Positions 1 to 64,000 of a stretch of DNA of 64,000 nt are shown one piece after another. The DNA comes from Opitutus sp. GAS368 (GTDB lineage Bacteria; Verrucomicrobiota; Verrucomicrobiia; Opitutales; UBA953). A program made the position numbers and the translations under genes. The stretch lies in assembly GCA_945866215.1 (NCBI GenBank), contig CAMBGQ010000004.1, forward strand, positions 1 to 64,000, given 5' to 3'. The notes beneath the pieces are model-generated. The model did not search any database and was not told where the DNA came from. It was given only the letters and a program-made list of their open reading frames with translations. Each line of letters begins with the position of its first letter. The stretch's first letter is position 1.

Positions 1-47
1 AGCGCTGGACAGGACGCGCGCCGAGCGGGCAATCTCAGAGGCCTGCG

Positions 48-1961
48 ATGAGCGACTCTTTAAGGCACGAATGCGGCATTGCCCTTGTCCGGCTGACCAA
101 GGACCTGAAATGGTATCAGGAGAAGTACGGCACCCCGCTCCACGGCTTCAACCAACTCTTCCTCCTGATGGAGAAACAGCATAACCGCGGGCAGGACGGC
201 GCCGGCATCGGCTGCGTCAAGATTGGGGCGGAGAACGGCGAGGCTTTCCTTTTCCGCGACCGCGAGATCGGCGCCCAGGGCCTGACCCAGATCTTCACCC
301 GCCAGATCAAGACCTACTCCGACAAGATGCGCGAAGGCGTCATCGTCCCCGAATTTCCGGAAACAGTTAAGCGACATTTCGACTTTGGTGGCGAACTCCT
401 CCTCGGGCACCTCCGCTACGGGACCTCGGGTAATTTCGACTCAGTCTCCTGCCATCCTTACGCCCGCAAATCCATCTGGCCGACCCGTAACCTGCTCGTC
501 GCCGGCAACTTTAACCTGACGAACACCAACGAGCTCAATGCCTCGCTCTCGGAGCGCGGCGCGCACGTCATCTACTCGACCGACACGCAGTCGATCCTCG
601 AGGAGGTCGGTTTCTGGTTGGACGAAGAACACGACCGCCTCTTCAAAGCTTTCAAGGACCAGGGACTCGAGGGCGCGGCGGTGCAGACCGAGATTTCCAA
701 GCACATGGACATCGGTAACATCCTGCGCAAGGCGACCAAGAACTGGGACGGCGGCTACGCCATCGCCGGCCTCATCGGCAACGGTGATAGCTTCGTCATC
801 CGCGACCCTAATGGCATCCGCCCTTGCTGGTATGCCCGCACCGAAGACCTCATCGCGGTGGCCTCTGAGCGCGTCGCACTGATGACCATCGTCGGCGTGA
901 ACCAGGAAGATGTGCATGAGCTGCCTCCGGGCTCAGCCCTGATCATAAAGGCCGACGGTCGTCATTCGATCGAGTCCTTCCAAACCCCGGGCGAGCCCCG
1001 TTCCTGCTCCTTCGAACGCATCTACTTCTCGCGCGGCAACGACCCAGAGATCTACGCCGAACGCAAGGCGCTGGGCGCCGCGCTCGCCGACGACGTCCTC
1101 GCCCAGATTCGCGATGACCACGATAACGCCGTCTTCTCCTACATCCCGAACACGGCGGAGATCGCCTGGTATGGCCTGATGGAAGAGCTCCGAAAGCGCC
1201 GCCGCTCGCAGGTCCGCGATAAGCTCATCGATGCCCAACGCGCCGGCAAACTCGACGAGGCCCTCATCGATAAACTCGTGCTCGGCGGCTGGCCGCGCGG
1301 CGAGAAGGTCGCCCACAAAGACGTCAAGCTGCGCACGTTCATCTCCCAGGAGAAGAACCGCATGCAGATGGCTTCGCACGTCTACGACATCTCTTACGGT
1401 ACCGTCCGCGACGGCGACACGCTCGTCTGCGTCGACGACTCGATCGTCCGCGGCACGACGCTCCGCCAGTCGATTCTCCGCATTCTCGCCCGCCCTAATC
1501 CGAAACGCATCGTCATCGCCTCGACGGCCCCGCAAATCCGCTACCCGGATTGCTACGGCATCGACATGTCCGAGATGGGTAAGTTCCTGGCCTTCCAGGC
1601 CGCCGTCGCGCTCTGCAAGGATCGCGGCATGACGGACCTGCTCCGCGAAGTCTACGAAGACTGCGTCGCGCAGTCGAAGAAGCCGACGAAAGAAATGCAG
1701 AACCATGTGAAACGGATCTACGCCGCCTTCACGGAAGAGGAAATCGCCGCCAAGGCGGCGGAGCTCGTCTACCCCACGAAAAGCGGCTGGAAGGGCGAGC
1801 TGATCCTGGTGTTCCAGCAAATCGCTATGCTGCACAAGGCTTGTCCGAAGAGCCGGGGAGATTGGTATTTCACCGGCGACTACCCGACCCCGGGTGGTCT
1901 CGGCGTGCTCAACCAAGCCTACATCAACTATTGGGAGAAGCGCGAAGGCCGCTCCTACTGA
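48..1961 (+). CDS. purF: Amidophosphoribosyltransferase (long form, 637 aa)
   Basis: N-terminal nucleophile context HECGIALV, glutamine amidotransferase domain (NRGQDGAG, GHLRYGTSG), PRPP motif VCVDDSIVRGTT. Confidence 0.95.
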   Translation: MSDSLRHECGIALVRLTKDLKWYQEKYGTPLHGFNQLFLLMEKQHNRGQDGAGIGCVKIGAENGEAFLFRDREIGAQGLTQIFTRQIKTYSDKMREGVIVPEFPETVKRHFDFGGELLLGHLRYGTSGNFDSVSCHPYARKSIWPTRNLLVAGNFNLTNTNELNASLSERGAHVIYSTDTQSILEEVGFWLDEEHDRLFKAFKDQGLEGAAVQTEISKHMDIGNILRKATKNWDGGYAIAGLIGNGDSFVIRDPNGIRPCWYARTEDLIAVASERVALMTIVGVNQEDVHELPPGSALIIKADGRHSIESFQTPGEPRSCSFERIYFSRGNDPEIYAERKALGAALADDVLAQIRDDHDNAVFSYIPNTAEIAWYGLMEELRKRRRSQVRDKLIDAQRAGKLDEALIDKLVLGGWPRGEKVAHKDVKLRTFISQEKNRMQMASHVYDISYGTVRDGDTLVCVDDSIVRGTTLRQSILRILARPNPKRIVIASTAPQIRYPDCYGIDMSEMGKFLAFQAAVALCKDRGMTDLLREVYEDCVAQSKKPTKEMQNHVKRIYAAFTEEEIAAKAAELVYPTKSGWKGELILVFQQIAMLHKACPKSRGDWYFTGDYPTPGGLGVLNQAYINYWEKREGRSY

Positions 1962-3269
1962 TCACGCGTAGAAGCGGAACGGAGCGGTGCGCGCGCGGAA
2001 GGCCGCCGCATCGCCGTCCCAGCGCTGCATCCAGCGGGCGAGATCGAGGCGAGCTCCCTGCGTGCGTAATTCTTCGAAGAACGCTTCGCTGCCGAGATGC
2101 TTGATGAAAAGATCCCGCTTGCCGGTGCTCAGACCGGCGAAGGGGTTGGGTGCCCAGACGCAGGCCTGTCGGAGCATGTGTAGCGAAATCGCCGTGGGGC
2201 GTAGTTTGGGCCAGTCGTTGATACCAAGATACACGCCCTGCGTGCCATCCGCCTGCTGCTGCGGCTGGAGCAAAAGCCCGGGCACGGCGTTCCCGAAGGC
2301 GGCCATGAGGTCAGCGGCCTTGCGGCGCGGATAAGTCAGGAAACGGAAGTTCTGGTCGGCGGTGGAACTGTGGCTGAAGCCCGAATCCATGCAGCCGAGG
2401 CCGCTCATCGCATAGCCGAACGCCGCCTTGGCGTTATTTATCATCGGCGAGGTTGGGGTCCAGTTTAGTCCGGTGAGGTTCCAGGTCAGCGACCGCCGCC
2501 AACCGCGCATCGTGACGACGTCGAGCGAGCCGCGCCGGCGGGTGGCTTCGTCGACCTCAAGCACGCCGGGCGTAGCGACGGCCCACCGGGCGATTTCGCC
2601 GATGGTGAGACCGTGGACATACGGGGTCTCGTAGGCGCCCACGTAGCTGCGCCATTTGCGGTCGAGGAACGGGCCTTCGACCTTCTCGCCACCGAGCGGG
2701 TTTGGTCGGTCAAGGACGATGACACGCACGGGACGAGGAAGCGAAAAGCACGCTTCAATCACATACCGCATACAGCTAATATAGGTGTAGGAGCGGACGC
2801 CGATGTCTTGGAAATCGATGACGATAACGTCGAGGCCAGCGAGCATCTCTGGCGTGGGCTTACGCGTCGCGCCATACAACGAATAAACCGGCAGGCCGGT
2901 GCGCGTATCCTGGCCGTGGTCGACGGTGGCGTCTGCCTTGGCGACGCCTTCAAAGCCGTGCTCCGGACCGAAAAGTTTGACGAGTTTTACGCCCGGGGCG
3001 CGGGCGAGGACATCGGCGGTACGTTGGCCGAGTCCGTTGACACCGGCGCGATGCGTGACGAGTCCGCAACGGAGGCCCTGGAGACGGGCGAAGCCTTCCG
3101 CGGCGAGCACGTCGATTCCGAGTATGACCTTACCGACGACGGGTGCGGACGGCGCCGGGACGGCGGGCCCAGCGTAACCGCCACCGCCACCGCCGCCAGC
3201 GCAGCCAGAAAGAGCGACGGCGCCCAGCGAACCTAGGGCGGTGAGGTGGAGAAACTCGCGACGTTCCAT
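1962..3269 (-). CDS. DUF1343 / NamZ-type exo-beta-N-acetylmuramidase-like lipoprotein
   Basis: MERREFLHLTALGSLGAVALSGCAGG: RR motif plus lipobox; GLVTHRAG, LFGPEHGFEG, SLYGATRKPTPEML, DFQDIGVRSYTYI motifs of DUF1343. Confidence 0.85.
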   Translation of the reverse strand: MERREFLHLTALGSLGAVALSGCAGGGGGGGYAGPAVPAPSAPVVGKVILGIDVLAAEGFARLQGLRCGLVTHRAGVNGLGQRTADVLARAPGVKLVKLFGPEHGFEGVAKADATVDHGQDTRTGLPVYSLYGATRKPTPEMLAGLDVIVIDFQDIGVRSYTYISCMRYVIEACFSLPRPVRVIVLDRPNPLGGEKVEGPFLDRKWRSYVGAYETPYVHGLTIGEIARWAVATPGVLEVDEATRRRGSLDVVTMRGWRRSLTWNLTGLNWTPTSPMINNAKAAFGYAMSGLGCMDSGFSHSSTADQNFRFLTYPRRKAADLMAAFGNAVPGLLLQPQQQADGTQGVYLGINDWPKLRPTAISLHMLRQACVWAPNPFAGLSTGKRDLFIKHLGSEAFFEELRTQGARLDLARWMQRWDGDAAAFRARTAPFRFYA

Positions 3270-3369
3270 AGGGGGTGGTGCGGGCATCTTCGGCGTTTTG
3301 CCGGGCGGTTCAAAGATTGAAATCGAAAATCCGTTTGCAGGCAGGTCGGCTCAGCGGCACCTTTCCCTC

Positions 3370-3948
3370 ATGCGCGTCGCCCTCCTCGGTTCTGGTCGCG
3401 GCTCCAATGCCGAGGCGGTCCTGCGCGCCCAGGCCGACGGTCGCCTCGGCCGGGCCAAGGTGGCCGGTCTCTGGTGCGACATCCCGACCTGTAAGATGTT
3501 GGAACTCGGCCCGAAATACGCCGTGCCAGCCCGGTTCCTCGACCCTGGCTCCTTTAAGACGAAGTTCTCTCCAGAGCGCGAACAGGCTTGGGCCGATGAC
3601 CTCCTGGCAGCCCAGATCGACCTGCTCGTGCTGGCTGGGTTCATGCGCGTGATCAAGGCCCCCCTTCTCGACACTTTCGCGGGCCGTATCATCAACCTCC
3701 ACCCCAGCCTCCTGCCCGCCTTCCCGGGACTTGATGGCATCGGCCAAGCCTACAAGGCCGGCGTCCTTGAGGCGGGCTGCACGGTCCATTGGGTCAATGC
3801 CGAGATCGACGGCGGCGCCCACCTCGGCCAGAACCGGATTAGACGCGAGGCGGGGGACACCCTCGAAACCTTCGCGGGAAAAATCCATGCCGCTGAGCAT
3901 GCCCTGCTCCCCGCGGTGATCGCCCACCTGAGCGAGACCCCTGCCTGA
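3370..3948 (+). CDS. purN: Phosphoribosylglycinamide formyltransferase
   Basis: MRVALLGSGRGSNAEAV..., LAGFMRVI, INLHPSLLPAFPG, GCTVHWVNAEIDGG; ATG at 3370. Confidence 0.93.
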   Translation: MRVALLGSGRGSNAEAVLRAQADGRLGRAKVAGLWCDIPTCKMLELGPKYAVPARFLDPGSFKTKFSPEREQAWADDLLAAQIDLLVLAGFMRVIKAPLLDTFAGRIINLHPSLLPAFPGLDGIGQAYKAGVLEAGCTVHWVNAEIDGGAHLGQNRIRREAGDTLETFAGKIHAAEHALLPAVIAHLSETPA

Positions 3949-4835
3949 TGGTCGAACTGAAGTGTCCCATCCACGAGGATATGGTCCAGCCGCTGGAGGA
4001 CCATTTCTGTGAACTCACCCGCTCGTCGTGGATGCTCTTCCACGAAGGCCCCGGGAAGCCTCACTTCGTGATGGGGTACTTCGACACTAAGCCCGAGGCC
4101 GACGAAGCCTGGGCTGGCCTACGCAAAGCCTTTAAGAAACTCCCCGAGGCCTATGAAGAAACCCTCATGGCCGACAAGGACTGGAAGGAAGCCTATAAGG
4201 AGCACCTCAAGCCTTGGGATCATGGCCGACTGCACTGGGTCCCCGCCTGGATGCGCGGCAAGTATGCCGTCCCAGCCGATGCCGCGGTGATCTGGTTCGA
4301 CGCCGGTCTGGCCTTCGGCACCGGCGACCACCCGACGACCCGACTCTGCGCCATCCGCATGATGGACTTCCTCGAGACGCACGCCGCCGCCAAGGTCTCG
4401 GTCACGGATGCGGGCTGTGGCTCGGGCATCCTCGCCCTTTCCGCCGCCAAGTTGGGTTGTGGACGTATCGCCGGTTTCGACCGCGATCCTGAGTCCGTCC
4501 GCGTCAGCATCGCCAATCGCGAAGACAACGGCATCGCCGAGGAGGCCGTCGCCTTTCACCACGCTGGCCTCGAAGAAGGCTTCCGTCTCACCGGCCGCGC
4601 CGACGTCGTCCTCGCTAATATCATCAGCGACGTGCTCTGCATCTATGCTGATAACCTCATCGACTCCGTCAGCCCCGGCGGCGTGCTCGCGCTCAGCGGC
4701 ATCCTCGCCAAGGAACAGGACACGGTCCGCACCCACTTCGAAGGCAAATGCCGCGAAGCTTGGGGCGAGGGCATGAAATCGGACGGACGTATTATGGGCG
4801 AATGGAGCGACGTCGCCCTCTTCCGCCCGCTCTGA
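3948..4835 (+). CDS. prmA: Ribosomal protein L11 methyltransferase
   Basis: DAGLAFGTGDHPTT and DAGCGSGILALSAAKLG SAM-binding motif, VLANIISDVL; starts at the last base of the purN stop. Confidence 0.88.
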   Translation: MVELKCPIHEDMVQPLEDHFCELTRSSWMLFHEGPGKPHFVMGYFDTKPEADEAWAGLRKAFKKLPEAYEETLMADKDWKEAYKEHLKPWDHGRLHWVPAWMRGKYAVPADAAVIWFDAGLAFGTGDHPTTRLCAIRMMDFLETHAAAKVSVTDAGCGSGILALSAAKLGCGRIAGFDRDPESVRVSIANREDNGIAEEAVAFHHAGLEEGFRLTGRADVVLANIISDVLCIYADNLIDSVSPGGVLALSGILAKEQDTVRTHFEGKCREAWGEGMKSDGRIMGEWSDVALFRPL

Positions 4836-4873
4836 GCTGTTGCTTCGCTCGCCCTTCCTCCTTCACTCGCCTC

Positions 4874-5326
4874 ATGAACGACGTCACCGCCCAACGAATC
4901 CGCTACGGGCGCATTATTGTGATTCTGTTCGGCCTCCTGTGCGTCGGCCTCGGCGTCATTGATCTCATTGGCGGCGTCAGACTCGGCCCGCTTTATATCC
5001 CGCCCCGCTGGGATCCGGCCATCGTCACGTTCCCGGTCGCCCTCCGCGTGGAGTGCTGGTTCTTCATCGCCTACGCCGGTCTGCTATTCCTTCCCTGGCG
5101 CCGCATCGAGAACCCAAAGGTGTGGCGCTGGCTCTTCAGCCTGCTCAGCGTGGCCTCCGTCGTCTTCGCGATGGCGATGATCTGCGAAGTGATGGCCAAG
5201 AACTACATCGCGCAGAACGCTGGCCTAAAGGCGAAGATCCCGGTCTTCCAAGCGGTCTTGCTCTTCCTCAGCCTCGGTCAGATCCCGATCGAGCTGTTCA
5301 GTCGTAAGCCCGAGCTGCTCGACTGA
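4874..5326 (+). CDS. Hypothetical multi-pass membrane protein
   Basis: 150 aa ORF from ATG 4874 with several hydrophobic segments. Confidence 0.55.
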   Translation: MNDVTAQRIRYGRIIVILFGLLCVGLGVIDLIGGVRLGPLYIPPRWDPAIVTFPVALRVECWFFIAYAGLLFLPWRRIENPKVWRWLFSLLSVASVVFAMAMICEVMAKNYIAQNAGLKAKIPVFQAVLLFLSLGQIPIELFSRKPELLD

Positions 5327-6460
5327 TCAGAGCGCAGCGTGCAAAGCCTCGGCGCGGCGGATGGCTTCTTCGAGCGTTGTCGCGGTGACAGTGATGTGGC
5401 CCATCTTGCGGCCCGGCGCCGCTTTACCCTTATCGTAGAGGTGCAACTTGGCGGAAGGATCGGCGAGGACCTTGGTCCAGTCGGGCTCCTGGCCATTGCG
5501 CCAGACGTCGCCGAGCAGGTTCACCATCGCGGAAGGTGCGAGCGGCTTCGTGCCACCGAGCGGCAAGCCGCACACGGCGCGGATGTGCTGTTCGAACTGG
5601 CTGGTCTCGTTGGCGTCAAAAGTCTGGTGGCCGCTGTTGTGCGGACGTGGGGCGAGCTCGTTGACGACGATGCGGCCGTCCTTCACGAACATCTCGACGG
5701 CGAGGAGGCCGACGAGCTGAATCTTGTCGGCGATGCTCAGAGCTAGGGCGCGAGCTTCGGCGGCCGTAGCTTCAGAAATGCGGGCCGGCGAAATCGAAAG
5801 GTGTAGGATGTGGTTCCGGTGAATGTTTTCGGCGGGGTCATAAACCGCGGTGCGACCATCGACCGTACGGGCGACGAGCACCGAAATCTCCATCTGGAAC
5901 GGTACCCACGCTTCGAGGACGCCGACCGCGCCGCCAATCTTGTCCCAGGCCGCGGCGAGATCAGCCTCAGCGGTCGGTAGCTTCACTTGGCCCTTCCCAT
6001 CATAACCAAAATCCGCCGTCTTCAGTACGCACGGGAAACCAACGGTCTTCACGGCCGCCTGCAGCTCGGTCAGCGACGAAACGACGGCGAAGTTTGCGCA
6101 AGGGATGCCGGAGGCGCGGAGGAACTCCTTCTCGCGGCGACGATTCTGGCAGGTCGCCAAGACATTGGCCGAAGGGTGGCTCGGGACAGACTTCGCGACG
6201 AACTCAACGGTCGCGGGTGGGATGTTTTCGAATTCGAGCGTGATACGGCCGCAGCCCTGGGCGAAGCGCGTGAGTGCGGCAGTATCGTTCCAGTCGGCGG
6301 TGATATGCTCATCGGCAATCGCCGCCGCACAGGCGCCGGCGGAAGGGTCGAACGTGCGCACCTTATAACCGAGACGGCGCGCGGCGAGGGCCGACATCCG
6401 ACCCAGCTGGCCGCCGCCGAGGATACCGATGGTGCCGCCGGGTTGCAGAGGTCGCTCCAT
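5327..6460 (-). CDS. purK: 5-(carboxyamino)imidazole ribonucleotide synthase
   Basis: GTIGILGGGQLGRMSALAARRLGYKV; ATP-grasp motifs; NELAPRPHNSGHQT; followed by purE. Confidence 0.95.
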   Translation of the reverse strand: MERPLQPGGTIGILGGGQLGRMSALAARRLGYKVRTFDPSAGACAAAIADEHITADWNDTAALTRFAQGCGRITLEFENIPPATVEFVAKSVPSHPSANVLATCQNRRREKEFLRASGIPCANFAVVSSLTELQAAVKTVGFPCVLKTADFGYDGKGQVKLPTAEADLAAAWDKIGGAVGVLEAWVPFQMEISVLVARTVDGRTAVYDPAENIHRNHILHLSISPARISEATAAEARALALSIADKIQLVGLLAVEMFVKDGRIVVNELAPRPHNSGHQTFDANETSQFEQHIRAVCGLPLGGTKPLAPSAMVNLLGDVWRNGQEPDWTKVLADPSAKLHLYDKGKAAPGRKMGHITVTATTLEEAIRRAEALHAAL

Positions 6461-6463
6461 GGC

Positions 6464-6985
6464 TTAGCGCTTCTTGCCCTTGCGACCAGGAATGGGGTTC
6501 TCGAGGACGGCCTTGGTCTGAGCGGCCCGATAACTGTCGAGCTTCTTAGCCAGTTTAGCGTCGGTGAGGGCCAGAATCGCGGCGGCGCCAAGAGCGGCGT
6601 TGATCGCACCCGCGCGGCCGATTGCGAACGTGTGCACGGGGATGCCAGCCGGCATCTGAACGATCGAGAGTAAGGAGTCGATGCCGTCGAGCGTCTTGGA
6701 CTGCACGGGGACGCCCATGACGGGGAGCGAAGTCATCGCGGCCACCATACCAGGGAGGTGCGCCGCACCACCGGCACCCGCGATGATGACCTTCAGCCCA
6801 TGACGACGGGCAGCCAGGGCGTAGTCCTTGAGCTTAAGCGGCGTGCGGTGGGCGCTCACGACATCGGCCTCAAAGGCGATGCCGAGTTTCTTAAGAGTGT
6901 CGGCGGCGTTGACCATCGTCTCCCAATCGGACTGGGAACCCATGATGATGCCGACCAGAGGTGCGGAGGAAAGCGCGCGAGCCAT
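6464..6985 (-). CDS. purE: 5-(carboxyamino)imidazole ribonucleotide mutase
   Basis: [46 protein letters not shown]. Confidence 0.95.
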
Positions 6986-7036
6986 GCCCGTAGCGTGTCT
7001 CAGCCGTGCCCGCCTGTGAAGCCCGAAGCGTAAAAA

Positions 7037-8938
7037 CTATTCCACAAACGGCACGTATTCGGGCACCAGCTTGCGGATTCCTTGCTTACAGGCGGCGGTA
7101 TCCATCCGCACGAGTTCGGCGACCTGAGCGAGCAAATCGGCTGGCGGCGGGGTCGCCGACGATGAAGCCATGAAGCGGAAGACGCGGGGGTGCTTCGTCG
7201 GACGGAATTCCTCTCCGGCGCAGAGCAGCTCCTCGACGAGTTTCTCGCCTGGCCGCAGGCCGGTGATCCGGATCTCGATATCGATCTCCGGGCGCAGGCC
7301 ACTGAGCTCGATGAGTTGGCGAGCGACGTCGATAATCTTCAAAGGCTGGCCCATCTCGAGGACGAGGATGTCCCCAGCGTCGCCCTGCGTCGCGCTCTGG
7401 AGCACAAGCCCGACGGCCTCTGGGATTGTCATGAAATAACGCTTCACCTCCGGGTGCGTCACGGTGACGGGACCACCGGCGGCGATTTGGCGCCGGAAGA
7501 TTGGGACCACCGAGCCGGAGGAACCGAGGACGTTGCCGAAGCGGACAGCCATGAAGCGAGTCTGAGCGCCTTCGTGGACTTGAAGGGAGTGAATCATGCG
7601 TTCGGCGAGCCGCTTGGTCGCACCCATGACATTGGTTGGATTAACCGCCTTGTCCGAAGAGATGAGCACGAACTTATCGGCGCCATGTTTCGCCGCCAAA
7701 TGGGCGACGACCCAGGTACCGTTCACGTTGTTCTTCAAGGCTTCGCCGGGCATCGCCTCCATCATCGGCACGTGCTTATGCGCGGCGGCGTGGAGGATGA
7801 GGCTGGGGCGATACCGCTGGAAAATCTCCGTCATCCGATGAAGGTCGGTGACATCGGCGACGAGCGGCGTGATGAGGGCGCCAGCGCCGGCCGCAATCAG
7901 TTCCTGCTCGGCCTGATAAAGCAACACCTCGCACTGATCGAGTAAGAGAAGGCGGGCCGGCGAACAGGCGGCCACCTGCCGGCAGAGCTCGAGCCCGATA
8001 CTCCCGCCGGCACCCGTGACGAGGATGACGCGGCCCTTGATCAGGTCAGCGATAGCGACACCGTCGAGTTTGGCGGGCTCGCGTCCGAGAATGTCTTCGA
8101 CGGAGATCGGCCGGAGATCGCTGGCGCGCACTCGCCCGCCCGCCAGATCGGACATAGATGGTACCACGAGCACGCGCTGGTGGCTGGCCGAGGCGAGAGC
8201 GCTGACCTCGCGGATGCGGCGCACCGCGGAGGCGGGCAAGGCGAGGATGATTTCGGTGACCCCATATTTCTCCGCTAACTCGGGTATCCGCTCCGGCGCG
8301 CCGATTACCGGTACGCCATGGATATGCAGGCTATGCTTGGCAACATCGTCATCCAGGAAGCAGACCGGCTCGATGCCGTGGCCGCGGCGGCTAAGCAAAT
8401 CGGCCGCAAGCAGGGCGCCGTCGCGGCCCGCCCCGACAATCGCGACACGTTCGACGATGCCGGTATTCGCTGATTCCATAGTCCAGAACCTTTCGCGCAA
8501 GGCGCGAATCGAGACCCGGAAGCCGATGAAAAAGACCAGCGAGAGGTTGAGGTCGACCAGGGCGACGCCGCGCGGAATGCTGAAGGCGTCCGTCGGAGCA
8601 GAACCGGGTAAGAATAACGAAAGCACGACGACGAAGGCGGAGGCCATTACGAGCGCCATGACCATGCGGAGCGCGTCCGGCAGCCGGAAATAATAAAATA
8701 CGCCGCGGAACTGGCCCCAGGCCCAGAGCAGCAGGACCTTAAGCGGAATCAGCCAGAGCAGCACCATCGGGCGCTGAACATAGAGATAGGCCTCGGCAGC
8801 CTGACCCTCGACGCCAGAGAGCACTTCAGGCCCGACGAAGCGAAGCTCATACGCAAACCAGATGGACAGCGCCGCCAAGGCTCCATAGGTCGCGAAGAAG
8901 AATGCAGCGCGGGTGAGGCGGTGGACTGGGGCAGCCAT
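7037..8938 (-). CDS. Polysaccharide-biosynthesis nucleoside-diphosphate sugar epimerase/dehydratase (CapD/WbpM/PglF-like)
   Basis: N-terminal TM segments, two Rossmann domains, GAGGSIGLELCRQ, HAAAHKHVPMME, SSDKAVNPTNVMGATKR. Confidence 0.9.
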   Translation of the reverse strand: MAAPVHRLTRAAFFFATYGALAALSIWFAYELRFVGPEVLSGVEGQAAEAYLYVQRPMVLLWLIPLKVLLLWAWGQFRGVFYYFRLPDALRMVMALVMASAFVVVLSLFLPGSAPTDAFSIPRGVALVDLNLSLVFFIGFRVSIRALRERFWTMESANTGIVERVAIVGAGRDGALLAADLLSRRGHGIEPVCFLDDDVAKHSLHIHGVPVIGAPERIPELAEKYGVTEIILALPASAVRRIREVSALASASHQRVLVVPSMSDLAGGRVRASDLRPISVEDILGREPAKLDGVAIADLIKGRVILVTGAGGSIGLELCRQVAACSPARLLLLDQCEVLLYQAEQELIAAGAGALITPLVADVTDLHRMTEIFQRYRPSLILHAAAHKHVPMMEAMPGEALKNNVNGTWVVAHLAAKHGADKFVLISSDKAVNPTNVMGATKRLAERMIHSLQVHEGAQTRFMAVRFGNVLGSSGSVVPIFRRQIAAGGPVTVTHPEVKRYFMTIPEAVGLVLQSATQGDAGDILVLEMGQPLKIIDVARQLIELSGLRPEIDIEIRITGLRPGEKLVEELLCAGEEFRPTKHPRVFRFMASSSATPPPADLLAQVAELVRMDTAACKQGIRKLVPEYVPFVE

Positions 8939-8969
8939 GGGGTCGCTTTATAATCAGGACCCGGGGCGT

Positions 8970-10718
8970 TTATTCAATGACGATACGGAAGCCCAGGGTG
9001 CGGTTTCTTTCCCGCTTGGAGACCGTCTGGGCGGGCAAGCCTGGGCTGGGAGGGGTCAGGATGCTGCCCCCCAGGATGGGGGCGCGGCTCTCGGCGGGCG
9101 AGGCTTGCGCCCACTCCTCGACATTGCCGAGAAGGTCGTGCACCCCGTTCGCATCGGGCGGCGTGGTGCCGACAGGTTTTAAAGTCATCCCATCGGAGTT
9201 ACCCTGTTTCGCCAGCGCGGCTGCCTTGGCTGGATCCCCGACCGCGTGCGTGAATTCGGCGGTCGTCGGCAACCGAACCTTGGCGCCGAGGATCCAGCCC
9301 AGCCGGGTCGCAAAAGCTTCGGCCTCGGCGTAAGTCACCGATTCAACCGGGTTGGCCTCGCGACGAGCGGCGCTCGGGTTAGCCCCCATTACCGCGGCAT
9401 AAAGGCCCTGCGGGATTTCCGTCCGGTGAAACCGCACCGCTAAGCCGGGGATGGGTCGCAAGTTCTGGTCGATGGTCGCCAGCACGGAGCGGACGACGGC
9501 GGCGTTGAGGGCGAGGTATTCGACTTCGCTACGTTCGGCCGACTCAAGAAGGAAGGCTCCGGTATTGGCCGAGCCGAGGCGGCGCGCTTCGACGACCAGC
9601 TCATCCGCCAATCGTAGCGCATCGTCGGCGCGCCGAGCCCGCAACGCGCTGCGCAGCTGCTCGCCGCGGGCGCGCAAGGCGAAGATCTCGTCGCGAAAGC
9701 GGGCGAAGTTAAGCCGGGTGACCAACGCCGCCTCTTGCGTCCGATCAGCGAAGCTGCTCTTGGGAAAATGGAGTAGCAACTGGGCAAATGCGTCCACCGC
9801 ATCCTGCCAAGCCCGGGTCGCCGTCGACCAGTCGCCTTTGCGCTCCGCCGCCTCGGCCTCGCTCCGCCGGGCTAAGATACCTTGCCAGGCCTCGCCAGAG
9901 AGAGCCGTCTCGCGTCGTTCCGCCAGTTTATCCGCCCGGCCAAACTCCGTATTTCGGACATCGCGATAGCGGGCAATAAAATCGGTTTCGCTGGCGATGG
10001 CTTCGTTGAACTTGTCGGCCGCGGCGGCGAACTTGCCCGCGGCGTAAAGCTGCTCGGCGACGGCCTCGTCGGCACGCCCCTTCTGCCAGAGCGAGACGGA
10101 CTCGAGGCGGCGGAGGCGCGTATCGAGCCGGGCGCGGCGGCCGGAATCGGCGAGCCCAGAAAATCCCCACTTCTTTTCGATTTCCTGTTCGCAGGCGATG
10201 GCTTGGCGCAGCAACGGTATGGCGGCGGCTTCATCGGTCTTGGCCAGCACCAGCGCCTCCGCCTCGGCCCGGTCGGAATCATAGCGAAGCCGTTCACCGC
10301 GGAGGAGATGGAGACGGCGGCGCAGCGACTGCTGACGAGGATCATCCGTGCCGACCGACCGGCGGGCGGCAATATACTCTTCCTGCAAACGCAAGGCCTC
10401 CTCGAGCAGCGCAATATCCGCTTCCTTCAGCTCGAAGCTCTCCTGGCGAATCTTCTCAAACGCTGCCTCCCGCTCCAATGAGCGCAACCGCAACGCCTCC
10501 GCCTGCTCAGGCGCAATGACCAGATCGGCTTGACGCGTCGTGCGGCGTTCGGCGGTGTAGAGGATAAGGCTGGCCACCCCGAGCGCCGCAAGGACGGCGA
10601 GAAGGAGTGGTATCTGAAACTTCCCCCAGAGTTGGGTCAGAGAAACCTTGGGCCGGCCCACGCGTGGGTCGGGCGCGGGGATGAAATCGGGCTTGGGTTT
10701 CGGGGGGCCTGGGGTCAT
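8970..10718 (-). CDS. Membrane-anchored coiled-coil protein with C-terminal SUMF1/FGE-sulfatase-like domain
   Basis: N-terminal TM, Glu/Arg-rich helical region, C-terminal NPVESVTYAEAEAFATRLG, RLPTTAEF, GNVEEWAQ, GFRIV. Confidence 0.7.
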   Translation of the reverse strand: MTPGPPKPKPDFIPAPDPRVGRPKVSLTQLWGKFQIPLLLAVLAALGVASLILYTAERRTTRQADLVIAPEQAEALRLRSLEREAAFEKIRQESFELKEADIALLEEALRLQEEYIAARRSVGTDDPRQQSLRRRLHLLRGERLRYDSDRAEAEALVLAKTDEAAAIPLLRQAIACEQEIEKKWGFSGLADSGRRARLDTRLRRLESVSLWQKGRADEAVAEQLYAAGKFAAAADKFNEAIASETDFIARYRDVRNTEFGRADKLAERRETALSGEAWQGILARRSEAEAAERKGDWSTATRAWQDAVDAFAQLLLHFPKSSFADRTQEAALVTRLNFARFRDEIFALRARGEQLRSALRARRADDALRLADELVVEARRLGSANTGAFLLESAERSEVEYLALNAAVVRSVLATIDQNLRPIPGLAVRFHRTEIPQGLYAAVMGANPSAARREANPVESVTYAEAEAFATRLGWILGAKVRLPTTAEFTHAVGDPAKAAALAKQGNSDGMTLKPVGTTPPDANGVHDLLGNVEEWAQASPAESRAPILGGSILTPPSPGLPAQTVSKRERNRTLGFRIVIE

Positions 10719-10807
10719 GTCAGGGCCGCCAAGCGCGGAGCCAGCGGTTTGTTTGCTTTAATAGTTCGTCACTCTGGTTCATCAAAGTCATACCTTCAAT
10801 ATTGGAA

Positions 10808-11662
10808 ATGGCTCAATTCAAGCGCATCGCCGTCGTCGGCGCCGGCCTCATCGGCGGCTCAATCCTCCTCGCGGCGGCAAGGCGCAGCTTGGCTGGGTCG
10901 CTGGCCTGCTGGTCGCGGTCCGAGCCTTCCCGGGCGACGTTAAGCCGCTTCGGCGTGGCGGAAGTATTCGCCGATCCAGCCGAGTGCGTGCGCGGTGCTG
11001 ATCTGGTCGTCGTGACGACGCCGGTCGATACCGCGGAGGAGACCTTTCGCGCCATCTCCCCGGGGCTCACGCCCGGCGCCGTGGTCACCGATGCCGGGAG
11101 CGTCAAAGCCTCCATCCAGCTCGCCGCCCGCCGGCTCCCCGCCGCCAATCCTTTCATTGGGGCCCACCCGATGGCGGGCGGCGAAAAAGCAGGCGCCGCC
11201 CATGCCCACGCAGATCTATTCGAGGGACGGGTCTGCTTCCTCACGCCGACCAGCGCCGAAAGCCCCGAGGCCCTGGGCGCCGTCCGCCTATTCTGGCAGT
11301 CGCTGGGGGCGGTCCTTCATGAGACCGATGCCGCCAAACATGATGAAATCGTCGCCGCCATCAGCCACGTCCCGCATGCCGCGGCCTCCGCCTTGATGCT
11401 CGGCGTGATGGATCAGCCGGGCTTCCGGCGCTTCGCCGTCGGCGCCGGCCTCCGTGACACGACCCGAATTGCCGCCGGCGAAGAAAACCTCTGGGTGGGC
11501 ATCCTGCTCGCCAATGCGCACCATTTATCTACCGGCCTCCGCGCCGTCGAGGTACGTGTCGCCGAGCTTCGCGCCGCCATCGAAGCCAACGACATCCCCA
11601 CCCTTCGCCGCCTGCTTGCCGAGGCCCGTATCGCTCGACAAGACCTCGACCGTCCCGAATGA
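10808..11662 (+). CDS. tyrA: Prephenate/arogenate dehydrogenase
   Basis: IAVVGAGLIGGSILLAA, TDAGSVK, FIGAHPMAGGEKAGA; overlaps the aroA start (ATGA). Confidence 0.88.
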   Translation: MAQFKRIAVVGAGLIGGSILLAAARRSLAGSLACWSRSEPSRATLSRFGVAEVFADPAECVRGADLVVVTTPVDTAEETFRAISPGLTPGAVVTDAGSVKASIQLAARRLPAANPFIGAHPMAGGEKAGAAHAHADLFEGRVCFLTPTSAESPEALGAVRLFWQSLGAVLHETDAAKHDEIVAAISHVPHAAASALMLGVMDQPGFRRFAVGAGLRDTTRIAAGEENLWVGILLANAHHLSTGLRAVEVRVAELRAAIEANDIPTLRRLLAEARIARQDLDRPE

Positions 11663-13692
11663 GCCCGCCGCTAATCATTCGGCCGTTTCAGACCCCAGCG
11701 CGCGGGGTAGCCCAGGTCCCGGGCTCGAAGAGTATCACCAACCGGGCCTTAATCCTGGCCGCGCTCGCCGATGGCGTGACGTCTTTCACGGGCGCACTAT
11801 TCAGCCGCGACACCCGCCTCCTCATCACTGCGCTGCAGTCGCTCGGTTTCGTGGTCGAAGCCGACGAAGTCGCGGGCACGATTCGCCTCATCGGCCTCGG
11901 TGGCCGCATCCCGCACAACCGCGCGAAGATTCATGTCGGTAACGCCGGCACCGCCGCCCGCTTTCTCACCGCCTTCCTGGCGCTCTCCCCGGCGGGAGTC
12001 TATGAGCTCGACGGGGATGAAGCCATGCGCGCCCGCCCCATGGGCGGTCTGCTGGACGCGTTGACCGCCTCCGGCTGCCGGGCGCTCAAGCCCGATGGCT
12101 CCCCTGCCACCGGCTTCCCCTTTACACTTCATACAACTGGCAAGCTCGGTCGCCTCGAGGTCGACGCCGCCGCCTCTTCGCAGCTCCTCTCCGCCCTGCT
12201 CATGGTCCTGCCGCTTTCGCCCGGATCGTCGGTCCGGCTGAAAGGAGCCACGGTCTCCGAGCCTTTCGTCGAGATGACCGCCCGGCTCTGCGGTCAGTTC
12301 GGTCGTCCGCTGGAGCGCGCCACCGATGGCAGCTGGATCTGCGTCTCGCCAGGAGCCTATGTTGCGCAAGCAACCTACGCGATCGAGCCGGACGCCACCG
12401 CCGCCAGCTATTTCATCGCCCTGCCGGCGGTCACCGGTGGCCGGGCCTCCGTACGCCTCGAGGGCTACGCCGCAGGCGGCCTTCAAGGAGACACGGCTTT
12501 CGCCAAGGTCGCCGCCGCTTGCGGAGCCGTCCTGAAGCCTTCCGCCGGGACGCTCATCGCCGAGTCATGGCCCGTCGTTCGCGGAGGGGATTTCGATTTC
12601 AACGCCTTCTCCGACACCTTCCTGACTTTGGCGACGATTGCGGTCTTAGCTGATGGCCCGGTCAAGATCCGCGGGATCGCCCACACGCGCCAACAAGAGA
12701 CCGACCGGGTCCTCGCGATGGCGACCGAACTCGAACGCCTTGGCATCAAGGTCGAACCAACGGCCGCGCAACTCCGCGCTGATGCCTCGCTCTCTTCGCT
12801 GACAATCTTCCCGAGCAAAGCCGCCCTCCGTCGCACCGCCGCCGTGGGTCCCATCTCCATCCACACCTATGAAGATCACCGCTTCGCGATGAGTTTCGCT
12901 ATCCTCGGTAGCTACGACCTTTTCGGCGATGGTCGGCCGTGGATTGCCATCGAAGATCCCGACTGTACCGCCAAAACCTTCCCGCACTTTTTCCAGGCGC
13001 TCGAAGCCCTGCGTACCAATTTCGTCCGGGTCTCGATCGACGGAGGAGCCGCTTCTGGCAAATCCAGCACGAGCCGTCGGCTCGCCCAACTCCACGGCTT
13101 ACTGCACGTCGACACGGGCGCGCATTATCGCAGCCTGACGCATGCGCTGCTGCAGGCCGGGGCTTCCCTGGACGATGTGGGTACGATCAAATCTACGCTC
13201 AGTAAGCTTCGCATTGGCTCCCTCCTCATCGCCAGCCAGGGAGCACGTAGCTCCGCCCTCACGCTCGCTGGTGCGCCGATGGCGGACACCGATCTGCGGA
13301 CTCCGGAAGTCAATGCGGCTGTCTCGAAAGTCGCCGCGCTGCCCGCGGTGCGCACCTTCTTACTCGAATACCAACGCTCTCAAGTGAAACTCGCCAGCGA
13401 TCAGGGCTTCGCTGGCGTGGTGATGGAAGGCCGTGATATCGGCTCCGTCGTGCTGCCCGATGCCGAAGTTCGCATCTTCCTTGAGGCTGAGGTCGAAGCC
13501 CGCTCCCGCCGCCGCGCGGAAGAAGGCCAGTCCGATCAAGTGACCCAGCGCGACCACCTCGATACCACGCGCAAGACGGCGCCCCTGATCTGCCCCTCGG
13601 GGGCCTATCGCCTGGACAACACGCATAAATCACTGGCCGACGTCGTCGCTGAGATTGGCGAAATCATCAAGGTGGCCGCTCTGCCCCGATGA
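11659..13692 (+). CDS. aroA-cmk: Fusion: 3-phosphoshikimate 1-carboxyvinyltransferase (EPSP synthase) - cytidylate kinase
   Basis: Single 677 aa ORF: VPGSKSITNRALILAALADG, GNAGTAARFL, DGDEAMRARPMGGL, YEDHRFAMSFA (AroA), then VSIDGGAASGKSSTSRRLAQ, VDTGAHYRSLTHAL, VVMEGRDIGSVVLPDAEVRIFLEA (Cmk). Confidence 0.93.
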   Translation: MSPPLIIRPFQTPARGVAQVPGSKSITNRALILAALADGVTSFTGALFSRDTRLLITALQSLGFVVEADEVAGTIRLIGLGGRIPHNRAKIHVGNAGTAARFLTAFLALSPAGVYELDGDEAMRARPMGGLLDALTASGCRALKPDGSPATGFPFTLHTTGKLGRLEVDAAASSQLLSALLMVLPLSPGSSVRLKGATVSEPFVEMTARLCGQFGRPLERATDGSWICVSPGAYVAQATYAIEPDATAASYFIALPAVTGGRASVRLEGYAAGGLQGDTAFAKVAAACGAVLKPSAGTLIAESWPVVRGGDFDFNAFSDTFLTLATIAVLADGPVKIRGIAHTRQQETDRVLAMATELERLGIKVEPTAAQLRADASLSSLTIFPSKAALRRTAAVGPISIHTYEDHRFAMSFAILGSYDLFGDGRPWIAIEDPDCTAKTFPHFFQALEALRTNFVRVSIDGGAASGKSSTSRRLAQLHGLLHVDTGAHYRSLTHALLQAGASLDDVGTIKSTLSKLRIGSLLIASQGARSSALTLAGAPMADTDLRTPEVNAAVSKVAALPAVRTFLLEYQRSQVKLASDQGFAGVVMEGRDIGSVVLPDAEVRIFLEAEVEARSRRRAEEGQSDQVTQRDHLDTTRKTAPLICPSGAYRLDNTHKSLADVVAEIGEIIKVAALPR

Positions 13693-14333
13693 TTCTTGAT
13701 TCCAAAAATCTAATCTACAAGGCCGTCTACCACGGCGCGCGGTCGTTGATCGAGGTCTTCGCTAGCCTGGAAGTCCGCGGTTGGGAGAATATTCCGGCTG
13801 GCGCCTGTCTCTTCGCCGCCAATCACCAGAGTATGCTTGATCCACCCTTGGTGGGTTCGAGCTTACCCCGGGAAATCTCCTTCATCGCCCGGCGTTCGCT
13901 CTTCGATAATCCCGTCTTTGGCTTCGTCATCCGGGCCTGTCACTCGATCCCGGTCGACCGGGGCGAAGCTGATATCGGAGCAATCCGCTCCGCCCTGGCC
14001 GCCCTGGCTGGCGGCGAGGGCCTTCTCATCTTTCCCGAAGGCACGCGTAGCCATGATGGTGTCATGATGGGACCGAAGGCGGGGGCGGGCCTATTGGCGT
14101 GCAAGTCAGGCGTGCCAGTCGTGCCAATCCATATCCGCGGGACGCGCGACGTGTTGCCGCGCGGCTCTCTTTACCCGGCAGGTTCCGCACGCATCCGGAT
14201 CTGCTTTGGGCGGGCGATGTCGCCAGCCGAATATGACCCGGGGCGAGAACATGCCGAGCGGTCGCTCGAGTCATCGCGACGCATCCTCGAACGAATAAAA
14301 TCGTTGCCGGACTACGCCGACCTCGGCCTCTGA
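13689..14333 (+). CDS. plsC: 1-acyl-sn-glycerol-3-phosphate acyltransferase
   Basis: NHQSMLDPPLV (variant of NHxSxxD), FPEGTRSHDG, VPVVPIHIRGT; 4 bp overlap with aroA-cmk. Confidence 0.87.
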   Translation: MILDSKNLIYKAVYHGARSLIEVFASLEVRGWENIPAGACLFAANHQSMLDPPLVGSSLPREISFIARRSLFDNPVFGFVIRACHSIPVDRGEADIGAIRSALAALAGGEGLLIFPEGTRSHDGVMMGPKAGAGLLACKSGVPVVPIHIRGTRDVLPRGSLYPAGSARIRICFGRAMSPAEYDPGREHAERSLESSRRILERIKSLPDYADLGL

Positions 14334-14345
14334 GTAAGCCAGATT

Positions 14346-15473
14346 TTAGGAAATCCGCTGCGGCATGACGACGCAGAGAAAATCATCCTTGAGACCGCGG
14401 ATCACGCCCGGGGACATGTCGTCTTTGAATTCGAAATCGATCTCATCTTCGGTCAACGCTTTCAGCGGGTCAGTGATGTATTGAGGGTTGAAGGCGATGT
14501 TGACGTTAGGCCCTTCGTATTTCACGGCGATGGGCTCATGCGCTTCGCCGCTATCCGATTTCGCGGAAATTTCGAGATTCTGCGTCTGCTTCGAGATGGT
14601 TAGCCGGATGGTGTTGTTCCGATCATCCGTCATCAACGCCGCCCGGTTGACTCCTTCGAGCAGTTTCTCGCGCTCGAGACGAACCTTTGAGCCCGCTTCT
14701 TTCGGGATGACCTGGCGATAATTCGGGTAGTTACCCTCGACGACTTTGGAAACAAGCTGGATGCGATCTACTAGGCCTTCTTCGTTTTTCGGGATATCGA
14801 TGGTGAAGCCTACCTGGCGCTCATTATGCGAGATGTGGGCTTCGCCCCCGGACTTAAGCAGACGCATTAGTTCAAGAATTGTCCGGGCGGGTAGAATGAG
14901 TGCGAGCGCTTTGTCCGTCCCCGCGATCTTGCGTTCGCACTTGGCTAAGCGGCGACCATCCGTGGCGACGACGGTCAGTTTGCCATCCGCAAATTCGAAG
15001 AAGACGCCGTTGAGGATGTAACGATTTTCATCGGACGACTGGGCGTAGCTGACTTTGCGCAACATGTCGCCGAGGTCATCTTGGTTGATGGAAATAGTCG
15101 GCTGTCCGGTAAAATTAGAAATGGGTGGGAACTGGTCGGCTGGTAGTCCGGCTACTTGAAAAACTGAGCTGCCCGAAGTGATTTTAACCCGTTCTTTGCC
15201 GGTCAACTCTACGATGGTCTCACTGCTCGAAAGCGCGCGGATAATCGGCACTAGTTTTTTAACTGGTAGGGTAATCCGGCCAGGCGAAGAAACAGAGGCT
15301 TTGATTCGACAGCAGATACCTAGATCCAAGTTCGTGGTTGTGAGGGTGAGGGTATCACCTTCGGCTTCGATGAGGACGTTTTGTAAGATGGGCATAGTCG
15401 CGCGACTACCGACGACGTTGGTCACGCTGGAGAGCCCATTGAAAAAGTGATTTCGGTTAACCTTGAACTTCAT
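14346..15473 (-). CDS. dnaN: DNA polymerase III subunit beta (sliding clamp)
   Basis: MKFKVNRNHFFNGLSSVTNVVGSRATMPILQNVLIEAEG, RRLAKCERK, C-terminal VVMPQRIS. Confidence 0.95.
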   Translation of the reverse strand: MKFKVNRNHFFNGLSSVTNVVGSRATMPILQNVLIEAEGDTLTLTTTNLDLGICCRIKASVSSPGRITLPVKKLVPIIRALSSSETIVELTGKERVKITSGSSVFQVAGLPADQFPPISNFTGQPTISINQDDLGDMLRKVSYAQSSDENRYILNGVFFEFADGKLTVVATDGRRLAKCERKIAGTDKALALILPARTILELMRLLKSGGEAHISHNERQVGFTIDIPKNEEGLVDRIQLVSKVVEGNYPNYRQVIPKEAGSKVRLEREKLLEGVNRAALMTDDRNNTIRLTISKQTQNLEISAKSDSGEAHEPIAVKYEGPNVNIAFNPQYITDPLKALTEDEIDFEFKDDMSPGVIRGLKDDFLCVVMPQRIS

Positions 15474-15721
15474 GATGGTGAAAAGTTGGGGGCATGGAGG
15501 GGGTGAGGCAACCCCTCATTGCCCACATCCCAGACTAGGCTATCTCTGACTATCCTTTATATATAAATACCCGTAGCAGTAGTATGGCCCGGAATTCAGT
15601 ACATTGTTCCGCAAGCAGTTGCTCCAACGCATTATGGCTTGGTTTAAGGGCTGAGTAAGGATGGTGAATAAGTCTCCCTTTGTTCACACGCGCCTAGGCC
15701 ACCTTATCCTTCACGGCCTAT

Positions 15722-16615
15722 TCACAGCTTGGACACGGGCTCATCGTCATCGTCGGGAGCTGGGTCAATTTCGTCTTTTTTGAGCAAGAAGAAATGCCGG
15801 ATCATCCCGTAGATGATATAACCTAAAAAGAGCGCGGGGAAGCTATACTGTGGATACCTAAAGACCACTGCGGCGGTGATGATGATCAAAATAAACCCAC
15901 GCGTCCGAGCACGGGCGGTCCAGTCTAATTTCTTAAAACTCGGGAAACGGACGTTGCTGATCATCAGGAAGGAGATGACCAGCATCAAGGGAAGCAGACT
16001 CCAAGACCACGCCTGCACGGCTTGCTCAAAAGGGCTTTTTTGGTCTACAACCTCCATAATATTGGAAAGAAGGAGGACAAGGGACGCAATCATACCGGCG
16101 GCGGCGGGCGAGGGCAGGCCGACAAAGTCACCGCCTGCGACCCGCTTCTCGTTACCTGGGACCAGGGGATTGGTAAGCACGTTGAAACGGGCCAAGCGGA
16201 CACCCGCACAAAGCAGATAAATGAAGGCGAGCAACCAAGTGATCAGCTGCACGTTGGCAGTCACTTCGGGCTTGATGACGAGAAAACAGGCCATCAGGGC
16301 AGGTGCCACGCCGAAGGAGACCGTATCGGCGATGGAATCAAACTCTGCCCCGAAGAGCGATTCGCGCTTGGTGGCGCGGGCCACCCGGCCGTCAAAAAGG
16401 TCGCAGAGACAGGCGAAAAGGATGAACCAGACCGCCATATTGTAATGGCCCGCTCGGCTCTCGGCATCGAGGGCGGTGAAGCGGGCTTCAATGCAATTCT
16501 TGATCGCCAGGAAGCCGCAGAGCATGTTTCCCGCCGTGAAGAGATTAGGGAGCAGGTAGATGCGCGCAGCCTCTTCCGGTGAAGAATATTGAGGTTTTTG
16601 CGGGGGAGTGTTCAC
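15722..16615 (-). CDS. pssA: CDP-diacylglycerol--serine O-phosphatidyltransferase
   Basis: LPNLFTAGNMLCGFLAI, CDLFDGRVARATKRESLFGAEFDSIADTVSFGVAPA (CDP-alcohol phosphotransferase motif). Confidence 0.92.
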   Translation of the reverse strand: MNTPPQKPQYSSPEEAARIYLLPNLFTAGNMLCGFLAIKNCIEARFTALDAESRAGHYNMAVWFILFACLCDLFDGRVARATKRESLFGAEFDSIADTVSFGVAPALMACFLVIKPEVTANVQLITWLLAFIYLLCAGVRLARFNVLTNPLVPGNEKRVAGGDFVGLPSPAAAGMIASLVLLLSNIMEVVDQKSPFEQAVQAWSWSLLPLMLVISFLMISNVRFPSFKKLDWTARARTRGFILIIITAAVVFRYPQYSFPALFLGYIIYGMIRHFFLLKKDEIDPAPDDDDEPVSKL

Positions 16616-16617
16616 GA

Positions 16618-17013
16618 CTAGATCTTGGGCGGCTCGTCGATAAATTTCCAGAAGCCGCCCTCTTGTTCGATGCGGGCCTCATCTTCGGGAAAGGGTAGAT
16701 GTGAGCGGAAGGCGAAATCGGCATAGGTGTGCTTATGCAAGACATAGTTAGCCATCAGCGACCCTTCGGCGGCCTCAAAATAAATCCGGAATTCGCCAAC
16801 GCGCAGTCGGTGATAGACGTGACCGCTGCGGCGCACAGTACCCAGTTCAGAACTCCCCCGCAGGAGCTCTTCAGGGGTGAGTGCCGTGAACGCCTCGATG
16901 ACGTCCATCTGTTCCAAGGTGGGCAGCTTGGCGAGTTCTCTCATCGCCTGATCGCTGAAGTTCACTTGGTACATCGATACCGCCATTGAACGCCGCGCGC
17001 GGGACTTCGGCAA
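16618..17013 (-). CDS. RelE/ParE-superfamily-like protein, no evident antitoxin
   Basis: YQVNFSDQAMRELAKLP...VYHRLRVGEFRIYFEAAEGSLMANYVLHKHTYADF pattern; lies between pssA and a LMW phosphatase gene. Confidence 0.6.
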   Translation of the reverse strand: MPKSRARRSMAVSMYQVNFSDQAMRELAKLPTLEQMDVIEAFTALTPEELLRGSSELGTVRRSGHVYHRLRVGEFRIYFEAAEGSLMANYVLHKHTYADFAFRSHLPFPEDEARIEQEGGFWKFIDEPPKI

Positions 17014-17017
17014 TCAT

Positions 17018-17476
17018 TCAGTTCGGACAAGACCACCTCGACAGCAGTAAAACCGCCTGTTTTTCGACCATGTCCAAGACTTTTTCAAAACCGTCGCTTT
17101 CGCCGTAGTAGGGATCGGGCAAAGCACCGCCATCCAAGAAAAGGCGAAGGCGCGGGTGCAGTTCCTGCGGACAACGCCGACGGAGTTCGCGAAGGTTGAT
17201 TTCGTCGGCAGCGAGGATGAGGTCGAACTCGTGGAAATCCGAGGCGTGTACCTGGCGGGCGCGCACCGTCGAAAGATCATAGCCGCGCGCCTGCGCATGC
17301 CGCACCGAACGCGGGTCGGGAGGGTCGCCGATATGATAACTTTCAGTTCCGGCGGAAGCGAACTCGAGGGCGAGGCCGGCCTGGCTGGCCTTGGTGCGTA
17401 GCACGACCTCCATCGTCGGAGAGCGGCAGATGTTGCCCATGCAAACGAGGAGGATTCGACTCGGGCGCCTGGGCAT
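17018..17476 (-). CDS. Low molecular weight protein-tyrosine-phosphatase
   Basis: LLVCMGNICRSPTMEVV P-loop (CX5R), C-terminal DPYYGESDGFEKVLDMVE. Confidence 0.9.
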   Translation of the reverse strand: MPRRPSRILLVCMGNICRSPTMEVVLRTKASQAGLALEFASAGTESYHIGDPPDPRSVRHAQARGYDLSTVRARQVHASDFHEFDLILAADEINLRELRRRCPQELHPRLRLFLDGGALPDPYYGESDGFEKVLDMVEKQAVLLLSRWSCPN

Positions 17477-17947
17477 TTACTTACCGAGCAGCTTCTTGAG
17501 GGCGTCCAAGTCCCGTCCGTTCTTGGTCAGAAGATCGCCATTTTTACCGTACACGAGGAGCGTTGGGATGCCGGACACGTCCTGTTCCCTTTTAATAGCC
17601 CCGCCTCCCGCAGACTTGAAGGGGACGGCGGGCCATGGCATTTTAGTCTCCTTCATGTATGCGAACATCTCGTCCGCGCCCTTGTCGCTGCTGATAAAGA
17701 CCACGGCGAGCTTGGCTTTATTCGCGTTGGCGAACTTGACGAGTTGGGGCGTGAAGACGCGGCAGGGCGGGCACCAGTGGGCGGAGCAGTAAACGGCCAC
17801 GGTCTTATCCTTCAACGTAGCGAGGTCAACGGACTTGCCGTTTGCATCAACGAGGCCTTCTGGGAAGCGGGTTTTCCAATCAAAGTCGGCGGCGGAGGCG
17901 AGGGCGGCGCAAAGCATGAGACTGACGGAGGCGAGGAATGTTTTCAT
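17477..17947 (-). CDS. Secreted thioredoxin-like (tryparedoxin/nucleoredoxin-type) protein
   Basis: Signal peptide MKTFLASVSLMLCAALASA; YCSAHWCPPCRVFTPQL active site; VVFISSDKG. Confidence 0.85.
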   Translation of the reverse strand: MKTFLASVSLMLCAALASAADFDWKTRFPEGLVDANGKSVDLATLKDKTVAVYCSAHWCPPCRVFTPQLVKFANANKAKLAVVFISSDKGADEMFAYMKETKMPWPAVPFKSAGGGAIKREQDVSGIPTLLVYGKNGDLLTKNGRDLDALKKLLGK

Positions 17948-17954
17948 GGCGGTT

Positions 17955-17960
17955 ATTATA
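17955..17960 (-). promoter_or_regulatory. Perfect TATAAT -10 element 7 nt upstream of the thioredoxin-like start codon
   Basis: Minus strand ...CTGCTATAATAACCGCCATG; ATG at 17947. Confidence 0.45.
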
Positions 17961-18031
17961 GCAGACTTAGCACCTTAATCGGTATCGATAATCTTAATAG
18001 TTTTATTGCATTCGCTAGGGGCGAAGCCGGC

Positions 18032-18508
18032 TCAGACCTTGCCGCCGAAACTCTGGTGATCGTCGAGGTCGAGTACGTCGAACCAGGTGACGATGTCTTC
18101 GCGCTTGGCCCCTGCAGGGGTGGCGGACTGGTATTCGGTCAGTTTAGCCCGCCCAGCCGGTGCGCTGGGGGCTCTTTGCTCGTGAAACGCGCTGAAGGCC
18201 GCGATTTCATGACCCGTTCGGGGTTTCTTGGCGTTAGCCATCAACCAAACCAAGATTTCTCCGTCACCTAAGCCATTATCAATCTGCGACTTAAGTGAAT
18301 CTGCCTCGATACCTAAGAAATCGAGGACATTACGATCCAGAGAGCAGGCATAGTTATAGTCTCCATTTTTACCTGCCTGGGAGGCGCGTGCTTTGTCGAT
18401 CATCCGGGGGAGGATGACTAAGCCGCCGAGTCGGACACGAGGGCTCCGGGGCGGGTGTTGGGTAAGGTCGTAGAGGTCTTGCGGCATAAACAGGGCATTT
18501 CTACCCAC
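18032..18508 (-). CDS. DUF5069-like conserved protein
   Basis: DLTQHPPRSPRVRLGGLVILPRMIDKARA...YNYACSLDR...FLGI pattern; start may be the internal MPQDLYDL. Confidence 0.7.
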   Translation of the reverse strand: MGRNALFMPQDLYDLTQHPPRSPRVRLGGLVILPRMIDKARASQAGKNGDYNYACSLDRNVLDFLGIEADSLKSQIDNGLGDGEILVWLMANAKKPRTGHEIAAFSAFHEQRAPSAPAGRAKLTEYQSATPAGAKREDIVTWFDVLDLDDHQSFGGKV

Positions 18509-18555
18509 CCTACTCTCTTTCGCAAGTAAACAGGACGAGATGTGGGTTTGCCAAA

Positions 18556-19410
18556 ATGTCTCACTCGCCTTTATCTACCCAGATGACCCCTTTGGCCGCC
18601 AAACTCGCCGAGCATCCCCTCTCCTGGGAATGCCTGCTGGGTTGTGCCGTGGTATTCTTGGTCGCTGCTGTGCTCGACGGGCTGGCCTCGAAAGACGCCA
18701 CCGGCCGTTTACCCTCGATGGGGCTTTGGTTGCTCCGGGGCGCCTGGGTATTGCTTACGACCATGCTGGCCTACCAAGGCTTGCGCTCAAACTCGCTCCC
18801 CATCGCCAGCCCGGCGGAGTTACTCCTCTCGATTGCCTGGGGTCTCTCAGGCGTGGCCCTTTTCTTAGATCTCACCTTCAACCATCGTCTGCCGACGTGG
18901 GCGATTGCCGGGAGTACGGCGCTCTGCCTTACGCTGGCGGCGTTTCTTGGTGTCGTCGAACATCCCTTGGACACAACCGGCAAGCCGCTCATCGTGATCC
19001 ACGTGGGCGCCGCGGTGCTCGCCTACTGCGTGCTGGGCGCGCAAGCGCTCAACTCGGGGGCTTACCTCTTGCAGGACCGGGCGCTGGCCCGACATCACTT
19101 CGGCGGGGTCTACGCGTTGCTCCCGGCGCTCGTCCCCCTGGATCGCATCGGTAGCCAGCTCATGGGCGCGGCTGTCTGGCTACTCGGATTATCCTTGGTG
19201 ATCGGCACCACCGATTGGGCGCAGCGCGACCCCGGGCTGGTCGCCGCCCCGAAGCTAATCGCCGCGCTTGTCACCTGGCTCGCGTGTTTCTGGATCGTCG
19301 TGCAGCGCCGGCGTCAACGTCTCCAGGGTGCCTCTTTCGCGCGCGCCTCGCTGGTTGCGGCTTTGCCCGCGCTGGTCGCCCTCTATCTTTCGCTACCCGC
19401 TGCCCGATGA
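18556..19410 (+). CDS. CcsA/HemX-like cytochrome c assembly family membrane protein
   Basis: Multi-pass membrane protein with IHVGAAVLAYCVLGAQALNSGAYLLQDRAL; overlaps hemA (ATGA). Confidence 0.7.
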   Translation: MSHSPLSTQMTPLAAKLAEHPLSWECLLGCAVVFLVAAVLDGLASKDATGRLPSMGLWLLRGAWVLLTTMLAYQGLRSNSLPIASPAELLLSIAWGLSGVALFLDLTFNHRLPTWAIAGSTALCLTLAAFLGVVEHPLDTTGKPLIVIHVGAAVLAYCVLGAQALNSGAYLLQDRALARHHFGGVYALLPALVPLDRIGSQLMGAAVWLLGLSLVIGTTDWAQRDPGLVAAPKLIAALVTWLACFWIVVQRRRQRLQGASFARASLVAALPALVALYLSLPAAR

Positions 19411-20447
19411 GCGATCGCCTTCGTAATCTTGTGGCGCTCAGCGCCACGCACCGCACCGCAGGCCTCGACGAGCGTGCGGCGTTCACCGTCCCGGACGGCG
19501 GCGCCGAAGTCTTCTATGCGGCCGCGCGCGCGGCGGGTCTGGCCGAAGCCGTCCTGCTTGCGACGTGCAATCGTCTCGAGGCCTATGCCGTGGGCGATGA
19601 GGCCGCGGCGCTTCATGTGCGCAACGCCTTGCTCAAGGCGACGGGGGCCGCCCCAGCTGCCCTCGATCAGCATCTACGGCCGGTCCCCGGGCTCCTGGCG
19701 GTCCAGCATCTCTTCGCCGTCGTCTCCGGCCTCGAGTCACAGATGGTCGGCGAGGTCGAGATTACCGGACAGGTGAAGGATGCTTACGCCGATGCGCTCG
19801 CGCGCGGCATGACCGGCCCCGTCTTGAATCGTGTCTTCCAGCGTGCCTTCCAGGCCGGTGCCTGGGCGCGCACGAACACCGGCATCTCCCAGGGTCAGGT
19901 GAGCCTCGGCAATGTTGCCGTGGAACTCGCGCTGCGCGTGTTCGGCTCGCTAGCCGAGACGCGCGTGCTGGTGCTCGGCACCGGGGACGTCGGTCGCCAA
20001 GTCGTCCAAGCCCTGGTTTCGCGTGGCGCCGTGCAGGTCTCCGTCGCGTCCCGGACGTTCGAGCATGCGCGGGCCTTGGCCGAAGAGTTCGCCGGCTCCT
20101 CCCTGACGCTGGCGGACGCGCTCCGCCAAGCCCATTCGCACGACGTCATCGTCGGGTGCGCCACGGTCGAGCGCGCCTTGCTGGACGCCGTCACCCTTCG
20201 CGAGATTGCCGACCGGCGCGCCGGTCGGCCCCTCCTGCTCGTCGACCTCGGCGTACCGCGTAACTTCGCGGCGGGAGTGCAAGGGCTCGAGGGTACCTAC
20301 CTTTGCGACCTCGACGACCTAGCGCGGATCTCGAACGCCAACCTTAAGGCACGTCTGGCCGAAGTCGATCGCGCGCGCATCGCCTTGGCCGAAAAGGCGG
20401 CCCGCGCCTGGGGCGCGGCTAATCACCAGAGCTCCTCGGAAGCCTGA
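19407..20447 (+). CDS. hemA: Glutamyl-tRNA reductase (short form, 346 aa)
   Basis: ALSATHRTAGLDERAAF, LATCNRLEAYAVG, AVVSGLESQMVGEVEITGQVKDAY, RVFQRAFQAG, VLGTGDVGRQV, LLVDLGVPRNF. Confidence 0.9.
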   Translation: MSDRLRNLVALSATHRTAGLDERAAFTVPDGGAEVFYAAARAAGLAEAVLLATCNRLEAYAVGDEAAALHVRNALLKATGAAPAALDQHLRPVPGLLAVQHLFAVVSGLESQMVGEVEITGQVKDAYADALARGMTGPVLNRVFQRAFQAGAWARTNTGISQGQVSLGNVAVELALRVFGSLAETRVLVLGTGDVGRQVVQALVSRGAVQVSVASRTFEHARALAEEFAGSSLTLADALRQAHSHDVIVGCATVERALLDAVTLREIADRRAGRPLLLVDLGVPRNFAAGVQGLEGTYLCDLDDLARISNANLKARLAEVDRARIALAEKAARAWGAANHQSSSEA

Positions 20448-20450
20448 GAC

Positions 20451-21827
20451 ATGAAACCCACCGTACTCATCGTCGACGACGAGAAGAACATCCGCGAAGG
20501 CCTGCGGGCGGCGCTGGAAGATCGCTATGAGACTTTTGTTGCCAAGGACGCCGCGGAGGCGGCGCGCCTCATGCAGGATGTGCCCCCGGACGCCGTGCTG
20601 ACGGATCTCCGCATGGCTGGCGAAGACGGCATGGCGGTCATCGACCGGGCGCTCAAGCTGCCGAACCAGCCGGTCTGCATCATGATGACGGCCTACGGAG
20701 ACGTCGATACCGCCGTCAAGGCGATGAGCCTCGGCGCCTATTGGTTTTTCCAGAAGCCAGTCGATCTCCGCCAGGTGGAGCTGGTCCTGGAGCGCGGCCT
20801 CAAGGCGCGGGTCGCTGAAAAGGAGGTCGTCACGCTCAAGACGCGCCTCGATCGCAAGTTCGCGCTCGGCGAGGTGATCGGCTCTTCCGCCGCACTGCAG
20901 CGATCCGTCGAGCAGGTGCGTTCCGTGGCGCCTTCCAACGCGACCATCCTGCTTCTCGGAGAGACGGGTACGGGCAAGGAACTTTTCGCCCAGATGGTCC
21001 ATCAGGCGAGCCAGCGCTCCAAGGGCCCGTTCATGGCGGTGCACTGTGCCGCCATCCCCGCTAATCTCCTTGAGTCCGAATTATTTGGTCACGAGAAGGG
21101 CGCTTTCACCGGCGCGAACGAACGACGAGTCGGGCGCTTCGAATCCGCGGACGGGGGCACGCTGTTCCTCGACGAAATCGGGGAGATCGACGCCACCACC
21201 CAGGTGAAGCTGCTCCGCTTCCTCGAGACCCGTTCCGTTGAGCGGCTCGGCTCCCACCGGCCGATCCCGCTCGACCTCCGGCTGGTCTGCGCGACGAACC
21301 GCGACCTTCCGCAGATGGTCAAGGACGGCAAGTTCCGCGAAGATCTTTTTTATCGCCTCTCGGTTGTGCCGCTTTGCCTGCCGCCTCTGCGTGAGCGGAC
21401 CGATGACATCCCGCTGCTGCTCGCCCATTACTTCGAACGATTCGCGAAGGAGAACGGTTCCGCCGCCCCGAAGCTCACGCCAGAGGCGCTCGCGCACCTC
21501 GTGCGTTATTCCTGGCCGGGCAATATCCGCGAACTTCGGAACACCTGCGAGAATCTGGCGGTACTGCGCGCGGGGAGGACGGTTGGTCAGGCGGACCTCG
21601 ATCCACGCTTCACCGCGACGGCGACGGCGACCGTCCTGGCGCCTGCCGCTGGTGCAGCGGGCAACCTTGACCGGACGCAGAACGAGAAGCAGCTGCTCAA
21701 ACAGGCTTTGACCGCTGCGGCCGGCAATCGCACCCGCGCCGCGGAACTGATGGGTATCTCCCGCCGGACGCTGCATCGTAAACTCCTGCAATGGCCCGAG
21801 CTCGACCCAGGCCCCGAGCCGGCGTGA
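20451..21827 (+). CDS. NtrC-family sigma-54-dependent response regulator
   Basis: Receiver VLIVDDEKNIREGL, AAA+ Walker A GETGTGKELFA, sigma-54 loop GAFTGA, Walker B GGTLFLDEIGE, C-terminal Fis-type HTH AAGNRTRAAELMGISRRTLHRKL. Confidence 0.95.
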   Translation: MKPTVLIVDDEKNIREGLRAALEDRYETFVAKDAAEAARLMQDVPPDAVLTDLRMAGEDGMAVIDRALKLPNQPVCIMMTAYGDVDTAVKAMSLGAYWFFQKPVDLRQVELVLERGLKARVAEKEVVTLKTRLDRKFALGEVIGSSAALQRSVEQVRSVAPSNATILLLGETGTGKELFAQMVHQASQRSKGPFMAVHCAAIPANLLESELFGHEKGAFTGANERRVGRFESADGGTLFLDEIGEIDATTQVKLLRFLETRSVERLGSHRPIPLDLRLVCATNRDLPQMVKDGKFREDLFYRLSVVPLCLPPLRERTDDIPLLLAHYFERFAKENGSAAPKLTPEALAHLVRYSWPGNIRELRNTCENLAVLRAGRTVGQADLDPRFTATATATVLAPAAGAAGNLDRTQNEKQLLKQALTAAAGNRTRAAELMGISRRTLHRKLLQWPELDPGPEPA

Positions 21828-22669
21828 AGGCCTTTGCGCTCTTGTTTTGCGCCGCCGCGTTGGGCGCCGCCGACTTCGTCGGGACCGACCTGTTTGTCGG
21901 ATCCATCGCGAGTGGCTTAGAAAAAACGGGCGGTGCCCGAGCCGTCGATTTCAGCGGCACGCTGCCGGGTCGCGCCGCTTTCACCGGAGGCGGCGCCGCC
22001 GCCGCCATCCTATTGATGCGTGATCGCGAAGTCGCGCCGCTGGCGACCGGGACCAGCGTCATCGAGTTTCGTCTCGCGAGCGCGGTTGTCGTGGTCGCCA
22101 CCCACGCCAGCAACCGGCTGGAACAGGTCACGCTGGAGAATTTGGCGAACGTCTTCGCGCGCGATCCGCGCGCGTCGGCCCGCAATTGGAACGACCTCGA
22201 TCCAGGCGCGCGCTCCGAACTCATCACCCCGGCGGTCTGCTCGCCGCCCGGCACGATGGTGCTGGAGATTTTCCAAGGCCTCGTGCTTGAGCGGCAGCCA
22301 TTCCGATCGGATGTCCGCCTACGCATTGAGCCAGAATTGGCGGCCGACCTGCTGGCTTCGAGGGCCGGCGCGGTGACATTGATTTCCCGGCCGCCCTCCG
22401 GGCGAGCCAAGGTGCTTCCGGTCGCCGACGGACGCCCGGGCCGGCCTGCCACCGCCTACGGTCCGGATGAGAACAACGTCCACAATGGCGATTATCCGCT
22501 TCAGCTTCCGTTGGTCCTGTTCGTGAGGCAGGATCGATTGCCTCAGCTTACCCCGGCCCTTCGTTGGCTCTTCTCGGATGAAGCCGCGAATCTCCTGGCG
22601 AAGCAGGGCCTCTACCCTGCTCCGCCGGGCGCGCGGCTTAGGTTTGTCCAAAGGCTTGACACTCGTTGA
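21824..22669 (+). CDS. PstS-like periplasmic substrate-binding protein
   Basis: Signal peptide VKAFALLFCAAALGA from GTG 21824; RLASAVVVVATHASNRLEQVTLENLANVFARD...NWNDL resembles the PBP-like phosphate-binding fold. Confidence 0.6.
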   Translation: MKAFALLFCAAALGAADFVGTDLFVGSIASGLEKTGGARAVDFSGTLPGRAAFTGGGAAAAILLMRDREVAPLATGTSVIEFRLASAVVVVATHASNRLEQVTLENLANVFARDPRASARNWNDLDPGARSELITPAVCSPPGTMVLEIFQGLVLERQPFRSDVRLRIEPELAADLLASRAGAVTLISRPPSGRAKVLPVADGRPGRPATAYGPDENNVHNGDYPLQLPLVLFVRQDRLPQLTPALRWLFSDEAANLLAKQGLYPAPPGARLRFVQRLDTR

Positions 22670-22695
22670 GGCGTTTGGTCTGCTTCCTATCCAGC

Positions 22696-22770
22696 GCGCG
22701 CGTAGCTCAATGGTAGAGTACCACCTTGCCAAGGTGGCTGTTGCTGGTTCAAGTCCAGTCGCGCGCTCCA
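22696..22770 (+). tRNA. tRNA-Gly (anticodon GCC), CCA encoded
   Basis: Cloverleaf: acceptor GCGCGCG/CGCGCGC, D-arm TAGCTCAATGGTAGAGTA, anticodon stem-loop CCACC-TTGCCAA-GGTGG, T-arm GCTGG-TTCAAGT-CCAGT, discriminator T then CCA. Confidence 0.97.
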
Positions 22771-22784
22771 CTTTAAAATGGAGC

Positions 22785-22813
22785 AAAAACCCGCCGGTAA
22801 TCGGCGGGTTTTT
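22785..22813 (+). terminator. Intrinsic terminator after tRNA-Gly, potentially bidirectional
   Basis: AAAAACCCGCCG-GTAAT-CGGCGGGTTTTT perfect stem with A/T tracts on both sides. Confidence 0.9.
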
Positions 22814-22824
22814 CATGCTCGGCC

Positions 22825-24066
22825 TTAAGGCGTCCCGGGCAGGATGACCTTGATTCTGAGACCCTTCGGGTGGACGAGCTCCGCGGTGACGGTTCCCCCA
22901 TGTAGTTCGACGACTTGGCGGACGATGCTCAGGCCAAGCCCGTTACCCCCTGCCCTTCGGGATTTGTCGGTCCGGTAGAAGCGATCGAACAATCTCGGCA
23001 GATCTGACGGGGACACCCCTGCCCCGTCATCCTCCACGCTCAACTCCACCCCGTTCGGGGTGTCGCTGGTCGAGAGGGTCATGCGGGTCAGGCCGGAGGC
23101 GTGGGATAAGCCGTTATCAATCAGGTTCTGGATTAACCGTCGGGCCTGGACGGGGTCGGCGGCGGCACGTGCGTCCGCGTCCAGTTGGAGCTCCAGTTTC
23201 ACGCCGGCGGCCTTACAGCGTGCGGTAAACTCTTCGGACACCTCGCGCATGGCGGTATGCAGGGCGCCCGCTTCCCGTTGGACATCACGGGAGGACTCGA
23301 GGCTGGCGAGGGCGAGTAGTCCTTCGACCAGCCCCTGAAGCCGCCCGACCGAGCCTACGATTTTCTGGGCGAAACGGGCCCGATCTTCGGCCGACATCGT
23401 CGCTTGGTCTTCGGCCAGTGTCTCCGCGTAGCCGCGGAGGATTGTCACCGGCGTGCGGAGGTCATGCGAGACGTTCGTCACGAAATCACGCTCAATGGCC
23501 TGGAGCCGTTTCAGCGCCGTCACGTCGACCAGCACAAAGATGGCGGCGCCGTCCCCAAATGCCTCCGGGTCGGTACGGGTACCTGCGGCTTGAATCCAGA
23601 TGTCGGCCTGCGGTGCGCGGTTCAGGAGAATCGTCGAGCGCGCGCCGCCTTCCTCGCGGGCGCGGCGGATGAGCTCGATGAAATCGGCGCTGCGAACCAG
23701 CGGGATGACCGAGTCGTCCCGGTAGTCTTCGGATAGCCCGAAAAGCGCGACCGCCGCCGGGTTTGCGAGTCGGAGTCGGTCCTGCGCGTCGACGACGAGC
23801 ACGGCGTCCGTGAGCGGCGCGAGCAGTGCCTCGATGCGGCGAGCTGACTTGGCGCGGAGCTCGCCTTCTCCGTCGGCGCGACGTTCGATGGCGTCGAAGA
23901 GTTCCTCCAGTTGTAGCTTATGCACCAACCAGCCTTGCGGACGCGGGGTGTCGCCTTTTGTAAGTAACGCTCGCCGGGCCCAGCGCACGTGCGTGGCGAC
24001 GGTCGAGTAGCCCCAGAGAGTGGCCGCGCCAAGCGCGAGCAGGAGCAGCCAAGGGAGCCAAGTCAT
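22825..24066 (-). CDS. phoR: PhoR-like sensor histidine kinase
   Basis: N-terminal TM, PAS-like region, FVTNVSHDLRTPVTILRGYAETL H-box, NGLGLSIVRQVVELHGGTV; downstream of phoB. Confidence 0.88.
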   Translation of the reverse strand: MTWLPWLLLLALGAATLWGYSTVATHVRWARRALLTKGDTPRPQGWLVHKLQLEELFDAIERRADGEGELRAKSARRIEALLAPLTDAVLVVDAQDRLRLANPAAVALFGLSEDYRDDSVIPLVRSADFIELIRRAREEGGARSTILLNRAPQADIWIQAAGTRTDPEAFGDGAAIFVLVDVTALKRLQAIERDFVTNVSHDLRTPVTILRGYAETLAEDQATMSAEDRARFAQKIVGSVGRLQGLVEGLLALASLESSRDVQREAGALHTAMREVSEEFTARCKAAGVKLELQLDADARAAADPVQARRLIQNLIDNGLSHASGLTRMTLSTSDTPNGVELSVEDDGAGVSPSDLPRLFDRFYRTDKSRRAGGNGLGLSIVRQVVELHGGTVTAELVHPKGLRIKVILPGTP

Positions 24067-24115
24067 TGTCAATGGATGCTGTCGGCAAGGCGCCGACGCG
24101 CGAGCGCAAAGCGGT

Positions 24116-24811
24116 TTAGCCGCTGACGCGATAGCCGACGCCACGGACCGTGTCGATCACGTCGCTGGCTGGACCGAGCTTCTCGCGCAGGCGGCGGACG
24201 TGGGTGTCGACGGTGCGGGTCTCAAGGTCTGGCGAATAATTCCAGACGTCGGCGAGGAGTTCCTCGCGCGATTGCACCCTGCCCTTCCGCTCGAGCAGCA
24301 GTCGGAGTAATTTGAATTCCGTGGCGGTCAGTTCGACGACCTTACCCGTCGCGGTGACTTCATGGCGTTCGATATCGAGCATGATTGCACCGGCGGCGAG
24401 GCGTGTCGACGGTTTGGCGGCCGCGGACTTCGCGCGACGGAGAAGCGCCTGCGCACGGAGCATCAGCTCCCGCGTGTCGAAGGGCTTGGTCACGTAATCG
24501 TCAGCGCCCGATTCGAGGCCCTTGACCTTGTCGGCGGTCTCGCCCTTGGCGGTGAGGAAGATCACCGGCGTGTCCTGCAGGAGCGCGTCAGCGCGGACCA
24601 TGCGGAGCAGTTGGACCCCGGTGAGCTCGGGCATCATCACGTCTAAGATGATTAGGTCGGGGCGGAAGTCGCGCGCTAGGCCGATGGCGCGGAGCGGATC
24701 GTTGAGCGTTCGAATGGCATAGCCCGCCTGCTTGAATTTATAATCCAGGAGCTCGGTGACGTCGGCCTCGTCGTCGACGATGAGGATACGTTTAAGATGT
24801 TCGGCGTCCAT
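24116..24811 (-). CDS. phoB: PhoB-like OmpR-family response regulator
   Basis: RILIVDDEADVTELLDYKF, LIILDVMMPELTG, TAKGETADKVKGLESGADDYVTKPFD; winged helix RTVDTHVRRLREKLG...VRGVGYRV. Confidence 0.92.
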   Translation of the reverse strand: MDAEHLKRILIVDDEADVTELLDYKFKQAGYAIRTLNDPLRAIGLARDFRPDLIILDVMMPELTGVQLLRMVRADALLQDTPVIFLTAKGETADKVKGLESGADDYVTKPFDTRELMLRAQALLRRAKSAAAKPSTRLAAGAIMLDIERHEVTATGKVVELTATEFKLLRLLLERKGRVQSREELLADVWNYSPDLETRTVDTHVRRLREKLGPASDVIDTVRGVGYRVSG

Positions 24812-24902
24812 GGGTGCGTCCTTACATAAGAGTAGCCCGCCCCGAAGTGCCAGAGCTAGGTGTCAATGATGGCGGACATGTTACACGCCATAATGTTATA
24901 CT

Positions 24903-24927
24903 TAAAGCATTTATCATCAATGCTTTA
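24903..24927. repeat. 9-7-9 inverted repeat in AT-rich intergenic region
   Basis: TAAAGCATT-TATCATC-AATGCTTTA, perfect 9 bp arms. Confidence 0.8.
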
Positions 24928-24981
24928 CAAACTAAAGAAACACAACCGTCACTCCGTGCGGCCACAATCTTTACACAGAGG

Positions 24982-24997
24982 TGTTCCACGTGGAACA
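24982..24997. promoter_or_regulatory. parS centromere-like site 1 (intergenic)
   Basis: TGTTCCACGTGGAACA perfect 16 bp palindrome (18 bp including flanking G/C); fits the chromosomal parS consensus TGTTNCACGTGNAACA. Confidence 0.9.
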
Positions 24998-25026
24998 CGC
25001 CCTTCCCTGCCCCTTGCCGTCCCTCT

Positions 25027-26907
25027 TTATTTAGATCTGAAAAGGACCATCAGTAGCGAGACATCAGCTGGGTTGACCCCGCTGATTCGGCTGGCTTGGC
25101 CCAGGGTCTTCGGCTGGATGGCATGAAGCTTCTGGCGGGCTTCGATGCGCAAGCCGTAGGACTGAAGGAAATCAAAGCCTTCAGGCACCCTGAAGGTATC
25201 CAGATCGTGTAGTTTGCGGGCGTTCCGGGTTTCGCGCTCTAAGTACCCACGGTATTTGACCCGATACATGACTTCGGCCTGAACTTCAGCGGCCTCAGCT
25301 AAGAATGTAGGTGGCAGGTCTTTGGGAGCTGAATCCCAGTGACGACGGATGACATCGCCGGCAATCCCGCCAGGGATGGCCAGTTTCTCAAGGTATTCGA
25401 TCCAGTGGGCGACTTTTTCGGCTTTGGACTGAATCCGGGACAGGCGGTCGGGCGGCACGAGGCTAAATTCCGCAATTTTGTCCTTTAAGCGAAGCTCAGC
25501 GCTGCCGTGATTGAATAAAAGGCGAAATTCCGCCCGACTGGTAAACATCCGGTATGGCTCTTGGGTTCCTTTGGTCACCAAATCATCGATCAAGACGCCA
25601 ATATAGGCCTCATCGCGGCCAATGACCATGGGCGTCTGGCCTTTGACCTTACAGGCGGCATTGACCCCAGCGACGAGGCCTTGGGCGGCGGCTTCCTCAT
25701 AACCAGAGGTGCCATTGATCTGGCCGGCAAAGAAAAGGCCTTCGACTTTTTTGGACTCCAGGGTGGGGTAGAGCTGGGTCGGGGGAGCGAAATCGTATTC
25801 CACGGCATAGGCCGGGCGCAGCATGACGGCTTTCTCTAGGCCCGGGACGGAGGCCAGCATCTGGAGCTGGACCGTAAAGGGCAGGGAGGTCGAAAGTCCG
25901 TTGATATACCATTCATCCGTATTTCGTCCCTCCGGCTCGAGGTAGAGCTTATGGCTATCCTTATCCGAGAACTTCACGAACTTATCCTCGATGGAGGGGC
26001 AGTAGCGCGGGCCGACCCCGGTGATCTCGCCACCAAAGAGAGGCGAGAGGTGGAGGTTCTCCTGGACAATCTTGCCGGTGGCACTGGTCGCCTCGGTCAT
26101 CCAGCAGGAGACCTGGTCGGTGCCGGGGGTCCATCCTGGCAGACGTTCGCCGGCTTGTTCCACGTGGAACAAATCGACCTGCCGGCGGGTGTCGTGGAAG
26201 GCAAAAAGGGTGGGGGAGGCGTCGCCCGGCTGCTCCTCGCATTTACTAAAATCGATGGACGAACCCAGGATGCGCGGAGGCGTACCTGTCTTGAGTCTTT
26301 GCAGTTCAATACCAGCCTCTAAAAAACTGGCTGACAACGACTTAGAACTAAAATCACCCAGCCGCCCGCCCTCGGTTTTATTCGCCCCGATGTGCATCAG
26401 GCCGCGTAAGAAAGTGCCGGTGGTGACGACTACGGTCTTAGCATGGAAATCGAGATCGAGGTTAGTCTGGACCCCGACCACGGCGCCGTTTTTGTAGATG
26501 AGCCCGGTGACTTGGGATTGGAAGATGGTGAGGCCCTCCTGCAGTTCGCAGAGGTGCTTCATCCGGAACTGGTAGGCTTTCTTATCACACTGGGCGCGGG
26601 GGGCCTGAACGGCGGGCCCCTTGGAAGAGTTGAGGAGGCGGAACTGGATGCCGGTGACATCGGCGGTGAGGCCCATCTCGCCCCCCAGGGCGTCGATCTC
26701 CCGAACGATATGCCCCTTGGCTTGGCCCCCGATGGCGGGGTTGCAGCTCATCTGGGCGATGGTGTCCACGTTGCCCGTCAGGAGCAGGACGTCGACCCCC
26801 ATGCGGGCAGCCGCCAGGGCGGCTTCCACGCCGGCATGCCCAGCCCCGCAGACGATGACGTCATAGGGGCGGTCGGGCCCGAGGCGGATTTGTTTGTGAG
26901 GTCGCAT
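25027..26907 (-). CDS. mnmG: tRNA uridine-5-carboxymethylaminomethyl(34) synthesis enzyme MnmG (GidA)
   Basis: [79 protein letters not shown]. Confidence 0.96.
26156..26171. promoter_or_regulatory. parS centromere-like site 2 (inside mnmG)
   Basis: TGTTCCACGTGGAACA perfect palindrome, 18 bp with flanking T/A; encodes LFHVEQ on the minus strand. Confidence 0.9.
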
Positions 26908-26930
26908 AGGCGCTCCCTCACCGGAGGGAA

Positions 26931-28289
26931 TCACTTCCCTATGCAGAAGGAAGCGAAGAGCTTGTCCAGCATCCGCTCATTATCAATACGTCCGACGATC
27001 TCCCCCAGGGCATCCAAGGCGACCCGGCCTTGGGCGGCCGCGAGTTCGGTCTGGATGGGGGCCTTGAGATGGCCAGCCGCTTCAGAAAGGGCGGCCGCCG
27101 CCCGGGCCAGGGCTTCGGCATGCCGGACGCTGACCACGAGGTCTTCGGCCCCGGGGGCAATTTCCTTGGCGATGAGGAAGTCGCCGAGCTTGGCGCGGAG
27201 GACCTCGGCGTCACGCCCGTCCAAGAGGCAGGCGGAAAGCTTCGCGATGTGCGGAAGGAACTCTTTCTGCGCGCGATGTGCGGGCAGGTCCGACTTGTTG
27301 GCGACGATAAGCGTGCGCGCGGGGTCGAGGAGCGCGATCAGGTCCGCGGGCAGGGTAGGGGGCTCGGCCGAAGTGTCGACGACGAGGAGGAGCAGATGGG
27401 CGCCGCGCGCTTGTTCGAGGGAGCGGGCCATCCCGAGGTTTTCGAGGGTCGAGCCGCCGTCGCGTAAGCCGGCGGTGTCAATCGCGGTGACGGCCAGCGG
27501 CAGCCCCGCGACGGGCGCTTCGAGGTAGTCGCGCGTTGTCCCCGCCTCGGGGCTCACAATCGCGCGGTCGGCGCCGGCGAGCGCGTTGAGCAGGCTTGAT
27601 TTACCGGCGTTGGGCGCGCCGACGACGGCCACACGTAAGCCGGTGCGCAGGGCGCCGTCGTGCTTCGCGGTGCGGGCGTAATGGGAAAGTTCTGACGCAA
27701 TTTCAACCAAGCGGGCCGCAGGTCCGAGCGGGTCCTCGGCCGGCAGGTCTTCCTCGGGGAAATCGATGTGGGCCTCGAGTTCAGCGAGGACTTGCAGCGT
27801 GCGGTCGGTCCAGCGGGCCACCTGTCGACCGAGTTCCCCGGCGAGCAGGCGGCGGGCGGAGGCGAGCGCACGCTCAGAGCTGGCGTGAATCAGGTCGGCG
27901 ACGGCCTCGGCCTGCGTGAGATCGATGCGGCCCGCGAGGTAGGAGCGGCGCGTGAACTCGCCGGGTTCGGCGATCCGCCCACCGCGCGCGAGGCAATCCT
28001 CGGTGAGGCGCCGCACGAGCAGCGGATTACCGTGACAGGTGATTTCGAGCGAGTCGTTGCCGGTGAAGGAGCGGCCGGCATGCCAGAGCACGGCGACGAC
28101 TTGGTCGATGGCTTCGCCGTCCTGATTACGCCAGATGCCGAGCGTCGAAGTCTTCTCGGCGAGCGGAGTCTTGCGGGCGAGGGCGGCCGTCGCGATGGCC
28201 GAGGCCAACGGGCCGTCCACGCGCACAATGGCCAAGGCCGAACGGCCCGCAGGGGTCGCGGCGGCGACGATGGTCTCGGGGGGGGACAT
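26931..28289 (-). CDS. mnmE: tRNA modification GTPase MnmE (TrmE)
   Basis: [82 protein letters not shown]-terminal FCIGK. Confidence 0.96.
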
Positions 28290-28409
28290 GGGATGGCTTG
28301 AGCCGAGGTCATCCCAAGGGGCGAGGGGAGGGGAGGCAAGCGGTGTCATACATCCGTAAAAAGGCTGGAAGGGAGGGGCGGGCACGACACACTCAAAGTT
28401 GATACGCCC

Positions 28410-29666
28410 GTGGAAAATCATCGCTTCCTTCACCCTGAATCGGCCCGCCAAATCGCCGCGGCCCATGGCACCCCTTGCTATGTCTATGATCAAGCGACCC
28501 TCGAGGCTCAGGCTGACGCCATGCTGGCCTTCCCGAATGCCTATGGGCTGACGGTCCGTTTCGCGATGAAGGCCTGTCCGAACGCCGCTATTTTGAAGGT
28601 CTTTGCGAACAAGGGCCTCCATTTAGACGCCAGCTCGGGCTGGGAAGTCCGCCGCGCCATGCTTGCCGGCGTCCCGGCCGACCGCCTCTCCCTTTCTTCC
28701 CAGGAACTCCCCGAGGATTTTCCCTCCCTCCTTAATAAGGGAGTCCAGATCAATGCTTGCTCCCTCCTGCAACTCGAACGGATCGGCAAGGCACTTCCCG
28801 GCCAAGAGGTTGGCTTGCGCTTCAACCCAGGCCGCGGCTCCGGCGGCAACGGCAAGACCAACGTCGGCGGGCCAGACTCCTCTTTCGGTATCTGGCACGA
28901 GTGGGCGGATCAGGCTCAGGCCATCGTGAAGCAGTATGGCCTCAAGGTTGTCCGCATCCACACCCACATCGGCTCCGGTAGCGATCCGGTCGTCTGGCAG
29001 GAAGTCTCCACGGCGAGCCTCGCGCTCGTCAGCCGCTTCCCCACCGTGCACACCCTCAACCTCGGCGGCGGCTACAAGGTCGCCCGCATCGCGACGGAGA
29101 AGGGCACCGACCCTCAGGTCGTCGGCGCGCCCGTTAAGGTCGCCTTCGAGAAGTTCGCCCAAGCGGACGGACGAAAACTCCGCCTTGAGATTGAGCCCGG
29201 TACGTTCCTCGTTGCCAACGCCGGCGCCGTCCTTTCCCGCGTCCAAGATATCGTCTCCACCGACGCGCGTGCATTCCTCAAGCTCGACACCGGTATGACC
29301 GAGATTCTGCGGCCATCTCTCTACGGCTCGCAGCACCCGGTGCATCTTTACCCAGCGAAGACCACGGGCGCCTCGCGCGATTACGTTATCGTCGGACACT
29401 GTTGTGAATCGGGAGACTTAATCAGCTGCGCGCCGGGCGAACCCGAGACCCTCGCCACCCGCGCGTTGCCTGAAGCGGCCGCTGGCGACCTCTGCGTCAT
29501 CGGTGGAGCGGGTGCGTATTGCGCGGGGATGAGCACGAAGAATTACAATTCCTTCCCGGAGGCGCCGGAAGTCCTCCTGCGACGCGACGGCACTTTTACG
29601 CTGATTCGCCGCCGCCAGTCGCTCGAGCAGATCCTCCAGAACGAACAGCCGGCCGAAGGCCTCTGA
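28410..29666 (+). CDS. lysA: Diaminopimelate decarboxylase-like PLP enzyme
   Basis: GTG start; [66 protein letters not shown]. Confidence 0.85.
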
Positions 29667-29668
29667 TC

Positions 29669-31171
29669 GTGCCACTCTTTTCGCCAGCGCTGGGCGCCAC
29701 GGTGCCAGACTCTCCGCATGCGACGGTCGTCTGCCTGCCGACGCTCGCCGACGTGATCGCCTACGAGCGCAAAGACCCGCGCGTCTGGTCGCTCATCCGC
29801 GCCGGCTACCCGCGCTTCGTCCGCAACGAGCTCGTCACTTTGGCGGCGGAGGAGCTCCTTCGCCGTTGCGGCATATCGCCGGATTGGCCGGAGGCGCTGC
29901 CGCCGGGCTTCCCCAGCCCGCCCTGGGCGATGTTCCCCCTCGCCCGGATGGATATCGCGGAGCGGCTCGCCGCCCAGGCCGGGGCGCGCATACTCACCTA
30001 CGGCATCGATCCGGGATTCACCCTCATCGTGGTCGAATCAGGCGACGCCGCGACCCGTCTCGCCAAGCTCGTCCAGCACACCGGCACGCTCATCTCGTCG
30101 CGCCAGGCGGAAGCCTGCCTAGCGGACGCGCCTACCGCACCGGACACGGGATCTCCCGCCGTGCGCGCCGCGCTCGCGCCTTATTTCCACGGCGTGGCGC
30201 CAGACGACCTGCTTCTCTGCTCCTCGGGGATGAACGCCGTCGACGCCGCGCTGCATGCCGTCGACTCCGTGCAGGCGCCCGCCGGACGGCGCGTCTGGAT
30301 TCAGCTCGGCTGGCTCTACGTCGACTCCATCCGGCTGCTGGAGAAGAACCCCGGCGTCGAACGCCGGTTCGTGCACGACGTCACCGACCTCGCCGCGGTC
30401 GAACGCCATCTCGCCGCGGGCGACGTCGCCGGCGTGCTCACCGAGGCCCCCAACAACCCCCAGCTCCAGACCGCCGACCTCGAGGCCTTGCGCGCGCTGT
30501 GCGACCGTCACGGCGCCCTGCTCGTGGTCGACTCCAGCTCGGCCGGCGTCGCCGCAACTGACACGCTGCCGTTCGCCGACCTAGTCGCGTGTAGCCTCAC
30601 CAAGTACGCCGCCGCCGCGGGCGACGTCATGGCGGGCGTGCTCGCCGTCAATCCCGCCCGCCCGCATGCCGCTGCCCTCTTGGCGGCCGCCCGCGCGCGC
30701 CACGTCCCCTTGCACGCGCTCGACGCCGCCGCGTTGGCTCCGCAGGTCGTGCAGGTCGCGCAGATCACCGCGAAGCTTTCCGCCAACGCGGCCGAACTGG
30801 CGCGTCGCCTCGAGGCGCATCCGTCGGTGATCCGCGTGCGCACCGCGCTGACTGGGCCGACCGCCGATCACTATCGTCGCATCATGCGGCCTGGCGCGGG
30901 TGCCGGCTCACTGCTCACCGTCGAACTCCGCGAAGGGCTGATGGAGCGCACCTACGACCGCCTCGGCCTGATCAAGGGGCCGAGCTTCGGGCTGGCCTTC
31001 ACCGTGGTCGCTCCCTTCATGTGGCTCGCGCATTTTGAAGAAGTCACGAACGAGCAGGGCAGGGCGCGGATTCGCGACGCGGGCCTCGACCCCGATCTGC
31101 TGCGCATCTCCGCCGGTCTCGAACCGGTGGAAGAAATCTGGGCCGCGTTCGCCCACGCCCTCGACAAATAA
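29669..31171 (+). CDS. PLP-dependent Cys/Met-metabolism-type transferase (cystathionine gamma-synthase-like)
   Basis: GTG start 29669; SSGMNAVDAALHAV, LLVVDSSSAGVAATDTLPFADLVACSLTKYAAAAGDVMAGVLAVNP (PLP-lysine motif). Confidence 0.75.
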   Translation: MPLFSPALGATVPDSPHATVVCLPTLADVIAYERKDPRVWSLIRAGYPRFVRNELVTLAAEELLRRCGISPDWPEALPPGFPSPPWAMFPLARMDIAERLAAQAGARILTYGIDPGFTLIVVESGDAATRLAKLVQHTGTLISSRQAEACLADAPTAPDTGSPAVRAALAPYFHGVAPDDLLLCSSGMNAVDAALHAVDSVQAPAGRRVWIQLGWLYVDSIRLLEKNPGVERRFVHDVTDLAAVERHLAAGDVAGVLTEAPNNPQLQTADLEALRALCDRHGALLVVDSSSAGVAATDTLPFADLVACSLTKYAAAAGDVMAGVLAVNPARPHAAALLAAARARHVPLHALDAAALAPQVVQVAQITAKLSANAAELARRLEAHPSVIRVRTALTGPTADHYRRIMRPGAGAGSLLTVELREGLMERTYDRLGLIKGPSFGLAFTVVAPFMWLAHFEEVTNEQGRARIRDAGLDPDLLRISAGLEPVEEIWAAFAHALDK

Positions 31172-31174
31172 AAA

Positions 31175-31194
31175 GACCCGCCTTGCGGCGGGTC
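31175..31194 (-). terminator. Intrinsic terminator for the 31203..31667 minus-strand gene
   Basis: GACCCGCC-TTGC-GGCGGGTC; on the minus strand followed by TTTTTATTT. Confidence 0.8.
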
Positions 31195-31202
31195 CGGAGG
31201 AT

Positions 31203-31667
31203 TCAGTTGGTGGGCGGCAGGGGATTGGCCGGTTCATCATCGGCCTCATCTTCGTCGTCGACTTGGGCGACCACTTTCTTTGCGTCAGCCTTCTTGGCCG
31301 CCCGCGCTTTGAGCATCCGCTCGCGGAAGGCCGCCCGCTCCTTCTCTTGGATGGCCGGCGCTCCTTCGTCGACCTTGGCGAGCGCCTCGTCAAAAGCCTT
31401 TCGGTAGGCCGCTTCCGAGTCGAGGGAGCGCTTCCGCGCCATCTTATACTCGGCGTAGGCTTTGGTGGCCTGGGTGCGGTCGGCCTTGGCTTGCTGTTCG
31501 GCCGTGTCGACTTCCGGCAGGGCGTTCGCCGCCTTGCGGGCGGCGACAAGCCGGGCGCGATCCGGATCGCTGGTCAGGCCTTCCTCCTTGACGGGGGCGG
31601 CGGCGAGCTGGGTGTGGAGACCGACGACAAGAAGCGCGGCGGTCAGGGTGGATTTGATGGTTATCAT
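31203..31667 (-). CDS. Hypothetical secreted coiled-coil-like protein
   Basis: Signal peptide MITIKSTLTAALLVVGLHTQLAAA, then Ala/Lys/Glu-rich helical region. Confidence 0.55.
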   Translation of the reverse strand: MITIKSTLTAALLVVGLHTQLAAAPVKEEGLTSDPDRARLVAARKAANALPEVDTAEQQAKADRTQATKAYAEYKMARKRSLDSEAAYRKAFDEALAKVDEGAPAIQEKERAAFRERMLKARAAKKADAKKVVAQVDDEDEADDEPANPLPPTN

Positions 31668-31744
31668 GGTGTTGGGTGGGAACGGGCTTGATGAAAGAGT
31701 GTCCCAACAGGACAATTCAAGTCCTTCGCCCTGAGGTTCACCCC

Positions 31745-32899
31745 ATGAGTTTAACCCCCCGCCTCCTCCTGGGAGCTCTGCTTTTTCTCCCGCTCGCCTT
31801 GGTGGCGCAGGGCAAGAAAGGTCCGCTCCAGCCCTCGGAAATGCCCCGACTGCCCGAGGTGTCGACCATGCCTGGCGCGTTTCCGCAGGTCGTGGGCACG
31901 CAGGCGTTCGGACCGGCTTACAAATTCACCGCGGATGCCGCGGTCCTCGAGGCGGCCAAAGGTATCAGCGCGATGGGCTCACGCCTTCTCAAGATTAATG
32001 CGGTCTCCGGCCAGCAGCTCACGCCGTACATCAAGATGCCCTTCACGCATTACGTGCTGTGGTATCGTTCCACCAACGAGTGGACCAAGGGCTTCACGCC
32101 CGAGCTCCGGCGCCAGGAATACAACGCGCTCTACCATCTCACCAAGGATCTGCTCACGCGCCACGACACGACCGGCAAGACCTTCTTCCTCGGCCACTGG
32201 GAGGGCGATTGGTATCTCCTGCCCGACAAGGACGTGAAAAAGGACGCCTCACCGGCGCTCATTGCCGCGATGATCGAATGGCTCAACATCCGCCAGAAGG
32301 CCGTCGACGACGCCCGCGCCGAGGTGCCCTATTCCAGCTGCCGCGTCTTCACCTACGCCGAAGTCAACCGGGTCCGGGATGCCATGCAGGAGGGGCGTCA
32401 GCGCATGGTGAACGCCGTGCTGCCCAAGCTGAAGGTCGATTTCGTCTCTTACTCCGCCTACGATTGCCAGTTGCTGCCAGCCGAAGAAATTCGGGCCACG
32501 CTGGATTACGTCAACGCGCAGTTGCCCGCCAAGCCCGGGCTGCCGGCGAAGCGCGTGTTCATCGGCGAGTGCGGCCTGTCTTGGAAGGCTTGCGGCGGCG
32601 ATGGCGCGAAACACGAGCAGCGTAACCGCGAGATCCTCGCGAAGCTCCTCACGTGGAAGCCGGCGATGGTGCTATTTTGGCAGTATTACAATAACGAGGT
32701 CGTCGACGGCGAGCAGGTCGGCTTCTGGCTCGTCGATCACAAGAACCAGAAGACGCCTTTGCACGCCGCCTTGACCTCACTCTACGCGGCCCAGGAAGGA
32801 GCGGCCCGCGAGATGCACGCGCGCACGCGCCGTCTGCCCGCCTACGAGGAAATGGCCGCCTTCAGCGAGAGCTGGCTCCTCGCCCGCCCGCCGCGCTGA
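31745..32899 (+). CDS. Secreted hypothetical protein, possibly glycosidase-like TIM-barrel
   Basis: Signal peptide MSLTPRLLLGALLFLPLALVAQG; conserved-looking FFLGHWEGDWYL, VDFVSYSAYDCQ, VFIGECGLSW, MVLFWQYYNNE. Confidence 0.55.
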   Translation: MSLTPRLLLGALLFLPLALVAQGKKGPLQPSEMPRLPEVSTMPGAFPQVVGTQAFGPAYKFTADAAVLEAAKGISAMGSRLLKINAVSGQQLTPYIKMPFTHYVLWYRSTNEWTKGFTPELRRQEYNALYHLTKDLLTRHDTTGKTFFLGHWEGDWYLLPDKDVKKDASPALIAAMIEWLNIRQKAVDDARAEVPYSSCRVFTYAEVNRVRDAMQEGRQRMVNAVLPKLKVDFVSYSAYDCQLLPAEEIRATLDYVNAQLPAKPGLPAKRVFIGECGLSWKACGGDGAKHEQRNREILAKLLTWKPAMVLFWQYYNNEVVDGEQVGFWLVDHKNQKTPLHAALTSLYAAQEGAAREMHARTRRLPAYEEMAAFSESWLLARPPR

Positions 32900-32945
32900 G
32901 CGACTCCACGCTTGAGACCGCCCGTTGCCTGACGACATTCGACCC

Positions 32946-33644
32946 ATGCGCAATAAGCTGCTCATCGAGGCCGTCGGGACTTTCTTCCTCTGTCTGGCGG
33001 CGTTGGTCTCGTCTGGTCCACTGCCCGTCGCCGCCTTGCTGTGCGCTTTAATCTATATGGGCGCACCGGTCTCGCTCGCCCATTATAACCCCGCCGTCTC
33101 GCTGGCCTTCCGCGTGCGTGGCCGCTCGGGCACCCGCGCCCTCTGGTCTTATATCGCAGTGCAGCTGGCGGCAGCCGTCCTCGCGGCGATGGTGGCCGGA
33201 TATCTCCTCGGCCATGACTCGGAACACGCCAAGGCGGCGGTCGATGCTTTGAGCGAATCCGCCTTCGCTGGATTCGGCATCACCGCGGTCATCGAGTTGC
33301 TCTGCACTTTCGCGCTGGTCTTCATTATCCTGATGGTGGGCACCTCGCGCCTCACGGCGGGGAACAGCTATTTCGGCCTGGCCATCGCGGTCGCCGTCCT
33401 TGGCCTGTCGGGAACGTTCGGGGATTTCAACCCGACCATGAATCCGGCCGTCTCGCTCGCGTCCTCGCTGCTGAGCGTCCTCGCCGCGGTCTTCGACGGC
33501 CTGTTGGGCACCAAGGCTTTTGTCGCCGAATCTCTCTTCTTAGCCAAGATCGCCCCGCGCCTCTTGGCGGAGGTCGCGGTCCAGTTCGTCGGGGCGGCCT
33601 TGGCGGCCTGGTTCTTCCGGGTACTCTTCCCCGAAGACCGGTAA
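32946..33644 (+). CDS. MIP/aquaporin-superfamily-like channel
   Basis: Six hydrophobic segments with two NPA motifs, AHYNPAVSLAF and TMNPAVSLAS. Confidence 0.75.
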   Translation: MRNKLLIEAVGTFFLCLAALVSSGPLPVAALLCALIYMGAPVSLAHYNPAVSLAFRVRGRSGTRALWSYIAVQLAAAVLAAMVAGYLLGHDSEHAKAAVDALSESAFAGFGITAVIELLCTFALVFIILMVGTSRLTAGNSYFGLAIAVAVLGLSGTFGDFNPTMNPAVSLASSLLSVLAAVFDGLLGTKAFVAESLFLAKIAPRLLAEVAVQFVGAALAAWFFRVLFPEDR

Positions 33645-33694
33645 ATTCCGACAGGATGGCTTGAATCGGGTCGGGCTATTATCAAGGTAGAGAT

Positions 33695-34069
33695 ATGAAC
33701 CCGCTCTTCGCTATCCATAAGCATTACGGCTCCCTGCTCCTCCTGCTCCTTCTGATCGTTGTCCTCGTCGCCCTCTTCAAGGGCCCGAACACGAAGCTCC
33801 AGCGCATTGTCGCCGTGCTCGTCGACATCAACCTGGTCATCGGCATCGTCACGCTGTTCTACACCGCCAAGCCGATTTCATTGTTCCACCCGATCTTCGC
33901 TCTCGGCGCCGTCGGGCTTCTGCACGCCTCCGCCAAGAGCGAGGATAAGACCAAGGTCGTCCTTTGCTTCTCCCTGGCGCTCCTCCTGCTGATCGCCGCC
34001 TGGTCGGTCAACGCCTCCTGGGGCCCGCTTTACTTCAAGAGCGCGCTGACGTTTAAGCTCGGCGCTTAA
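33695..34069 (+). CDS. Hypothetical multi-pass membrane protein
   Basis: 124 aa, about 4 hydrophobic segments; ATG 33695. Confidence 0.5.
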   Translation: MNPLFAIHKHYGSLLLLLLLIVVLVALFKGPNTKLQRIVAVLVDINLVIGIVTLFYTAKPISLFHPIFALGAVGLLHASAKSEDKTKVVLCFSLALLLLIAAWSVNASWGPLYFKSALTFKLGA

Positions 34070-34175
34070 GCGGCCGGCCGGCGGCGGACAATCACGTCGG
34101 CCCAGACATCGGCTGGGACGTTTGACTTCCCATTGACCCAAGGCTTGGTGGGTAGACACTTCCGGGAAACGTCAG

Positions 34176-35366
34176 ATGTATCGCCTCGCCCTCAACATGC
34201 TCTTTGGAGACCGCGCCAAGCTCGCGATGCTCCTTTGCGGCTTGGCGTTCTCGGCCTTGCTGATGGCGCAACAGAGCTCGGTCTTCTTCGGGATCATGAG
34301 TTGGACTTACACGCCGATGGTCAACATTCGCGCGCAAATCTGGGTCAGCGACTCGATGGTTGAGCAGGTCAACGACGCCAAGCCGCTCCGCGACACGGAT
34401 CTCGGGCGCGTGCGGTCGGTTGACGGCGTCGCCTGGGCCGCCCCACTCCACACCTCCTTCGTCCAGGCGCGCATGCAGGACGGTAATTTCAAGCTGATCA
34501 CGCTCGTCGGTATCGACGCCGATACGTTCGCCGGCGCGCCGGCCGTGCTCACGCAGGGTCGCATCGAGGACCTGCGCCTGCCGGATACCGTCATCGTCGA
34601 TGAGTGGGGCGCCGCGCTGATGGGGCGCATGGGCGTCGGGCCCGACGGGCAGCCGCGCAACCAGCCGCTCACGGTCGGCGACACCTTCGAGATCAACGAT
34701 ATCCAGGCCCGCATCGTCGGCATCTGTAAGGTGCGGCGCGCCTTCACCGGCGGGCCGTTCGTCTACACCACTTACGATCGGGCCAAGGGCTACACGCTCG
34801 GCGCCCGCCGGACGCTCAGCTTCATGCTCGTCGAGCCCCAGAAGGGCGTGACGCCGATCGAACTCTGCGACCGCATCGAGCGCGCTACGGGCCTCAAGGC
34901 GTGGACGTCCGACACGGTGATCTGGAGCTGGGGTGAGCGTAGCTTGGCGCGCAATACCTTCTGGTGGTTCTGGACCAATACGGGCATTCCGTTCTCATTC
35001 GGCACCGCGGTCCTCCTCGGCTTGTTTGTCGGCATCGCGATCTCCGGCCAGACCTTCTATTCGTTCGTGCTCGAGAACCTAAAATACTTCGCCGCCCTCA
35101 AGGCGATGGGCGCCGGCATGGGGATTATCGCCCGGATGCTCTTCATCCAAGCTTTCAGCGCCGGCCTCATCGGCTTCGGTCTCGGCGTGGGGATGGCGCA
35201 GGCCATTGGGCGCGTGATGATCGAAAAGGGCATGCCCCCGTTCGTGATGTATCCGCAGATCCTTTGGGCGACGTTCGTCCTCGTGCTGGGCATCAGCTTC
35301 GTCTCCGCCGTCATCGGTATCATCAAGGTCTCGCGGGTCGACGCGGCCGCCGTCTTCCGCGGATGA
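34176..35366 (+). CDS. ABC transporter permease (FtsX/MacB/DevC-like)
   Basis: N-terminal TM, large extracytoplasmic domain, C-terminal TM segments with FAALKAMGAG; overlaps the ATPase gene. Confidence 0.82.
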   Translation: MYRLALNMLFGDRAKLAMLLCGLAFSALLMAQQSSVFFGIMSWTYTPMVNIRAQIWVSDSMVEQVNDAKPLRDTDLGRVRSVDGVAWAAPLHTSFVQARMQDGNFKLITLVGIDADTFAGAPAVLTQGRIEDLRLPDTVIVDEWGAALMGRMGVGPDGQPRNQPLTVGDTFEINDIQARIVGICKVRRAFTGGPFVYTTYDRAKGYTLGARRTLSFMLVEPQKGVTPIELCDRIERATGLKAWTSDTVIWSWGERSLARNTFWWFWTNTGIPFSFGTAVLLGLFVGIAISGQTFYSFVLENLKYFAALKAMGAGMGIIARMLFIQAFSAGLIGFGLGVGMAQAIGRVMIEKGMPPFVMYPQILWATFVLVLGISFVSAVIGIIKVSRVDAAAVFRG

Positions 35367-36091
35367 GCCCCGTCGCCCCCATCGTCGCTGTCCGCGCCTC
35401 CGGCGTGGATATGTTCTTCGGCACGCCCGAAAACCAGGTCGTCGCCCTCAAGCAGGCCGACTTCGAAGCCCGGCGTGGCGAGCTCATCATGCTCGTGGGC
35501 CCTTCGGGCTGCGGGAAGACGACGCTCCTATCAGTTATCGCGGGCACCCTCACGCCGCAGGCGGGGACGGTCGAGGTCTTTGGCCAGCGCCTCGATGGAC
35601 TTGGCCAGGAGGAGCTCACGGCGTTCCGTCGTAAGCACCTCGGCTTCGTCTTCCAGTCGTTTAACCTCATTCCGACTCTCACGGTCGTGGAGAATGTGAT
35701 GGTGCCACTCCTGATCCAAGGTCTCGCCAACGACGAGGCCCATGCCCGCGCAAAGGCCATGCTCGACCAGGTCGGCCTCAAGGGCCGCGAAGATGACCGC
35801 CCCGACGGGCTTTCCGGCGGGCAGCAGCAGCGCGTCGCGATTGCCCGCGCGCTCGTCCATGAGCCGCCGCTCCTCATCTGCGATGAGCCGACCTCGGCGC
35901 TGGATAAGGATACCGGCGCCCATATCATGCAACTCGTCCGAGATCTTTCCCGTTCGCCCGAACGCTGCGTGGTCGTCGTGACGCATGACCACCGCATCTT
36001 TCGCTTCTCCGACCGCATTGCGGAGATGGAAGACGGCCGCATCAGCCGCGTGTTCGACGACCCGAAACTCCTCGACGCCTCCCACCTCTGA
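35363..36091 (+). CDS. ABC transporter ATP-binding protein (LolD/MacB-type)
   Basis: LVGPSGCGKTTLL, FVFQSFNLIPTLTVVENV, LSGGQQQRVAIARAL, LLICDEPTSALD. Confidence 0.93.
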   Translation: MSPVAPIVAVRASGVDMFFGTPENQVVALKQADFEARRGELIMLVGPSGCGKTTLLSVIAGTLTPQAGTVEVFGQRLDGLGQEELTAFRRKHLGFVFQSFNLIPTLTVVENVMVPLLIQGLANDEAHARAKAMLDQVGLKGREDDRPDGLSGGQQQRVAIARALVHEPPLLICDEPTSALDKDTGAHIMQLVRDLSRSPERCVVVVTHDHRIFRFSDRIAEMEDGRISRVFDDPKLLDASHL

Positions 36092-36099
36092 CCACCCCT

Positions 36100-37023
36100 A
36101 TGTTTAAGAAACGCCTCCTCCTCTTCGCGCTCGCCCTCGCCGGTGCCGCCGCGGCCTTCCAGCTCACCCGCGGTACCGCCGAAGAAGCGGTCATCATGCC
36201 GCCGCCCTATGAGCCAGCCACCCGGGATAAGGACGGCCTCATCGCCGCCGCCGGGCTCATCGAAGCCGCCGCCGAGAACACACTCTTAGGCTCACCCACC
36301 TCTGGCACGGTCGCCAAGGTCCACGTGAAGGTCTGGGATAAGGTGAAAGCCGGCGACCCAATCCTCTCCCTCGACGAGCGCGATCTCCGCGCGCAGCAAG
36401 CGGTGCAGCAGGCTGCGGTTTCCGCCGCCGAAGCCACCGCCGAGCGGGCCGAAGACGCCGCTCGCCGCTGGACCGGAATCAAGGACAGCGGAGCGGTCTC
36501 CGCGGCCGAGCTTCTGGCCTACCAGATGGCGGCCAAGGAAGCGCGGGCGAAGCTCGCCTTAGCTAAAGCCCAGCTGGATCAGACGGCGGTATTGCTCGAT
36601 CGGCTCGTGCTCCGTTCGCCCATCGACGCGACGGTGCTCCAGGTCGGCGTGCGCGTCGGCGAATTCGTGGCCGCCGGCGCCAAGGCCCCGGTCGTCCTCG
36701 GCGATATCTCCCGCCTACAAATCCGCTGCGACGTCGACGAGCAGCTCGCCACCCGCATGCGCGAGGGCCTGCCGGCCAAGGGATTCTTGAAAGGCGAAAG
36801 CACCCTCGCCGGTGGCAAGGATCGCTCCATCGCCCTGAAGTTTGTCCGCATCGAGCCCTTCGTCATCCCGAAGACCTCGCTCACCGGCGCAAGCATTGAG
36901 CGCGTGGATACTCGCGTGCTGCAGGTAATCTACCAGTTCGAGCGACCAGCGGGGCGGACGTTATTCGTCGGTCAGCAGATGGACGTCTATATCGACGCCT
37001 CCCAAAATGCTCCGGGTAAATAA
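36100..37023 (+). CDS. HlyD-family periplasmic adaptor / membrane fusion protein
   Basis: N-terminal TM, GTVAKVHVKVWDKVKAGDPILSLDERDLRAQQ lipoyl-like half motif, coiled coil, second half APIDATVLQVGVRVGEFV-like sequence. Confidence 0.85.
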   Translation: MFKKRLLLFALALAGAAAAFQLTRGTAEEAVIMPPPYEPATRDKDGLIAAAGLIEAAAENTLLGSPTSGTVAKVHVKVWDKVKAGDPILSLDERDLRAQQAVQQAAVSAAEATAERAEDAARRWTGIKDSGAVSAAELLAYQMAAKEARAKLALAKAQLDQTAVLLDRLVLRSPIDATVLQVGVRVGEFVAAGAKAPVVLGDISRLQIRCDVDEQLATRMREGLPAKGFLKGESTLAGGKDRSIALKFVRIEPFVIPKTSLTGASIERVDTRVLQVIYQFERPAGRTLFVGQQMDVYIDASQNAPGK

Positions 37024-38389
37024 GACGTTCCTCCTCGCGGCGCTCGTCCTCGCAGGTTGCGCACACGACCCGACGGCTTCGCCCGTGGCCACCGTCACGG
37101 CCCCGGCGTTTTCGCAGGCTGGTGCCGTCGCCGACACGAAATGGGCGGAGGCTTTCGGTGACGCGGCCTTGCTCGAACTGATTGCGCAGGCACGTAAGAA
37201 TAGCCCGGACCTCGCCATCGCCCGCGCGCGTCAGCGTGAAGCGGTGGCCTTGCTCGCCTCCGCCAGTGCGGGCGATCAGCCCGCTGTTTCCGTCGGCGCT
37301 GGCTTGGAATCCTCCCGTATCTCGCTCGACACCGGTCGCACGCCGGTCGGCTTCGGTATCCCGCGTCGCACCGACGTCGGCGCCGCTGGCGTAAAGGCCT
37401 CTTGGGAACTCGACCTCTGGGGGCGTGAAGCCGCCAAGACGAAGGCCGCCGAGTTCGATTCGCGCGCGGCCAAGTTCACCGTCGAACAGGCGAACCTCGC
37501 CCTGTCCGCCGAAGTCGCCCGTCTGTGGTTCGCCGTCCGCGGCACCCGCGAGCAGCTCGCCTTCCTCGAGACCGAGTTCTCCACGCGCCTGCGTGAGATG
37601 GAGATTATCGAGCAAACTGTCGTCGCGGGCTTGCTTGATTCTGACCCGCTTTCCTCCGCGCGTCTCGCCGCTGCCCAGGCCAAGGTCGATGAGGGCCTCG
37701 GCCGCCGCCGCGTCGCCGCTGCTGAGAACGCGCTGCGTGCGTTGATCGGTTCCGCACTGGGCGTCCAACTTCCTGTGGCGAAGGGCTCTGCCGCGATGCC
37801 GGCCTTCGGCGCGGGCGTGCCCTCGGAGCTCTTGCTTCGTCGTCCCGACCTCGCCGCGGCGGCTGAGCGGGTCGACGCCGCACTCGCGCGCGAAGGCGCA
37901 GCCATCGCCGACTTTTATCCTTCCGTCACGCTCAACGGCCAGGCTGGCTGGCAGGCCGATCCGGCTTCGCGTGTGGGCCGGGGCTCATCGAGTTTCTGGG
38001 CGCTGACGCCGTCGGTAGATTTGCCGCTCTTCGACGCTGGTCGGCGCGAAGCTAACCTCGAGGTCGCCCGCGCGCGTATCGACGGCTCTGGCGCGGAATG
38101 GACCAAGGCCGTCCTCGGCGCCTTCCGCGAAGTCGAGGACGCGCTCGCCGATCTGCGCGAGCTCGCTATACAGGAAGAACTGACCGCCCGGGTGCTCACT
38201 GCGGTGCGTGTCCAGCTCGCCAACGCCGAGAAACGGCGGGCGGCGGGCTTGGCGAACGAGACCGAACTCTTGTCGGTCCGGCGCGACGAAGCCCTGGCCG
38301 CGCGCACGCTCTCGATGGTCGTCTGGGAGCGCCGGCAGGTCGCGGTGCGACTCGCCGCAGCCACGGGCGGCGGTTGGTCCGCCGAGTAA
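37007..38389 (+). CDS. TolC/NodT-family outer-membrane efflux lipoprotein
   Basis: Lipobox VLAGCAHD; ASWELDLWG, PSELLLRRPDLAAAAERVDAALAREGAAIADFYPSVTL, FDAGRREANLEVARA. Confidence 0.9.
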   Translation: MLRVNKTFLLAALVLAGCAHDPTASPVATVTAPAFSQAGAVADTKWAEAFGDAALLELIAQARKNSPDLAIARARQREAVALLASASAGDQPAVSVGAGLESSRISLDTGRTPVGFGIPRRTDVGAAGVKASWELDLWGREAAKTKAAEFDSRAAKFTVEQANLALSAEVARLWFAVRGTREQLAFLETEFSTRLREMEIIEQTVVAGLLDSDPLSSARLAAAQAKVDEGLGRRRVAAAENALRALIGSALGVQLPVAKGSAAMPAFGAGVPSELLLRRPDLAAAAERVDAALAREGAAIADFYPSVTLNGQAGWQADPASRVGRGSSSFWALTPSVDLPLFDAGRREANLEVARARIDGSGAEWTKAVLGAFREVEDALADLRELAIQEELTARVLTAVRVQLANAEKRRAAGLANETELLSVRRDEALAARTLSMVVWERRQVAVRLAAATGGGWSAE

Positions 38390-38401
38390 CTCGCCAAAGA
38401 A

Positions 38402-38427
38402 GAAGGGCGTCCTTGCGGACGCCCTTC
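38402..38427. terminator. Intrinsic terminator between convergent efflux operon and gnd
   Basis: GAAGGGCGTCC-TTGC-GGACGCCCTTC perfect 11 bp stem. Confidence 0.85.
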
Positions 38428-38445
38428 CTGTTTCCTTTAAGGCGC

Positions 38446-39942
38446 TTAGGCCTTGATCTGCGGACGCTTGGGATCTGGCCAGTCGATGTGGAAGAACTCG
38501 CCGCGGGGCTTGTCCTTGCGCTCGTAGGTGTGGGCGCCGAAGAAGTCTCGCTGACCCTGGAGCAGATTCTGCGGGAGGTTCTCGGTGCGGTACGAGTCGA
38601 AGTACGAGAGCGCCGAGCCGAGAGTCGGCACGGGGATGCCGTGCTTCACCGCGAGCGCGATGACCTTGCGCCAGTTCTTTTGCGCCTTCTTAACGGTCTT
38701 CTTGAAGTACGGGTCGAGGAGGAGGTTGTCCAGGCGGGGCTTCTTGGCGAAGGCTTCGGTGATCTTCTGGAGGAAGCTCGCGCGGATGATGCAGCCGCCG
38801 CGCCAGATCTGGGCGATCTCGCCGAAGTTGAGCTTCCAGTTATATTCTTTCTGTGCCTCACGCATGAGCTGGAAGCCCTGGGCGTAGGAGCAGATCTTGG
38901 AGCAGTAGAGGGCGTCGCGAATCTGCTCGATGATTTTGGCGCGATCAGGATTGGTCATCGCGCGCTTCGGGCCACGGAGGACCTTGGCAGCTTTGACGCG
39001 CTCATCCTTCACGGCGGAGAGGCAGCGGGCGAAGACGGCTTCGGCGATGGTCGGAGCGGCGACACCCATGTCGAGGGCGTTAGCGCTGGTCCACTTGCCC
39101 GTGCCCTTCTGGCCGGCGGTGTCGAGGATGACGTCGACCAGCGGGACGCCGGTCTCCGGGTCCTTCTGTTTGAGCACCTTCGCGGTGATCTCGATGAGGA
39201 AGGAGTTCAGGTCGCCCTTGTTCCACTCTTCGAAGGTCGTACCAATCTCGTCTGGGGTCATACCCAGGAGGCCGCGCATGAGGTCGTAGGCTTCGCAGAT
39301 CATCTGCATGTCGCCGTATTCGATGCCATTGTGGACCATCTTCACGTAGTGGCCGGCGCCGTCGGGGCCGATGTGGGCCACGCATGGGACGCCGCCCTTG
39401 ATGGGCTTACCTGGCTTACCGCCGGTCAATTCCACGCCGGTCACGGCGTCGACCTTGGAGGCCACGGCTTCCCAGATGGGCTTCAGTTCGGCCCAGGCGG
39501 CGGCATCGCCACCGGGCATGAGGGACGGTCCGAAGCGGGCGCCTTCTTCGCCGCCGGAGACGCCGGAGCCGATGAAGCGGAGGCCCTTGGCCTTGAGTTC
39601 TTTTTCGCGACGGATGGTGTCCGTCCAGAGGGCGTTACCCCCGTCGATGATGATGTCGCCGGGCTCGAAGGCCGCAGCGAGCTCGTTGATCACGGCATCG
39701 GTCGGACCGCCGGCCTTGACGAGGATGACGGCCTTGCGGGGCTTTTTCAGGGAGGCAGCGAAGTCCTTGATGCTCGGGCAGCCAATAAGCTTACCAGGGG
39801 TGCCGGGGTTTTCCTTCACGAATTCGTCGGTCTTGGCGGTCGTGCGGTTATACACCGAGATTGCGAAGCCGTGGTCGGCGATGTTGAGGGCGAGGTTCTG
39901 ACCCATGACGGCCAGACCGATGAGACCAATGTCGGATTGCAT
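38446..39942 (-). CDS. gnd: 6-phosphogluconate dehydrogenase (decarboxylating)
   Basis: [68 protein letters not shown]. Confidence 0.95.
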
Positions 39943-40085
39943 AAGAGGAGCCAATGCGAACCCCCGGGGGCTGGCATGGCAAACAAGAAAAGGGGCGGCT
40001 TTCGCCAGAAAGCTCCTGTTTTCGGCATCACCGGGCGCCTTTCCCCTCGCCTCATCCGCGGGGCTTCCCATCGTGAGGCGCTGTC

Positions 40086-40634
40086 ATGTCCCAGCTCGTC
40101 GGCAAACGTATCACCCTCGGCATCACCGGCTCGATCGCTGCCTATAAGGCCGCGGACCTGACCTCCCAGCTCGTCAAATACGGCGCCGAAGTCCAGGTGG
40201 TCATGACCAAGGGCGCCACCCAGTTCATCACTCCGATGACGCTGCAAGTGCTCTCCCGCCGGCCGGTGGCGTTCGATCTCTGGGCCGAGGGCGCCAACTC
40301 CATCCCGGGCCATATCGAGATCGCCGATTCTTCCGACTTGCTCCTCGTCGCGCCGCTTTCCGCCAACGTCCTCGCCGAATTCGCCCACGGACTCGCCCCC
40401 GACCTCCTGACCAGCATCTACCTCGCCACCCGTGGCCCAGTCCTCCTTTGCCCGGCGATGAACGGTAAGATGTATGAACACGCCGCCACCCAAGCCAACC
40501 TGAAGACCCTCCGCGCTCGCGGCCATGCGATCGTCGACCCCGCCGAGGGCATGCTGGCCTGCGGTTACGAAGGCCTCGGCAAGCTTGCGCCGGTCGAAGA
40601 GATCGTGAGCCGCGTGCTTTCGATCTTGGGCTGA
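40086..40634 (+). CDS. coaC: Phosphopantothenoylcysteine decarboxylase (stand-alone CoaC domain)
   Basis: LGITGSIAAYKAADLTSQL, HIEIADSSDLLLVAPLSANVLAEFAHGLAPDLLT, PVLLCPAMNGKMY; ORF ends without a CoaB domain. Confidence 0.85.
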   Translation: MSQLVGKRITLGITGSIAAYKAADLTSQLVKYGAEVQVVMTKGATQFITPMTLQVLSRRPVAFDLWAEGANSIPGHIEIADSSDLLLVAPLSANVLAEFAHGLAPDLLTSIYLATRGPVLLCPAMNGKMYEHAATQANLKTLRARGHAIVDPAEGMLACGYEGLGKLAPVEEIVSRVLSILG

Positions 40635-40639
40635 GCCCG

Positions 40640-41647
40640 ATGGACTCCCGCGAGCGCCGCCAGCGAGTCGAGGCTTCGGCGAAGGCGCTGGGCTTTGACG
40701 CGTTCGGGGTCGCACCGGTCGAGGTCGACGTCCGCGCCGACTATTTCAAGAAGTGGATCGCGGATGGCATGCACGGCGACATGGCCTGGTTGGCCCGCAA
40801 CCCCGACCGGCGCACCGACGCTCGTCAGGTGATGCCGGAAGCCCGCAGCTTGGTCGTCGTCGGGCTTAATTATTATCAGCCGCACCCGCCGGCGGGCTAC
40901 CGTATCGCGAAATACGCCCTGGGTGCCGACTACCACGACGTGATTCTCGCGCGGTTGAAGCAGCTCTGCGCAGTGATGCGCGAACTGGGCGGCGAGCAGA
41001 AGCCCTATGTCGACACTGGGCCGGTGTTGGAGAAGCCGGTCGCGGCGGCCGCCGGGCTTGGCTGGCAGGGCAAGAGCACCATCCTCATTCACCGTGGTGC
41101 CGGAACCTGGCTCTTCCTGGGCGTCGTCTTGACGACGCTCGAACTCGAAGCCGCGGGCGCGCCGGAGCCAGATCGCTGCGGTTCCTGCACCCTCTGCCTC
41201 GAGGCCTGCCCGACCGCCGCGATCATCGCCCCCTATAAGCTGGATGCGCGGAAGTGCCTCGCCTACCTGACCATCGAACACCAGGGCGCGATTCCCCTCG
41301 AATATCGCGAAGCCCTCGGCGACCGGGTCTTCGGTTGCGATGACTGCCTCGACGTCTGTCCTTGGAACAAGTGGGCCGTCACCACCCGCGAGGCGAGTTT
41401 CGCGCCGCGCCCGCACCCGCCCCTGCGCGAGACGCTGGCTTGGACGGAGGCCCAGTTTCTGACCCATTTCCAGGGCACGCCGGTCGAACGTCTCGGGCTG
41501 GCGCGCTGGCGTCGCAACGCGCTCACGGTCTTGGGTAATGTCGGTACCGCCGCCGATCTTCCCGCCGCTGCGGCGCTGTTGGACGCTGCTGATCCGATGG
41601 TCGCCGAGCACGCCGCTTGGTCCGTCGCCCGGCTACGCGCCCGCTGA
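40640..41647 (+). CDS. queG: Epoxyqueuosine reductase
   Basis: Two 4Fe-4S motifs CGSCTLCLEACPTAAI and CDDCLDVCPWNKW; DTGPVLEKPVAAAAGLGWQGKSTILI. Confidence 0.93.
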   Translation: MDSRERRQRVEASAKALGFDAFGVAPVEVDVRADYFKKWIADGMHGDMAWLARNPDRRTDARQVMPEARSLVVVGLNYYQPHPPAGYRIAKYALGADYHDVILARLKQLCAVMRELGGEQKPYVDTGPVLEKPVAAAAGLGWQGKSTILIHRGAGTWLFLGVVLTTLELEAAGAPEPDRCGSCTLCLEACPTAAIIAPYKLDARKCLAYLTIEHQGAIPLEYREALGDRVFGCDDCLDVCPWNKWAVTTREASFAPRPHPPLRETLAWTEAQFLTHFQGTPVERLGLARWRRNALTVLGNVGTAADLPAAAALLDAADPMVAEHAAWSVARLRAR

Positions 41648-41682
41648 ACCTACGGGTTGCCTCGGGCGATGGGCTCGTCCTA

Positions 41683-42222
41683 ATGGGACTCGTGACTCTC
41701 GCCCAAGCCTACTACGCACTCGCTGCCTTCCTCCTCCTGGCTGGCTGGCTCATCGTCACGGACGCTCCCGTTCTTCGCTCCTTTCGTCGCTCGCGCCTGG
41801 CCACCACGCTCCTAACGTTGGCTGCCATCACTTGGTTTGGTTGGTGGCTCATGAGCCTCCCGGAGGCTGACCTCGCTGGCCTGCCGCGCCTCCCGGTGGT
41901 GCTCGGCTTCCTCGGCGCCAGCTTCGCGACCTTCTTCTACATGCCCGACTTTCTGTCGGTTCGTTCCTTGGCGGTGCTGATGCTGTTTCTGGCGCGGGCC
42001 ACCCTCGACGCTGGCTACCGCCAGCTCCCGTACAGCTTACTGGACGCCTCGGTGAGCTACGGGTTGCTGATCCTCTTCGGCTTCTGGTGGGCGTGTTCGC
42101 CGCCAGTCTTCTGCCGGCAATGCGACTGGGTCCTGACCACGGATGCCCGTCGCAAGCTCTTCGGCGGGCTGTCCCTGCTCCTGGGTCTCGCCTGTGTGGT
42201 TCAGGCTTTCCTCCTCCCGTGA
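41683..42222 (+). CDS. Hypothetical multi-pass membrane protein
   Basis: Hydrophobic 179 aa ORF from ATG 41683; CSPPVFCRQCDW motif. Confidence 0.5.
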   Translation: MGLVTLAQAYYALAAFLLLAGWLIVTDAPVLRSFRRSRLATTLLTLAAITWFGWWLMSLPEADLAGLPRLPVVLGFLGASFATFFYMPDFLSVRSLAVLMLFLARATLDAGYRQLPYSLLDASVSYGLLILFGFWWACSPPVFCRQCDWVLTTDARRKLFGGLSLLLGLACVVQAFLLP

Positions 42223-42812
42223 GCCGTGCGCTGCTGATCGTCGTCTCGGGTCCGGCCGGCAGCGGCAAGACCACGCTCTGCGCTCGGCTGACCGAAGCGT
42301 ACCCGCAGTCGATTCGCCGCGTCATCACCTGCACGACCCGCGCGCCGCGGATTGGCGAAACTGACGGCGCGGACTACCATTTCATGACACGCGCCAGCTT
42401 CGAGCAGCAGGTCGCCGCCGGGGTCTTCCTCGAGCATGCCCAGGTGCACGGTAATCTTTACGGCCCGCGCGCCGCCGATGTCGCCGCCCAGCTCGGCGCT
42501 GGCTTCGACGCTCTCCTGAATGTCGACGTCCAGGGCGCTTCGACGATCCGCGCCAAGGGCGCCGCTGATCCGCGCCTCGCCGCGTCGCTCGTGACGGTCT
42601 TCATCCGCGTGGGCGATCGCACGGAGCTCCGTCGTCGCCTCACGGGCCGCGGCACCGACCCGGTCGACGAAATCGACCGCCGCGTCGCCGCCGCCGAAGA
42701 GGAGCTTCGTCATGCAGGCTCCTACCAGCATCTGATCGAAAGCGGCAGCCGGGAAGCTGATTTTGCGGCGCTGCAAAGTATCTACCTCGCCGAGAAGGCC
42801 CGTCGTCCATGA
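42219..42812 (+). CDS. gmk: Guanylate kinase
   Basis: GTG start 42219 overlapping the upstream stop; LLIVVSGPAGSGKTTLCARL, TTRAPRIGETDGADYHFM, EHAQVHGNLYG. Confidence 0.93.
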   Translation: MSRALLIVVSGPAGSGKTTLCARLTEAYPQSIRRVITCTTRAPRIGETDGADYHFMTRASFEQQVAAGVFLEHAQVHGNLYGPRAADVAAQLGAGFDALLNVDVQGASTIRAKGAADPRLAASLVTVFIRVGDRTELRRRLTGRGTDPVDEIDRRVAAAEEELRHAGSYQHLIESGSREADFAALQSIYLAEKARRP

Positions 42813-44533
42813 TGGAGAAGAACGACATCGCGGGCGTCCTCGACGAGATCGCCACGTTCATGGAGTTGACGGGCGAAAATCCTTTCAAGATCCGCGCGTA
42901 TTCGGCCGGGGCCCGCATCCTCGAGAACCTGACCGAAGACCTCGGTGAGCTCATCGATAGCGGCAAGCTGGCTGATATCCCCGGTCTCGGTGAGGCGCTC
43001 GTCGACAAGATCACGACGCTTCGCCGTGACGGCGTCCTGCCGTTTCATCAGAAGCTCAAGGCGTCCATCCCCGCCGGGCTCCTCGAAGTCATGCAGATTC
43101 CCGGCCTCGGCCCGAAGAAGGTGCGAGCGCTCTGGACGCAGTTGGCCGTCGAGGACCTCGCCAAGCTCAAGGAGGTCTGCGAAGCCGGCGCGGTCGCCGA
43201 GCTCAAGGGTTTTGGCGCCAAGACGCAGGACAAGATTCTCGAAGGCATCAAGAACCGTATCGCCTACGGGAAGCGCCACCGGTGGAACGACGCCGCCGCC
43301 ATCGCCGAGCCGATTCTCGCGGGCTTGCGGGCGCTACCGCAGGTCTCGCTGGCCGAATCGGCGGGCTCGCTCCGCCGTTCGCGGGAGACCGTCGGCGACC
43401 TCGACTTCCTCGTGGCCTCCTCGGATCCGCAACCGATTATGGCATGGTTCGTCGCCTTTCCTGGCGTGAAGGAAATCACCGCCCAAGGTGAGACGAAGTC
43501 CAGCGTGCGCTTCGAAAATGGCCTGCAGGCCGATTTACGCGTCGTCCCCGCGGCCCAATTCTACTTCGCGCTCCACCACTTCACCGGCTCCAAGGAGCAT
43601 AACGTCGCGATGCGCCACCGCGCGCTCGGCCGAGGCCTAAGCATGAGCGAATGGGGCTTCAAGTCCGTCGACGAGAAGACCCCCGCCCCGGGCGCCAAGA
43701 ACGAGGCAGAGGTCTTTCAAGCGCTGGGACTGCCTTGGATTCCGCCCGAAATGCGCGAAGGCAATGGGGAAATCGACGCTGCCGAAGCCGGCCAGCTGCC
43801 GGAGCTTATCCAGCTCTCCGACCTCCGCGGCGTTTTCCACAATCACACGACGGAATCGGATGGCGACCACACGCTCGACCAGATGGCCGCTGCGGCCGAA
43901 GCCCACGGATGGGAGTACCTCGGCATCTCCGACCATTCGAAGTCCAGCTTTCAGGCCAACGGTCTCGATGAGGCCCGCCTGGCCAAGCAGCGCGAGGATA
44001 TCGCGCAGCTCAACGCCTCGAAGAAATATCGCGTCCGCGTGCTCGCCGGCAGCGAGGTCGATATCCTCGCCGCCGGCGAACTGGACTTCCCGGACGATGT
44101 CCTGGCGCAACTCGATTTCGTCGTGGCCTCGGTCCACAATCGCTTCGGTCTGGAGCGCGAGGCGCAGACCGCCCGTATCATCAAGGCAATCGAGAATGAG
44201 CACGTCGATATGATCGGACACCTTACGGGGCGTCTGCTCAATCGGCGCGAACCCTACGAGGTCGATATCGCCAAGGTCATCGATGCCGCTGCGGCCAACG
44301 ACACGATCATCGAGCTCAACGCCAACCCTTGGCGGCTCGATCTCGACTGGCGTTGGTGGCGCCGCGCCGCCGAAAAGGGCGTGTTGTGTTCGATCAACCC
44401 GGACGCCCATGATATCGACCAGCTGGGCTTCGCTGCCTTTGGCGTACGCATCGCCCGCAAGGGCTGGCTGACGCCGGCGCAGGTGCTCAACACGCGCACG
44501 TTGCCCGAAGTGCTGCGCTGGCTGGGTCGTTGA
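42809..44533 (+). CDS. polX: Family X DNA polymerase with PHP domain (PolX)
   Basis: [50 protein letters not shown] motif [29 protein letters not shown]. Confidence 0.93.
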
Positions 44534-44582
44534 ACGCTCCTTCCGGCTCGCCCTGCGGGCGCCGCTCCTCCTATCCTACCGC

Positions 44583-45377
44583 ATGCTGCACGATAAGCGC
44601 CGTCTGCTCCTCATCGCCGGACCTTGCTCCCTCGAGTCAGAGGCCAATTGCCGGACCGTCGCCGCGGAGCTCAAGGCGCTGGCTGCCCGCCACCCAGAAC
44701 TGAACATCATCTTCAAGGGTTCCTACGATAAGGCCAACCGCACTTCGCTGGGGGGCGACCGCGGCCCTGGCCTGCAGGCGGGCCTCGATCTCCTCGCGAT
44801 GGTGAAGAAGGATTACGGGTTCAAAGTCCTGACCGATATCCACGGCCCCGACCAGTGCGCGGCCGTCGGTAAGGTCGTCGACGTGTTGCAGATCCCGGCG
44901 TTCATGTGCCGCCAGACCGATCTCCTCGTCGCCGCCGCCCAGACCGGCAAGGTCGTGAACGTGAAGAAGGGGCAGTTCCTTTCGCCGGCAGAGATGCGCT
45001 TCGTGGTCGATAAGCTCGAAGGCGCCCAGGCTGCCGAGATTTGGCAGACCGACCGTGGCACGACCTTTGGCTACCAGAACCTGGTCGTCGACATGCGCTC
45101 TTTCCCGATCATGGCTGGCTTCGGTCACCCGACGATCATGGACGCCACGCACGCGGTGCAGCTCCCCGGCGCCGCCGGCGGCGCTTCCGGCGGGCAACGT
45201 GAATACGTGCCGGTCCTCGCCAAGGCGGCCCTCGCCGCCGGTGCTGACGGCCTGTTCATGGAGACGCACCCCGACCCGCAGAAGGCGATCTCCGACGGCC
45301 CGTCGCAGGTGCCGCTCGCTGAATTCCCCGCGCTCGTAGAAGCCTGCCTGCGCGTCTGGAAAGCCGTCCGCGCCTAG
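44583..45377 (+). CDS. kdsA: 3-deoxy-8-phosphooctulonate synthase
   Basis: [73 protein letters not shown]. Confidence 0.95.
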
Positions 45378-46579
45378 GCGGCCAGCTGCGCGATTGCTTC
45401 CCGGTCTGGCTTACCGCTCGCGTTCGTGGGGATCTTCCGGACGAACACGTAGCGCCGCGGCCGAGCCGCCGGCGCGAGGGTTTCGCAGGCCAGTCGGAGG
45501 GCGGCTTCCGTGGAGGCGGGGCCGATGACGCAGGCGGTCACGACTTCACCCCAAGTCGCGTCCGCCACACCCAGTACCAGCGCGGCCTCGACCAGCCCCG
45601 TCGCCTGGAGCGCCTGCTCCACGCGCGCCGGATCGACCTTTTCGCCGCCGGTGATGATGACGCGATCGGCGCGTCCGGAAATCCGCACGCTGCCGTCGGC
45701 TTCCACGTCGCCGCGATCACCGCTCGCCCAAGGGCGGGTGAGCGCATCGGCGGGCCACTGGCCGAGGCCGAGCGAGGGCGCGGCGATGGTGATGACGCCC
45801 TCGGCGTCTGTCGCGAACGTCACGCCAGGCAGGGGAGCCCCGCGCGTAGTTTCACCCGTCCAGATTTTTTCCGGCGGGCACAGCGCGCAGGCCGCCGCGG
45901 TCTCCGTCGAACCATAGGTAAGGAAGACGGGCAGCCGCTGCGCGCGGATCTCGCCGGCCAGCGGCCCGGGCAGGGCCGCGCCACCGAGCAGAATCACGTC
46001 GAAACCGCGCAACCACGTTGCGCCTTCGGCGTGCGCCAGGAGGCGGGTCAGTTGCGCTGGCACCAAGGAGATGACCTTCGTGCCCTCGGCCGGCAAGGCC
46101 ACGGAGGGCAGGGGAGTCTCCGCGGCGAAGCGTCCATCGAGGACGGCGTGTGCGCCGCCGGTCACGCGGGCGCGGATTGCCGGCATGAAGCCGCTGACGT
46201 GCCAAGGCGGCGTGCAGGTGACGCCATGGAGGATTGGGGACAGCCCGCGCGCACCCAGTGCGACGCTCAGACCGAGCGCGGCGGCCCGCAAAGTTTCCGC
46301 CGAGTGGATGATGAACTTCACTTTCCCGCCGGTGCCGCCGGTCGGGATCATCACGCGACCGCGCCAGTTCTTCGGCCAATCACAGGTGCCGAGACCACGC
46401 GGCTCGAGGGTGAGGCCTTTGACGAGCGTGCCCAGCGGAAGCTGGCGGGCGGCCTCGGCGAGGTCGTGGGCGGACCAGCGGGGATTACCGAGGAAAACCG
46501 GCAGGCCGGCATCATGCGCCAGCAGCGCTTCGCGCAGGTGCGTGGCGTAGTCCGCATGGAAGACCGCGACGGCGCTCAT
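45374..46579 (-). CDS. menE: o-succinylbenzoate--CoA ligase-like acyl-CoA synthetase
   Basis: [54 protein letters not shown]-terminal [11 protein letters not shown]; adjacent to menC. Confidence 0.82.
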
Positions 46580-47517
46580 GTCAGCTCCTGCCAGAAGCGG
46601 CCCCAATCGAAGTCCACCAGCCCGGCGGCGAGCGCGCCAGGCGCATGCTGGTCTCGGCCGTCATGCTCGAACCGGCCGAGGGTATCGAAGCCCACCGTCC
46701 CCGCTGCTGGGTCTTGCGCTGCCAGCCATAAGGCGCCCTGCCGACCAACCGCGGTCTCGAAGCAGGACGAGTAGACAACGACACCCTTATGCGCGGCGCG
46801 CCAGGCCAGCAGATCGTCCCAGTCCCCAGCGAGCAGCGGCTTCACGACCACCGTCCCGTCCCACGCGAGTCCGGCCGGCGTGAGAAATGATTCATCGAGC
46901 GCGATCTTAACCGGCCCGATGGACGCGTAGCCCAGATGTCCGACGGGCAGGGGCTGCTCGAGGAATTCGATTCGTTCCTCCGCGCGCACTAACTCGGCCC
47001 AGCGGCGCGCCGCTTGCAAGTCCAGCGAACCGTTGGCATCGAGCCGGAGGCGACCAGGGAATCGCGCCAGCACGCTGCGGATAGCTTCCTCTGATGTCTC
47101 GGGCGAGATCTTGATTTTTAAGGTCTGGAAGCCCTCGGCAATCTTCGCCGCCGTCTCCATCACGGAGAGCGTCATGAGCCCAGCGCAAGGGAGGGCGTCG
47201 CGGAAACGGGCGATTTGGTTCCAATGCCGGCAGCTGGCAAGTGCCGCCGAGAGGCAAGGTCGCGCCGTCGGGGAAGCGGCGATCGCAGCGGAGAGGTGAC
47301 CGAGGTTTCCCTGCGCCGAGCGCAGCGACTCGACGGCTTGCTCGATGGTCTCGGTCGGGAAACCAGGCCAAGGAGCGATTTCTCCGTATCCGGTGCCTTG
47401 GTCCGATTGCGTCCGGAGGATGATACGATCGACGGCGTCCACGACGCCCGCCCCTGTCGCCACCGGCGTGCGGAGACGTCGGCGGAAGCGTTTGAAGTCG
47501 AAAAAACCACTGGTCAT
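46576..47517 (-). CDS. menC: o-succinylbenzoate synthase
   Basis: Enolase superfamily: [59 protein letters not shown]; overlaps menE. Confidence 0.86.
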
Positions 47518-47610
47518 GGGTCGAATAGACGGCAATCCGGACAAACTCGCAAAATCAATTTGCCAGCCATCAGGGGGGTGCCTAACACCCTTGGGGGAAA
47601 CCGACCACTC

Positions 47611-49185
47611 ATGGCCTCCTCGAAATCCAAGGGCCGCGTTTCCCTCGACGAACGCTTTTACCTGCCAGCAGACGAATTTTTCTCTGCCAACGCTGGTCTG
47701 GGCCTGACGTATGACGACGTTTCCCTGGCGACCCGCTACTCCGAGGTCCTCCCCCGGATGACCCGCCTCGATTCGGCGCTTTCGGACTCCCTCTCCCTGT
47801 CCCTCCCAATCGTCTCCTCCGACATGGACACGGTGACCGAGCACCGCATGGCTATCGCGATGGCCCTCAACGGCGGGCTGGGCCTCCTCCATTACAATAT
47901 GTCCGAGGTCGAGCAGGTGGCCGAAGTCCGCCGCGTGAAGAACCATATCCACGGCATGATTGGCGACCCCGCAGTCGTCGCGCCGGAAGACACCATCGCC
48001 CAAGTCCTGGCCCGCATCGAGCGCGACGGCCTGGCCTTCAGTACCTTCCCGGTCACCGCTCCCGATGGTACGTTACTCGGTCTCCTGCCTGGCAGCACGG
48101 TCAAGGAGCGCCACGGCCAGCGCAAGGTCGTCGCCGTCATGATTCCGCGCGACAAGGTGTTCACCGTCGGCGAGAAGGATCTCGGCAAGGACCCGATTGC
48201 CACCGCCGACCGCAAGTTCTCCGAACACGTTGGCCAGAACAAGCTGCTCGTCGTCGATGCGAAGAACAAACTCCGCGGCCTTTTCACTTTGAGCGATATC
48301 GAGCGCATCTCCGAGGAATCCCGCGCCCACGTCCGCCCAACGCGCGACGCTGATTTCCGTCTCCGTGTCGGCGTCGCCATCTCGGTGCCCCGCACCGCTG
48401 ACGGCGAAATCGACCGCACCCGCTTACTCGCCCACGTCAGCGCTCTTATCGACGAAGGCGCGGATGCCCTCGCGATTTCGACCGCGCACGGCCACACTAA
48501 AGGTGTCGGTGACGCGCTACGCATGTTGCGCAAGGCACATAAGCATATCACACTCATCGCCGGTAACGTCACCAGTGGCGAAGGCGTCGAGTTCCTCGCC
48601 GCGGCGGGCGCTGACACCGTCAAGATTGGCCAGGGCCCCGGCTCAATCTGCACGACCCGCATCGTCGCCGGCGTCGGTATCCCGCAGCTGACCGCACTTT
48701 ACGTCGCCTCCCGCGCCGCCGCCCAGAAGGGCGTGCGCATCCTCGCCGACGGCGGCATCACGAAGAGCGGCGACATCGTCAAGGCGCTCACGCTCGCCGA
48801 CGCGGTCATCCTCGGCGGCCTGCTCGCCGGGAGCCGCGAAGCCCCGGGCAAGCTGATGGAGATCAACGGTAAGACTTATAAGGAATACCGCGGCATGGGT
48901 TCGCATGAAGCCATGCGGAAGGGTTCCGCCGCCCGCTACGGCCATTCCGCCAGCGGCAAGTTCAGTAAGGTCGCCGCCGAAGGCATCGAAGCGCTCAAGG
49001 AAGTTTCCGGCACCGTCGACCAAGTCCTCGGCACCCTCGCTGGTGGCGTCCAGAGCGGCCTCGGCTACCTCGGCGCGGCGAACCTCGCCGAACATCGTAA
49101 GCGCGCCCGCTTCATCCGAGTCACACCTGCCGGCCAGCGCGAAGCCGCTCCGCACGACGTGATTGAGATCAAGGCCGGCTCCTGA
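47611..49185 (+). CDS. guaB: Inosine-5'-monophosphate dehydrogenase
   Basis: [45 protein letters not shown] region, [49 protein letters not shown]. Confidence 0.95.
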
Positions 49186-49193
49186 TTTTACCT

Positions 49194-50057
49194 ATGGAAG
49201 CTTTTCTTAGGGCACTCTCCCTCATCTTACTCGGCGTCCTGATCGGCGCGGTGGGCATGTTATTCTTCACGCCGAGCTTCAACGTCGTCGTCAGCCGAGC
49301 TCCTGGCGCGCTCAAGCCCGTCGAGTTCGCCACCGCCCCAGTCGCGCCCGCCGTCGCGCCGGCCACGCCCGCAAAAAACCCTGCCCGCGACGATGTGGCG
49401 GTCGCTCCAGTGAAGCCGCCCGTCGCCGCCGACGCGCGCCCCTCTCTGGCCCCTGCCGCCGTCGAGCCGACCATCGATTTTAAGGCGATCTCGGAGCACC
49501 TCATCCTCTGGCCTACTTCGGTGACGGTGAAGACCGCGACCACGGTACCCGTGTTGGTCGATGGCAAGAAAGTCCAGGATCTGGCTCTCGAGGCCGGCAC
49601 AATCTTGCAGGTCTCCAAGGTCCTGGCGAACGGGTCCCTTGAGGTTCGCGCCAAGGGCGCCAAGTTCGAGGTCCAGAGCCCGCTCACGGATTTCTCGTTA
49701 GAGCTGGGCAAGCGCGTTTCGGAACTCGTCCTCAAGGGCACGAAGTTCGATTCGCCTTTCGCAAACCCGCCGACATCAGCTCCCGCTGCGGTCGTGGTCA
49801 CCGCCGCGGCGGTCCCCGCGCCTGTCGTCGCGCCCAAGGCTCCGCTGAGCTTGGCCCAGCGCGTCGACGTGCTGTTCGGTGCTAAGCCAGCGGGTGAATC
49901 GTCGGCCAACCCGCCTGCGGCCGCCGCGCCTTCCGTCCCCCCGCCTGCGGCCGCCGATATCCCCGCCACTCCGCCTCCGGCGGCTCCGTCAACCGAACCG
50001 AACACCGTCGAGAAGGGTAAGGATCTAGACCGTAAGATAAACCAGCTCTTCAAGTGA
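49194..50057 (+). CDS. Hypothetical membrane-anchored Ala/Pro-rich protein
   Basis: N-terminal TM ALSLILLGVLIGAVGMLFF; Ala/Pro linkers around a compact 90-100 aa region. Confidence 0.55.
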   Translation: MEAFLRALSLILLGVLIGAVGMLFFTPSFNVVVSRAPGALKPVEFATAPVAPAVAPATPAKNPARDDVAVAPVKPPVAADARPSLAPAAVEPTIDFKAISEHLILWPTSVTVKTATTVPVLVDGKKVQDLALEAGTILQVSKVLANGSLEVRAKGAKFEVQSPLTDFSLELGKRVSELVLKGTKFDSPFANPPTSAPAAVVVTAAAVPAPVVAPKAPLSLAQRVDVLFGAKPAGESSANPPAAAAPSVPPPAAADIPATPPPAAPSTEPNTVEKGKDLDRKINQLFK

Positions 50058-50064
50058 TCGGCCT

Positions 50065-50832
50065 GTGAGTCACGCGAAGATATTTTCTTGGAACGTCAAT
50101 GGGGTCCGCTCGGCCCTCGGCAAGGGACTCGGCGAATTCATCGCGTCGGCTGACCCGGATGTGCTCTGCCTGCAGGAGACGAAGTGTGAGACGGCCGTGG
50201 CTTCTACGCTTGGCCTAGCCTACCCGCATCAGTTCTGGCATGAGGCCGAGAAAAAGGGCTACTCGGGTACGGCCATCCTTTCCAAGGTCGCGCCGCTTTC
50301 CGTCGCCACGGATTTCCCGGGCGATCACCCGCCCGAAGGCCGCGTGGTCACGGCGGAGTTCAACGGGCTCTTCGTGGTCAGCGCTTACGTCCCTAATTCT
50401 CAGCGCGAGCTCGAGCGCCTCGCTTATCGCCTCCAGTGGGACGCCGATTTCCGTAAATACCTGGCCCGCCTCGCGAAGAAGAAGCCGGTGGTCGTCTGCG
50501 GAGACCTCAATGTCGCGCACGCCGAGATCGACCTCGCCAATCCTTCCACGAACCGCCGCAACGCGGGCTTCACCGACGAGGAACGCGAATCATTCAGCCA
50601 GCTGCTCGTCGGCCATGGTTTCACGGATACCTTCCGCGCTCAGCACCCTGAGCTCGCACAGCGCTACAGTTGGTGGTCCTATCGCCCTGGTATCCGCGCC
50701 CGCAACATCGGGTGGCGTCTGGATTACTGCCTGACTTCTGACGGCCTCAAGTATTCGCAGCCCGACATCCACGACAAGGTCACCGGCTCGGACCACTGTC
50801 CGGTATCCGTCCGCGTGCAGGCCGAGCTCTAA
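50065..50832 (+). CDS. xthA: Exodeoxyribonuclease III
   Basis: GTG start; FSWNVNGVRSALGKGL, CLQETKCE, GYSGTAILSK, VCGDLNVAH, NIGWRLDYCL, SDHCPVSV. Confidence 0.93.
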   Translation: MSHAKIFSWNVNGVRSALGKGLGEFIASADPDVLCLQETKCETAVASTLGLAYPHQFWHEAEKKGYSGTAILSKVAPLSVATDFPGDHPPEGRVVTAEFNGLFVVSAYVPNSQRELERLAYRLQWDADFRKYLARLAKKKPVVVCGDLNVAHAEIDLANPSTNRRNAGFTDEERESFSQLLVGHGFTDTFRAQHPELAQRYSWWSYRPGIRARNIGWRLDYCLTSDGLKYSQPDIHDKVTGSDHCPVSVRVQAEL

Positions 50833-52349
50833 TCGGTCGTCGCTTGTTCTCCGGTCAGCCGGCGCACCCAGGGCACGAGTATAAGGAGTAACAGACTCAT
50901 CCCGCCGACAAGTAGGGCCTGGTTCCAGAAGAAGTTCGCCAGCGCCAGCGGATCCTTGGCGTCGAAGCTGCCAGCGAGCACTCCGGCCAGTTTATTGCCC
51001 AGCGCCGATCCAAGGAACCAGATGCCCATCACCAATCCGGCCAGTTTGGCGGGAGCGAGCTTGGACATCGCGCTCAGGCCGACCGGGCTTAAGCAAAGTT
51101 CCCCGATAGTCTGGAGGAAGTAGACGCCGACGAGCCACCAGGGGCTCACCTTACCCGCGGCGGTGAGTTGGGCCGCCGGGACGAGCAGCGCGAAGGAAAG
51201 TCCGAGGAAGACGAGGCCCCAGAAGAACTTCATCGGGATCGAGGGTTGGCGTTCGCGGAGGCGGACCCAGAGCCAGGCGAACAGTGGGGCCAGCGCGATC
51301 ACGAAGAGCGAATTCACCGACTGGAACCACGATGACGGGAAGGCGTAACCGAACGTCTCGTTGCGCGTGAGTTCGTCGGCGAACAGTGTGAGCGACGAGC
51401 CAGCCTGCTCGAAGACGGCCCAGAAGATGATGGCGCAGATGAAGAAAACCAGGATCGCCGCGATGCGGTGGCTGTCGGGGTCTTTCTTGAGTACGCCGAA
51501 ATAGATGACGCCGACGATCGGCAGGGCGTAGACGAGGGGGTTGATCCACGGGAAGTAATCCGAGGCGATCATGACGCCGAGCAGGGCGGCGGTACCGATC
51601 GCGACCAAGGCGAGCCGGTCCCAGGGGCGGGGCGTGCCCGTTGCCGGCGCCTGGCCGATATGGGCCAGCCAGTGGAGTCGCCGGAGATAGACGCCCATAC
51701 CGATTGTCATGCCGACGCCGGCGGCGGCGAAGCCCCAGTGCCAGCTGTGCAGCGGGTCGAATCCCCAGCCGGTCAGCAGCGTCTTGAACTGGTCGCTTTG
51801 CGCCAGCCACCCGACCACCAAAGGTGCCGCGAAGGCCCCGAGGTTGATGCCCATGTAGAAGAGCGAGAAGCCGGCGTCTCGTCGCGTATCCTCGGGCGAG
51901 TAGAGGCCGCCGACGAGCGTGCTGATGCTCGGCTTGAGCAGGCCAGTCCCGAGTGCGATGAGGATGAGCCCGGCGTAGAACGTCGGTATGGAAGCGAATG
52001 CCAGGCAGTAGTGGCCAGCGGTAATGATTAATCCGCCGATCAGCACCGCCCGCCGGGCACCTAAGAAGTTATCAGCGAGATAGCCCCCGAGGATGCAGAC
52101 CATGTAGCTCGCCATGGTGTAGTTGCCGTAGATCTGCGCCGCGAATTTCTGGTCGAAGCCCAGCCCGCCCATCGTCAACGGGGCGATCATGAAAAGGAGT
52201 AATAGCGCCCGCATGCCGTAGTAGGAGAACCGCTCCCACATCTCGGCGTAGTACAGCATGCTCAACCCTCGGGGATGGCCGGCGAAGCCCCCGTGGTCGC
52301 GATCGGTCTGCGCGGTCTGCGGTTCGACGGATGGGGTCGGTGCGTGCAT
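50829..52349 (-). CDS. POT-family proton-dependent peptide MFS transporter
   Basis: AEMWERFSYYGMRALLLLFM, GGYLADNFLGARRAVLIGGL, GTGLLKPSISTLVGGLY, FSLFYMGINLGAF. Confidence 0.92.
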   Translation of the reverse strand: MHAPTPSVEPQTAQTDRDHGGFAGHPRGLSMLYYAEMWERFSYYGMRALLLLFMIAPLTMGGLGFDQKFAAQIYGNYTMASYMVCILGGYLADNFLGARRAVLIGGLIITAGHYCLAFASIPTFYAGLILIALGTGLLKPSISTLVGGLYSPEDTRRDAGFSLFYMGINLGAFAAPLVVGWLAQSDQFKTLLTGWGFDPLHSWHWGFAAAGVGMTIGMGVYLRRLHWLAHIGQAPATGTPRPWDRLALVAIGTAALLGVMIASDYFPWINPLVYALPIVGVIYFGVLKKDPDSHRIAAILVFFICAIIFWAVFEQAGSSLTLFADELTRNETFGYAFPSSWFQSVNSLFVIALAPLFAWLWVRLRERQPSIPMKFFWGLVFLGLSFALLVPAAQLTAAGKVSPWWLVGVYFLQTIGELCLSPVGLSAMSKLAPAKLAGLVMGIWFLGSALGNKLAGVLAGSFDAKDPLALANFFWNQALLVGGMSLLLLILVPWVRRLTGEQATTD

Positions 52350-52424
52350 CGGAGGGGGTTATAAGCGGGGTAATCGGGGAGAGGGAGTCGGGAATGCATT
52401 TCACCCTCCGACAGAGGGACGGCG

Positions 52425-52452
52425 TTGACAAGGGGGGGCTATCGGCTACTTT
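52425..52452 (+). promoter_or_regulatory. Putative sigma70-like promoter of feoAB
   Basis: TTGACA at 52425-52430, 16 bp spacer, TACTTT at 52447-52452. Confidence 0.6.
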
Positions 52453-52468
52453 TGAGACTCAATCTCAA
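52452..52468. promoter_or_regulatory. Candidate Fur-like operator (dyad) at the feoA promoter
   Basis: TTGAGACTCAATCTCAA: 7-1-7-like imperfect palindrome just after the -10 and before the feoA GTG. Confidence 0.5.
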
Positions 52469-52473
52469 TTAGC

Positions 52474-52734
52474 GTGACCCCGCTATCGCAACTTCTCCCG
52501 GGCCAATTCGGCAAACTGGCCTCGCTCAACCCTGAGCGGGGGGTGGATCAGCGTTTGATGGCCCTGGGGCTGCTCCCGGGCATGATTCTTAAGCTCATCC
52601 GGAAGGCGCCGCTCGGCGACCCGCTGGCCATCGAGTTCGGCGGCCAAGTCGTCAGCCTCCGCCTCGCCGAGGCCGAAAATCTGATCGTCGATGTCTCCGC
52701 CGATTGTCCCATCCAGCGACCGCGTCAGCCGTGA
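52474..52734 (+). CDS. feoA: Ferrous iron transport protein A
   Basis: 86 aa, GTG start; LGLLPGMILKLIRKAPLGDPLAIEFGGQVVSLRLAEAENLIV; overlaps feoB. Confidence 0.87.
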   Translation: MTPLSQLLPGQFGKLASLNPERGVDQRLMALGLLPGMILKLIRKAPLGDPLAIEFGGQVVSLRLAEAENLIVDVSADCPIQRPRQP

Positions 52735-54884
52735 GCAACTCCGCCGCAGGCCTACTGGTCGCGCTCGTCGGTAACCCCAACACCGGCAAGTCGACCCTCT
52801 TCAACGCCCTGACCGGCCTGCGGCAGCGCGTCGGTAATTATCCCGGCGTCACCGTCGCCCGTAAGTCCGGCATCTGCGATCTCGGCGACGGGCGAAAAGT
52901 CGAGCTGCTCGACCTCCCTGGACTTTACTCCCTCGCCGCCGCTTCGCCCGACGAGCAGGTCGTCATCGACGCCCTCTCGGGCAATATCGTCGGCGCCCGT
53001 CGTCCGGACGCGGTGGTGCTCGTCGTCGACGCGACCAACCTGCTCCGTAATCTCTTCCTCGCCTCCCAGGTCGCCGAGCTCGGTCTGCCGGTGGTGATTG
53101 CGCTCAATCAGGCCGATGTCGCCAAGGAGCAAGGCCTACGCATCGATACCGGCTTACTTTCCCGTCGGCTGGGCGGTGTCCCCGTCGTGCTGACTTCCGC
53201 TTGGCAAGGCGAGGGCATCCTCGACGTGCGGCGTGGTATCGCGCGCGCGTTGACTGAGCCGGCGCCGATGAAACGCGTGTCCTGGCCGACCGATATCGCG
53301 GGGGCCTTGGCAGAAGTGGCCGCCGCCGCCGCGGCCGATACGGGCCGGCCGATCACGGAGGCGGAGGCCCAGCGACTGCTCTTCGATACGAATCCGTCGA
53401 CTGCCGAACGGCTCGGCTGGGCGCTCGCCCGCCGCGAGAAGACGCTCCGCGTCGCGCGGGATCGCGTCCGTCATTCCGGCTACAACCCCATGGCGGCCGA
53501 ACCGCTCGTCCATTACGCGCATCTCCGCCTCATCCTCGAGGGAGTCGTGGCGGAAGGCCTGGGCAAGGCGGGCCGTTCCGCCGCCGTCGATCGCCTGCTC
53601 CTCCACCGCTTTCTTGGGCCCGTGCTGTTCCTCGGGATCATGCTCGGTTTTTTTGGCTCCGTCTTCTGGCTGGCGAAGTTCCCCATGGAATGGATTCAGG
53701 CTGGGGTGGATTGGACGAAGAGCATCGTCGCGCCGCCCTTGGACGCGTATCCCATGCTCCAAAGCCTGCTGGCGGACGGCATCATCGGGGGCGTCGGGGC
53801 CTTCTTGGTCTTCCTGCCGCAAATCCTGATTCTCTTCCTTTTCATCGGAATCCTCGAAGACAGCGGCTACATGGCGCGTGCTGCGTTCATCATGGACCGT
53901 CTTTTTAGCTGGTGCGGCCTCAACGGGAAGAGTTTCGTGCCGCTGCTCTCCGGTTTTGCCTGCGCGATTCCGAGCCTGCTTTCCACGCGCACGATCGAAG
54001 ACCCCAAGGCGCGGCTCGCGACCGCCTTCGTGGTGCCGTTCATGAGTTGTTCGGCCCGCTTCCCGGTCTATGCGCTGATGTGCGCCGCCTTCATCGGTCC
54101 GGTCTATGGTCCAGGCTGGCAATCCGTCGTGATGATCGGGATGCACTGCGTCGGCCTACTCTTCGCCGTCCCGACGGCTTTCGTGCTCACGCGCCTCGTG
54201 CTCAAGGTCAAGCCGCAGCCCTTTGTCCTCGAGCTTCCGCGCTACCAGATGCCCAAGTCGCGCGACGTGCTGTGGCGCATGTGGCAGAACGCCGCCGAGT
54301 TTGTGTCCCGGGCCGGTACGGTTATCTTCGCCATCACCATTATCGTCTGGGCGCTCTCGTATTTTCCGCGCGACCCAGCGGTGGCGGAGCGCATCCAGGC
54401 CGCGCACCCGACGGCCGCCCCAGAAGTGGTCACGGCCAAGATACAGGCGGCGTATGTCGAACAATCCTACATGGGACGATTCGGCAAGGCGGTGCAGCCA
54501 GTCTTCGATCCACTGGGCTTCGACTGGAAGATCACCGTCGGCGTGCTGGCGAGCTTCCCGGCCCGCGAGGTCATCGTCTCCACGCTGGGCGTGACGTACT
54601 CCGTCGGCGAAGGCGCCGAGGCCGACAGCCAGCATCTCCGCAAGGCCATGCAGGACGCTAAATGGTCCGAGGGGCCGCGCGCCGGCACCCCTATCTTCTC
54701 CCTCGCCGCGGTGCTCGCGCTGATGGTCTTCTTCGCGCTTTGCTCGCAGTGCGGCCCGACGGTTGCCACGCTCGCCCAGGAGACCGGCGGCTGGCGGTGG
54801 GCCGCGGGTTCGTTCGTCTACATGACGGCACTCGCCTGGCTCGCCGGGACGGCCGTCTATCAAGTCGTCAGCCGTCTCTCATGA
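52731..54884 (+). CDS. feoB: Ferrous iron transport protein B
   Basis: LVALVGNPNTGKSTLFNALTGLRQRVGNYPGVTV, LLDLPGLYSL, GILEDSGYMARAAFIMDRLF, PLLSGFACAIPSLLSTRTIED, VPFMSCSARFPVY. Confidence 0.96.
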   Translation: MSNSAAGLLVALVGNPNTGKSTLFNALTGLRQRVGNYPGVTVARKSGICDLGDGRKVELLDLPGLYSLAAASPDEQVVIDALSGNIVGARRPDAVVLVVDATNLLRNLFLASQVAELGLPVVIALNQADVAKEQGLRIDTGLLSRRLGGVPVVLTSAWQGEGILDVRRGIARALTEPAPMKRVSWPTDIAGALAEVAAAAAADTGRPITEAEAQRLLFDTNPSTAERLGWALARREKTLRVARDRVRHSGYNPMAAEPLVHYAHLRLILEGVVAEGLGKAGRSAAVDRLLLHRFLGPVLFLGIMLGFFGSVFWLAKFPMEWIQAGVDWTKSIVAPPLDAYPMLQSLLADGIIGGVGAFLVFLPQILILFLFIGILEDSGYMARAAFIMDRLFSWCGLNGKSFVPLLSGFACAIPSLLSTRTIEDPKARLATAFVVPFMSCSARFPVYALMCAAFIGPVYGPGWQSVVMIGMHCVGLLFAVPTAFVLTRLVLKVKPQPFVLELPRYQMPKSRDVLWRMWQNAAEFVSRAGTVIFAITIIVWALSYFPRDPAVAERIQAAHPTAAPEVVTAKIQAAYVEQSYMGRFGKAVQPVFDPLGFDWKITVGVLASFPAREVIVSTLGVTYSVGEGAEADSQHLRKAMQDAKWSEGPRAGTPIFSLAAVLALMVFFALCSQCGPTVATLAQETGGWRWAAGSFVYMTALAWLAGTAVYQVVSRLS

Positions 54885-55030
54885 ACCTCGAAGCCGTCAT
54901 CGTCGGGGCTATCATCGGCGTCGCCGCGGGTTGGCTGATTCGTCGTTGGCTGGCCGCCGCCCGTCGTCGCAAGGAAGGCGGCTGCGCCGGGGATTGCGCT
55001 TGTGCGACGAAGCTAAAGCCGAAGAAGTAA
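54881..55030 (+). CDS. FeoB-associated Cys-rich small membrane protein
   Basis: 49 aa MNLEAVIVGAIIGVAAGWLIRRWLAAARRRKEGGCAGDCACATKLKPKK; ATGA overlap with feoB; one TM plus CxxxCxC. Confidence 0.72.
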   Translation: MNLEAVIVGAIIGVAAGWLIRRWLAAARRRKEGGCAGDCACATKLKPKK

Positions 55031-55034
55031 GCCT

Positions 55035-55424
55035 GAGAGGCAAGTTGACCAGTTGATGGGTTGGCCAGTTGGCCAGAAAAGACATGGAACTCAAAGGGAG
55101 ACCGGGAACCGGGAAGTTGGCTTCGGGCATATTCTTTCGGGTGACAGGTGACGGCCACCAGGGCATCAGCCTCTCGGGAGTCGGCCATTCAGCCATCGGC
55201 AGCCGGCTCCAGGCTCCCGCGGCCGATGGCCGAGAAGCCGATACCTGAGTTGCCGTCACCCGTGGCTGACACCCGTCACCCGGAATTTAATTCCCCAGCC
55301 AATCATCCGGTCTCGGGTTCACCATTGAGTGAGTGCCTCGGCTTTCTTGCCCACCTGTCAACTTGTCAACCTGCCAGCTAGTGCGCCCTCTGGGCCTCTG
55401 GCCCACTGGTCAACTGATCAACTA
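55035..55424. repeat. Mosaic of degenerate 7-8 bp repeats arranged as an imperfect inverted repeat
   Basis: Left block AGTTGACC|AGTTGATG|GGTTGGCC|AGTTGGCC (55043-55074); right block on the minus strand AGTTGATC|AGTTGACC|AGTGGGCC|AGAGGCCC|AGAGGGCG (55423-55384) and GGCAGGTT|GACAAGTT|GACAGGTG (55375-55352); GCCATCGGC/GCCGATGGC stem near the centre. Confidence 0.8.
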
Positions 55425-55461
55425 ACGCTGCGCCCCTTGCCCCCATGTCACCGTGCCCCCT

Positions 55462-55476
55462 CGCGGCTTCGCCGCG
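55462..55476 (-). terminator. GC-rich hairpin just past the aguA stop (possible terminator, no U-tract)
   Basis: CGCGGC-TTC-GCCGCG. Confidence 0.35.
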
Positions 55477-55477
55477 C

Positions 55478-56503
55478 TCACACCGGCTGCTGCTGGCTGA
55501 GGCAGTGCAGCGCGCCACCTTCGATGAGCAGTAGGCGGCAGTCGATGCCCACGATTTTCCGACCGGGGAAGCCGTCGCCGACGATGCCCATGGCAATCTG
55601 GTCGGAGTCTTGGCCGTAGAGCGGCACGAGGACGCCGCCGTTCACGATGAGGAAGTTCGCATGGCTCGGTGGCAGCTCGCGTCCGGCGAGGCGGATGGGT
55701 TTCGGCAGCGGAAGCTCGAGGACGTCGAGCCGTTGGCCGCGCGGGCGCATCTCGCGCAGGCGGCGGAGGTTTTCCTGCAACGGCGCGTAGTTCGGCGAGG
55801 CCTTGTCGGCCTCACTGACGGCGAGGATGGTGCGCGGCGCGATGAAGCGCGCGAGGTTGTCGATGTGGCCGTCGGTATCGTCGTTGGCGAGGCCTTCGCC
55901 AATCCAGAGGAGTTCGTCGACCGCGAGCCCGTCGCGGATGGCGGCGTGGAACGCGGCGTCATCGCGGCCTTCGGCGCGGTTCGGATTGTTCTGCACAGCC
56001 TCGGTGGTGAGGAGCAGGCCGTCGCCGGAGACTTCGATGCCGCCGCCTTCGAGTTCGAATGGATAGCTAAACTTCTTCACGCCGAGGCGTGCGGCGATCT
56101 TGCCGGGGACTTGGTTGTCGAGCGAAGCCTCGAACTTGCCGCCCCAGCCGTGGAATTCCCAGTCGGTGAGCGCGAGCTCCTTGGTCTGGTCGTTCTTCAC
56201 GAAAATCGGCCCATGGTCGCGGCACCACACGTCGTCGGTGGCGATGTCAGTCAGCTCGATGACGGAAAGGTCGGCTTTGGCTTCTTTGAGCGCTCGTTCG
56301 GCTTCGGCGCGCAACTTGCCTGCGGCGTTAATCTTCACCGGCTGGAACTCGGCGATCGCCGCGGCGAACTCCGCGAACTTTGCGGGGATGAGGCCGTAGT
56401 GCCCGGGCCAGAGCGCGGGGTTCGACGGCCAGGACAGCCACGTGGCGGACTGAGGTTCCCACTCCGCGGGCATGCGGAAACCGAGGGCGCGTGGCGTGGC
56501 CAT
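55478..56503 (-). CDS. aguA: Agmatine deiminase family protein
   Basis: MPAEWEPQSATWLSWPSNP, DVWCRDHGPIFV, LEGGGIEVSGDG, NDDTDGHIDNLARF, IVGIDCRLLLIEGGALHCLSQQQP. Confidence 0.92.
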   Translation of the reverse strand: MATPRALGFRMPAEWEPQSATWLSWPSNPALWPGHYGLIPAKFAEFAAAIAEFQPVKINAAGKLRAEAERALKEAKADLSVIELTDIATDDVWCRDHGPIFVKNDQTKELALTDWEFHGWGGKFEASLDNQVPGKIAARLGVKKFSYPFELEGGGIEVSGDGLLLTTEAVQNNPNRAEGRDDAAFHAAIRDGLAVDELLWIGEGLANDDTDGHIDNLARFIAPRTILAVSEADKASPNYAPLQENLRRLREMRPRGQRLDVLELPLPKPIRLAGRELPPSHANFLIVNGGVLVPLYGQDSDQIAMGIVGDGFPGRKIVGIDCRLLLIEGGALHCLSQQQPV

Positions 56504-56511
56504 GCGGGAGA

Positions 56512-57381
56512 TCAGTCGCGCAGGCGGCGCGTCAGGTCGCCGTAGGCGTCGATGCGCCGGTCGCGGAAGAACGGCCAGATGCGGCGGAACGCCCGCTGTT
56601 TCGCGAGGTCGCAATCAGCGAGCAGGATTTCCTCTTGCTCAGCGGAAGCCCGGGCGACGATTTCGCCGTATGGGTCGGAGACGAAACTCTGGCCCCAGAA
56701 CTGGGTGCGGCCTTCGACGCCGACGCGGTTGGTCGCGGCGACGTAGCAGCCGTTGGCGACGCCATGGCCGCGCTGGACGGTCTCCCAGGCGTTATGCTGG
56801 GCCTTGCCGAGGGCGGCCTTCTCTTCGGGCAGCCAGCCGATGGCGGTTGGGTAGAAGAGGATTTGCGCGCCGCCGAGTGCGGTCAGTCGCGCGGCTTCGG
56901 GATACCACTGGTCCCAGCAGATGAGCACGCCGAGATCGCCATGCGCGGTCTTCCAGGTACGGAAGCCGAGGTCGCCCGGCGTGAAGTAGAATTTCTCTTC
57001 GAAGCCTGGGTCCTGCGGGATGTGCATCTTGCGGTATTTGCCGAGCACGGTGCCGTCGGCGTCGATGACGGCCGCGGTGTTATGGTAGACTTCGCTGCCG
57101 CGCGCTTCGAAGAGCGGGGCGACGATGACGACACCGAGGCGCTTGGCAGCTTGGGCGAGTGCGGTCACCGACGGGCCGGTCTCAATCGGCTCGGCGAGGT
57201 CGAAGTGTTTCGGATCCTGGGCCACGCAGAAGTATTTCGTCGTGAACATCTCCTGCAGGCCGATGATCTTTGCGCCCTTGGCCGCCGCTTCCTCGATGCG
57301 GGGCAGGGTCTTGCGCACGTTGGCGGCTGGGGTGTCCTCGGCGGTGAGCTGGACGAGGCCGATGCGGACGGAGTCAGCCAT
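56512..57381 (-). CDS. aguB: N-carbamoylputrescine amidase
   Basis: Nitrilase family: GLQEMFTTKYFC, KYRKMHIPQDPGFEEKFYFTPGD, VLICWDQWYPEAARL, NRVGVEG. Confidence 0.92.
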   Translation of the reverse strand: MADSVRIGLVQLTAEDTPAANVRKTLPRIEEAAAKGAKIIGLQEMFTTKYFCVAQDPKHFDLAEPIETGPSVTALAQAAKRLGVVIVAPLFEARGSEVYHNTAAVIDADGTVLGKYRKMHIPQDPGFEEKFYFTPGDLGFRTWKTAHGDLGVLICWDQWYPEAARLTALGGAQILFYPTAIGWLPEEKAALGKAQHNAWETVQRGHGVANGCYVAATNRVGVEGRTQFWGQSFVSDPYGEIVARASAEQEEILLADCDLAKQRAFRRIWPFFRDRRIDAYGDLTRRLRD

Positions 57382-57392
57382 GACGACGTTCG

Positions 57393-58277
57393 TCAGTAGA
57401 CGAGCTTGTTGATCGGATACTCCACGATGCCCTCGGCGCCGGCGGCCTTGAGGGTCGGGATGAACTCGCGCGCCTGGCGGGCGTCGATGATGGTCTCGAC
57501 GGCGACCCACTCAGAATTACTCAGCGGGGAGACGGTTGGATTGCGCAGGGCGGGCAGGGCGGCGGCGACTTGGTCGAGCTTGGCCTTTGGGAGGTTGAAC
57601 TTCAGGCCGACCATGTGCTGCGCGGCCAGGGCGCCCTGCAGCATGAGGACGATCTGCTCGATTTTGGCGCGCTTGGCGGGATTGGCCCAGGCGGCTTTGT
57701 TTGCGACGAGGACGGTGGTAGTCTCCAGCAACTGCGCGACGATGCGGAGTTGGTTGGCCTTGAGCGAGGAGCCGGTCTCGGTGATATCGACGATGGCGTC
57801 GGCGAGCTCGGGGACCTTGACTTCGGTGGCGCCCCAAGAGAATTCGACTTCGCATTCGACGCCCTGCGCCTTGAACCAGCGGCGGGTGGTCTCGACGAGT
57901 TCGGTGGCGATACGCTTACCGGCGAGATCCTTGGCCGTCTTGATGGGGGAGCTTTCCGGCACGCAGAGGACCCAGCGGGATTTCTGGGCGGAGGCGCGGC
58001 TGTAGATGAGTTCGCAGACTTGGACGACGTCAGCGTTGTTTTCCTGAACCCAATCTTGGCCGGTCAACCCGCAGTCGAAGAAGCCATCTTCGACATATCG
58101 GGCCACTTCTTGGGCACGGATGAACCGCCCATCGAGGCCGGGATCATCGAAGGAGGGGCGGTAAGAACGGGTGCTCTTGGTCACGGGGAAACCAGCCCGG
58201 GCAAACAGCTGGAGGGTGGCCTCTTCTAGGCTACCCTTGGGCAGACCGAGCATCAATTTGGCGGCTTCCTGACTCAT
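57393..58277 (-). CDS. hisG: ATP phosphoribosyltransferase
   Basis: [68 protein letters not shown]. Confidence 0.93.
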
Positions 58278-58515
58278 GAGAATATGGAGGAAGCCCACCC
58301 GTAGCCCCTCCGCAAGCCTTACCTCTCCCCCGCCGGGCGCCGGCGCCAAGGGTCGGCAATGGAGTCACACTAACGGGACAGAAGGGCTCGACTGCTCGCC
58401 CTTGGTGGCCACCCGTCATCCCGCCGAGGCAGGAAAACGCCCGTTAAGCCCGCCTTTTGCCTCCACCGTTGACCCTGTTGGGTGGCATGCCTACTGCTCG
58501 AAATCACGTTCACCG

Positions 58516-59274
58516 ATGTCCATCGCCTCCTTCCCCCCCCGCCGTGGGTATCTCCTGCGCAAGCTCCTCACGGTGCTTTGCGGCATTGCGCTGTTCTTGG
58601 TGATGGTGGGCCTGTTGGGCGTCTGGGCGCTGGGGAGGTTTTCCCCTAAGTTGCTCGATACGATGCTGGCCACCCGCTCCGGCGCTCATCTGTCGGTCGT
58701 CGCCAACGAATCCAACCTCTTCGCCGGTCGCCTGGATTATGCCGGCCTCACAATCACCAACCCGACCCGCTGGAAGGAGCCGCAGTTTCTCAAGGTCCGT
58801 CGCCTTGGAATCGATTTCGATCCGCTCACTTTCCTCGAAGGGGGCGCCCGTATCGTCCACGACCTGGAGCTCGACATCGAGCACCTGACAATCGTCGGCA
58901 AGGCCGACTACCACTCGGATAATAACGCGAAGGATATCTTCAATGGGCTCAAGCCGGTCCCTGGTCCGGCCGTGACCTCGGCGGAGCCCGCCCCCCAGCC
59001 GTTCCTCATCAAACATCTCCGCGTCCGCGTCGAACGCATCACGATCGTCACCGGCGACGGTACCGACCAGCGCAAGGTCTTGGTCGACCAAGCCATCAAC
59101 CTCGTCTTCGAGGCCCGCGATATCACCCAGGGCAACTTCAAGGGTAAAGTCTCTGGCCCCCTTGGCGCGGAGGTCGTCGCCACCGCCATCTCGCAGCAAC
59201 CGCAACTTCTCCTCGATCTCGCCCGGGAGCGCGTCCGCCGCTCCGTGACCGAGACGCTCCGCGGAGAAAAATAA
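58516..59274 (+). CDS. AsmA/DUF748-like membrane-anchored protein
   Basis: N-terminal TM; beta-rich repeats LDYAGLTITNP, VRRLGIDFDPLTFL, IEHLTIVGKADYHSDNN, LRVRVERITI. Confidence 0.5.
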   Translation: MSIASFPPRRGYLLRKLLTVLCGIALFLVMVGLLGVWALGRFSPKLLDTMLATRSGAHLSVVANESNLFAGRLDYAGLTITNPTRWKEPQFLKVRRLGIDFDPLTFLEGGARIVHDLELDIEHLTIVGKADYHSDNNAKDIFNGLKPVPGPAVTSAEPAPQPFLIKHLRVRVERITIVTGDGTDQRKVLVDQAINLVFEARDITQGNFKGKVSGPLGAEVVATAISQQPQLLLDLARERVRRSVTETLRGEK

Positions 59275-59278
59275 TCTC

Positions 59279-59785
59279 ATGACCGACCCCACTTCTTCCG
59301 CCGATCCGACCTCGCCCGATCCCGTGACTCGCCTCGCCGAACTCGAGGGAGAGATTGCGCGCCTCAAGGACACGGTCCTCCGCAGCAACGCCGACCAGCA
59401 AAACCAGCAGCGCCGCCACCAGCGCGAGCGCGAGGAGCTCCGCAAGTATGCGACGGCCGGCCTGCTCGAAGATCTCCTGCCCGCGCTCGACTCGCTCAAC
59501 CTCGGCCTGGAGTCTGCCCTGAAGCAGGCGGGCGGCCATGCCGTCACCGAGGGCTTCCGCATGGCGGTCGGCCAATTACGGGCGATCCTTTCCGCGCAAG
59601 GGCTCACTGAGGTCATTCCCGTCGGTCAATCCTTCGATCCCGCCCGCCACGAGGCGGTGGGCTCCGAGCCCAGTGCTGACGTCGCCGAGGGCACCGTGCT
59701 CCGCGTCGCTCGCCCAGGCTGGCTCCTCCATGACCGCGTGCTCCGCCCGGCCGCCGTCTTCGTCTCCGCTGGCGCCGCCAAGTAA
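59279..59785 (+). CDS. grpE: Nucleotide exchange factor GrpE
   Basis: N-terminal coiled coil, LLEDLLPALDSLNLGLE, GFRMAVGQLRAILSAQGL, FDPARHEAV, VLRPAAVFVS. Confidence 0.9.
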   Translation: MTDPTSSADPTSPDPVTRLAELEGEIARLKDTVLRSNADQQNQQRRHQREREELRKYATAGLLEDLLPALDSLNLGLESALKQAGGHAVTEGFRMAVGQLRAILSAQGLTEVIPVGQSFDPARHEAVGSEPSADVAEGTVLRVARPGWLLHDRVLRPAAVFVSAGAAK

Positions 59786-59794
59786 TCTCCACCG

Positions 59795-60934
59795 ATGGCC
59801 GAAGACTATTACGCTTTGCTGGGGGTCGCCAAAGCCGTCTCCGCGGACGACCTGAAGAAGGCCTATCGCAAAAAGGCGATGGAGTTCCACCCGGACCGTA
59901 ATCCCGGCGACAAGGCGGCGGAGGAGAAGTTTAAGAAGGTCTCCCGCGCTTATGAGATTCTCAGCGATGACGCCAAGCGCAAGTTGTATGACCAGCATGG
60001 CGAAGCGGCCTTCGATCCCAACATGGGTGCCGGGGGCGGTCGCGGTCCGGCGGGGGGTGGTTTCCGCGGCGCCGATCCGCGGGATATCTTCGAGCAGATG
60101 TTCGGCGGTGGTGGCTTCGGCGACATGTTCGGCGGCGGCGGCAAAAGCCAAGGCCAGGATAACGATGGCGAGGACCTGCGCGTGGACCTCAAGATCACGC
60201 TCGAGGAGGCCGCGGAGGGCTTCGAACGGAAGATTCCCTATCGTAAGCATGTCAGTTGCGTGAAGTGTGCGGGCGTCGGCGCTGAGCCCGGCTCCAAGAA
60301 GAGCCGTTGTCCGACCTGCGGAGGCCAAGGCCACGTGGTCCGCTCCAACGGCTTCTTCCAGATGCGGCAGGTCTGTCCTTCGTGTGGCGGGCAAGGCGAA
60401 CGTATCGAAAAACCCTGTAAGGCATGCTCCGGCGAAGGCCGGGTCGTCGCCGAATCCACCGTCAGCCTGCGCATTCCGCCCGGTGTCGACACGGGGACGA
60501 AGCTGCGCTCCAGCGGTAATGGCTCCGCGGGCCGCCGCGGCGCCACCGCCGGCGACCTCTACGTCTATATCGCGGTCACGGATCACGAACTTTTCGAGCG
60601 CGATGGCGACGACCTCGCTTGCAGTGTGCCCGTGAAGTTCTCGGTCGCCGCCCTCGGTGGCAAGATCGTCGTCCCGAAGCTCAAGGGGAAGACCAACCTG
60701 AACCTGCCCGCCGGCACCCAAGGCGGCACGGTCTTCCGCCTCCGTGGTGAAGGCATGCCGGCGCTACGTGGCGGTAATTCCGGCGATCTGCTGGTGCGCG
60801 TCGACATCGACGTCCCGAAGAAGATGACCGATAATGAGAGGGCTTCCCTCCAGGCCTACGCCGCGGCCTGCGGCGACGAGGCCGCGCCGGTTTCCGAATC
60901 CTGGCGCTCGAAGTTCAAGAAGTTCTTCCCTTAA
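59795..60934 (+). CDS. dnaJ: Chaperone DnaJ
   Basis: J domain with HPD (EFHPDRNPGD), G/F region, CXXCXGXG zinc repeats. Confidence 0.96.
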   Translation: MAEDYYALLGVAKAVSADDLKKAYRKKAMEFHPDRNPGDKAAEEKFKKVSRAYEILSDDAKRKLYDQHGEAAFDPNMGAGGGRGPAGGGFRGADPRDIFEQMFGGGGFGDMFGGGGKSQGQDNDGEDLRVDLKITLEEAAEGFERKIPYRKHVSCVKCAGVGAEPGSKKSRCPTCGGQGHVVRSNGFFQMRQVCPSCGGQGERIEKPCKACSGEGRVVAESTVSLRIPPGVDTGTKLRSSGNGSAGRRGATAGDLYVYIAVTDHELFERDGDDLACSVPVKFSVAALGGKIVVPKLKGKTNLNLPAGTQGGTVFRLRGEGMPALRGGNSGDLLVRVDIDVPKKMTDNERASLQAYAAACGDEAAPVSESWRSKFKKFFP

Positions 60935-60973
60935 CCCCCTTGCCCGCCGGGGGTCGGGTCGTAAGGTGACTCC

Positions 60974-61900
60974 ATGCCGCGCGACCCCGGCCAGACCGAC
61001 CGACTGATTCGCCGTCTCCGCTGGGACGAGCTCGATCGGTCATGGCTGCTCCGCTTCGCCGAGTTCGCGCGCGAGGAAGATCTCGCCGGTCTCGGCCTCG
61101 CCCAGCGTCCGGTGCGCCCGGGTGATCCGTCCGCCGCGCTCTTGGCCGGGGCCCAACGGGCCCGCGCCCGCGTGGTCGCCCGCGGCCCGATGGTCCTCGC
61201 CGGACTCGGCCTGCTCGAGGTGGTGCTCGCTGCCTATGGCGGACGCTGCCATGCGAAGCCCCTCGCTTACGACGGCCAATTCGTCCCCGCTGGGACGGTC
61301 GTCGCCGAAGTCGAAGGGCCCGCCGCCGACTTGCTCTCGGCCGAACGTATCCTCCTGAACTTTCTCCAGCGCCTGTGCGGTGTGGCCACCCGCACCCGCG
61401 AGCACGTCCTCGCGTTGGGTTCGTCGCCGGCCAGGCTGCTCGATACGCGCAAGACGACCCCGGGCTTCCGCATGCTCGAGAAATACGCGGTCGGCCAAGG
61501 CGGTGGCTATAATCATCGGCTCGGGCTTTTCGACCGCATCATGGTGAAGGATAATCATCTCGCCGCCGACGGAGCCTCGTCGGGCGACCGTATCACGAAA
61601 CTGGTCCGGCACGCGCGCGCCAGCCGTCCCGATCTCCTGCTCGAGGTCGAGGTCGATCGGCCCGACCAGCTCGCCCCCGCCCTCGCGGCCGGCGCCGACG
61701 TCATCCTGCTCGACAACTTCACCCTCGCCGATTTGCGCGCGGCCATCCCGCGGCTCCGCGGCCAGGCTTGGTCGGAAGTCAGCGGCGGCGTCAACCTCGA
61801 GTCCCTCCCGCTCATCGGTGCGCTCGCCCCCGATTTCATCTCCTGCGGTGGCCTCACCCACGCCGCGCCCTGGGGCGACCTCGGCCTCGATTGGCTCTGA
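60974..61900 (+). CDS. nadC: Nicotinate-nucleotide pyrophosphorylase (carboxylating)
   Basis: AERILLNFLQRLCGVATRT, LLDTRKTTPGFRMLEKYAVGQGGGYNHRLGLFDRIMVKDNHLA, SGGVNLESLP. Confidence 0.95.
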   Translation: MPRDPGQTDRLIRRLRWDELDRSWLLRFAEFAREEDLAGLGLAQRPVRPGDPSAALLAGAQRARARVVARGPMVLAGLGLLEVVLAAYGGRCHAKPLAYDGQFVPAGTVVAEVEGPAADLLSAERILLNFLQRLCGVATRTREHVLALGSSPARLLDTRKTTPGFRMLEKYAVGQGGGYNHRLGLFDRIMVKDNHLAADGASSGDRITKLVRHARASRPDLLLEVEVDRPDQLAPALAAGADVILLDNFTLADLRAAIPRLRGQAWSEVSGGVNLESLPLIGALAPDFISCGGLTHAAPWGDLGLDWL

Positions 61901-61903
61901 TCC

Positions 61904-62893
61904 ATGGCCGACCTCGATAGCAGCATCCTCCTCGCGTTCCTTGAGGCCGCCGGCGAACCGGTGAGCGGAGACCGTCTCGCGAAAGAACTCGGCGTCTCCC
62001 GCGTGGCGATCTGGAGCCGGCTCGAGCGCCTGCGGGCCGCAGGTTTCTCCTTCAAGGCCTCGACCCGGAAGGGTTATGTCCTGAAGTCCGTCCCGCGCGA
62101 GATCAACGCGGCGCTCCTCGACGCGCACCTTCGTCGCCTTAAGGTCGCGCCGTCGGTCGAGTTGCTCGCCGTGGTCGATAGTACCAATTCCGAAGCGGAG
62201 CGTCGCCTCGCGGCGGGCGGAGAAGCGCCGTTCGCGGTGCTCGCCCGGACGCAGCGCGCCGGTCGCGGCCGGCTGGGGCGGAAATGGCATAGCACCCACC
62301 CGGGCAACCTTTACCTATCGCTCGCCTTCCGGCCGTTCATTCCACCGGAGCGGCTCAAGCCGTTCACGCTCTGGATGGGGCTCGCCCTGTGCGCGCACGT
62401 CGAGAAATCGCTGGGCCTCAAGCTCGGGCTTAAGTGGCCCAATGATCTGCAGTCGCCCGATGGCCGCAAGGTCGCCGGGATGCTCACCGAGGCGCGCCTC
62501 GACGCTGACTCGGTCCGCGAACTGGTGTTCGGGCTCGGCCTCAACCTCACGGGCCAACCCAAGGATTTCCCTACCGAGCTTCGCGCGACCGCGGGCTCGC
62601 TCGAAGCGGCGGGCGGCGCGCCGCTCGACGTCAACCGTGAGGCCGCCGCCGTCATCGCCGCGCTCTTTCACGCCTGGGAGCAGTTCGCGGAAGGCGGGTG
62701 GTCGCGCTCGTTCCGTAAGCTGTGGTCAGCCTACGACGTCCTTGCCGGCAAGTCTGTCCGGGTCGGTCTGCGTGGGGATCCGGTTGCGGGCATCGTTGAG
62801 GGTATCGATGATGAGGGCTCCCTCATCCTCCGCACCAGCGGTGGTCGCAAGACCGTCGTCTCCTCGGGCGAAGTCACGCTACGCAAACCCTGA
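61904..62893 (+). CDS. birA: Biotin--[acetyl-CoA-carboxylase] ligase with N-terminal HTH
   Basis: N-terminal wHTH SGDRLAKELGVSRVAIWSRLERLRAAGF; DSTNSEAERRL, RTQRAGRGRLGRKW, GLKWPNDL, GLGLNLT. Confidence 0.93.
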   Translation: MADLDSSILLAFLEAAGEPVSGDRLAKELGVSRVAIWSRLERLRAAGFSFKASTRKGYVLKSVPREINAALLDAHLRRLKVAPSVELLAVVDSTNSEAERRLAAGGEAPFAVLARTQRAGRGRLGRKWHSTHPGNLYLSLAFRPFIPPERLKPFTLWMGLALCAHVEKSLGLKLGLKWPNDLQSPDGRKVAGMLTEARLDADSVRELVFGLGLNLTGQPKDFPTELRATAGSLEAAGGAPLDVNREAAAVIAALFHAWEQFAEGGWSRSFRKLWSAYDVLAGKSVRVGLRGDPVAGIVEGIDDEGSLILRTSGGRKTVVSSGEVTLRKP

Positions 62894-62933
62894 GCGCTTG
62901 CCCCGGCGACCACTTTCGGCCACCCTTTTGCCT

Positions 62934-63686
62934 GTGTCCATCTTCTGTCTCGATGTCGGCAACACCCATACGCATTGGGGCGTCGTGGACGGACGCCGGG
63001 TGCTCGCCCACGGCGAGTTGCCGACCGCTTTGCTGGAGACGGCGGCGCTGACGGCGTTGCTCGCCGCGCATCCGACCAAGGGCGTCGCGCTCGCCAGCGT
63101 CGTCCCAAAGGTCACGGCGGCGATTGCCCCGGCGCTCCTGAGGTGCGGCCGACCATTCTATCCACTTCGCCATGATTCCGTGAAGGGCCTCGGCTTTGAT
63201 TATCCGCAGCCCGCCGAGGTCGGCCAGGATCGGCTCGCGGATTGCGTCGGCGCGCAGCTCGTCGCCGGCGCGCCCGCGGTCATCATCGGCATGGGTACGG
63301 CGACGACGGTCGATATCCTGACCGAGTGCGGTTACGCTGGCGGCATCATCGCCCCTGGACTTGGCGTGATGACCCAGTATCTCCATGAGCGCACGGCGCT
63401 CCTGCCGGCGCTCGACCCGGCCTCGCTCCTCGGCGGACCGGCCATCGGCAAATCCACCGTCGACGCGATGCGTTCCGGCTGTGCCCTCGGCTTCGCTGGC
63501 ATGATTGGAGCCTTGCTCGATGGCGTTTGCGCCGAGCTCGTCCGCCAAGGTTTACCGATGCCCAAGGTGATTGTCACCGGCGGCGCGGCGGTCTACCTAC
63601 CGGCCACATGGCAGGCGCGCGTGACGCATGAGCCGCACCTGACTTTACTCGGTCTCGCCGAAGCCCACCGCCGGCATTTCGCATGA
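62934..63686 (+). CDS. coaX: Type III pantothenate kinase
   Basis: GTG start; FCLDVGNTHTHWGVVD, GQDRLADCVGAQLV, IIGMGTATTVDIL, YAGGIIAPGLGVM, VTGGAA. Confidence 0.92.
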   Translation: MSIFCLDVGNTHTHWGVVDGRRVLAHGELPTALLETAALTALLAAHPTKGVALASVVPKVTAAIAPALLRCGRPFYPLRHDSVKGLGFDYPQPAEVGQDRLADCVGAQLVAGAPAVIIGMGTATTVDILTECGYAGGIIAPGLGVMTQYLHERTALLPALDPASLLGGPAIGKSTVDAMRSGCALGFAGMIGALLDGVCAELVRQGLPMPKVIVTGGAAVYLPATWQARVTHEPHLTLLGLAEAHRRHFA

Positions 63687-63886
63687 GCGCTCCCGATTCC
63701 CTCGCGAAGCTCCGCCGCTTCGTCCCGCTGCTTGCTTTGATCATCGTGGTGCAGGCGGGCTTCCTACTCTACGCCTTCTTCGCCGAAAAACTCCCCCGCG
63801 TCTGGCCCTTGGTGGTCGGCGACCTGGTCTTTTCGGGCATCTTGCTCTTCGTGCTCTGGCGGTTCCTGGTCCGCCGGCGCGGCTAA
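63683..63886 (+). CDS. Small hypothetical membrane protein
   Basis: 67 aa, two hydrophobic segments; overlaps the coaX stop. Confidence 0.45.
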   Translation: MSAPDSLAKLRRFVPLLALIIVVQAGFLLYAFFAEKLPRVWPLVVGDLVFSGILLFVLWRFLVRRRG

Positions 63887-64000
63887 GGCTTGATCAGTTT
63901 CAGCAGTTCCTTGCGGCGGGCCCGGATCTCGCGGCAGCCGGCCTTGGCCAGGCGGTCGGTCGAGAAGGCTTCGACGGTGAGGCTGGCGACGGCGGTGCCG
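63883..64000 (-). CDS. C-terminal fragment of a gene running off the window, possibly PfkB-family sugar kinase
   Basis: Minus-strand open frame ends ...GTAVASLTVEAFSTDRLAKAGCREIRARRKELLKLIKP*; GTAVASLTVE-F-RL resembles PfkB kinase C-termini. Confidence 0.5.
   Translation of the reverse strand, partial: GTAVASLTVEAFSTDRLAKAGCREIRARRKELLKLIKP

Follow-up and report, generated by a model that had tools for sequence, protein, structure and literature searches.

Among the described systems of short repeats, GTAG-tagged REPs and REPINs are accompanied by RAYT transposases (PMC3116915, PMC3733652); GTAG REPs are abundant in Opitutus terrae, a member of the Verrucomicrobia, and in three bacteria, Anabaena variabilis among them, REP dimers are inserted within long palindromic sequences (PMC3733652). 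The BIMEs of E. coli, the NIMEs and Correia elements of Neisseria and the BOX, RUP and SPRITE repeats of the pneumococcus are short repeats mosaicked in spacers in variable order, with the PU/REP of enterobacteria and the dRS3 of Neisseria as the defining units of BIMEs and NIMEs proper. MITEs are non-coding, shorter than about 500 nt and carry terminal inverted repeats. The cyanobacterial STRRs are degenerate 7-nt words arranged in tandem in spacers, as runs of direct repeats. Intergenic heptamers forming runs of direct repeats have also been reported as GGGNATC (PMC4692102) and TAACTGA (PMC4679880). Insertion of pneumococcal repeats into one another has been reported (PMC3049150), and the organelle genomes of Volvox hold palindromes inserted within palindromes (PMC2670323). 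How short bacterial palindromic repeats originate, move and build composites is a long-standing question.

Here we present the analysis of one intergenic spacer (55031-55477) in a window of 64,000 nt, the whole stretch of DNA analysed, from Opitutus sp. GAS368 (G000). The spacer's neighbours are a short FeoB-associated ORF and the convergent gene aguA. The element that it contains is put together from palindromic modules, each dispersed separately, and is not one foldback grown by slippage (Table 1); its dispersed, composite nature is near certain. The modules A and B represent a real, genus-specific and apparently undescribed family of nested intergenic palindromes, akin in kind to BIMEs, NIMEs and REPINs, and a search of open-access text found no description of the A/B family. 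The principle of nesting is already known; what appears to be new is the sequence family, its genus-wide extent, the discrete occupancy of the apex by unrelated hairpins and the series of junctions.

Like REPs and REPINs, modules A and B are intergenic, high in copy number, limited to a genus and built of two inverted arms that form a long hairpin. Unlike them, they lack a GTAG (or GGAG/CGTC) head at the repeat end, they measure 78 and 150 nt rather than 20-40 nt, and they are not found on either side of RAYT genes here; in relatives, the hairpins next to small RAYTs are GTAG hairpins, a separate module family. They share the listed traits of MITEs but have no target-site duplication; BOX and RUP do leave such duplications. 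As an organisation the spacer is a mosaic of the BIME/NIME type, with different short repeats joined in variable order. The sequences of the BIME, NIME, Correia, BOX, RUP and SPRITE elements are, as far as seen, unrelated to A and B, and in the accounts consulted no description was found for them of a concentric order with apex inserts and discrete loop sizes. The Volvox palindromes, with TAAA/TTTA loops, are organelle DNA and unrelated in both sequence and host (PMC2670323). The degenerate 7-nt words of the STRR, GGGNATC and TAACTGA repeats resemble those of the present spacer, but they form direct runs, whereas here such words make up the arms of a palindrome, in runs of only 2-4 degenerate units with significant periods of 7 and 8.

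Table 1. Features of the spacer and its two neighbouring genes (positions in the window)
Feature	Position	Strand	Basis or remark
Short FeoB-associated ORF	54881..55030	+	left neighbour of the spacer
Whole composite palindrome	55039..55375	.	one mismatched stem of 125 pairs; folding
Left outer shell: 4.2 copies of a degenerate GTTGACC-type octamer, in an array	55043..55076	+	
Module A, left arm: CTCAAAGGGAGACCGGGAACCGGGAAGTTGGCTTCGGG	55090..55127	+	family alignment, junction comparison
Module B at the tip of A: TTTCGGGTGACAGGTGACGGCC ... GTCACCCGTCACCCGGAA	55135..55285	+	empty/filled comparison
Palindromic core inside module B	about 55160-55260		
Module A, right arm: CCCCAGCCAATCATCCGGTCTCGGGTTCACCATTGAG	55293..55329	-	
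Right outer shell: CACCTGTCAACTTGTCAACCTGCC, base-paired with the octamers on the left	55352..55375	-	
Second octamer array on the right, beyond the main stem, made of GCCCTCTG / ACTGATCA units	55384..55424	-	
aguA (agmatine deiminase)	55478..56503	-	right neighbour, convergent; name from the earlier note and an orthologue search, not a family scan

An earlier note on this DNA had described mirrored arrays of degenerate repeats here, and every word that it listed is present at the position given. The mirrored order is real, since one imperfect palindrome of about 337 nt accounts for it. Folding was far more stable than in shuffled sequence on either strand (z of -8.6 on the plus and -7.8 on the minus strand), none of 100 shuffles being equally stable. 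Period-8 autocorrelation across 55031-55477 was 0.39, versus 0.26 in shuffles (z 6.0; 0 of 500), and was significant in both the left (z 5.4) and the right array (z 7.0); the centre of the spacer instead has a period of 7 (z 4.3), so that the strict 8-nt phase claimed for the octamers holds in the outer arrays and fails in the centre.

Separate modules were recognised by comparing copies across spacers. The arrangement found in the window is octamers( A( B ) ), with A extending overall from 55090 to 55329 and B occupying the tip of its hairpin. Module A is a quasi-palindrome of about 78 nt, for which an alignment of 45 copies (mean column identity 82%) gave the consensus CTCAAAGGGAAACCGGAGACCGGATGATTGGCTGGGG-(5-11 nt)-ATGnCCGCAGCATnCTTTCCGGTTTCCGGTCTCCCTTTG. 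Module B, of about 150 nt, starts with TTYRGGTGACRGGTGACRGCC and closes in mirrored words. The ends of A are CTCAAAGGG and those of B are TTCGGG/TTCAGG. The genus has further modules, namely GTTGACC octamers, GGTTAGC heptamers and GTAGGG hairpins.

A and B are separate dispersed families limited to one genus of Opitutae. The host assembly (1.9 Mb in 97 contigs, 85.5% complete) yielded 77 matches to the element, which cluster on the same contigs, and full-centre copies 76-82% identical were found on several contigs. Matches were also present in 10 of 12 other genomes of the genus, and six genomes from other families gave none. Using a 21-nt pattern with 2 mismatches allowed (reversed-pattern control about 0), we found arms of A in 44 of 55 genomes of the genus (freshwater Opitutae MAGs), with up to 136 arms per genome; none occurred in the eight genomes that represent other genera of the family, and in the rest of the order the pattern stayed at the chance level of the control. 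The GGTTAGC heptamer word has 27 matches in the host genome and is nearly absent from the remaining phylum sample. Exact A-arm matches in named records were nearly all labelled as Opitutae or Verrucomicrobia MAGs, and the few under odd names (Akkermansia, Polynucleobacter) are taken to be mislabelled bins. A match in one contig of Omnitrophica (L176) and those in a pair of viral contigs (L300, L301) appear to fall within coding sequence and were set aside as chance, and a plasmid collection gave no match. The three readings offered earlier (dispersed intergenic repeat, structured RNA, slippage-grown foldback) are, as a set, partly supported; the first is borne out by these counts. The earlier note had named a lack of both other copies and a period of 8 as telling against an element; copies were found in the host genome and its relatives, and the period is significant.

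The apex of A is occupied in discrete steps. Among 92 two-armed copies, 57 are empty, with loops of 31-43 nt, and the filled loops peak at 154-162, 172-182 and 193-195 nt, with classes reaching 262 nt. In a larger set, both inner arms of A were intact in 27 of 40 filled copies, against a null rate of 0.2%, which places the insert at the hairpin tip. The occupants (B, a GGTCTC-type hairpin, a GTAG hairpin) are mutually unrelated. Furthermore, nesting runs in both directions: on contig C8 of the host genome a B-like palindrome (B4) occurs without an insert at L029:8430 and with A inside its loop at three other sites (L029:2760-2960, 5839-6018 and 18784-18950). This B-like composite with A recurs in three C8 spacers within 16 kb, beside B-like copies free of A.

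The feoB-aguA order is conserved in many members of the genus, which holds dozens of species, and this one spacer can be seen empty, singly, doubly and differently filled. G006 has no element and a spacer of about 10 nt, and G002 and G009 have a short unrelated sequence at the junction. A stands alone in G004 and G011, with B in G000 and G001, and with another hairpin in G010; in G008 and G012 one arm of A adjoins hairpins of the GTAG-REP type. Empty and filled junctions were read from BLAST gap coordinates and by direct inspection of the sequences, the gap (159-168 nt versus 1 nt) falling exactly at the apex of A. Depending on the genome, the apex of A thus carries B, carries another, unrelated hairpin or carries neither, although "empty" copies of A could also arise by loss of the centre from a longer palindrome. 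With this series, apex insertion can be put to a direct test, together with its target rule and the enzyme responsible.

We consider it probable that the spacer is a composite of non-autonomous, apparently mobile palindromic repeats, nested at their apices and mobilised in trans. Growth by apex insertion is likely: new modules would enter at hairpin tips, probably on an extruded or single-stranded palindrome, and nests would then grow from the inside. Insertion would be the work of a trans-acting factor, which our searches did not find and for which a Y1/HUH single-strand transposase is one candidate. Only tentatively do we propose, as a more specific version, that hairpin tips are a preferred entry site for other palindromes and that a single-strand-specific system acting in trans, other than GTAG-REP/RAYT, inserts A and B without target duplication and so generates concentric hairpins. 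No cellular function would be needed to explain the elements.

The search for a mobiliser and its traces weighs against the reading of trans-mobilised repeats. Target-site duplications were not seen beyond chance (best z 2.7 in 200 tests). The Y1_Tnp domain was not found in the host genome, at 85% assembly completeness, and is present in 28 of 55 genomes of the genus; A is modestly more numerous in the genomes with Y1 (p about 0.01), with genome size as a confounder because A also rises with it, and 15 genomes have at least 10 arms of A yet no Y1. Neither module was found to bracket a transposase. A RAYT as mobiliser of A or B was rejected, since A and B do not flank Y1 genes in the relatives. 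There, about 8 of 20 loci show a small Y1 gene with GTAGGG hairpins on both sides, the pattern described for REPtrons (PMC3733652); RAYT/REPtron loci around Y1 matches are L266, L270, L273, L277, L278, L280, L282 and L283. Y1 genes of 325-329 aa are bracketed by inverted repeats of their own, built on GGGGTCAGACC and about 55 nt long (L217, L220, L221 and L222, with about 1 kb between the arms in L221), and these longer genes resemble the TIRYTs (PMC3733652). The genus therefore has REPINs and TIRYT-type repeats, and A and B are a further kind. No autonomous element with matching ends was apparent between widely spaced arms of A (six pairs), the ORFs there looking like ordinary metabolic genes when judged by eye.

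Module B has been copied recently, as the sequence comparisons point to, between non-orthologous spacers and between species. Between G000 and G001, B is 98.1% identical, versus 88.6-92.5% for the arms of A, 86.7% for feoB, 82.4% for the small ORF and 77.9% for aguA. The B of the window is also 95.3% identical to a G008 copy (C98:10238) whose syntenic position in G000 (C4:68.6 kb) holds a copy only 70% alike. Non-coding B thus exceeds its coding flanks in identity, and paralogous sites exceed orthologous ones, so copies must have spread once the species had separated.

On its own, the identity pattern is compatible with transposition as well as with conversion or transfer; B could be copied with no transposition at all, through gene conversion or through a transfer with subsequent recombination. 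An account in which the repeats spread solely by gene conversion or homologous recombination among existing copies, with horizontal transfer between species, strikes us as rather unlikely, but it is the alternative that survives best. It would explain why B in G000 and G001 is so much more alike than its flanks, and it agrees with the lack of target-site duplications and of a cognate transposase, with the clustering of copies on the same contigs and with the frequent occurrence of single A arms. However, the same apex of A holds unrelated sequences across species, something that exchange among similar repeats would not provide on its own, and the element-free spacer of G006 also speaks against it.

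If apex-nested, trans-mobilised repeats are the correct reading, insertions would be retained mainly downstream of genes, at positions that tolerate them, and the orientation pattern is compatible with such tolerance. Only 2 of 183 element groups lay inside called genes. Elements were present in 51 of 90 convergent, 83 of 315 tandem and 20 of 106 divergent spacers (convergent versus divergent, Fisher p 5e-8), in a non-random sample selected by pattern match, which biases the totals but not obviously the orientation contrast, and with gene calls from a simple purpose-written codon model that leave some error in the orientation counts. Element-bearing spacers were 2-4 times longer than others, and in tandem spacers the elements lay closer to the upstream stop (median 140 versus 173 nt).

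The convergent enrichment, the proximity to upstream stops and the great stability of the hairpin would also suit an RNA or DNA structure with a function at the ends of genes, such as a bidirectional terminator, an mRNA 3' stabiliser or an attenuator, which we nonetheless regard as very improbable. A scan for intrinsic terminators gave nothing convincing, its one weak 5-bp match being at about chance level, and an Rfam search gave no family at gathering score, only chance resemblances to long hairpins below the threshold (MIR918 with 42 bits versus a gathering score of 268). RNAalifold found two-sided change in 1 of 15 pairs, the arms show no covariation, A-C mismatches in the arms are not avoided, and close relatives do without the element at the same junction. 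At positions 9 and 16 of the A stem, mismatches are conserved across species (A/G on the left, G/A on the right), as if the asymmetry were kept. Given the conserved mismatches and the missing covariation, stable folding by itself is not evidence of selection for an RNA, and the suggestion of a structured RNA is left unsupported; in such spacers, folding energy alone is a poor ground for annotating a conserved ncRNA.

Least probable of all is a foldback built in place by slippage or template switching, with octamer growth and inversion on the hairpin, a slippage-grown foldback being one of the earlier note's three suggestions: the strong 7- and 8-nt periodicity, the drifting units and the same words in both arms suit it, but the modules are conserved families of fixed sequence shared by dozens of spacers, and the arms of one copy are no more alike than those of different copies (A, 17.95 within versus 18.15 between, of 21; B, 12.91 versus 12.98, of 15), so that there is no sign of one arm still being copied from the other. 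Such growth does not account for A and B: each is a defined, conserved sequence, found apart from the other, nested in either order and present in other genomes too. The family data weaken the slippage reading, which could survive just for the outer octamer shells, and the outer octamer and heptamer arrays probably lengthen by slippage during replication.

Two further arrangements of modules were observed. In several genomes, GAGGACTGAATG-type units of about 12 nt form another outer array beyond A and other modules (L191:1045-1373, L165:2900-3000). Also, an 18-kb stretch of G007 contig C10 (L292) has modules in many successive spacers, in which an octamer shell is often followed by A, then by B or a GTAG hairpin, and then by the mirrored series.
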